Positions 1 through 39,661 of a DNA stretch of 39,661 nucleotides are shown here, piece by piece. This DNA comes from Granulicella sp. (lineage in GTDB: Bacteria > Acidobacteriota > Terriglobia > Terriglobales > Acidobacteriaceae). The notes beneath the pieces are model-generated. The model was not told the DNA's origin. It searched no databases and worked only from the letters and a program-made list of their open reading frames with translations. The DNA lies in NCBI GenBank assembly GCA_003142215.1, contig PLOT01000122.1, positions 7,711 to 47,371 on the forward strand. The letters are read 5' to 3'. Position 1 is the first letter of the stretch. Each line of letters starts with the position of its first letter. Both the position numbers and the translations under genes were made by a program.

Positions 1-114
1 TTGGGGCGTCGAGGGGCTTGACACGCGATTTTGCTGAGGTTTTTGGGAAAAGAAAATTGCGGGGGTGGGGTGATGGCAGCCGGGCGACGCAACATCTTCC
101 GCAAGCTGATTTTT

Positions 115-1572
115 TCAGAGCGGGCCCGGCCCTGGGTTGCCGGACGCGGGGGAATTCGTCGCAGGGGTTGCGCCTGGAGATGCCGGTGGGCCGCCGGGGC
201 GAGGCCCGCGACCGCCGCTGCTGCCGGTGAAGAGTGGACCGAGGTTGAGCGCGGCGGCGGTGTCGGGCTGGGCCGGATCGAAGTCCTTGAAGCCGTCCAC
301 TATGAAGTTGGCGAGGTCGAGCTTGTTCTGCTTGATGCCCATCACGATGCACTTGGCGAACTCGTAGCCGCCGTACGCGGTGGAGTGGGTTCCATCGGCG
401 AGAATCTTTCCTGCGTCCGCGCCAGCCGATTCATAGAAGGTGTCGCTCATGCCGTAGAGGTCGATGAACGGGACGTGCTCCTCCTGAGCGACCTCGCGCA
501 TGGCCTGGGGATAGCCGTCATGGCCGTGGGTGGGCGCGCCGGTGCCGCGCGCACCGCGGTCCATCGCCGTCACCAGCACGGGGGTTGCGCCGCGCAGGCG
601 GGCCTCGGCGATGTAGACCTTCAGATAGGCCTTGTAGGTGGTCTCCGGTTCGACGTAGGTCTGCGGCCAACTCGCCTTGGAGTCGTTGTGAATGAACTGG
701 AGGAAGAGATAGTCTCCCTTCTTCATCTGGCTGAGCATCTTGTCCAGGCGCAGCGCATTCATAAACGACTTCATGGTCTCGCCGGACTGGGCGTTGTTGG
801 CAACCGCGACACCAGGCTTGAAAAAGACGGAGAGCAGTTGTCCCCAACTGACATCGCCGCCGCCATCGCGGTCGGTGACGGTGGAATCGCCGGCGATGAA
901 GATGGTTGGCGCGGTGGGCGCGGAGACGATCTCGATGGAGCGCAGCGCGGCGTGCGGGCTGACGACTTCGACGGTCAACTTGTTGTCCCAATCGCGCGTA
1001 TTGCCGTCGTCGAACTGGTCCAGACTCACCTCTTCGCGGCCAGTGGCGTTGGTGGGCAGCTTGGGCAGATGCGGCGTGCGGACGTTGGTGGTGAAGGTGC
1101 GCTCGGCGACCTGGCCGGCGGGAACCGGGACGCGCTCCAGCATCAGGCGGCCAGACTCGGCTTTGAAGGTGGTAGTGGTCGCGGTGGTCGAGTCGCCAAA
1201 GGTCACCGTCACGTTGAAGTTGCCCTCGGGAACCTTGGCGGAGAACATGAAGGGCTTCTCGCTGGTGGTGGCGTTGCCGTTGTCGCCGGTGGAGACCTGC
1301 GCGCCGGGCTCGTAGCCGTAGCCTGCGTCGTCCGCGTAGACGGTCGTGGGAGCGACTCGCGTGAAACCGGGCTTGGCTGGGCCGGCGCTGAAATCGAACT
1401 TCAGATCTACTGGTGCAGCAAGCGGTGCAGTAAGCGACGGAGTCCGCGGCGCGGTTCGTGGTGCGGTCGGTGGCGCTGCGGGAGGCGCGGCCTGTGCCGC
1501 AGCCATCATCGACAAGGACGAGCAGATCAGAGCGGGGCAGCAGACGAGAGCGAGACGGCGGAGGATTTTCAT
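115..1572 (-). CDS. Secreted SGNH/GDSL hydrolase, rhamnogalacturonan acetylesterase-like
   Basis: Protein MKILRRLALVCC... has a signal peptide, a Pro/Ala/Thr-rich linker, the GDS block 'IFIAGDSTVTDRDGGGDVSWGQ', the N-containing block 'FLQFIHNDSK' and 'DGTHSTAYGGYEFAKCI' typical of the rhamnogalacturonan acetylesterase group. The listed ORF extends to 1854; the signal peptide fixes a start near 1572. Confidence 0.85.
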   Translation of the reverse strand: MKILRRLALVCCPALICSSLSMMAAAQAAPPAAPPTAPRTAPRTPSLTAPLAAPVDLKFDFSAGPAKPGFTRVAPTTVYADDAGYGYEPGAQVSTGDNGNATTSEKPFMFSAKVPEGNFNVTVTFGDSTTATTTTFKAESGRLMLERVPVPAGQVAERTFTTNVRTPHLPKLPTNATGREEVSLDQFDDGNTRDWDNKLTVEVVSPHAALRSIEIVSAPTAPTIFIAGDSTVTDRDGGGDVSWGQLLSVFFKPGVAVANNAQSGETMKSFMNALRLDKMLSQMKKGDYLFLQFIHNDSKASWPQTYVEPETTYKAYLKVYIAEARLRGATPVLVTAMDRGARGTGAPTHGHDGYPQAMREVAQEEHVPFIDLYGMSDTFYESAGADAGKILADGTHSTAYGGYEFAKCIVMGIKQNKLDLANFIVDGFKDFDPAQPDTAAALNLGPLFTGSSGGRGPRPGGPPASPGATPATNSPASGNPGPGPL

Positions 1573-1756
1573 GAGGTGGAGGCCTTTCGGACCAGCGCTG
1601 ACAGGAGTTGCGCTGCGACGGCGTGGCAATGGATGGACGCTGCGACAGTTTACATTTTCATCTATATACCCGGCCAATCCGTTTGAGCTTTTCACGGTCC
1701 CTGTGTGGGAGGGGTACCGCGAGATCGCGAATGCGGTACAGTCTTCAGGGAGGCGC

Positions 1757-2680
1757 ATGACGGAACGGATACGCATCGGAATCGACCTGGGCGGCACCAA
1801 GATCGAAGGACTTGCGCTGGATCCGCGCGGCGCGGAGATTGCGCGGCTGCGCAACGCGACGCCGCAGCACGACTACGCGGCGACGGTAAGGGCGATTGTG
1901 GAGGCGGTGCAGGAGCTGGAGAGGCGCGCCGGCGGCGGAGAGCGCGAAGCGGCATCGGTGGGCGTGGGGATTCCGGGAACGATTGTGCGCGCGACGGGAC
2001 TGGTGAAAAATGCTAACTCGACGTGGCTGAACGGCCAGCCGCTGGAGCGCGACCTTGCAGCGGCACTGGCGAGGCCCGTGCGCTGCGCCAACGACGCCAA
2101 CTGCCTGGCCGTCTCCGAGGCAACCGACGGAGCGGCGGCTGGCGCGGGGCTGGTCTTCGCGGTGATTCTTGGCACGGGGTGCGGCGGCGGCATTGCCGTC
2201 AATGGGCAGGTGCGCGTGGGGCCGAACGGGGTTTCGGGCGAGTGGGGGCACAATCCGTTGCCCTGGGCCACGCCCGATGAGATGCCTGGGCCCAAGTGCT
2301 TCTGCGGCCAGCGTGGATGCCTGGAGACTTGGATCTCCGGCACCGGGCTTGCGCGCGACCATCAGCGAGTGACTGGCAAGCAGCTCAGCGGGCCGGAGAT
2401 TGTCGCCGCGGCGGCGGGCGGCGACGCGGCAGCCGAGGCCAGCATCGCGCGGCTGGAAGACCGCGCTGGGCGCGCACTGGCGTCGGTGGTGAACCTGCTC
2501 GACCCGGATGTGATCGTGATTGGCGGCGGGCTGTCGAAGCTGGACCGGCTCTATGCGCACCTTCCTGCGCTGATTGCGCGGCATCTCTTCGGCGGCGGGG
2601 AGCTTGCGACTCCGGTGCTGAAGGCGAAGCACGGGGATGCCAGCGGGGTTCGCGGAGCGGCCTGGCTGTGGGCTGCGTAG
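1757..2680 (+). CDS. ROK family sugar kinase (fructokinase/N-acetylglucosamine kinase-like)
   Basis: MTERIRIGIDLGGTKIEGLAL phosphate-binding motif; zinc-type ROK motif 'KCFCGQRGCLETWISG'; 'DVIVIGGGLSK'. Confidence 0.92.
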   Translation: MTERIRIGIDLGGTKIEGLALDPRGAEIARLRNATPQHDYAATVRAIVEAVQELERRAGGGEREAASVGVGIPGTIVRATGLVKNANSTWLNGQPLERDLAAALARPVRCANDANCLAVSEATDGAAAGAGLVFAVILGTGCGGGIAVNGQVRVGPNGVSGEWGHNPLPWATPDEMPGPKCFCGQRGCLETWISGTGLARDHQRVTGKQLSGPEIVAAAAGGDAAAEASIARLEDRAGRALASVVNLLDPDVIVIGGGLSKLDRLYAHLPALIARHLFGGGELATPVLKAKHGDASGVRGAAWLWAA

Positions 2681-2681
2681 T

Positions 2682-3599
2682 TCACGGCTTGCGGGCGAGG
2701 GCGATGCGCGGGATATGCTGCAGGTCGTCGAGGAAGCGGAGTTGGTTCCAGTCGGACAACAGAGAAGCAATGGCCTCTTGCTGGCCGTGGCCGATCTCCA
2801 ACGCGAGCAGGCCGTCGGGCAGCAGCGCGGCGCGGGCCTGGGGGATGAGGCGGCGATAGATGTCGAGACCGTCCGGACCGGCGAAGAGCGCGGCAGCAGG
2901 TTCGTGGTCGCGCACCTGCGGATGCAGACTGGCGCGGTCGGCGGTAGGAACGTAAGGCGGGTTTGAAACGATGGCGGCGAAGGGTAGTTCTGTAAGAGCG
3001 AGCGCGGCGAGCAGATCGGATTCGATGAATTGGATGCGGCTGGTCAGGTGGTGACGCGCGGCGTTCGCGGCGGCGACTTCGAGGGCAGCGGCGGAGAGAT
3101 CGACTGCGGTGACGTGCGCGTGGGGCAGGTGGAAAGCGAGCGCGATGGCGATGGCTCCCGAGCCGGTTCCTACGTCGAGAATACGCAGGGGCAGATGCTG
3201 GGACGAAGACAAAAGCAGATCCCTTCGCTGCGCTGCGGGATGACAAACAAATTCAGCGGGAGGCCTGGCAAACTCGGCGAGGACGGCCTCGACGAGCTGC
3301 TCGGTCTCGGGGCGGGGGATGAGGACGGCGGGCGTGACGCGGAGGGTGAGGCCGTAGAACTCCTGCTCGCCGGTGATGTACTGGATCGGCTCGTTGGCAA
3401 GGCGGCGCAGAACCAACGCGTCGTAGGCAGCCTGCTGGCCGGGCGTGAGCGAGCGGTTGGGGTCGGCGAGCTGCGCGGCGTGGGAGATCGCCAGCACATG
3501 GCGAAGCAGAAACGCGGCGTCGCGGGCGGCGTCTGCGCGCAGGTTGGGTGACGCGTCGAGCTGTCGGGTGGCGCTCGTGAGGGCTTCGCGGAGGGTCAT
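2682..3599 (-). CDS. prmC: Peptide chain release factor N5-glutamine methyltransferase
   Basis: 'LIPRPETEQLVEAVL', 'RILDVGTGSGAIAIALA', 'IVSNPPYVPT' (NPPY motif). Carries an extra ~24-aa in-frame segment (see findings). Confidence 0.93.
   Translation of the reverse strand: MTLREALTSATRQLDASPNLRADAARDAAFLLRHVLAISHAAQLADPNRSLTPGQQAAYDALVLRRLANEPIQYITGEQEFYGLTLRVTPAVLIPRPETEQLVEAVLAEFARPPAEFVCHPAAQRRDLLLSSSQHLPLRILDVGTGSGAIAIALAFHLPHAHVTAVDLSAAALEVAAANAARHHLTSRIQFIESDLLAALALTELPFAAIVSNPPYVPTADRASLHPQVRDHEPAAALFAGPDGLDIYRRLIPQARAALLPDGLLALEIGHGQQEAIASLLSDWNQLRFLDDLQHIPRIALARKP
3204..3250. repeat. Dispersed repeat (family B) inside prmC
   Basis: 'gaagacaaaagcagatcccttcgctgcgctgcgggatgacaaacaa' closely matches 12238-12280 'gaagcaaaagcagattcctccgctgcgctacggaatgacaa'. 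Confidence 0.8.
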
Positions 3600-3603
3600 A
3601 AAC

Positions 3604-3629
3604 CAGTGGTCAGTGGTCAGTGGTCAGTG
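3604..3629. repeat. Heptanucleotide tandem repeat (cagtggt)x3.7 immediately upstream of prmC
   Basis: Direct read: cagtggt cagtggt cagtggt cagtg. Confidence 0.95.
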
Positions 3630-3682
3630 TGCGGAGATGATGCGCAGGAGATTGTCATCTGAATTGGCGACCGTGTGCGGCC

Positions 3683-4606
3683 TCATCGCTGCGGGGCAAT
3701 CTGAATGATGTTGCCGTCGGGATCGGTAATGCTCAGAGTGTTGCCATCGGTGAAGTCGATGCCCTTGGCCTTGAGCAGCGCGCCCGACTTGCGGATGTCC
3801 GGCGAGGTCATCAGGATTCTGGACTTCGCGCCAAGCGGATCGGCGGGAACGATCTCGACCTGCTGGCCGGATGTGCCGGGCAGGTTGAGCAGCATCGGGT
3901 TGGACTTCGACGCGGTGAAGCCGAGCTTGGTGAGGTAGAAGTCGCGCGCGGCGGCGGGGTCCTGCATGGCGAGCGCGACGACGGTCATCTTGTCGGCGAC
4001 GCGGTCAGGGCCGATGTGCTGGCCAATGTCCAACGTATGCCGCGAGGTGGGCATGTACTGGGTGTACTCGATGTTCTGCGCGAAGGTGGGCTGCTGCGGG
4101 CCTTTGAGGGTGAAGAGCAGGTTGCCGGCGGCGGCGGTGCGCACGGAGATGGGAGCGAGGCCCTCGGCGACGTAAAAGTCGTGGGTGGCGTTGATGTCGG
4201 AGGCCTCGAAGCAGAGGTGGAGAAAGCTGGAGGTGCTCTGCGTGTTGCTCTGCGGGTTGGCTGGGTTGGGCGGCCCGGCCGGGTAGAGCTCGATGAATTG
4301 CTTGTCGTTGAGCTTGAGGAAGGACTGCGAGACGCTGCCATCCCTGCCGGTATTGGCGAAGGCCTGCTGGAAGCCAAGCTTGTTGTAGAAGGCGAGCGAG
4401 GCGGCGATGTTCTGCACGCGGATGGCGATGTGGGCGATGCCGTTGAACGGCGGCGTCTGGGCCGGGGCCGCTGCCGTGGACGCTGGTGCTGGCGTTGGCG
4501 CAGGCGCGGTCTGGGCTGCGGCGAAGGTCGAGATGCCTGCGGCCAGCGTGACGATTGCGATGCGCTGGAGCGCGGTGCGTGCGGATGCGATCTTCTTGTG
4601 TGTCAT
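3683..4606 (-). CDS. Secreted VOC-family (glyoxalase/bleomycin-resistance fold) protein, two VOC-like halves
   Basis: Signal peptide MTHKKIASARTALQRIAIVTLAAG; 'IAHIAIRVQNIAASLAFYNKLGFQ' and 'MQDPAAARDFYLTKLGF...DPDGNIIQI'. Confidence 0.85.
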   Translation of the reverse strand: MTHKKIASARTALQRIAIVTLAAGISTFAAAQTAPAPTPAPASTAAAPAQTPPFNGIAHIAIRVQNIAASLAFYNKLGFQQAFANTGRDGSVSQSFLKLNDKQFIELYPAGPPNPANPQSNTQSTSSFLHLCFEASDINATHDFYVAEGLAPISVRTAAAGNLLFTLKGPQQPTFAQNIEYTQYMPTSRHTLDIGQHIGPDRVADKMTVVALAMQDPAAARDFYLTKLGFTASKSNPMLLNLPGTSGQQVEIVPADPLGAKSRILMTSPDIRKSGALLKAKGIDFTDGNTLSITDPDGNIIQIAPQR

Positions 4607-4733
4607 CTTCCATTCCTCCCGGTACTGGCTTGGTCTGACTATTTATCCCTCAAGAATACTCTCTGGACGGAGTGGTGGTGGGCAACATGATGCTAACCCC
4701 CGAGCCGGCATTCGGCTGGTATGATGGGTTTGA

Positions 4734-5171
4734 ATGACGACCAAGGTACAGGTGTCCGCGGCAACTGGTGGCAAGACAGGAAGCAGGGATGCGGCCGCGA
4801 GCGGCGTTTCTCCGGTGGTGGCGCTGGTAGCGGGCTGGCTGGTTCCCGGCGCGGGACACCTGCTGCTGGGCAAGTGGGTGCGCGCGGCATTGCTGATGGT
4901 CTCGATCGTGGGGATGTTCGCCATCGGCGTCGCGCTCGAGGGCAAGGTTTACACGCCGAATACAGGCGAGCCGCTGGACATGCTGGGCTTTGCGGGCGAC
5001 CTTGGATCGGGCGTGCTCTACGGGCTGGCGCGGCTGCTGGGCTGGGGACAGGCCCCGGTGCTGGTGGCCGTGGCAGACTATGGGACGAAGTTCATCGTGG
5101 TGGCTGGATTGCTGAACATCGTCGCCGCTGTGGATGCGCACTCGCTGGCCAGCGGGAGGAAACGTCCGTGA
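4734..5171 (+). CDS. Small integral membrane protein (DUF6677-like, from memory)
   Basis: 'SPVVALVAGWLVPGAGHLLLGKWVRAALLMVSIVGMFAIGVALEGKVY', several hydrophobic helices; conserved 'DYGTKFIVVAGLLNIVAAVDAH'. Confidence 0.65.
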   Translation: MTTKVQVSAATGGKTGSRDAAASGVSPVVALVAGWLVPGAGHLLLGKWVRAALLMVSIVGMFAIGVALEGKVYTPNTGEPLDMLGFAGDLGSGVLYGLARLLGWGQAPVLVAVADYGTKFIVVAGLLNIVAAVDAHSLASGRKRP

Positions 5172-5344
5172 CGATCTCTCACTTCAGCGCGGTACTGCTG
5201 TTCTCTCTCTTCACCTCCATTGTGTTCGGCATCACGCAGCGGGCGGAGCCGAAGAAGATGGTGCGCTTCGGCGCGCTCTGCTTTGCTCTGTTTGTCGGCG
5301 GAACGATCGCGGCGAGCTGGGCGATGTGGCTAATCAAGCATTGA
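5168..5344 (+). CDS. Small two-helix membrane protein, translationally coupled to the upstream gene
   Basis: GTG start overlaps the upstream TGA (GTGA at 5168-5171); VTISHFSAVLLFSLFTSIVFGITQRAEPKKMVRFGALCFALFVGGTIAASWAMWLIKH. Confidence 0.65.
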   Translation: MTISHFSAVLLFSLFTSIVFGITQRAEPKKMVRFGALCFALFVGGTIAASWAMWLIKH

Positions 5345-5390
5345 GTTGCCGGTTGTTGGGCGGAATCGGCCGTTTGCGCGAGGAGATGCG

Positions 5391-6683
5391 ATGAGGATTT
5401 CGGTTGGAGTGGGGTTGTTGGCGGCGATGGGCGTGGGGATGATGACGCAGAGCGCGTATGCGGCGGGTGTTGGCGTTGCAACCGTAAAGCTCTGCGATGC
5501 TCGGACATACGGCGCGAAGGCGGACGGTGCGACCAAGGACACCAAGGCGATCCAGGCGGCGGTGGATGCGTGCGCGAACCTGGGCGGCGGAACGGTAAGG
5601 CTGACCGGCGGAACGTTTTTGACCGGGCCGGTGGTGTTGAAGAGCAATATCACGCTGGAGATTGAGAAGGGCGCGGTGCTGCTGGGCTCGCCCGACCGGG
5701 CGGATTATCCGATGGTGACGTTTGCGCGCAACCAGACGGTGCAGCCGCTGGTGAGCGCGGTGAATGCGGAGAACGTTGCGATCACGGGCGAGGGCACGAT
5801 CGACGGAAATGGAAAGGTGTGGTGGGACTATATCGTCGGGACAAAGGATGCAGGCGTGTTGGGCAACGATCATCCGCGACCGATGGGCGTGGTCTTCGAC
5901 CATACGAAGCATGTGCGCATGGAGGGCGTGACGGTGCAGAATTCGGGCTTCTGGCAGATTGTGCCGTACTACGCCGACGATGTGACGATCCGCAACATTC
6001 GGATTCTTGCACCGAAGTCTCCGAATACGGATGCGATCGATCCGTTCAGCTCCAGCAACGTGGTGATCGACCATGTATTTGCGAGCACGGGGGACGACAA
6101 CGTCGCGATCAAGAGCGGAGCGATCGACTCGCCGGGGCCGGACGCGCCGAGCCGGAACATCACGATTACGGACTGCACGTTCGAGAACGGGCATGGGATT
6201 TCGATCGGCAGCGAGATTGCGGGCGGCGTGCAGAATGTCCGCGTTGAGCGGGTCAGCTTCAAGGGGACAGACCAGGGAATCCGCATCAAGTCGGCGCGCG
6301 ACCGGGGCAACGATGTGTCGAACATTTCGTACAAGGACATCACGATGGTGGATGTGAAGACGGCGATCCTGATTACGGAGTACTACCCACATGCGGCACC
6401 GGAGGGCGCGGTACCGGCCGAGCCGGTGGGGCGGCTGACGCCGAAGTTTCACGACATCACGATCGAGAATGTGACGGCGACGGGAAGCGGCTCGGCGGGG
6501 ACGATTGTGGGGCTGCCGGAGTCGCCGGTGCTGGGGCTGACGATGAAGAACGTACACATTGCGGCGAAGACCGGGATGTCGATTGCATATGCGACGGTGG
6601 CGATGGACGACGTGGTGGTGACGCCGGTGACGGGCGATGCGATGAAGATTGCGCCGACGGCGAAGGTGACGGTGAAGAAGTAA
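5391..6683 (+). CDS. Glycoside hydrolase family 28 (polygalacturonase-like), secreted
   Basis: Signal peptide MRISVGVGLLAAMGVGMM; 'YGAKADGATKDTKAIQAAVDAC', 'NTDAIDPFSSSNVVIDHVFASTGDDNVAIKSG', 'GHGISIGSE', 'RIKSARDRG' GH28 motifs. Confidence 0.92.
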   Translation: MRISVGVGLLAAMGVGMMTQSAYAAGVGVATVKLCDARTYGAKADGATKDTKAIQAAVDACANLGGGTVRLTGGTFLTGPVVLKSNITLEIEKGAVLLGSPDRADYPMVTFARNQTVQPLVSAVNAENVAITGEGTIDGNGKVWWDYIVGTKDAGVLGNDHPRPMGVVFDHTKHVRMEGVTVQNSGFWQIVPYYADDVTIRNIRILAPKSPNTDAIDPFSSSNVVIDHVFASTGDDNVAIKSGAIDSPGPDAPSRNITITDCTFENGHGISIGSEIAGGVQNVRVERVSFKGTDQGIRIKSARDRGNDVSNISYKDITMVDVKTAILITEYYPHAAPEGAVPAEPVGRLTPKFHDITIENVTATGSGSAGTIVGLPESPVLGLTMKNVHIAAKTGMSIAYATVAMDDVVVTPVTGDAMKIAPTAKVTVKK

Positions 6684-6758
6684 TTCTTTTCCTGCATGGC
6701 TGTGAGAACGGACAACGGCAAGGGCAAAGGCGAAATGCGGGGGTCCCTCCACTGACCA

Positions 6759-6792
6759 CCCCAACGAGCAAGTTCGCTCGTCGGGGACCCCG
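6759..6792. repeat. Hairpin dispersed repeat (family C), single copy
   Basis: 'ccccaacgagcaagttcgctcgtcggggacccc' matches 11144-11223; inverted repeat CCCCaACGAGC/GCTCGTcGGGG. Confidence 0.8.
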
Positions 6793-6962
6793 GTTCCGGC
6801 GGCAAAGTACGCCGCCTCCGGTCGGGATGACGTCATGTTGCGGGCGCTCCGGCCGGGATGACGGGAGTGGCGAGCACGCTGGATGCGGACCTGCGCGCGG
6901 TACTTCGGGCATATTACCTGCGGCTAGCGGGGCGGGATTGTTGCCCGAATCCGCTACAGAGA

Positions 6963-7029
6963 TGTGTGGGAACACAACAAAGACGCAGCCTCCGGCAACC
7001 CCTGACGAAGGACAGGGAGACGGCGGAGG
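6963..7029 (+). promoter_or_regulatory. Candidate structured 5' leader sequestering the Shine-Dalgarno of the 7036 gene
   Basis: TGTGT-GGGA-ACACA hairpin (6963-6976) followed by nested CCTCCG(6989-6994)/CGGAGG(7024-7029) and CCCTG(7000-7004)/CAGGG(7013-7017); GGAGG lies 6 nt before ATG 7036. Confidence 0.4.
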
Positions 7030-7035
7030 TGCAGT

Positions 7036-7815
7036 ATGGCATGGCGATGGACAGTGCGGGTTGGGTGCGCTGTTGCATTGGTCTTTGTAATCCTGGTGAC
7101 GGAGTGCGGGGTTGCGCAGGACCCTCCGCAGAGCGCTCTTTCGCAGTCGGCACCGCCGCAGAGCACAAACGATGCGCTGCATTCGATGTCGCGGCTGGCG
7201 GGCGCGATCTTTACCGGGCAGGTGATAGCGGTGCGCCGGATAGAGGGATTGAACGGCGCGACCGGCGTGGTGGAGATTGATTTCGCGGTGGAGGATGCGG
7301 TGCGCGGAGTGAGCGGGAGCGCGTACACGCTGCGCGAGTGGGCGGGGCTGTGGCCGGCCGGCGATGAGCCGTTTCGCGTGGGCCAGCGGTACCTGATGCT
7401 GCTGCATTCGCCGGGCGCGGCGGGGCTGAGTTCGCCGGTGGGCGGGACGGATGGAGCGATTCCGATACGCGGCACGGGACGGGCGCAGGCGACGGGAGAG
7501 GCAGAGACGGATGCGGCGGGGACCGGATCGGCGGGAGATGGCCGTGTGGTGGACCTGCGCTGGGTTGCGACGCGGGTGGCGCAGCCGCTGCAGTACAGGA
7601 TTTCGCCGGTGGCGCATGCAGCCGCGCTGCCTGTCCCGGTGCAGGAGGATGCGGCGGAGTCTGCCAGCAGCTTGCAGACCGCCAATGGCGGGGGCTCCGG
7701 CGCTGGGGCTGCGGCCAACGGCACGACGCCGGCCGCTGCCTCGCAGGGCACGGCGTACACAACAGTGATGGCGATGCTGCGCGGTTGGGAGAAGACCGGC
7801 GATGCCACGCGCTGA
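7036..7815 (+). CDS. Secreted hypothetical protein
   Basis: N-terminal hydrophobic signal MAWRWTVRVGCAVALVFVILVTECGVAQ; SD GGAGG upstream; overlaps the next ORF by 14 nt. Confidence 0.7.
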   Translation: MAWRWTVRVGCAVALVFVILVTECGVAQDPPQSALSQSAPPQSTNDALHSMSRLAGAIFTGQVIAVRRIEGLNGATGVVEIDFAVEDAVRGVSGSAYTLREWAGLWPAGDEPFRVGQRYLMLLHSPGAAGLSSPVGGTDGAIPIRGTGRAQATGEAETDAAGTGSAGDGRVVDLRWVATRVAQPLQYRISPVAHAAALPVPVQEDAAESASSLQTANGGGSGAGAAANGTTPAAASQGTAYTTVMAMLRGWEKTGDATR

Positions 7816-10800
7816 CGCAGAGAATTGCCGGGGACGCATCTGCTGGACGCTGGACGCGCGCCATCCGATTGAAGCGTGGCTGCCGGTCGTCCGCAGACTG
7901 CCGATGGCGGCGGTGCTGTTGCTGATGGCGGGCATGGCGCACGCGAGCGGGCCACGCTGGGTGACCGGGCCGCCGTACTTCACGGCGGCCAGCGGCAATC
8001 CGGTGGTGTGGTACACAAGCCAGCCGCTCTACTTCACCGATCCCGGAGACCTGAGCGCAACAGTGAACAACGCGGCCGCGAATGCGCTGGTGGCCGCGGC
8101 GGCCGGAGTGTGGAACGTGCCGACCTCGGCGATGACGATTGCGTATGGCGGCGCGCTGGCGGAGCATGTGAGCGGCGCGAACGCATATTTGAGCAGCAAT
8201 GGGCCGGTGTTGCCGGCGGACGTCGAGAGCGCGAACTATGCGGCGATCCAGATTGCGGTACTCTACGACAGCGACGGCTCGGTGACGGACATGCTGCTGG
8301 GTGGCGGCGCGAGCAGCCCGGCGGAGTGCCGGCAGAACGCGGTGACGGAGAGCGTGGACTCGATCACGCCGTCGGGGTTCATCCAGCACGCCATCCTGGT
8401 GTTGAACGGACGCTGCACGGGAAGCGCGCCGGAGCAGCAGTTGCAGATGCAGTACCAGTTGCAGCGGGCATTCGGGCGAGTGCTGGGGCTGGGCTGGTCG
8501 CAGACCAACGACAATGTGTTCACGCGGACCCCGACGCCGACAGCCAACCAGGCGCTGCACTGGCCGGTAATGCATCCCATCGACATTGTGTGCGGGGCGT
8601 ACACCTACCAGTGCATGCAGCAGCCGTTTACCCTGCGCGATGACGATGTGGCGTCCATCACGTCGCTCTATCCGTATGTGACGAATTACAACCCATCGCT
8701 CGCTCCGCCGGCACCGGGCAAGATGTGGAGTTACGTGCAGGCCAGCATCATCGGCGGAACGGCGACGTTTCCTACCGGCGAAGGGATGCAAGGCGTGAAT
8801 CTGGAGTTGCAGCGAATTCAGGGCGGCTGGGCTGTTCCGGAGGCGTGGTACGACGTGTCAACGGTAAGCGGGGCCGTCTTTCAACGGAATGCCGGGAACC
8901 CCGTGACGGGGGTGGGAACCGGCATTGCCGCGAGCATGGGCTCGACCAACCTGCAATGGGAGGGGAGCTACAAGTTCTCGTGGGTCCCGGACATCGATCC
9001 GATGGGAGCGCAAAACGGCGGGATGTTCGTTGTGCTTACAACGGAGGCGATCAATCCACTGTATATAGGCGCCTACTCGGTGGGGCCATACAGCACAGGC
9101 AACGTGGAGCCTTCGGGCGCGTTGATGAGCCAAATCCAAGACCGGAATCCGACTATACCCTACTGGAACTCCGGGAACTATATGCCGGCCTCTTTCCCGC
9201 CCAACGGAGCGGCAAGCAACTGCAACACCGGCGGCGATGGCGTGGAGACGGCTCCGCTGCCGGTTGCCACGGGCGGATGGTGGACGGGAGTGCTGTGCGC
9301 GCATGGGCATACAGCGTGGTCGAGCTTTGCCGCGCGGGCGGGACGGACGGCAACGCTGGAGGTGACGGCGCTCGACGAAAGCGGGCTGGCAACAACGCAG
9401 AAGGCGATGCCGCTGATCGGCGTGTGGGCGGTGACCGATCCGACGGGAACGCTGCCTACGGTGGCCGCGACTCCATCGGCATTCAACACGGTGACGCTGG
9501 GAATGACGGCGGCTGGCGTGGCGACGACGCAGGCGGAGACATTGCGGTTTGTCATCGCGGATGCGCGCGGAGACGGGCGGCCGGACTTCGCCTACCAGGC
9601 GCGAGTGCTCTACTCGGACACGATTCAGCCGGTTGCCACAAGCGTCAACGGCGGGCAGATCACGATCGGCGGGATGGGATTTCGCGCGGGCAATGAGGTG
9701 ACGGTGAATGGCGTGGTGGCGCAGGTGTCGAGCTGGACGGCGTCGACGATCATCGCGATGGCCCCAGCCGAGAGTGCGTTCGCGTCCAACCCCACAGGGC
9801 CGGTCGATGTCAAAGTTGTGGATCTCTCGACCGGAGGGAGCAGCGTGATGACGGGTGCGCTGACCTATAGCGCCAGCGTCGCACCGGATGAGATGACGGT
9901 GGTCTCCGCGCCGTCGGGCACGGTGGCGGTGGGGACGGCGGCAGCTGTGCCGTTCGCCGTGCGCGTGTTGCTGGGCGATGGCGTGACGCCGGTGGCGGGA
10001 GTTCCCGTCACATTTTCGGCGAGTGGCGCGGCGACGCAGTTTGGCGCGTGCTCTATGCTTCCGTGCGTGCTGCGAACGGACGCGACTGGGCTGGCCTCGA
10101 CTGCGGTGACGCCAACGGCCTTCGGAGCGGTGACCGTGCAGGCGGCAGCGATGGGCGCGACCCAGGCGGCAACCTTCAATGCGGTTGCGCGCAACGTGAC
10201 GATGGTGCAACCGGAAGAATTTATCGCGGCGGGCGTGAGCGTGACCTGGGCCCCGCAGGTGAGCGTGGTGCAGAATGGCGCGGCAGCAGCGGGCGCGACC
10301 GTGGCGTGGACGGCCTTGGGTGGAATGACGGTTGCGCCGGGATCGAGCGTGGCGAACGCGGCGGGCGTGGCGCAGATTGCGGCGGTTACGGGGCCGCTCG
10401 CGGCGGGCGCGCAGGCAACGGGGCAGGCCTGCGCGTGGACGAACGGCTGCGTGAGTTTTACGGCGCAGGGAGTGAGCGCGTCGGCGTGGCGGCTAGTGGT
10501 GGACAGCGGCGCGGGCCAGTCGGTGGCTGTGACGGGGACCTTCGCGCCGGTGGTGGTGATGGTGACGGACGCGAGCGGCGATCCGGTAGCTGGCGCGCTT
10601 GTCGCGGTGCATCAGACGGTGAATGCGGCAGCAATGCCGTGTCCGGCGCGCGGGCGCTGTCCGGTGGCTCCGGTGCTGGCCAACTCGGTCACGTCAGCGG
10701 TCTCGGACGCGAACGGGTTGGTGCGCGTGGTCCCGATGCAGCTTGCGGGCGTGGCCGAGGTAACGAATATCGCGGTGGCGACGGGGACCGAGGGCTTCGC

Positions 10801-10828
10801 CTCGCTCGCCCTGCAACAGGGGTTGTAG
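7802..10828 (+). CDS. Large secreted protein: matrixin-like N-terminal domain with degenerate zinc site, IPT/TIG-like and bacterial Ig-like (Big_1-type) repeats
   Basis: 'NNAAANALVAAAAGVWNVPTSAMTIAYGG', 'LQRAFGRVLGLGWSQTNDN...PVMHPIDIVCGAYTYQCMQQPFTLRDDDVASITSLYP' (metzincin-like layout), 'TSVNGGQITIGGMGFRAGNEVTVNGVVAQVSSWTASTIIAMAP' (IPT/TIG), 'VAVPFAVRVLLGDGVTPVAGVPVTFSASGA' (Ig-like). Confidence 0.75.
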   Translation: MPRADAENCRGRICWTLDARHPIEAWLPVVRRLPMAAVLLLMAGMAHASGPRWVTGPPYFTAASGNPVVWYTSQPLYFTDPGDLSATVNNAAANALVAAAAGVWNVPTSAMTIAYGGALAEHVSGANAYLSSNGPVLPADVESANYAAIQIAVLYDSDGSVTDMLLGGGASSPAECRQNAVTESVDSITPSGFIQHAILVLNGRCTGSAPEQQLQMQYQLQRAFGRVLGLGWSQTNDNVFTRTPTPTANQALHWPVMHPIDIVCGAYTYQCMQQPFTLRDDDVASITSLYPYVTNYNPSLAPPAPGKMWSYVQASIIGGTATFPTGEGMQGVNLELQRIQGGWAVPEAWYDVSTVSGAVFQRNAGNPVTGVGTGIAASMGSTNLQWEGSYKFSWVPDIDPMGAQNGGMFVVLTTEAINPLYIGAYSVGPYSTGNVEPSGALMSQIQDRNPTIPYWNSGNYMPASFPPNGAASNCNTGGDGVETAPLPVATGGWWTGVLCAHGHTAWSSFAARAGRTATLEVTALDESGLATTQKAMPLIGVWAVTDPTGTLPTVAATPSAFNTVTLGMTAAGVATTQAETLRFVIADARGDGRPDFAYQARVLYSDTIQPVATSVNGGQITIGGMGFRAGNEVTVNGVVAQVSSWTASTIIAMAPAESAFASNPTGPVDVKVVDLSTGGSSVMTGALTYSASVAPDEMTVVSAPSGTVAVGTAAAVPFAVRVLLGDGVTPVAGVPVTFSASGAATQFGACSMLPCVLRTDATGLASTAVTPTAFGAVTVQAAAMGATQAATFNAVARNVTMVQPEEFIAAGVSVTWAPQVSVVQNGAAAAGATVAWTALGGMTVAPGSSVANAAGVAQIAAVTGPLAAGAQATGQACAWTNGCVSFTAQGVSASAWRLVVDSGAGQSVAVTGTFAPVVVMVTDASGDPVAGALVAVHQTVNAAAMPCPARGRCPVAPVLANSVTSAVSDANGLVRVVPMQLAGVAEVTNIAVATGTEGFASLALQQGL

Positions 10829-10868
10829 CAACCACTGTTTCAATCCAGCCAGCCGGTCTGTGGCAGAC

Positions 10869-10993
10869 TATAGCATTTCCCCAATGGTGTAGAGTGTCGC
10901 TCTACGAGCAAAATGCGGGGATTCTTCCCCTTCGCAAGCTCAGGGTCAGAATGACAATCCTTATTCCTCTATAGCAATAGTGAAAATGCGCTA
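10869..10993. mobile_element. MITE-like palindromic element, copy 1 (family A)
   Basis: ~125 bp closely matching 14283-14407; degenerate terminal inverted repeats tatagcatttccccaatggtgtagag ... ctctatagcaatagtgaaaatgcgcta. Confidence 0.7.
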
Positions 10994-11143
10994 GATGTGC
11001 CCGGACGTTATATCTTGGATAAGGAAGCGTTGCGAGGCAGATCTCTGGACGATCTCTGAAATGGGAGGTCGGGAGGTTGCGGTCGCACGCGAGTGTCGGG
11101 ACCGGCGCACACGATGAGCGATCGGACCGTACACGATTTCCGC

Positions 11144-11223
11144 CCCAACGAGCAGGTACGCTCGTCGGGGGCCCCGAATTTCACCCCAACGAGCAGGTAC
11201 GCTCGTCGGGGGCCCCGAATTGG
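11144..11223. repeat. Two tandem copies of a ~41-bp hairpin repeat (family C)
   Basis: 'ccccaacgagcaggtacgctcgtcgggggccccgaattt' twice, beginning at 11144 and 11185. Confidence 0.93.
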
Positions 11224-11229
11224 AGATCA

Positions 11230-11910
11230 ATGCTCAGGATGATGACGAAGAAGATTGCGATGGCAGCGGTGATGGCTGGCCTGCTGACAACTGTCTGCGC
11301 GCAGGCGCAGACCAAGCTGGGGCCTGCCGCGCCCGTCACCTACGACAATAAATATGAGGTGTACGGCGGGCTGAACTTCATGAACTTCATGGCGGGGCAG
11401 GACCTAACCCGGCGCATGGACTTCGGCGGCGGCGAGTTTGAAGGCACCTACTGGGTGACGCCAAAGTGGGGCGCGTCGGCGGAGGTTCGCGGCGAAGCGG
11501 GCACATCGCCAGTGCTGCCGAATGCTGGCATCTACGGAATCCACCGCCCGCTGGTGTACATGAACATGGTGCTCTTCGGCGCGCAGTATCGCTGGATGCA
11601 GAACCAGCATGCGGCGCTCGACCTGCACGCCTACGCCGGGCCGTCGTATGGCGTCTTCGACGCAGGCACCCAGGGAGCCGGGCCTACCCCCGGAGTAAGC
11701 GCCACTTCCAACGCAAATATCATCGGGCTCTATGCCAACCACACCGCTGCGATCTTCGCTCTGGGAGGGAGCGTGGACATGAACCGGTCGAAGAACTGGG
11801 CGGTGCGGCTCTCGCCCGATCTGATTCTGGATGAATTCGGCTCGGGGACGCGCGAGTTCTTTGCCATCTCCGGCGGAGTCGTCTACCGGATTCCGGTGAA
11901 GAAGAAGTAA
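11230..11910 (+). CDS. Outer-membrane beta-barrel-like protein
   Basis: Signal peptide MLRMMTKKIAMAAVMAGLLTTVCAQAQ; alternating aromatic/glycine strands ('YEVYGGLNFMNFMAGQDLTRRMDFGGGEFEGTYWVTPKWGASAEVRGEAG...'); 'FFAISGGVVYRIPVKKK' C-terminus. Confidence 0.75.
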   Translation: MLRMMTKKIAMAAVMAGLLTTVCAQAQTKLGPAAPVTYDNKYEVYGGLNFMNFMAGQDLTRRMDFGGGEFEGTYWVTPKWGASAEVRGEAGTSPVLPNAGIYGIHRPLVYMNMVLFGAQYRWMQNQHAALDLHAYAGPSYGVFDAGTQGAGPTPGVSATSNANIIGLYANHTAAIFALGGSVDMNRSKNWAVRLSPDLILDEFGSGTREFFAISGGVVYRIPVKKK

Positions 11911-11943
11911 GCAGGGCGCGACGGCGCGACGAGGCAGGGCAGC

Positions 11944-12225
11944 ATGGAGGCGATGAGGGAGCTGTTGCGCGGCAGCTTGAAGCGGAGCCTCGGCGGCATG
12001 CGCGAGGAAGACCGGCTGGCGGCGGCGTGGACGGTGGCCTGCGGACACGCCATGGCCGAGCATGGCGCAGTGGTTGGCTACGAGGCGGGCGTGGTGCGGG
12101 TCGAGGTCGCCGGCGCGGTGTGGATGCGGCAGATGATCTCGCTGGGTGGCGTGCTGGAGCGCGAGATGGCGCGCATCAGTGGCGTGCCGGTGGCCGCGAT
12201 ACACTTTGAATTGAAGAAGAGTTGA
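11944..12225 (+). CDS. DUF721/DciA-like protein
   Basis: 'LAAAWTVACGHAMAEHGAVVGYEAGVVRVEVAGAVWMRQM' matches the DUF721 pattern. Confidence 0.72.
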   Translation: MEAMRELLRGSLKRSLGGMREEDRLAAAWTVACGHAMAEHGAVVGYEAGVVRVEVAGAVWMRQMISLGGVLEREMARISGVPVAAIHFELKKS

Positions 12226-12237
12226 GTGTGGATGAAG

Positions 12238-12381
12238 CAGAAGCAAAAGCAGATTCCTCCGCTGCGCTACGGAATGACAAGAATTGGCGCTACGGAATGA
12301 CAACAATTGGCGCTGCGGAATGACAAACAGAGTTGGTTGCGGAATGACAAACAAGGGACGCTGCGGGATGACAAAGGATGG
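12238..12381. repeat. Family-B repeat followed by five degenerate tandem units (~22-26 bp)
   Basis: Units at 12265, 12288, 12311, 12337, 12359: cgctacggaatgacaagaattgg / cgctacggaatgacaacaattgg / cgctgcggaatgacaaacagagttgg / ttgcggaatgacaaacaaggga / cgctgcgggatgacaaaggatgg. Confidence 0.9.
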
Positions 12382-12713
12382 AACGGATGGCTGAGGTTGC
12401 GGGCGTAAGTATGGACGAGGTGCTGCGGGTCGCCGAGCTGGCGAATCTGGATCTGACCGCCGAAGAGGTGCCGCGGATGCAGCGCGACCTGAACGCGATC
12501 CTGGGCCACATTGCGCAGTTGAATGAGCTGGACACTACCGGCGTTCCCGCGATGGCCCAGGTCGGGGAGATGCTGGGCGCGGAGATTGAGTCGACCGGAG
12601 CAAGCCTGCGCGCGGATGCGGAGCGGGTGTCGCTGGACCGCGCGGCGGTGATGGTTGCGGCACCAGAGAGCGATGGGAGATTCTTCAAGGTTCCCAAGGT
12701 GATTGAGAGATAG
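12378..12713 (+). CDS. gatC: Asp/Glu-tRNA amidotransferase subunit C
   Basis: 'VLRVAELANLDLTAEEVPRMQRDLNAILGHIAQLNELDTTGVPAM', 'LDRAAVMVAAPESDGRFFKVPKVIER'; followed by gatA. Start may be 12378 or 12387. Confidence 0.93.
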   Translation: MERMAEVAGVSMDEVLRVAELANLDLTAEEVPRMQRDLNAILGHIAQLNELDTTGVPAMAQVGEMLGAEIESTGASLRADAERVSLDRAAVMVAAPESDGRFFKVPKVIER

Positions 12714-12808
12714 GCACTTCGTGCGGTTCTCGACGCGCTCACGCGCGTGAAGGGTGAATGCGGGGCGGTTTTAGAGGCGGGATGTCGATACTAGGTTCGA
12801 GGCGGGAG

Positions 12809-14284
12809 ATGGAGTTGGGCGGAATGACGATTGACAGCGTGCGAGCGGCGATTGCAAGCGGGACGACGACGGCGACAGCGATTGCCGAAGAGCACTATGG
12901 GCGGATCGCTGCCGAGGACGGGCCCAGCGGCGATGGACTGACTGGCAAGGGGATCAACAGCTTTCTGGCGCTGAGCCGCGACCGCGCGCTGGCGCAGGCG
13001 GAGAAGATCGACCGGATGGCGGCGAAGGGCGAGGAACTGGGGCCGCTGGCCGGGGTTCCGGTAGGAATCAAGGACGTGCTGACGATGAAGGGATCGCCTG
13101 CGACTGCGAGTTCGCTGATCCTGAAGGGCTACATGCCGCCATACGATGCGACGGCGGTGACCCGGCTGGAGGCGGCGGGCGCGGTTCTGCTGGGCAAACT
13201 GAACTGCGATGAGTTTGCCATGGGCTCGTCCAACGAGAACTCGGCGTACGGGCCGGTGCGCAATCCGCGGGCGCTGGACCGCGTGCCGGGCGGATCGAGC
13301 GGAGGATCGGCTGCGGCGGTCGCGGCGGGATTTGCGGTGGCGTCGCTGGGCTCGGACACCGGCGGATCGATTCGCCAGCCGGCGGCGTTCTGCGGCGTGG
13401 TCGGCGTGCTGCCCACCTACGGGCGCGTCTCGCGCTTTGGCTTGATCGCCTTCGCCTCGTCGCTGGACCGCGTGGGGCCGTTCGCGACTAACGTGCGGGA
13501 CGCGGCCACGATGCTGGGCGTTCTCGCCGGGCAGGATGCGCTGGACGCGACCAGTTCGGACCGGCCAGTTGGAGATTATGTGGGCGCGCTGGAGAAGCCA
13601 GTGAAGGGGTTGCGGATCGGCGTTCCGGCGGAGTACTTCGGCGAGGGGCTGGACGCGGAGATTCGCGCAGCCATCGAACGCGCGCTGGACGGGCTGAGAG
13701 CCGCGGGCTGCGAGGTGAAGACGATTGCGCTGCCGCACACCAAGTACGCGATCCCGACCTACTACGTAATCGCGACGGCAGAGGCTTCGGCGAACCTCGC
13801 GCGCTTCGACGGCGTGCGCTTCGGGCTGAGGGCGGCGGCTGGAAACGAGGGGGCGCAGACGCTCTCGGCGATGTACCGCGAGACGCGCGACCAGGGCTTC
13901 GGCGCGGAGGTGAAGCGCAGAATCCTGCTGGGTACCTATGTGCTCTCGGCCGGCTACTACGACGCGTACTACCGCAAGGCGCAGCAGGTGCGGACGCTGC
14001 TGACGCGCGACTTTCTGGCCGCATTCGCCGAGGTGGACGCCATCGTCGCGCCCATCACGCCGACCCCGCCGTGGAAGCTGGGCGAGAAGACCGCCGACCC
14101 GCTGCAGATGTACCTGGAAGACATCTACTCGGTGGCGGCCAGCCTGGCGGGAATTTGCGCAATGAGCGTTCCCTGCGGCGAGACGGCGAGCGGCCTGCCC
14201 ATCGGCGTGCAGATCATGGGCCGCCACTTCAACGAGGAGACCATGCTGCGCGTTGCGCTGGCCGTCGAGACGGCGCAAGCGTAG
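12809..14284 (+). CDS. gatA: Asp/Glu-tRNA amidotransferase subunit A
   Basis: Amidase signature 'GSSNENSAYGPVRNPRALDRVPGGSSGGSAAAVAAGFAVASLGSDTGGSIRQPAAFCGVVG'. Confidence 0.95.
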   Translation: MELGGMTIDSVRAAIASGTTTATAIAEEHYGRIAAEDGPSGDGLTGKGINSFLALSRDRALAQAEKIDRMAAKGEELGPLAGVPVGIKDVLTMKGSPATASSLILKGYMPPYDATAVTRLEAAGAVLLGKLNCDEFAMGSSNENSAYGPVRNPRALDRVPGGSSGGSAAAVAAGFAVASLGSDTGGSIRQPAAFCGVVGVLPTYGRVSRFGLIAFASSLDRVGPFATNVRDAATMLGVLAGQDALDATSSDRPVGDYVGALEKPVKGLRIGVPAEYFGEGLDAEIRAAIERALDGLRAAGCEVKTIALPHTKYAIPTYYVIATAEASANLARFDGVRFGLRAAAGNEGAQTLSAMYRETRDQGFGAEVKRRILLGTYVLSAGYYDAYYRKAQQVRTLLTRDFLAAFAEVDAIVAPITPTPPWKLGEKTADPLQMYLEDIYSVAASLAGICAMSVPCGETASGLPIGVQIMGRHFNEETMLRVALAVETAQA

Positions 14285-14407
14285 AGCGGTTTCACCAATG
14301 GTGTAGAGTATCGCGCTACGAACAAAATGCGGGGATTCTTCCCCTTCGCTGCGCTCAGGGTCAGAATGACAATTCATTTCACTCTACAGCAATAGTGAAA
14401 CTGCTCT
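14283..14407. mobile_element. MITE-like palindromic element, copy 2 (family A)
   Basis: Termini agagcggtttcaccaatggtgtagagt and actctacagcaatagtgaaactgctct are near-perfect reverse complements over 27 bp; interior matches copy 1. Confidence 0.82.
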
Positions 14408-14448
14408 GGTTTCAGGAATTTTCCCTCCGCTTGCTCTACACTCGGCAG

Positions 14449-15009
14449 ATGGATGCGGCGCGCGCGGAGTTGGACCCGAAGAACGCTGAAACCGAATCTG
14501 TCGAGGCCCAGGCCGGCGATGGACAGCCGGTCGATTCGCAGGCCGGCGAGTTGGTGCGGCGCGTGGTGGGGTTCGATGTGGGCGACCGGCGGATCGGCGT
14601 CGCGGTTTCGGACCCGCTGGGCTACACCGCGCAGCCGCTGTTCACGCTGCACCGGACTGGCGGGAAGGGGGGCCACCACGCGGAGATGAAGTCCATTGCG
14701 CGGGTGCTGCGCAAGCACAAGGTCGCGGAGGCTGTGGTGGGCAATCCGCTGTATATGTCCGGCGACCAGAGCCCCCAGGCGGCCAAGGCGCAGGAGTTCG
14801 CCGAAGAGCTGCGGGTGGAGTTCGGAATCACGGTGCATCTGTGGGACGAGCGGCTGACCACCACCGAGGCGCACCGCCATCTGGATGAGACTGGCCACGC
14901 GGCGGGACGCGAGCGCAGGCAGATCATCGACCAGGTGGCCGCGGTGCTGATCCTGCAATCGTTTTTGGACGCGCGCGCCAACCAGGCTGCCCGGACGGCC
15001 CAGGAGTAA
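14449..15009 (+). CDS. ruvX: Putative pre-16S rRNA nuclease / Holliday junction resolvase-like (YqgF/RuvX)
   Basis: 'RVVGFDVGDRRIGVAVSDPLGYTAQPLFTL', 'VVGNPLYMSGDQSPQAAKAQEFAEEL', 'LWDERLTTTEAHRHL', 'RERRQIIDQVAAVLILQSFLD'. Confidence 0.92.
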   Translation: MDAARAELDPKNAETESVEAQAGDGQPVDSQAGELVRRVVGFDVGDRRIGVAVSDPLGYTAQPLFTLHRTGGKGGHHAEMKSIARVLRKHKVAEAVVGNPLYMSGDQSPQAAKAQEFAEELRVEFGITVHLWDERLTTTEAHRHLDETGHAAGRERRQIIDQVAAVLILQSFLDARANQAARTAQE

Positions 15010-15043
15010 CCGGGCGCGGGATGGATTGGCGTGGCCGGAGACG

Positions 15044-15049
15044 TATAAT
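15044..15049 (+). promoter_or_regulatory. Perfect TATAAT -10-like hexamer upstream of the GreA-type gene
   Basis: TATAAT at 15044-15049; no convincing -35 at 16-18 bp spacing. Confidence 0.35.
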
Positions 15050-15124
15050 GGAGGTTTGATTCAGAACGCGCCGCCGGTGCAGGTGGCCGAACGCGTGCGC
15101 GCAGAAAGATTCCGGAAGGCCCCA

Positions 15125-15631
15125 ATGCCAGAACAGATCATGAAGCGGCTGGTGGAAGAGATTAAAGTGCTGGAGCGCGAGCTGACCACGGAGCTGCCGG
15201 CGGAGATCAAGCGCGCGGTGGCGCTGGGCGACCTGAGCGAGAACGCCGAGTACCACATGGCCAAGCAGCGCCAGGTGTTTGTGAACGCGCGGCTAGGCCA
15301 GTTGAAGCAGCGCATGGGCGAGCTGTCCATGGTCAACCTGGTCAACATTCCGCACGACAAGGTGGGATTCGGCGCCACCGTGGTGGTCTTCGACTCCAGC
15401 AAGAACGAGGAACTCAGCTACAAGCTGGTGACCAGCGAGGAATCCGACGTGAGCCAGGGGCTGATCTCGACCACATCGCCGATCGGGCGTGCGCTGCTGG
15501 GCAAGAAGGTGGGCGACGTGGCCACCGTGGTGACACCCAACGGCAAGCGCGAGCTGGAGGTGCTGAAGCTGACGACGATCCACGATGTGGTGGAGAAGGA
15601 CATTTCGGACGCGGATGACGTGGCCGGGTGA
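15125..15631 (+). CDS. greA: GreA/GreB-family transcription elongation factor
   Basis: 'MKRLVEEIKVLERELTTELPAEIKRAVALGDLSENAEYHMAKQRQ', 'SPIGRALLGKKVGDVATVVTPNGKRELEVLKL'; GGAAGG SD upstream. Confidence 0.92.
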   Translation: MPEQIMKRLVEEIKVLERELTTELPAEIKRAVALGDLSENAEYHMAKQRQVFVNARLGQLKQRMGELSMVNLVNIPHDKVGFGATVVVFDSSKNEELSYKLVTSEESDVSQGLISTTSPIGRALLGKKVGDVATVVTPNGKRELEVLKLTTIHDVVEKDISDADDVAG

Positions 15632-15692
15632 GTCGCAGACCAGCAGGACAATGGCGGCAAGTTGATGGCAGGACTTCAATAACGAGACTTCA

Positions 15693-16328
15693 ATGACCTG
15701 GACGAGTGCATTTGGCAAGGGCAGCGGATGGCTGCTGCAGAAGATCGTGAACGGGATGGCGCTGACCAAAATCTCGCCCAACGTACTGACCTTTCTGGGG
15801 CTGGTGATCAACATTGTTGCGGCGTGCTTCTTCGGGTTTGCGCGCGGGCACAACGCCGACCGCATGTTCTTCTACGCGGGGCTGATCATCATCGGCGCGG
15901 GCATCTTCGACATGGTGGACGGGCGGGTGGCGCGCAAGACCAACCAGGTATCGGTGTTTGGCGCGTTCTTCGACTCCGTCATGGACCGCTACTCCGATGT
16001 GGCGATCTTCTTCGGCCTGCTGATCTACTACGCGCGCGGCAACCGGCTCTTCTATGTTGGGCTGGTGGCCTTTGTGATGACCGCCTGCGTGATGGTGAGC
16101 TACACGCGGGCACGCGCCGAGGCGCTGATCGGAAGCTGCAAGGTGGGTTTCATGGAGCGGCCGGAGCGCATCGTCTGCGTCATCCTGGGCGCGCTGTGCA
16201 ACCGCTGGGGAGTGATGGCGCCGTGCCTGTGGGTGCTGGCCGTCTTCTCGACGATCGCCGTGATCAACCGGATTCGATATACCTATCTTGAGACGGAACG
16301 GCGCAAGCTGACGCCCGTGGCACGGTAG
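15693..16328 (+). CDS. CDP-alcohol phosphatidyltransferase family membrane protein
   Basis: 'DMVDGRVARKTNQVSVFGAFFDSVMDRYSDVAIFFG' matches DGxxAR-x8-GxxxDSxxDRxxD. Confidence 0.92.
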   Translation: MTWTSAFGKGSGWLLQKIVNGMALTKISPNVLTFLGLVINIVAACFFGFARGHNADRMFFYAGLIIIGAGIFDMVDGRVARKTNQVSVFGAFFDSVMDRYSDVAIFFGLLIYYARGNRLFYVGLVAFVMTACVMVSYTRARAEALIGSCKVGFMERPERIVCVILGALCNRWGVMAPCLWVLAVFSTIAVINRIRYTYLETERRKLTPVAR

Positions 16329-16358
16329 TCCGTTGCCGTGCGTGGAGGGCTTGCGACG

Positions 16359-16973
16359 ATGCTGATTCTTGCTTCAGCTTCTCCGCGGCGGCGCGAACTA
16401 CTGGCTCAGGCGGGCTTCAACTTCACTGTGGAATCCGCCGATGTGGACGAGTCGCAACGCGACGGGGAAGAACCTGTCGCGTACGTGCTGCGGCTGGCGG
16501 TGGAGAAGGCGCAGGCAGTCTTCGCGCGAGATCCTACCCATCGCGGTACGACTGCGATGGATGGGGCACCCGGCCTTGGTGAAGACGGCCCGCTGGTCGT
16601 TCTCGGCGCGGACACCATCGTCGTGCTCGACGACGAGATTCTGGGCAAGCCTGTGGATGGGGCCGACGCGATGCAGATGCTGCGCAGACTCTCTGGGCGC
16701 ACCCACCAGGTGCTGACCGGCGTGGCTGCGGTGACGCGCGCGGGAACTGTGAGCGGCGTGGAGACCACTGAGGTCGCGTTCGCACCCATTCCCGATGCGG
16801 AGCTGGCCGCGTACTGCGCGACGGATGAGCCGCTGGACAAGGCCGGGGCCTACGGCATTCAGGGCTACGCCGCGCGCTGGATTCCGCGGATCGACGGAGA
16901 CTACTTCAACGTGATGGGCCTGCCCATCGCCTGCACCGCAAAGCTGATCGAAGAGGCGAATAAGGCAGGATAG
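16359..16973 (+). CDS. maf: Maf-like nucleotide pyrophosphatase
   Basis: 'MLILASASPRRRELLAQAGFNFTVESADVDE', 'VVLGADTIVVLDDEILGKPVDGADAMQMLRRLSGRTHQVLTGVAAV', 'DKAGAYGIQG'. Confidence 0.95.
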   Translation: MLILASASPRRRELLAQAGFNFTVESADVDESQRDGEEPVAYVLRLAVEKAQAVFARDPTHRGTTAMDGAPGLGEDGPLVVLGADTIVVLDDEILGKPVDGADAMQMLRRLSGRTHQVLTGVAAVTRAGTVSGVETTEVAFAPIPDAELAAYCATDEPLDKAGAYGIQGYAARWIPRIDGDYFNVMGLPIACTAKLIEEANKAG

Positions 16974-16996
16974 CTGTTGTGCTAAGGAGACGGTTT

Positions 16997-17353
16997 ATGG
17001 GATGGCTGACAATCGACATCTTGGTGGCGTTCCTGGTTCGCTACACAATCGTTGTATTCAAGCGAATTCGGAGCAGTTGGTGGGTTGCAAACGAAGCTCG
17101 CGTCACGCTCGCCGTTTGGCGTCGGCCCAGCTTTGGGTGCGACCTGTCAAAAGTTCAATACAAATACTCCGTCGAAGGCCAAGAGTATCGAAGTACTTCT
17201 GTTCAGCCCTTCTACGTTATAGGAAATCCTAATGGCCCTGTGAGGGTGCTACCTCCCGGTACCACGCTACAGATTCGATACGATCCCAAAGATCCGGCGA
17301 GGTCTGTTCTTGTGGAGCGTTGGTGGATCACGCGTCGAGGGATAACAGTCTGA
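16997..17353 (+). CDS. DUF3592-like membrane-anchored protein
   Basis: N-terminal TM helix, 'VQYKYSVEGQEYRSTSVQPF...GTTLQIRYDPKDPARSVLV' pattern; visibly lower GC than neighbours. Confidence 0.6.
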   Translation: MGWLTIDILVAFLVRYTIVVFKRIRSSWWVANEARVTLAVWRRPSFGCDLSKVQYKYSVEGQEYRSTSVQPFYVIGNPNGPVRVLPPGTTLQIRYDPKDPARSVLVERWWITRRGITV

Positions 17354-17356
17354 CCA

Positions 17357-18649
<1,293 letters not shown>

Positions 18650-18687
18650 CCATCCAGTATGCCCGTTCGCGGCGAACTAAGGATGCT

Positions 18688-19536
18688 CTATTGCTCGGCG
18701 AGCGCGACCGCCTGGGCGACGCTCAGGTTGTCGGGGATGCGAATGAAGTTGCTGTGTTCGGCGTGCTCGTTCCTGGCGATGGCTTTGAACAGGATGGCTT
18801 TGCCGTCGATGGCGCTGTCGATGAGGGTGGTCTTCCACTCCGGCGTGGCGGAGTTGCTGGTTGGGTCGCGCGAGGTGGCGAAGCTGCTTCCGGCGTGGAT
18901 GGTGGCAAGCAGGCCAAAGCCGATGCTCATGTCCGTGGGCATGCGGCCCTCGATGTGGTGCAGGCGCATCGCCTTGGCGTCGATCATCATGGAGCCGGAC
19001 ATGCCATGCAGCACGCGCTCTTCCAGCGATTGCGGATCGTACTCCGGATTGGGTCGGAAGTCGATCAGCAGCTCGCCGTCCTGCTCGCGCACATTGCCGA
19101 AGAGGAAGGCCTTGGGCAGCAGCGTGAGCATCGTCCTGGCGTGGGCCTCATCGTCCTTGAGCGCCTGCGACCTCTTCTGGAAGCCTGCCGGGTCGGCTAC
19201 GATGCCGGCGAGGCGTCCGCGCTCCTGGGCGATGCGCTCCGGGCTGAGCGGCTGGCCGTCCTCCTGCAGCAGCATGCGAACCTTGCCCGCGTTCGTCTCC
19301 ACCAGTTTTTCCGTCCATAGATGGCCTCCGGTACGATCGGAGCGCTCCTTCGAGAGATACACGTAATGGTCTCGATGCTGCGCCGCCAGATCCTCATTGG
19401 CAAGCATGGTAGCCACAATCTGCTGCGCAGATCCGGCGTCTTGCGGCGCGGCAGCCGAAGCACCGACGCCGCTCAATGGCGATGCCAGCATCAGGGGCAG
19501 CATCGAACAAGCAGCCGCCCAGTATATCTTTGCCAC
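18688..19536 (-). CDS. Secreted hypothetical protein
   Basis: GTG start at 19536 preceded by GGAGGT 8 nt upstream; signal peptide VAKIYWAAACSMLPLMLASPLSGVGASAAA. Confidence 0.7.
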   Translation of the reverse strand: MAKIYWAAACSMLPLMLASPLSGVGASAAAPQDAGSAQQIVATMLANEDLAAQHRDHYVYLSKERSDRTGGHLWTEKLVETNAGKVRMLLQEDGQPLSPERIAQERGRLAGIVADPAGFQKRSQALKDDEAHARTMLTLLPKAFLFGNVREQDGELLIDFRPNPEYDPQSLEERVLHGMSGSMMIDAKAMRLHHIEGRMPTDMSIGFGLLATIHAGSSFATSRDPTSNSATPEWKTTLIDSAIDGKAILFKAIARNEHAEHSNFIRIPDNLSVAQAVALAEQ

Positions 19537-19766
19537 GCGGTGAACCTCCGTCTTGCGAATCTCCGTCAGACTGATCCCAGCCGGGTGCGATCCAGCATGT
19601 CTCGAATCTGCGTGTCTGCGCTGGGTCCCAGTCATCCTCTATGAGATGCAGGATTGGGGACGGATGGACGCCGCAGCGCTCGGCGAGCTTGCCCGGGGCT
19701 TTGCGGCTGCGCTATGGTTCAAGGGTCGAATGCCACCGCGCGAGGGTGGCACGAGAGGCACCAATC

Positions 19767-22670
19767 TTGCTCATCCAACGCCAATTTGCAGTACGCCAAT
19801 TTGCAGCATTTGTTGCCTGCGCGCTTCTCTCGACGACGGCCTGCCTCGCGCAGTCATCAACGCTGGTCGATCTCGATTCTTCTTCCGCGGCAGGCTTCCC
19901 CATCGTTGCCAACGGACGGGCCGCGGCGATCTACGTTGCGCCGCAGAATCCAGAGACCGTGCGCGTCGCGGCTGAGGCTTTTGCGGCAGATGTGGAGCAG
20001 GTCACCGGCATCAAGCCGCGCCTGCTCGCGTCGCTGGCTGGGCCGCTGCCGGCGAACCTCATCCTGGTCGGCATCCTCGAACACTCGCCGGAGATCGATC
20101 GCCTCGCCGCTACGCACGCGATCGACACCACAGCCGTCGCGGGCAAGTGGGAGAGCGCGGTGACGGCGGTGGTTGCCACGCCGATGCCGGGAGTGCATCA
20201 CGCGTTGGTGATCGCGGGCAGCGACCGGCGCGGCGCGGCGTACGCGCTGTTTACGCTCTCGCGCCAGATGGGGGTCTCGCCGTGGACGTGGTGGGCCGAT
20301 GTTCCCATCGCGCACCACGCAGCCATCTACATTCGCGCGGGCGTGCATGTACAGCCGGAACCCTCCGTGCAGTACCGCGGCATTTTTTTGAACGACGAGG
20401 ACTGGGGCCTGCGCCCTTGGGCCTCCAAAAAGATGGATCCGACGGTGGATGGCGGCAAGGGAAATATCGGGCCGAATACCTACGCCCGCATCTTCGAGCT
20501 GCTGCTGCGGCTTCATGCAAACTCCCTATGGCCCGCGATGCATCCGGGCACGCTTGCCTTCAACGCCGTGCCGGAGAACGCGCGGCTGGCCGATAAGTGG
20601 GGCATCGTGATGGGCTCGTCCCACTCCGAGGCGCTGCTGCGCAACAACGTCGGCGAGTGGAACGAGGCTGCTCCACCCAAGGGCGACGGCCCGTGGAACT
20701 ACCAGACCAACAGCGCGGCGATGAACGCCTACTGGGAGAAGCGGCTCGTGGAGAACGGCAAGTACGAGAACTTCTACACCGTCGGATTGCGCGGCGTTCA
20801 CGACTCGGGGCTCGAGGCCACAGGCTCCCCGCAGGTCAAGGCCAAGCTGGTGGAAGACGTGATGGCGGAGCAACGCAAGCTGCTGGCGGCGCGCGTTAAT
20901 CCCGACCTGGCAAAGATTCCGCAGGTCATCTGGCTCTACAAGGAGTCGCTCGACCTCTACCGCGTTGGGATGAAGGTGCCGGACGACGTCACCCTCGGTT
21001 GGAGCGACGACAACTACGGCTACATCCGCGAGCTGCCCAATGCGGCGGAGCAGAAGCGCGCAGGCGGATCGGGTGTGTATTACCACGTCAGCTACTGGGG
21101 CTCGCCGCACGATTATCTGTGGCTCTGCACCACGCCGCCGGCGCTGCTCCAGGAGGAGCTGACCAAGACCTATGACCACAACGCGCGACGCTACTGGATT
21201 CTTAATGTTGGCGATCTTAAGCCGGCGGAGATCGACATCGACTACTTTATGCAACTCGCGTGGGACGAACCGAGTACATCGAAGCTGAGCCAGCACGAGT
21301 GGCTGACGAAGTGGTTCGCCGAGCAATTCCCTATCGACTATTCGCGACCCTCATCCACGCCGCATGCTCATCGCGGAGCGATGAAGAATGGAGCTTCGCA
21401 AGACCACCTTCAACTCTCCCAGTTCGCAAGCGATGTTGCCGATCTACTAACCCTCTATTACAACCTCAACTTCATCCGCAAGCCGGAGTTCATGGGCTTC
21501 AACGGTTACAACGACGGGATCAACCGCACCGCCTTCCATCCTCTCGTTTGGGGCAAGTATGGCGAACCCGTCCAGAATCCTTCTCGCTCGTTCGAGTGGT
21601 CGGCCTATAGCACCCTGGAACTCGACCTTGCCAAATGGCTGCCACAGAAGTACGCCGCCGCATTCTTTGAACTCGTCGGCTACCCCATCGAAGCTTCTGC
21701 CGCGCAGAACGAAAAATTTCTCGCTGCCGATCTGACCTATCTCGACGCGCACAACCACGACACCACAGCCCTCGCCACAGACACCGCACGTGCCCGTGCC
21801 GCTTACGACACCATCCAGTCCCTCACCGCGAAGTACAGCAGCATCGCGAACGGAAAGTGGGACGGCATGATGTCCGATGCGCCGCGCGAGCGTCACGTCT
21901 TCGAGATGCCGCGGACGGCCACGGCAGCCGATGCGGACAAACCTTTGCCTGCGTCATGGAGCGCAGGCGACACCTCATGCCAACGTGCGCCCAGCTCTTC
22001 CGCACAGCCGTCCAACCCGGCAAGCCCCATCTTCACCACAATGCCGTCCGATCTCGCACGTCTCGCCTTCACCGAACAGTTCTGCACCGTCTCGATCAAC
22101 GCCGCCCACTTCGCCAACAATTCAGACACGTCCGAATACCGCGCAAAGGTCGCAAAGTCCGATCCCGCAGTGGCTCAATGGAACACGTTAGCCGACCTCG
22201 GCATCTCCTGCGCGTCGGTCGTCTACGGCGCACCCGGCTTACTTGCCAACGCCGATGTGACTAATGCGACCTCAGGCCCGCAGGATGTGCCTTGGTTGGA
22301 CTACGACTTCACCACTACGACCAACGGCCCAGCCACGCTTGCGCTGCATCTGCTGCCCACCTTCCCGGTCGACTCCGACCACAAGCTGCGCTACGCTGTT
22401 TCCATCGACGGAACCACGCCAGTGGAGCTAGACGCTGCGGCTCCCGCAGCCAAGGCATCCGTCGGCGCAGGCGACGGCCCTGCAAACTCCGAATGGGGGG
22501 AGAACGTGCTGCGCAACTCGGCCATCGCAACCATACCGCTCGGTACGCTCACCCCCGGCAAACACACCCTCCGCCTTATCTCCCGCGACCCCGGCGTGGT
22601 CTACGAACACCTGGTTATAACCTTCCCCGGCGCGCCGCCCGCTTATCCCGTCCCACCGGAGACGAGATGA
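19767..22670 (+). CDS. Glycoside hydrolase family 115 (xylan alpha-1,2-glucuronidase-like), secreted
   Basis: 'YRGIFLNDEDWGLRPWASKKMD...GNIGPNTYARIFELLLRLHANSLWPAMHPGTLAFN', 'GIVMGSSHSEALLRNNVGEW', 'YYHVSYWGSPHDYLWLCTTPPALLQEEL'. ORF opens at ATG 19641; TTG at 19767 gives a cleaner signal peptide. Confidence 0.88.
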   Translation: MLIQRQFAVRQFAAFVACALLSTTACLAQSSTLVDLDSSSAAGFPIVANGRAAAIYVAPQNPETVRVAAEAFAADVEQVTGIKPRLLASLAGPLPANLILVGILEHSPEIDRLAATHAIDTTAVAGKWESAVTAVVATPMPGVHHALVIAGSDRRGAAYALFTLSRQMGVSPWTWWADVPIAHHAAIYIRAGVHVQPEPSVQYRGIFLNDEDWGLRPWASKKMDPTVDGGKGNIGPNTYARIFELLLRLHANSLWPAMHPGTLAFNAVPENARLADKWGIVMGSSHSEALLRNNVGEWNEAAPPKGDGPWNYQTNSAAMNAYWEKRLVENGKYENFYTVGLRGVHDSGLEATGSPQVKAKLVEDVMAEQRKLLAARVNPDLAKIPQVIWLYKESLDLYRVGMKVPDDVTLGWSDDNYGYIRELPNAAEQKRAGGSGVYYHVSYWGSPHDYLWLCTTPPALLQEELTKTYDHNARRYWILNVGDLKPAEIDIDYFMQLAWDEPSTSKLSQHEWLTKWFAEQFPIDYSRPSSTPHAHRGAMKNGASQDHLQLSQFASDVADLLTLYYNLNFIRKPEFMGFNGYNDGINRTAFHPLVWGKYGEPVQNPSRSFEWSAYSTLELDLAKWLPQKYAAAFFELVGYPIEASAAQNEKFLAADLTYLDAHNHDTTALATDTARARAAYDTIQSLTAKYSSIANGKWDGMMSDAPRERHVFEMPRTATAADADKPLPASWSAGDTSCQRAPSSSAQPSNPASPIFTTMPSDLARLAFTEQFCTVSINAAHFANNSDTSEYRAKVAKSDPAVAQWNTLADLGISCASVVYGAPGLLANADVTNATSGPQDVPWLDYDFTTTTNGPATLALHLLPTFPVDSDHKLRYAVSIDGTTPVELDAAAPAAKASVGAGDGPANSEWGENVLRNSAIATIPLGTLTPGKHTLRLISRDPGVVYEHLVITFPGAPPAYPVPPETR

Positions 22671-22793
22671 GACCGCGCATCGCACACGCTGAGACAAAAG
22701 ACTTGTACCGCCCGTCTCTTCACCGGCCCCCATTTCGCCGCTTCCTCGCCGCCTGGCGTCTGAAGCGCAATTAAGTTCCATTCGGAGAGAACC

Positions 22794-24539
22794 ATGTCCA
22801 TCCCCTCGTCTCTGCGTCCGGCGATTCTCACCCTTCTCGTGCTGGCGACGATGCCCCGTCTTGCCGTCGCGCAATCCGGCCCGCAGGTGACCCCGGAGAT
22901 TGTCGCCGCGGCAGCCGCCGCCAAGACGCCGGTCGCACCGGGCCCGGTGCAGCCGACGTGGGAGTCCATCCGCGCCAACTACAGCGTGCCGCAGTGGTTC
23001 ATCGACGCCAAGTTCGGCATCACCATGCATTGGGGCCTCTTCTCCGTCGCCGCCTATCACAACGAGTGGTACGAGAAGTACATGTACACCACCTTTGCCG
23101 ACTGGCACGCACAGAACTTCGGGCCGCAGGACAAGTTCGGCTACAAGGACTTCATCCCATTGTTTACCGCCAAGGACTTCAACGCCGACGAGATGGCCGA
23201 GCTGGTCAAGGAGTCCGGCGCAAAGTACTTCATGCCCACCGTCGAGCATCACGACGGGTTCTCGCTGTGGAACAGCGCAACCAATCCGTATAACGCGTAC
23301 AACATGGGCCCGCACCGCGATCTGGTCGGCGAGATGGCCATCGCCACACGCAAGGCTGGCCTCAGGTTCGGCATCTGCAGCCACAACATGGAGCACTACA
23401 CCTTCGTCAATCCAACCCCCGGACTCAAGACCGACGTGGACGATCCCAAGTACGCCAACTTCTATTGGCACGATCACAGCGATGCACGGCTGCAGGAGTT
23501 CCTCGAAGACTGGGTGAAGAAGAACATCGAACTGATCGACCAGTATCAGCCGGACGTGATGTGGTTCGACAATGGCGTCAACTCGCGGGCCCTTGATCCG
23601 CTGAAGATGAAGGTGGCCGCGTACTACTACAATCGCGCGCTCGAGTGGCACAAGCAGGTCACCATCGAGACCAAGGACTCCGCCTTCCTTGCCGGCAGCG
23701 TTCTGGACTTTGAAAAGCTCAACCCGCGCGGACCAACGCAGATTCTCAAAGGCGTCTGGGACGCCGAGGACACCGAAGGCAGCACCTGGGGTTACACAGC
23801 CGCCAACCCGGTGGAGACCTTCCGTGGCGCACGTTCGGTCATCAACGAGCTCTCAACCATCCTCAGCATGAACGGCAGCCTTCTGCTCAACCTTTCGCCG
23901 ATGGGCCAGGGCGCCATCAACGATGCTCAGCGCACCGCGCTCAAGGAGGTCGGCAAGTGGCTCGCCGTCAATGGCGAGGCCGTCTACGGAACGCACAACT
24001 GGGTCGTCGATGGCGAAGGCTTCACGCCTCTGCCCCCGCGCAGTGGTGCGATGCGGCGTCCTGGCGCAGCCGCAATCGCCGCAGCGGAACAGGGCCCCAC
24101 CGCGGGTGTCACGCCAGCCATTCCACCGCCGCCGGCAGTTCCCGCACCGGCTGCTCCCGCACCAGCCGTAGCCGCTACCGCGCCGACTGCACCGCGCGCG
24201 CCTGCGGAAGCTCAGGGACCGAAGCCCGTGGAATACCGCTTCACCGTCAAGGGAGATAACCTTTACGCCATCGCCCAGTCCTGGCCCGGCGACACAGCCG
24301 TCATCGCATCGCTCGCCGCCGGCAAGGCTCTGGACGGCAAGGTTCCCGAAGGCAAGATCGCCAGCGTGACGCTACTGGGCAGCCCCGGCCAACTGAAGTT
24401 CACCCAGGACTCCGAGGGTCTCAAGGTCAAACTTCCCGCCGACAAGCCCTGCGACTACGCCTTCTCGCTCAAGATCGTAGGTCTGAAGATGAATCCCGCC
24501 GGGCCGCCCGTCCCCGCTGTGATGGCGGACCTGCGCTAG
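22794..24539 (+). CDS. Alpha-L-fucosidase, GH29, with Pro/Ala-rich insertion
   Basis: 'WFIDAKFGITMHWGLFSVAAYHNEWY', 'KYFMPTVEHHDGFSLWNSATNPYNAYNMGPHRDLVGEM', 'DVMWFDNGVNSRA', 'TWGYTAANP', 'NGSLLLNLSPMGQGAI'. Confidence 0.93.
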   Translation: MSIPSSLRPAILTLLVLATMPRLAVAQSGPQVTPEIVAAAAAAKTPVAPGPVQPTWESIRANYSVPQWFIDAKFGITMHWGLFSVAAYHNEWYEKYMYTTFADWHAQNFGPQDKFGYKDFIPLFTAKDFNADEMAELVKESGAKYFMPTVEHHDGFSLWNSATNPYNAYNMGPHRDLVGEMAIATRKAGLRFGICSHNMEHYTFVNPTPGLKTDVDDPKYANFYWHDHSDARLQEFLEDWVKKNIELIDQYQPDVMWFDNGVNSRALDPLKMKVAAYYYNRALEWHKQVTIETKDSAFLAGSVLDFEKLNPRGPTQILKGVWDAEDTEGSTWGYTAANPVETFRGARSVINELSTILSMNGSLLLNLSPMGQGAINDAQRTALKEVGKWLAVNGEAVYGTHNWVVDGEGFTPLPPRSGAMRRPGAAAIAAAEQGPTAGVTPAIPPPPAVPAPAAPAPAVAATAPTAPRAPAEAQGPKPVEYRFTVKGDNLYAIAQSWPGDTAVIASLAAGKALDGKVPEGKIASVTLLGSPGQLKFTQDSEGLKVKLPADKPCDYAFSLKIVGLKMNPAGPPVPAVMADLR

Positions 24540-24700
24540 CGACCGGCTAAACCCGCGTATATCATCCTTCGCGCCGGAAGAAAATTTCTCCGTGTATGAA
24601 GAATCTGTGCGCGGACGATCATCCTATCCCTATGCATCGCCAACCGTTCGAGTTCACACCGGGTACCCCATCCTTCACGCTTGTTGCGAAGGGTGGGCCG

Positions 24701-25486
24701 ATGAGTGGGTTTCTCTTCGCACTCTTCATCCTCTTTGCAACCACCGCCCGCGCCCAGGGCAACTACGAGATCCAGGTCTACGGCTCCGACACCGTCGCGC
24801 CTAAAACCCTCATGGCCGAGCTGCACTCCAACTTCACCCCCGAGGGCCAGAAGAACCTCATCGACGGCGTCTACCCCACCAACCACCAAGAGCACGAGAC
24901 CGTCGAGCTCACCCAGGGCATCACCCGTTGGTCCGAACTCGGCTTCTACATCTTCACCAGCGAGCAGGAGGGCCATGGCGTGCAGTGGGTTGGCGACCAC
25001 ATCCGTCCCCGCGTGCGCGCGCCCGACTCCTGGCACTGGCGGGTCGGCGTCTCGCTCTCCACTGAGATCGGTTATCAGCGCGCCGTCTACTCGCCCGACA
25101 CCTGGACCTGGGAGATTCGCCCCATCGTCGACAAGACCCTCGGCCGCTGGTACGTTGCCTTCAACCCCGCGCTGGAGCGCACCTGGCACGGGCCTGACGT
25201 GGCGCTTGGCCTCGACTTCTCCCCCGGCGCAAAGATCGGCTACGACATCACAAAGGTCGTCAACGCGGGCTTCGAGTACTACGCCGACTACGGCCGCCTC
25301 ACCTCGCCCTACACCCTGCACAACCAGCAGCAGCAACTCTTTGCCGTCACCGACCTCAACGTCTCACCCAAATGGGAGATCAACATCGGCGTCGGCGTCG
25401 GCCCCACCGCGGCCACCGACCACCTCATCGTCAAAGGAATCCTTGGCCGCCGCTTCGACTGGGGCCACCACCCGCCCGTCAACTGA
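24701..25486 (+). CDS. Outer-membrane-type hypothetical protein
   Basis: Signal peptide MSGFLFALFILFATTARAQ; beta-strand-rich 'WTWEIRPIVDKTLGRWYVAFNPALERTWHG...'. ORF extends upstream to 24596, but that part looks like a hairpin repeat leader. Confidence 0.65.
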   Translation: MSGFLFALFILFATTARAQGNYEIQVYGSDTVAPKTLMAELHSNFTPEGQKNLIDGVYPTNHQEHETVELTQGITRWSELGFYIFTSEQEGHGVQWVGDHIRPRVRAPDSWHWRVGVSLSTEIGYQRAVYSPDTWTWEIRPIVDKTLGRWYVAFNPALERTWHGPDVALGLDFSPGAKIGYDITKVVNAGFEYYADYGRLTSPYTLHNQQQQLFAVTDLNVSPKWEINIGVGVGPTAATDHLIVKGILGRRFDWGHHPPVN

Positions 25487-25501
25487 ACGCCACTGGAAAG
25501 A

Positions 25502-25990
25502 CTACTGAGTCAACCGTGCCAGCAACTCCGCCGCGGTGCGCCCGGAGCCGGGATTGATCATCGCAGGCGCGATCTCTGCCAGCGGCTCCAGCACGAAGCG
25601 CCGCTCCGCCATCGCCGGATGCGGCAGGGTCAGCTCGTCGGTCTGCAAAACCACATCGTCCATCAGCAGCAGGTCGAGGTCGATCATGCGCGGCCCTTTC
25701 GCTGGAACGCTCGCCCGGTCGCGTCCCATCGCGCGCTCGATGGCCAGCAGCGCGCGCATCAGCTCCACTGGCTCCAACTCGGTATCGAGCAGCATCGCTG
25801 CGTTCAGGAAGTTCGGCTGCTCAGTGAAGCCCACCGGCGCGGTGTCATGGAACGACGAGACCGCGCGCACCTCACCCAGCTTCGCCACGCGCGCGATGGC
25901 CTCGCGCAGGTTGGCCTCGCGATCGCCCCACGGCGAGGCGAGGTTCGACCCCAGCGCAATCGCCGCGATTCGCCTCACGCTCTCCCCCAC
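25502..25990 (-). CDS. folK: 2-amino-4-hydroxy-6-hydroxymethyldihydropteridine diphosphokinase
   Basis: 'IALGSNLASPWGDREANLREAI', 'QPNFLNAAMLLDTELEP', 'GPRMIDLDLLLMDD', 'LPHPAMAERRFVLEPLAEIAP'. Confidence 0.95.
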   Translation of the reverse strand: MGESVRRIAAIALGSNLASPWGDREANLREAIARVAKLGEVRAVSSFHDTAPVGFTEQPNFLNAAMLLDTELEPVELMRALLAIERAMGRDRASVPAKGPRMIDLDLLLMDDVVLQTDELTLPHPAMAERRFVLEPLAEIAPAMINPGSGRTAAELLARLTQ

Positions 25991-25999
25991 ACGGAAATG

Positions 26000-26926
26000 C
26001 TACGCATGGACGGCAAGAGTCTCAGGCAGAATCGCCTCGCCCACATCTGCCGGCTCAGGAACCTCATCATAGACATGCGCCAGCTCCCACGCCGAACGGT
26101 CGCGCATCAGCCGCTGCACCAGCGCGGTGTGCATGGCGTGGCCCGCGCGCTCGGCGACTACGCGGCCCTGAATGCGTCGACCAGCGAGAGCCAGATCGCC
26201 GATCAGGTCCAGCACCTTGTGCCGCACGAACTCGTCGGCAAACCGCAGCGGCCCATTCTGCACGCCCTGTGCGGTGAGAATAATCACGCACGCCTCCGAC
26301 GCGCCGCGAATCAGACCCATATCGCGCAACTTCGGCTCGTCCTCCTTGAAGCCGAAGGTCCGCGCGGGAGCGATCAGCCGCGCGTAGTCTCCCGTCTCCA
26401 GATCGCACTTAAAACGCGCCGATCCGATGGGCTGCGGAAAGTCGATGCGGTAGTCGATGCCGTATCCCGTGCCGGGATAGACGCCGATGAACTTGCTGCC
26501 ATCGCGCACCTCGAGTTCCTTCAGGATGCGGATGTACTCGCGCTTGCGCCGCTGCTGCTTCAACCCGACGGACTGAAACGCCTCTACATACGGCAGCGCG
26601 CTGCCGTCCAGGATCGGCAGCTCCAGGTTGTCCACCTCAACGATCACGTTGTCCACGCCAAATCCGATCAGCGCCGAGAGCAGGTGCTCGGTGGTTGAGA
26701 TCAGCACCGAGCCGCGCATCAGGCTGGTGGCGTAGCTCACTTTTGCGAGGTTGCGACCGGTGGCCGGAATCTCGAAGCCGTCCAGATCTGTCCGCCGGAA
26801 GACGATCCCCGAACCGGCAGGCGCGGGCACCAGGCGCATCGAGACCTCGGCGCCGCTGTGCAGGCCCACGCCGCGAAACTCGATCTCCGACCGGATTGTC
26901 TGCTCGGGGTGAGCGTTCTGTGCCAA
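26000..26926 (-). CDS. lpxC: UDP-3-O-acyl-N-acetylglucosamine deacetylase
   Basis: 'QTIRSEIEFRGVGLHSGAEVSMRL', 'STTEHLLSALIGFGVDNVIVEV', 'PILDGSALPYVEAF', 'RFADEFVRHKVLDLIGDLALAG'. Confidence 0.96.
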   Translation of the reverse strand: MAQNAHPEQTIRSEIEFRGVGLHSGAEVSMRLVPAPAGSGIVFRRTDLDGFEIPATGRNLAKVSYATSLMRGSVLISTTEHLLSALIGFGVDNVIVEVDNLELPILDGSALPYVEAFQSVGLKQQRRKREYIRILKELEVRDGSKFIGVYPGTGYGIDYRIDFPQPIGSARFKCDLETGDYARLIAPARTFGFKEDEPKLRDMGLIRGASEACVIILTAQGVQNGPLRFADEFVRHKVLDLIGDLALAGRRIQGRVVAERAGHAMHTALVQRLMRDRSAWELAHVYDEVPEPADVGEAILPETLAVHA

Positions 26927-27073
26927 AAGAAGAGGGCTCCCAACAACCTGAATGTCAAGATTACAACGGGGAAAGCACCTCCGAGGTGTGGCAAAATTAC
27001 CACACTTGGCGCAACTCTTCTGGTTCCTTCTACGCGTGGAATCTGCCGCTCTGCGGTACTATCCATACATTCC

Positions 27074-28210
27074 ATGAAAGATCCGGCAGCCATCCTCGAA
27101 GCCGTACAGTCTCAGTCGAATTGGATCGCAGAGACGCTGCGAGAACTGGTCCAGGTCGAGTCGCCCAGCGACAACAAGGCCGCCGTCGATGAGGCCGTGC
27201 GCCTCGTGGCGGGAATCGCCGAGGCAGTCAGCGGCCGCGTCAAGATTCACAAGCACAAGCTCTTCGGTGACGTTCTCGAAGTGCGCTTCGGCCCCGCGCG
27301 CGGCGGGAGCAAGCCCATCCTGCTGCTTGGCCACCTGGACACGGTCTGGGCCCTCGGCACGCTCGGCACCATGCCCTGGCGTAAGCGCGATGGGCGATAT
27401 TTCGGCCCCGGCGTCCTCGATATGAAGTCCGGTGTGGCGATGGCGTTGGCGGCGATTCGCGCGCTGAAGCAGCTCGGCGTCAGCCGTCCCATTACGCTGC
27501 TTCTGAACAGCGACGAAGAGGTCGGCAGCCCTGCGTCGCGTCCCATCACGGAGCGGCTCGCGCTGGCATCGCAGGCAGTGCTGGTGCTGGAACCCGCGCA
27601 GGGCCTCGCCTGCAAGACCGCTCGCAAGGGCGTCGCCGACTACCGCCTGCACGTCACCGGCGTCGCCTCGCACAGTGGCGTCGACTTTGCCAGCGGCCAC
27701 TCGGCAATCCTCGAACTCGCGCGGCTGCTCCAGACGGTGGCTGGATTCACAGACATGCGGGTGGGGCGGACGGTGAATCCCGGCGTAATATCGGGTGGCA
27801 CTCGCGCGAATGTCGTCGCGGAACACGCCTTCGCCGAGGTCGACGTGCGCATCGCCCGCGCCGGCGACGCCGCCCGCGTGGAGAAGCTCTTCCGCAGCCT
27901 GCGCTGCGCCGATCCGGCGTGCAAGCTGGAGATTACCGGCGGCATCAACCGTCCGCCAATGGAGCGCAAGCCGGGAACTGTCGCGCTCTACAAGCAGGCC
28001 CGCAAGCTGGCCGCCGAGCTTGGCTTCCAGCTCGACGAGGCCGCGTCCGGCGGTGCCTCCGACGGCAACTTTACCGCCGCCCTCGGCGTTCCCACGCTGG
28101 ACGGCCTCGGCGCGGTCGGCGAAGGCGCGCACGCCGACCACGAATCCATCCTCATCGACCACCTCGTCCCTCGCACCGCTCTGCTTGCCGCCTTGCTCGC
28201 CAATCTATAG
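27074..28210 (+). CDS. M20 family metallopeptidase (glutamate carboxypeptidase-like)
   Basis: 'PILLLGHLDTVWALGTLGTMPW', 'GPGVLDMKSGVAMALAAI', 'LLLNSDEEVGSPASRP', 'GVASHSGVDFASGHSAILELA'. Confidence 0.93.
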   Translation: MKDPAAILEAVQSQSNWIAETLRELVQVESPSDNKAAVDEAVRLVAGIAEAVSGRVKIHKHKLFGDVLEVRFGPARGGSKPILLLGHLDTVWALGTLGTMPWRKRDGRYFGPGVLDMKSGVAMALAAIRALKQLGVSRPITLLLNSDEEVGSPASRPITERLALASQAVLVLEPAQGLACKTARKGVADYRLHVTGVASHSGVDFASGHSAILELARLLQTVAGFTDMRVGRTVNPGVISGGTRANVVAEHAFAEVDVRIARAGDAARVEKLFRSLRCADPACKLEITGGINRPPMERKPGTVALYKQARKLAAELGFQLDEAASGGASDGNFTAALGVPTLDGLGAVGEGAHADHESILIDHLVPRTALLAALLANL

Positions 28211-28351
28211 AGATTGCGGAAGATAAAGCCCTGCCGCAGCGTGCGAAGGAGACTCATCGGCGATCGGCAGGCGCGCTGCCTGAGCTACAATGGAAGGTGC
28301 TGCACTCCGCGGCAAAGTCCACCAGAACTGCCAGAATCAGGGGTTTTCCTT

Positions 28352-28909
28352 ATGTCGATTCCCGCCACGCAGATGCGCCCGGGCATGTTGATCAAGCACA
28401 ACGACCAGCTCCACCTCGTCTTCTCGGTGGAGCACCGCACGCCCGGCAACCTGCGCGCATTCATCCAGGCCAAGCTCAAAAATGTCCGCACCGGGGCCAT
28501 GTTCGTCGAGCGATTCCGCTCGCCCGACCCCATCGACCGCGTCAAGGTCGACGAGATCAAGATGGAGTACCTCTACAACGACGGCGACGACTTCTACTTC
28601 ATGGACGACGCCTTCGAGCAGACCGTCCTCAAGCGCGACACCCTGGGCGACGCCGTCGAGTACCTCACGCCCAACCTGTCCATCAGTGTGAGTTTTTACG
28701 ACGGAAAGGCTGTCGGCATCGAGCTGCCCACCTACGTCGAAATGACGGTGATGGAGACCGAGCCGGGGATCAAGTCGGCGACCGCGTCGTCGGTCACCAA
28801 GCCGGCCACCATGGAGACCGGCCTCGTCGTCCAGGTCCCGCCCTTCATCAACGAGGGCGAGAAGGTTCGCGTCGACACCGCCGAAGGCGCGTACCTCAGC
28901 CGCGCGTAG
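28352..28909 (+). CDS. efp: Elongation factor P, non-Lys/Arg tip residue
   Basis: 'QMRPGMLIKHNDQLHLVFSVEHRTPGNLRAFIQAKLKNVRTGAMFVERFRSPD', 'YLYNDGDDFYFMDDAFEQ', 'INEGEKVRVDTAEGAYLSRA'. Confidence 0.94.
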   Translation: MSIPATQMRPGMLIKHNDQLHLVFSVEHRTPGNLRAFIQAKLKNVRTGAMFVERFRSPDPIDRVKVDEIKMEYLYNDGDDFYFMDDAFEQTVLKRDTLGDAVEYLTPNLSISVSFYDGKAVGIELPTYVEMTVMETEPGIKSATASSVTKPATMETGLVVQVPPFINEGEKVRVDTAEGAYLSRA

Positions 28910-28920
28910 TGAGAATCCAG

Positions 28921-29334
28921 ATGAACCGTAGCGATCTACAGAAACTGTCGAACACGAGAATCCGCGAGGCCCAAATTCTCTTCGATGCCGGAGAGTATAG
29001 CGGTGCATACTATCTGGCAGGATATGCGGTAGAGTGTGCTCTGAAGGCTTGTTTTGCAAAGGGTGTTCAACGATACGATTTTCCAGACAAGTCTCGCGCG
29101 GGCAAGGTCTTCATTCATCGTCTGCCGGAGCTAGCTAAGCTGGCGAATCTGGACTCGGAACTATCGACGGACGCAAAGGCCAATCCCAGACTGGATGCAG
29201 GTTGGCTGTTGGTTTGTAATTGGACCGAGGAAAGTCGATATTCAATCTGGACAAAATATGATGCAGAAGTATTCCTTGCAGCAATAACCGAGCGAAAGGA
29301 TGGGGTGCTGTCATGGATCAAACGACGCTGGTAA
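28921..29334 (+). CDS. HEPN-domain protein
   Basis: 'RIREAQILFDAGEYSGAYYLAGYAVECALKACFAKG' typical HEPN helix pair; 'SRAGKVFIHRLPELAKLA'. Lower GC than flanks. Confidence 0.8.
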   Translation: MNRSDLQKLSNTRIREAQILFDAGEYSGAYYLAGYAVECALKACFAKGVQRYDFPDKSRAGKVFIHRLPELAKLANLDSELSTDAKANPRLDAGWLLVCNWTEESRYSIWTKYDAEVFLAAITERKDGVLSWIKRRW

Positions 29335-29690
29335 ATCTTGATATTGACGCTGGACGCAAGGCCGTCGAAGCCCTCGATGCCGCCCACATCAAAGTAAATG
29401 TTGCGCTCTCGATGGTCTCGTCCGATTACGACGATTGGAGGCTGGTTCTGTCTTCCCCTTCCCTCGATCAAACTCATCTATTGAAAGCATACGAGAAAGT
29501 GGCCGTAATATTGCGTGATCGATTCTCTATGATGCTGCCTCCTATTCTGATCTTGCCGACTAAAGATCCTTTCATCCGCGAACTGCGCAAGATATTCGGC
29601 AAGGCAAAGGATGTAAACGGAATGCGATTGGGTGGCCAGACGATTGGGAATCGGTTTATCGATAACGCATACGTCTACCGGATTCAGTAA
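29313..29690 (+). CDS. Uncharacterised partner of the HEPN gene
   Basis: ATG 29313 overlaps the HEPN stop (29332-29334) by 22 nt; 'VEALDAAHIKVNVALSMVSSDYDDWRLVLSSPSLDQT...LPPILILPTKDPFIRELRKIFGKAKDVNGMRLGGQTIGNRFIDNAYVYRIQ'. Confidence 0.72.
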   Translation: MDQTTLVNLDIDAGRKAVEALDAAHIKVNVALSMVSSDYDDWRLVLSSPSLDQTHLLKAYEKVAVILRDRFSMMLPPILILPTKDPFIRELRKIFGKAKDVNGMRLGGQTIGNRFIDNAYVYRIQ

Positions 29691-29696
29691 CGAACT

Positions 29697-29978
29697 ATGG
29701 TCCAGCAATATCTAGTCAAAGGACGTGTGCAGGGCGTGGGCTTTCGCTGGTTCGTGCAGAACGAGGCGGCGCGCATCGGCCTGCGCGGATGGGTGCGCAA
29801 CACCGACGACGGTGCCGTCGAGGTGATGGCCTCCGGCACACCCGAACAGTTGGAGGACCTCGTTCTGGCGCTTGGCCGCGGCACCCGCGGCAGCCGTGTC
29901 GACAACATCGAAAGCCATCCCGTGGCCGAGAGCGAAGGCGACGAGTTGCAATCATTTCAGATTGAAGGAGCATGGTAA
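29697..29978 (+). CDS. acyP: Acylphosphatase
   Basis: '[39 protein letters not shown]' signature. Confidence 0.95.
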
Positions 29979-30523
29979 TGAGTGAGACAAAACCAATCGA
30001 CTGCGAGCCCCTGAAGCAGCTCATCCGCACCGTGCCCGACTTCCCCAAGCCCGGCATCCTCTTCTACGACATCACCACGCTGCTGCAGGACAAGGCCGGC
30101 TTCGCCCAGCTTATCGACGCGCTGGCGCAGCACTACATCGGCAAGAAGATCGACCTGGTCCTCGGCATCGAGGCGCGCGGCTTCATCTTCGGACCCGCGC
30201 TGGCCTACCGGCTGAACGCGGGCTTCGTCCCCGTGCGCAAGCCGAAGAAGCTGCCCGCCCCAACGGCCCGTGTCAACTACGACCTGGAGTACGGGACGGA
30301 TTCGCTGGAGATCCACCTCGACGCCATCCAGCCCGGCCAGCGCGTCGTCCTGGTCGACGATCTGCTGGCCACCGGCGGCACAATGCAGGCCACCATCCAG
30401 CTCGTCAAGCAGCTCGGCGGAGAGATCGCAGGCCTCGCCTTCGCCATCGAGCTCGACTTTCTCAAAGGCCGCGCCAAGTTCCCCGAGTATGACGTCTTCA
30501 GCCTCCTCCACTACGACGAGTAA
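29978..30523 (+). CDS. apt: Adenine phosphoribosyltransferase
   Basis: '[21 protein letters not shown]', '[31 protein letters not shown]', '[15 protein letters not shown]'. Confidence 0.96.
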
Positions 30524-30558
30524 TTTGAACCGCATCACTTTAACCAATAGGAGCTTTT

Positions 30559-31638
30559 ATGAAGTCCCACGGATACGCCGCGCACGATAACAAATCGCCA
30601 CTGGTTCCCTACAGCTTTGAGCGCCGCGACCCCGGTCCGCGCGATGTGGTCGTCGAGATTGCCTACTGCGGCATCTGCCACTCCGACATCCACCAGGTGC
30701 GCAACGAGTGGGGCAACGCGATGTATCCCATGGTGCCCGGCCACGAGATCGTCGGCCGCGTGACGGCGGTCGGCTCGGAGGTCACACGCTTCAAGCCGGG
30801 CGACCTTGCAGGCATCGGCGTGCTAGTCGACTCCTGCCGCGTCTGCGCGAACTGCAAGGCGGACCTGGAGAACTACTGCGTCAAGGGATTCGTCGGCACC
30901 TACAACGCCAAGGGCTACGACGGCGTGGTGGTGCATGGCGGCTATGCCAACAACATCGTCTGCGACATGCGCTACGTGCACACCATCTCGCCCAAGTTCG
31001 GCGACAAGCTGGCGGGCGTGGCTCCGCTGCTCTGCGCGGGCATCACCACCTACTCGCCGCTGCGCCACTGGGGCGCCGGACCGGGCAAGAAGGTCGGCAT
31101 CGTCGGCCTGGGCGGGCTCGGCCACATGGGCCTGAAGTTCGCCCACTCCTTCGGCGCGCATGTCGTCCAGTTCACCACCAGCGAGAGCAAGATCGCCGAC
31201 GCCAAGCGTCTCGGCGCGGACGAAGTGGTCATCTCGAAGGACGCCGCGGCGATGGCAAAGCACGCCACCAGCTTCGACTTCATCCTGGACTGCGTCTCCG
31301 CTCCGCACGACCTCAACGCCTATCTCGACCTGCTTCGCCTGGATGGGACGCTTTGCCTGGTCGGCCTCTCGGAGAAGCCGCTTCCGGTTGCACCCTTCTC
31401 GCTCACCTCGTTCCGCGTCGCGTTGGCCGGCTCGAACATTGGCGGCATGAAAGAGACGCAGGAGATGCTGGACTACTGCGCCGACCACGGCATCGTCTCT
31501 GACATTGAACTCACATCTGTCGACAAGCTCGCCGAGGCCTACGACCGCGTCATCCGCAGCGATGTGAAGTACCGCTTCGTCATCGATATGGCAACACTGA
31601 AGAGTTCGGGCCGCATATCCAAGAGGAAGACCGGGTGA
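30559..31638 (+). CDS. Zinc-dependent NAD(P) alcohol dehydrogenase (cinnamyl-ADH/YahK type)
   Basis: 'YCGICHSDIHQVRNEWG', 'PMVPGHEIVGRVTAVG', 'CANCKADLENYC', 'GIVGLGGLGHMGLKFA'. Confidence 0.94.
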   Translation: MKSHGYAAHDNKSPLVPYSFERRDPGPRDVVVEIAYCGICHSDIHQVRNEWGNAMYPMVPGHEIVGRVTAVGSEVTRFKPGDLAGIGVLVDSCRVCANCKADLENYCVKGFVGTYNAKGYDGVVVHGGYANNIVCDMRYVHTISPKFGDKLAGVAPLLCAGITTYSPLRHWGAGPGKKVGIVGLGGLGHMGLKFAHSFGAHVVQFTTSESKIADAKRLGADEVVISKDAAAMAKHATSFDFILDCVSAPHDLNAYLDLLRLDGTLCLVGLSEKPLPVAPFSLTSFRVALAGSNIGGMKETQEMLDYCADHGIVSDIELTSVDKLAEAYDRVIRSDVKYRFVIDMATLKSSGRISKRKTG

Positions 31639-31646
31639 ACGAATAA

Positions 31647-31859
31647 CTAAAGCAGCTTCCGAAATTGCTCCAGGGTCAACCCTGAATCACGAATGATCCT
31701 GAACATCGTGATTGCATTCACTGGATTATTCCGTGGAATGACGATAGTTATGCGCCCATCAGACATTACGATGTGGCCGCTCTGGCGAATGATCTCGAAG
31801 CCAACGCGCTCGAAGGCTTTGACCGCGTGCAGGTGATTGATGCCCGGAAGTTTTCCCAT
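31647..31859 (-). CDS. hicA: HicA-family toxin (mRNA interferase)
   Basis: 'MGKLPGINHLHAVKAFERVGFEIIRQSGHIVMSDGRITIVIPRNNPVNAITMFRIIRDSGLTLEQF' dsRBD-like HicA with conserved His. Confidence 0.88.
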   Translation of the reverse strand: MGKLPGINHLHAVKAFERVGFEIIRQSGHIVMSDGRITIVIPRNNPVNAITMFRIIRDSGLTLEQFRKLL

Positions 31860-31861
31860 CT

Positions 31862-32062
31862 TCAGGATGCCAGGACTTCAACGTAGCGGGTTTCCTTGCG
31901 CCGGTTCATCTCTTCAACCACTTCCAGATACTCCGTAATCGCAGACTTGATGTTCGCAAGCGCCTCCTCCTCCGTGTTGCCCTGGGACCAGCAACCGGGG
32001 AGTTCTGGACAGCCGACCGCGTAACCCTCTTCCGACTTGATCAGTTCGACCTTGTATCGCAT
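31862..32062 (-). CDS. hicB: HicB-family antitoxin
   Basis: 'MRYKVELIKSEEGYAVGCPELPGCWSQGNTEEEALANIKSAITEYLEVVEE' HicB partial RNase H fold; 2 nt from hicA. Confidence 0.9.
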   Translation of the reverse strand: MRYKVELIKSEEGYAVGCPELPGCWSQGNTEEEALANIKSAITEYLEVVEEMNRRKETRYVEVLAS

Positions 32063-32092
32063 CGTCTCTCCCTTCATCCACAAGCCCCCATC

Positions 32093-33526
32093 TTACACAT
32101 TCACCGCCATGCCCTCCACGCTGCTGAAGCCATCGAGCAGCGCCTCGGCCACCGTCGGATGCGCGTGGATGGTGAACATCATCTCCTCGACCGTAGCTTC
32201 GAGTTCCAACGCGGTCACACACTCCGCGATGATCTCCGTCGCGTACGGCCCAATGATATGCACGCCGAGGATCTCGCCGTACTTCGCGTCCGCGACTACC
32301 TTCACGAAGCCGTCGTGCGCGTCCAGGATCGTCGCCTTGGAGTTGCCCACAAACGGGAACTTGCCCACCTTCACCGTATGCCCCAGTTCCTTGGCCTTCG
32401 CCTCCGTCAGTCCCACGCTGGCGATCTGCGGATCGCAGTAGGTGCATCCGGGAATGCGCGCCTTATTGATCGGCCTCGCGTACTTGCCCGCGATCCGCGC
32501 CGCTACAATCAGCCCAGCCATGCTGCCCACATGCGCCAACTGCGGCATTCCACCCACTATGTCGCCAATGGCGTACACGCCTGGCTCGGTCGTCTCCATC
32601 CATTCATTCGTCATGATGAAGCCGCGGTCTGGCACAATCTTCGTCTTGTCTAACCCCACATCCGCAGTGCGCGGCGACCGCCCCACCGCAACCAGCACCT
32701 TCTCTGCCTGCTTTGTCTGCGGCTTGCCGTTCGCGTCGGTCCAGGAGACCAGCGCGCCGTCCTTGTTCTTCTCAATCTTGGTGTCTTTGATCCCGAGATT
32801 CACATCAAACCCGCGCTTCTTGAACAGTCGCAGCAATTCCTTGCCGATCTCCTCGTCCTCCACCGGAACCATGCGCGGCATCATCTCCAGGATCGTCACC
32901 TCCGCGCCAAAGCTCTTGAAGATCGAGGCGAACTCGACGCCCACCGCGCCTGAGCCAATCACCACCAGCGACTTCGGCAGCTCCGCAATCTTCAGCATTT
33001 CGTAGTTGGTCAGGACCGTCTCATCGGTCTTGACGCCGGGCAGCATCCGCGCATCGGATCCAGTCGCCAGCACCACCTTCTTCGCCTTCACCGTCTGGAC
33101 GCTGTTTGGGGTCTTGCCGTCGGCCAGCTTGACGTCGATCGCATGCACGCCGTCCTTCGCTGGGCCGGTTAGCCGCCCGAATCCCTTGAACGTCGTGATC
33201 TTGTTCTTTTTCATCAGGAAGTCGAGGCCCTTGGTGTGCCGCGCGACGATGTCGTCCTTGCGCGCCAGAACGCCCTTCCAGTTCAGCTTCGCCTCGCCCA
33301 CGCCCTCGATGCCGTAGCGCTCCGCGCGCTTCAACTGATCCCACAGTTCCGCCGTAAACAGCAGCGCCTTGGTGGGAATGCATCCCCACAGCAGGCACGT
33401 CCCGCCCAGCCGGTCGTTGGCGTCCACCAGCGCCACCTTCAACCCATACTGCGAGGCGCGAATCGCGCAGGTATATCCGGCCGGGCCACCACCCACCACC
33501 ACCACATCGAAGATCGTCTCTGCCAC
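32093..33526 (-). CDS. lpdA: Dihydrolipoyl dehydrogenase
   Basis: 'FDVVVVGGGPAGYTCAIRASQYGLKVALVDANDRLGGTCLLWGCIPTKALL', 'VYAIGDIVGGMPQLAHVGSMAG', 'IHAHPTVAEALLDGF'. Confidence 0.96.
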   Translation of the reverse strand: MAETIFDVVVVGGGPAGYTCAIRASQYGLKVALVDANDRLGGTCLLWGCIPTKALLFTAELWDQLKRAERYGIEGVGEAKLNWKGVLARKDDIVARHTKGLDFLMKKNKITTFKGFGRLTGPAKDGVHAIDVKLADGKTPNSVQTVKAKKVVLATGSDARMLPGVKTDETVLTNYEMLKIAELPKSLVVIGSGAVGVEFASIFKSFGAEVTILEMMPRMVPVEDEEIGKELLRLFKKRGFDVNLGIKDTKIEKNKDGALVSWTDANGKPQTKQAEKVLVAVGRSPRTADVGLDKTKIVPDRGFIMTNEWMETTEPGVYAIGDIVGGMPQLAHVGSMAGLIVAARIAGKYARPINKARIPGCTYCDPQIASVGLTEAKAKELGHTVKVGKFPFVGNSKATILDAHDGFVKVVADAKYGEILGVHIIGPYATEIIAECVTALELEATVEEMMFTIHAHPTVAEALLDGFSSVEGMAVNV

Positions 33527-33674
33527 GGTCGGCTCCTATCCAGATTGAATTCGCAACAGCTCGATTTTACGCTGCGTCGCGTCGTTCTCTGAGACGCGCC
33601 TTACACTCAGATGCTCCAGCCTGCCCGCGCGGCGCAGTCTCGCACTGCACCCTTTCCTCCCATACGATTCACGC

Positions 33675-34313
33675 CTACCACGCGATGTAGACGCCCTTGC
33701 CAACCCACTCCACACTCCCAATCTGCGCCATCATAAAATCCGCAACGTCCTCCCGCGAGATGCGCGCTCCGTTTCGTGGCAACGCCTCGCCATCCACGCG
33801 ATATGTCCCTCGCCCAGGCTTGTTCAGCAGCATCGGAGGCATCACCATCGTCCAATCCAACCCCGACCCCGAGAGCGTCTTCCACTGCGCCACCTGCGAC
33901 GCCACCGGCCACTTCAGAAACGTGTTGTATACCATCTTCTGCACAAACCACCGCCGCCACACTGGCTGCTTCTTCATCGAATCACTCAGCGCCCCCGCCG
34001 ACCCCAGCGCGATGATTCGTCTTACACCTGCCTTTCGCATCGCATCCACAATCAGCGGCACGGCCCGCTCCAAAACGTCTTCCTTCCGTAAAGACCGTGC
34101 CCCCAGCGCAGACAAAACTACGTCGGCTCCTTCGACCGTACGCCGCACCGCCTCGGCATCGAACGCGTTGCCCTCCACCACGCGCACCCGCTCGGCGTAC
34201 ACAAACTCCGCAGGCTTCCGCAGCAGCGCCGCAACCTCATATCCGGCAGCCAGGCTGCGCTCGGTGAGCAGTGTGCCGGTTGCCCCGCTTGCTCCGAAGA
34301 TTGCGATCTTCAT
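33675..34313 (-). CDS. NAD(P)-binding atypical SDR (NAD(P)H-binding domain)
   Basis: 'MKIAIFGASGATGTLLTERSLAAGYEVAALLRKP', 'VVEGNAFDAEAVRRTVEGADVVLSALG', 'DWTMVMPPMLLNKPGRGTY'. Confidence 0.9.
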   Translation of the reverse strand: MKIAIFGASGATGTLLTERSLAAGYEVAALLRKPAEFVYAERVRVVEGNAFDAEAVRRTVEGADVVLSALGARSLRKEDVLERAVPLIVDAMRKAGVRRIIALGSAGALSDSMKKQPVWRRWFVQKMVYNTFLKWPVASQVAQWKTLSGSGLDWTMVMPPMLLNKPGRGTYRVDGEALPRNGARISREDVADFMMAQIGSVEWVGKGVYIAW

Positions 34314-34919
34314 TCTGCCCTCTTCATACGCCTGTCTCATTATCCTCTTCGCAGGCATCAATACTGTTCAAAAGTAGGACCGTCTATCCTGCTGATCGTG
34401 CGAGTGTTGTTCAACATTCCCACGAACCGGACAAGTCCCTGCGGCTGGCGTGGCCACCGTCCTGTGAAGAAATGCGATAACAGGGTTGTCTCTCTGTGGG
34501 GACCCGCCATTCTTGCTCCTTCTTCGAGAACCAGCGCGCGATTTTCTAAATCGAGGCGGCACCGCAACCCTCCGGCACATCAATACATCGTCCTGAAATC
34601 CACTTTTCCGACGACAACGACTGCTGCTACTAGTATTTCTCTTTCTTAATCCTTGTTTTTAGTAGAAGCAGTACAAAGTGCCTTCGCCATGATGGAATGC
34701 ACTCATCACACACAAGTGGCTGCTCTTTCCACAAAAAATCTGTAGCATCCGAAGGCCGCCAATCAATAGAATCAAGAAGACCGAGGCTGGACAGTTCACA
34801 CCGCGCCGGATTCGGTGTACAGTTTGGCCAGCATCCATTGCAACGATAGAATGCCCGGAGAGACCGCCTTGCCCAAAGAAATTCAGGATGCAACCGCCGC
34901 AACTACTCAGGAGCCCGAG

Positions 34920-36071
34920 ATGACGACGACAGCCGCGCCTGCTGGAAACCTTGAGATCACTGTCTCCCGCGCCGAGTTGCTGCGCGAACTGACGGCCGCT
35001 CAGTCTGTCGTCGAGCGCAAGACAACCATTCCCATCCTCTCGAACTTTCTCTTCGAGGCGGCGGACGATACGCTGACGATTACCGCAACCGACCTCGACC
35101 AGGGCGTGCGCACCAGTTGCGCGGCCAAGGTCAAGAAGCCCGGCGCATGCACCATTCCCGCGCGCAAGCTCTACGACTACATCAAGCTGCTGCCCGAGGG
35201 CGACATCTCCATCAAGCTGATGGACAACCACTGGGTGCAGATCCGCGCCGGCCGCTCCAACACCAAGATGGTCGGCATGGCGCGCGCCAACTTCCCGCAG
35301 GTTCCAGAGTTCCCCACCACCGGCGCGTACAAACTCTCCGTAGCTTCGCTCGAGAATATGATCTCCAAGACCATCTTCGCAATATCGAATGAAGAGTCCC
35401 GCTACACGCTGAACGGCGCGCTGCTGGTGCTGAAGGCTGAGTCGATGGCCATGGTCGCGACGGACGGTCATCGCTTGGCCCACATTGAAAAACTCGGCGA
35501 GTCGCTGGCGGGCGTCTCCGGCGAGAAGAAGACCCTCATCCCACGCAAGGCGCTCAGCGAGTTGCTCTCGCTGCTCAACAGCACCGAGGCCGAGACGCTC
35601 GACTTCGCCGACGACGAGCAGACCCTCTTCTTCCGCGTCGGCGGCCGCGTGCTCACCTCGCGCAAGCTCACCGGCCAGTTCCCCAACTACGAGGCCGTCC
35701 TGCCGCGCGACAACAACAAGTTCGTCATCGTGCGCTCCGAGGACCTCATGGGCTGCATCCAGCGCGTCGCCCAGTTCGCCGACGAGCGCTCGGGCGCCAT
35801 CAAGATCCGCCTCGAGCAGAATGAGCTCAAACTCTCCAGCTCCTCCACCGACTCCGGTGAGTCTGAAGACACCATCGAGACGCCGTACAACTACGACCCG
35901 CTCGTCGTCGGCTTCAACAGCCAGTACCTCATCGATTTCCTCAAGGCCATCGGAAACTCCGGCGAGGTGCGATTGGAGTTCAAGGACGCCCAGTCCGCCG
36001 GCCAGATGCGCCCCGAAGACGGCAGCGAGGACGTCAAGTACCGTTACATCCTCATGCCCATGCGCATCTGA
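34920..36071 (+). CDS. dnaN: DNA polymerase III subunit beta (sliding clamp)
   Basis: 'LEITVSRAELLRELTAAQSVVERKTTIPILSNFLFEA', 'IPARKLYDYIKLLPEG', 'SRYTLNGALLVLKAESMAMVATDGHRLA', 'YRYILMPMRI'. Start at 34920 chosen for the AGGAG 7 nt upstream; ORF opens at 34815. Confidence 0.95.
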   Translation: MTTTAAPAGNLEITVSRAELLRELTAAQSVVERKTTIPILSNFLFEAADDTLTITATDLDQGVRTSCAAKVKKPGACTIPARKLYDYIKLLPEGDISIKLMDNHWVQIRAGRSNTKMVGMARANFPQVPEFPTTGAYKLSVASLENMISKTIFAISNEESRYTLNGALLVLKAESMAMVATDGHRLAHIEKLGESLAGVSGEKKTLIPRKALSELLSLLNSTEAETLDFADDEQTLFFRVGGRVLTSRKLTGQFPNYEAVLPRDNNKFVIVRSEDLMGCIQRVAQFADERSGAIKIRLEQNELKLSSSSTDSGESEDTIETPYNYDPLVVGFNSQYLIDFLKAIGNSGEVRLEFKDAQSAGQMRPEDGSEDVKYRYILMPMRI

Positions 36072-36119
36072 CTCCTTCGCGGAGGGCGAAACTTCGTAAA
36101 AAACCGGCAGGCTGAACCG

Positions 36120-36125
36120 TATAAT
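36120..36125 (+). promoter_or_regulatory. TATAAT hexamer 7 nt before purE ATG
   Basis: accgTATAATctgtgccATG; no SD in the intervening 7 nt. Confidence 0.45.
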
Positions 36126-36132
36126 CTGTGCC

Positions 36133-36648
36133 ATGAAGACAAAATCGCAGACCAAGCCAGTCGTCGCAGTTCTCATGGGCAGCCGCAACGATTATGCGGT
36201 GATGCGCGCAGCCGTAGACATCCTGCGCGAGTTCGGCGTTTCCTATGAGGCCCGAGTCGTCTCGGCGCACCGCACGCCCGACCAGATGTTCGCCTACGCA
36301 GAGTCGGCCGCATCCCGCGGCCTGCGCGTCATCATTGCCGGCGCGGGGGGCGCCGCCCACGTCGCCGGAATGCTCGCCGCCAAGACGACCGTTCCAGTCC
36401 TCGGCGTTCCCATCGCGGCCACAGCGCTTCAGGGCCTCGATTCGTTGTTCTCCATCGTCCAGATGCCGAAGGGAGTTCCCGTGGCGACCTTCGCCATCGG
36501 AGCCGCCGGCGCTGCCAACGCTGCCATCTTCGCCGTGCAGATCCTCGCGGCCACCGACTCAGAGTTGCAGGCCAAGCTCATGGCCTGGCGTGCTGCCCGC
36601 CGCGACGAGGTCCTAGCGCAGTCCCTCGATGACGAGGTTCCAGCGTAA
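36133..36648 (+). CDS. purE: N5-carboxyaminoimidazole ribonucleotide mutase
   Basis: 'VVAVLMGSRNDYAVMRAAVDILREFGVSYEARVVSAHRTPDQMFAYAESA', 'VIIAGAGGAAHVAGMLAAKTTVPVLGVPI', 'DSLFSIVQMPKGVPVATFAIG'. Confidence 0.95.
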   Translation: MKTKSQTKPVVAVLMGSRNDYAVMRAAVDILREFGVSYEARVVSAHRTPDQMFAYAESAASRGLRVIIAGAGGAAHVAGMLAAKTTVPVLGVPIAATALQGLDSLFSIVQMPKGVPVATFAIGAAGAANAAIFAVQILAATDSELQAKLMAWRAARRDEVLAQSLDDEVPA

Positions 36649-36968
36649 CCGGGGCCACATCTTTATTTTCAGCAATTCAGCCAAATCGCTGGGGTCCAGA
36701 CAACAGCGGCGAGCGGACGGCCTGTCTCCGTCGTCCTTCTTGAATGATGACAGCATAGAGCGGAAATAAGCCTGCATTTTGCACAGATTATTGGTTGGGA
36801 TTGGCTTTGATTGTAACTTCCCGTTGATTTTGAGATGGTAGCATTGGATGCAAAGCTGAGAGACCAGACGGCAAAGAAACCTAGATCCGCTGATAGACGG
36901 GCGCGGGTTTGTGCGTACCCGGCGGCAATTCCAGTAACAATGCCGATCGAAACTTCCAGGAGGGTCCA

Positions 36969-39661
36969 ATGTTAAATGTGTGGATGAGCAAAATCAAGAT
37001 GGTGACCTTGGCGCTTTGTTGCGCGCTTCTGTGCATAGCAGCCACCGCGGTGCTGGCGCAATCGACGACCCAGGGCGCAATCGGCGGGACAGTGTTCGAT
37101 CCGACCAACGCGGCGATTGTGAATGCGACGGTGACGATTCACAACGACGCGACCAATGCGGAACAGACGCTGACTTCGGATTCGAGTGGTTACTTCAAAG
37201 CGCCACTGCTGGAGCCAGGGACATATACGGTGACGGTTGCGGCTGCGGGCTTCAGTGGGTACAAGACAGATGTGCAGGTGGCTCTGGGGCAGATGACGGA
37301 GTTGACGCCTCACCTGACGACGGGCTCTGCATCGACGGTGGTGGAGGTGACATCGCAGGCTCCAGTCCTGAACTTCGATTCGCCTGATTTTTCGGCGAAC
37401 CTGAATACGCGGGCGCTGGAGAATGTACCGGTGAACAATCTGCGCTGGTCGAGCCTTGCGCTGATAACTCCTGGAGTTGTCTCGGACTCGAACGGATTTG
37501 GACTGGTGAGTATTCGCGGGATCAGCCCGCTCCTGAACAACGTGCTGATCGACGGCGCGGACGACAACCAGGCGATGTATGCAGAGGAGCGCGGGCGCAC
37601 GCGTGAGGCGTATTCGACGCCGCCCGCGGCAATCCGCGAGTTCAACGTGAACACGGGTGTGTATCAGGCTGAGTATGGCCGTGCGGCCGGCGGCGTGATC
37701 AACTCGGTGACCAAGAGCGGCGGCAATCAGCTGCATGGACAGGCTTACTTCTCGGACCGCGAGAGCGCGTGGGGCGCGTACAACCCGTATACGACGAACA
37801 CGACTGCGGTCTATGCAAATGGCGGGACGGTTCCCTCGAGCTTTGTGACCTCGCCCTACAAGCCGTCTGATTCGCGCAGAATCTGGGGCTTCAATGCAGG
37901 CGGCGCGCTGATCCAGAACAAGCTGTTCTGGGAGTACACATACGACCAGCATCGCCGGATATTCCCGGGAACGGCCAAGGCAAACTCGCCATCATCTTTC
38001 TTCACACAGCCGGATGCGGCAAACGCAGGAAGTCTCAATACGGTGACGCCTCCGGCCACCGCGACAGTCACCTATCCAACCTACACATGCAATCTGGCGA
38101 CGGGCTACCTGACACCTCCAGCATCCCCGGTTCCTGGTTATAACATTGCGGCTCCGGCACTGGACGCGCAGGTTTGTACGATGGCGGCGCGCGAAGGTCT
38201 AGCGAGCTACGGCGCAGGCGCTGCGACATACGCCACTGGACTTGGCGTGCTGCTTACCGATCTGGGCAGCGTACCACGCTCGGGCTACCAGGAAGTGAAC
38301 ATGCCGAAGCTGGACTGGCAGGTCAACAACAAGAACCACGCCAGCTTCCTTTACAACCGGCTGCGCTGGGATTCACCGGGCGGCGTGCAGACGCAGGCGA
38401 CCAACAACTATGCCGTCGATACGTTTGGCATGGACTATGTGAAGCTGGACTATGGTGTCGCGAAGTTGTCCAGTCAACTGAATTCGAACATCAGCAACGA
38501 AGTTCTCTATCAGTTTGGCCGCGAGCTAAACGACGAGAGCCAGCAGCCGTACAGCGCGTTTACCAATCAGTATCTACAGGGAACGGGCACATCCGCGGGC
38601 AATGTTCCCGAGGTGGGACTGGCAACCTCGACGGGGTTCTACCTGGGCTCGCCGTACTACTCGTACCGCAAGGCGCTGCCGGATGAGCACAAGTGGCAGA
38701 TCGGCGATGTGCTGTATGTGAGCCACAGCAACCACAGCTTCAAGTTCGGCGTGGACATGGTGCATAACTACGACCTACAGAACAATACGTACGAGAGCAA
38801 TGGATACATCTCGTACAGCTATGTGACCAATTTCCTGGCCGATCTGGCGTCCGATGGCAAGGCGGTGGATACATGCGACAGCGGGGCCTCAGCTTATGCG
38901 TCGGCCACGGCAAGCGCAGTTGGGAACTATCCGTGCTACACCTCGTTTGCGCAGGGCTTTGGCGCTCCAGTGTATGCGATCTCGACCATGGACTACGGGT
39001 TCTTTGCGCAGGACAACTGGAAGGTTAGTCCTCAACTGACCTTAGAGCTGGGTCTGCGGTACGACTATGAGCATTTGCCGGGAGCCTCCGCCAACGCAAA
39101 CCTGACGACGGCGACGGGCACCTTTGTTCCGTATACCGGAATCAGCAACGCGCCGAGCGACAAGAACAATCTTGGGCCGCGTCTTGGCTTTGCCTACGAC
39201 GTGACGGGCAGCGGCAAGACGGTTGTGCGTGGCGGCTACGGCATGTTCTACGGGCGCATTACGAACGGCATATTGCTGAACGTGCTGCTGAGCACGGGCA
39301 GCCCGAACGGGCAGTATACGTCGTCGCTGAAGCCAGCAACATTCTGCAATGCTCCGTTCGGCACTACTCCTGGACCTGGAATCGTGGTTTGTGCGACTGG
39401 AGTTTCCGTTGGGAGCGGCGCACCGGTCTTCCCGAATATCATCTCCGCGGCTACACCTCCTACTCCAGGTTCCTACTTCCTGGCACCCAATCTACAGAAC
39501 CCGATGGTGCATGAGTTCGACCTGATCCTACAGCAACAGGTCGGCAAGGGCACGGTTGCTTCGGTGAGCTACCTGGGCGCGCTGGGCAAGGAACTGACCA
39601 ACTTCGTGAATACGAACCTGGCTCCGTCGACGTCGAATGCAACCATTACGATCAGCGACCC
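36969..39661 (+). CDS. TonB-dependent receptor with N-terminal carboxypeptidase-regulatory-like domain (3' end outside window)
   Basis: Read in frame from ATG 36969 (AGGAGGG SD): signal peptide, 'TTQGAIGGTVFDPTNAAIVNATVTIHNDATNAEQTLTSDSSGYFKAPLLEPGTYTVTVAAAGF', plug 'VSIRGISPLLNNVLIDGADDNQ', 'YGRAAGGVINSVTKSGGNQLHGQAYFSDR'; stays open at 39661. Absent from the ORF track because no stop occurs. Confidence 0.92.
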   Translation, partial: MLNVWMSKIKMVTLALCCALLCIAATAVLAQSTTQGAIGGTVFDPTNAAIVNATVTIHNDATNAEQTLTSDSSGYFKAPLLEPGTYTVTVAAAGFSGYKTDVQVALGQMTELTPHLTTGSASTVVEVTSQAPVLNFDSPDFSANLNTRALENVPVNNLRWSSLALITPGVVSDSNGFGLVSIRGISPLLNNVLIDGADDNQAMYAEERGRTREAYSTPPAAIREFNVNTGVYQAEYGRAAGGVINSVTKSGGNQLHGQAYFSDRESAWGAYNPYTTNTTAVYANGGTVPSSFVTSPYKPSDSRRIWGFNAGGALIQNKLFWEYTYDQHRRIFPGTAKANSPSSFFTQPDAANAGSLNTVTPPATATVTYPTYTCNLATGYLTPPASPVPGYNIAAPALDAQVCTMAAREGLASYGAGAATYATGLGVLLTDLGSVPRSGYQEVNMPKLDWQVNNKNHASFLYNRLRWDSPGGVQTQATNNYAVDTFGMDYVKLDYGVAKLSSQLNSNISNEVLYQFGRELNDESQQPYSAFTNQYLQGTGTSAGNVPEVGLATSTGFYLGSPYYSYRKALPDEHKWQIGDVLYVSHSNHSFKFGVDMVHNYDLQNNTYESNGYISYSYVTNFLADLASDGKAVDTCDSGASAYASATASAVGNYPCYTSFAQGFGAPVYAISTMDYGFFAQDNWKVSPQLTLELGLRYDYEHLPGASANANLTTATGTFVPYTGISNAPSDKNNLGPRLGFAYDVTGSGKTVVRGGYGMFYGRITNGILLNVLLSTGSPNGQYTSSLKPATFCNAPFGTTPGPGIVVCATGVSVGSGAPVFPNIISAATPPTPGSYFLAPNLQNPMVHEFDLILQQQVGKGTVASVSYLGALGKELTNFVNTNLAPSTSNATITISD

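Follow-up and report, generated by a model that had tools for sequence, protein, structure and literature searches.

How a conserved enzyme comes to carry a block of residues with no counterpart in most of its relatives is the question raised by prmC in the 39,661-nt stretch of Granulicella DNA analyzed here (the window). The sequence-only reading had proposed that a dispersed repeat lies in frame inside this gene. The source genome, G000, is a MAG of 3.64 Mb in 329 contigs, with 83.7% completeness and 5.6% contamination. The features of the two repeat copies in the window are as follows.

2682..3599, minus strand: prmC (hemK), encoding peptide chain release factor N5-glutamine methyltransferase, 305 aa, intact (open reading frame [ORF] and NCBIfam TIGR03534).
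3189..3272, minus strand: expanded inter-domain linker F110-P137, 28 codons (codon comparison with the relatives G017, G074, G008, G035, and G009; low pLDDT).
3211..3251, plus strand: repeat head AAAAGCAGATCCCTTCGCTGCGCTGCGGGATGACAAACAAA, read in the prmC translation as FVCHPAAQRRDLLL (63-copy family).
3219..3223, plus strand: left hairpin arm ATCCC of the prmC copy (arm-pair covariation).
3237..3241, plus strand: right hairpin arm GGGAT of the prmC copy (arm-pair covariation).
3242..3245, plus strand: unpaired end GACA (TGTC on the minus strand), a CGTC/TGTC-like tag (conservation among copies; tag definition from PMC3733652).
3252..3272, minus strand: degenerate 21-nt half-unit TTTGCCAGGCCTCCCGCTGAA, ahead of the head in the prmC reading direction (codon comparison, by eye).
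12245..12377 (end approximate), plus strand: second copy, intergenic, with its head at 12248-12279 and four tandem half-units at spacings of 23, 23, 24, and 24 nt.

The PrmC ORF matches the NCBIfam profile TIGR03534 with an E value of 1.4e-81. Alignment with HemK/PrmC of E. coli covers residues 8 to 114 and 135 to 301 and leaves the stretch between them unmatched; together with the codon comparison, this places the insertion at the hinge between the N-terminal and methyltransferase domains, as the sequence-only reading had stated. That reading had called for an alignment with close relatives, in which the hinge is spanned by 6 codons in G017 and G035, 8 in G009, 11 in G074, and 15 in G008, versus 28 in G000. 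The extra linker is therefore real, but the bounds first given for it (about 24 aa, 3183-3264) are replaced by 3189-3272, with a net gain of about 22 codons (66 nt) relative to the closest short linkers. The GTGSG and NPPY motifs are undamaged, as had also been noted. We saw no target duplication at the site by eye, and an Rfam search gave no credible RNA family at the locus.

The AlphaFold model of PrmC has a mean pLDDT of 93.2, with values of about 50 in the insert and of 96 to 98 in nearly all of the remainder; the low-confidence residues all fall within 115 to 133. Its best PDB match in Foldseek is the PrmC/RF1 complex 2b3t (TM scores of 0.86 and 0.95). Judging from this model, the insert should be a disordered loop that leaves the predicted fold intact. 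PrmC carrying it would probably remain active. Tandem GTGGTCA-type repeats occur immediately upstream of prmC (window 3605-3628), and the short-repeat peptides TTDN and TNNQQ in the GlmM and PolA linkers of relatives resemble them. Another in-frame insert, FDAPGSPASGLGSLGWD, is found in a different loop of PrmC in the congeners G008 (L032) and G017 (L040) and is possibly a second intragenic repeat family.

A degenerate 32-mer describing the repeat core matches the window twice without mismatches (3214-3245 and 12248-12279) and never in 100 shuffles. The second copy had been placed at 12238-12280; its core stands, and the four half-units extending to about 12377 had gone unmentioned. A search of the whole genome, also proposed at the outset, found 63 copies in G000, while a reversed control pattern gave 0 matches. 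The conserved head spans 34 nt (about 34-41 nt) and reads AAGCAGAT[T/C]CC[T][C/T]CGCTNCGCT[G/A]CGG[A/G]ATGACAA. The first stem positions are nearly invariant (A in 97% of copies and T in 100%, facing T and A in 100% each); GAC is present in all 63 copies, and the final A of GACA is present in 98%. Positions 5 and 23 of the arms pair as T-A in 49 copies and as C-G in 13, with a single A-A, and a neighboring position covaries in G230, a member of another genus, in which the arms read TTTC..GAAA. These covarying pairs support the view that the hairpin is selected or copied as such. When folded with ViennaRNA, two of three variants form on the minus strand 5 bp, a 3x3 interior loop, and 2 bp closed by a 3-nt loop; the commonest variant folds differently from the other two.

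Many heads are followed downstream by tandem half-units (GCTGCGGAATGACAAAC...) with a spacing of 20 to 29 nt, and most copies in G000 are single or have such trailing half-units. Some of the copies read in the congener G022 form inverted pairs about 110 nt apart. Those at L227 to L231 have recurring flanks and often lie at contig ends, and are perhaps a longer composite element. At L030, a different but related hairpin, GATTCTTCGCTCCGCTCAGAATGACA, adjoins a repeat copy and perhaps represents a sister repeat family. Copy number varies from 0 to 315 across congeners, with the maximum in G022 (88% complete). Distribution in the family is patchy: the repeat was matched in 13 of 150 genomes sampled, belonging to 9 of 79 genera. 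A further 24 genomes, drawn from the order or class outside this family, gave no match.

Rickettsia palindromic elements (RPEs), to which the prmC segment had been likened, include RPE-4 and RPE-6, two members of the CGTC-tagged REPs (Di Nocera et al. 2013, PMC3733652). These REPs carry CGTC (or TGTC/CCTC) unpaired at one terminus, have a stem of 8 to 9 bp, a loop of 4 to 5 nt, and a CCA tail, and occur mostly as head-to-head dimers (PMC3733652). In other bacteria they lie in frame inside genes for PolI, tRNA synthetases, and tRNA-modifying enzymes, and no dedicated transposase has been found for them (PMC3733652). The Granulicella repeat likewise has an unpaired TGTC end beside a stem that begins with AT, and sits in frame in ORFs that include those for PolI, a tRNA synthetase, and tRNA-modifying enzymes. 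Among the Y1_Tnp genes examined, none showed a link to it. It differs in its stem of five contiguous pairs with an imperfect interior, its innermost loop of 3 nt, its CTG(C) tail, and seemingly its tandem head-to-tail half-units, and Acidobacteriota lie outside the five phyla listed for CGTC-tagged REPs (PMC3733652). The element works like CGTC-tagged REPs; we do not claim membership.

Like RPE-4, RPE-6, and the longer RPE-1, it is a dispersed palindrome in frame in protein-coding genes. Unlike the RPEs, it belongs to a different host phylum, is read in at least four frames, and forms variable in-frame arrays of half-units. The comparison with Rickettsia is accordingly largely right and apt as an analogy: the in-frame intragenic habit, the TGTC tag, and the AT-first stem bear it out, while stem length and tail depart from it. 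GTAG REPs and REPINs share with the Granulicella repeat small imperfect hairpins, high copy number, and occasional intragenic copies; its consensus, however, ends in AAGCAG and GACAA and has no GTAG. MITEs measure 70-300 bp, have inverted repeats at their ends, and duplicate their target; the head here measures about 34-41 nt, and the possible composite in G022 would be longer. Searches of an open-access library, which omits many journals, turned up no account of a comparable element in Acidobacteriota.

The prmC copy is one of about 16 of the 63 in G000 that sit within ORFs and keep the reading frame, in keeping with the original proposal of an in-frame capture; many of these ORFs are core genes. 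A copy was called intragenic when the frame was open and codon-position GC bias was present on both sides of it. Besides PrmC, the hosts are an M19 dipeptidase, two S9-type peptidase ORFs, PolA (two versions), TsaD, MnmG, MetG, HemH, an SSF plus beta-lactamase ORF, GlmM, PEP carboxylase (at a contig edge), and three less certain ORFs (L195, L221, and L026). Pfam or NCBIfam matches confirm TsaD, MnmG, MetG, the M19 dipeptidase, S9 peptidase, PolA, GlmM, SSF/beta-lactamase, HemH, and PEP carboxylase. We identified the RDD-like ORF of L026 and the S9-like start of L001 by eye, and we regard the ORFs of L221 and L195, which match nothing in Pfam or NCBIfam, as genes on the strength of codon-position bias. 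The copies at L205 and at L005, the latter close to the start of a permease, were counted as not intragenic. Most copies lie outside recognized genes, though genes occupy most of a bacterial genome. The two polA versions in G000 (L220 on contig C133 and L029 on contig C17) carry the same insert with different numbers of half-units, which suggests a mixture of related strains.

Four or more frames of the element are used inside genes: the peptide is LS(S/F)RSAAE(G/E)SAS in 12 copies, CHPAAQRRDLLL in PrmC, ADSSAALRNDKQ in 2, and KQIPPLRCGMTNK in TsaD. Array periods are divisible by three in all five intragenic arrays versus 3 of 14 elsewhere (p = 0.005), a difference that is partly built in, since a copy had to be spanned by an open frame to be called intragenic. 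The C-G arm variant, which in the main frame replaces F and E with S and G, accounts for 11 of 16 intragenic copies and 2 of 47 others in G000 (p = 5e-7). This excess was spotted post hoc and then recurred in G022, in 5 of 8 intragenic copies versus 1 of 97 others. It may reflect selection on the peptide, an older wave of copies surviving in genes, or both; purely random insertion does not predict it unless selection acted or the copies arrived in two waves that differ in age.

Several of these sites are common to relatives. G000 and G074 both have the TsaD insert but differ in how many half-units it contains; the linker there is short in G008 and others and unrelated in G017. The GlmM insert is common to G000 and G017, and the G074 site is empty. 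Both polA versions of G000 share their insert with G017 and G008, again with differing half-unit numbers. The same site in the SSF/beta-lactamase ORF is filled in G000 with a T-A copy and in G022 with a C-G copy, so that both arms differ; gene conversion or compensatory change would each fit these sequences. At the PolA insertion site of G035 (L268), a different duplicated peptide, GAPGLASQTWEGEPGAPGLASQTWEG, is found.

The prmC insert is absent from nearly all congeners that were read. Its only other carrier seen, G022, is the genome richest in the repeat, so the refuting pattern named at the outset, a segment conserved among repeat-free relatives, did not appear. The G022 insert is longer and shares with that of G000 the left junction GAG|TTTGC, the frame, and the arm variant, as well as a half-unit at this junction comparable to the 21-nt one in G000. 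Whether the two descend from one inherited event or from independent insertions into a hot spot is finely poised, with independent insertion a serious contender at somewhat below even chances. A PrmC tree built without the hinge has the form (G022,(G000,(G074,G017))), with modest support, and so places two genomes without the insert nearer to G000 than G022 is. Precise loss in G074 is also unlikely because the MKQ at its empty site matches that of the more distant G008. Against independent insertion stand the identical junction, frame, and arm variant, and an AU test that does not reject a single clade of G000 and G022 (p = 0.25); transfer of the allele by recombination could also have produced the pattern. 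Shared ancestry with recombination, independent insertion, and a wrong tree are all possible histories.

An insert seen in a single fragmented assembly could be an artefact of assembly or strain mixture, and the 329 contigs, the 5.6% contamination, and the two polA versions give some reason to consider this. The ORF nevertheless reads through between flanks that are normal PrmC domains, the independently assembled G022 has its own prmC insert at this very junction and with matching frame, and other intragenic copies are common to independent genomes. We rejected an artefact, which is extremely improbable, on the G022 insert and the inserts common to relatives at other genes. Movement by a RAYT (a Y1 HUH transposase), as for GTAG REPs, would account for a short imperfect hairpin at high copy number, and G000 does have RAYT-family genes (three Y1_Tnp matches). 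This mechanism is improbable: the number of Y1_Tnp matches is unrelated to repeat copy number across 25 congeners (rho = 0.03, p = 0.87), the 88% complete G022 assembly yielded no Y1_Tnp match despite its 315 copies, no repeat copy lies in the eight RAYT loci that were read, and the GTAG tag is absent. RAYT mobilization is thus weakened by both the counts and the loci.

A different possibility is that the element is useful to its host as a source of linkers, with copies encoding the Ser/Ala/Gly-rich LSSRSAAEGSAS favored and some intragenic copies adaptive. The preference for one frame, used by 12 of the 16 copies in genes (p = 3e-6 in a binomial test that gives the five open frames equal weight), the C-G excess in the genes of both G000 and G022, and a PolA insert peptide largely preserved across G000, G017, and G008 all argue for it. 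Yet purifying selection against hydrophobic or frame-breaking copies would yield the same bias. Most copies in G174 are C-G, which shows that this variant has no inherent restriction to genes, and an older C-G wave surviving only in genes is another fit. The prmC copy is read in another frame, and the pattern was picked out once the G000 data had been seen. We consider a useful linker unlikely. The fuller version, a mobile linker source for essential genes in which the minor arm variant is preferentially retained within genes, one frame yields a disordered linker rich in Ser/Ala/Gly, and linker length can evolve through in-frame half-unit arrays, is if anything a shade more doubtful.

The segment in prmC is very probably a copy of a short, non-autonomous, hairpin-forming dispersed REP-like element that inserted in frame and is tolerated by a flexible linker. 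It probably persisted because five of the six frames of the element are free of stops and the linker tolerates added residues. The element would spread as a selfish sequence, mobilized in trans by a putative enzyme; neither a transposition event nor such an enzyme was observed. Tandem half-units would form later from the right half of the head, through local slippage or through template switching. Intragenic copies would then be mostly neutral survivors, in which purifying selection keeps the frame and a tolerable, linker-like peptide.

These findings give a free-living soil acidobacterium a parallel to Rickettsia, in which small palindromes become part of core enzymes. Because congeners differ in the presence of the insert and in half-unit number at the PolA, TsaD, GlmM, and PrmC sites, the group offers a natural series for testing tolerated inserts against useful linkers. 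The same group is useful for finding what mobilizes CGTC-like repeats, which have no known enzyme.
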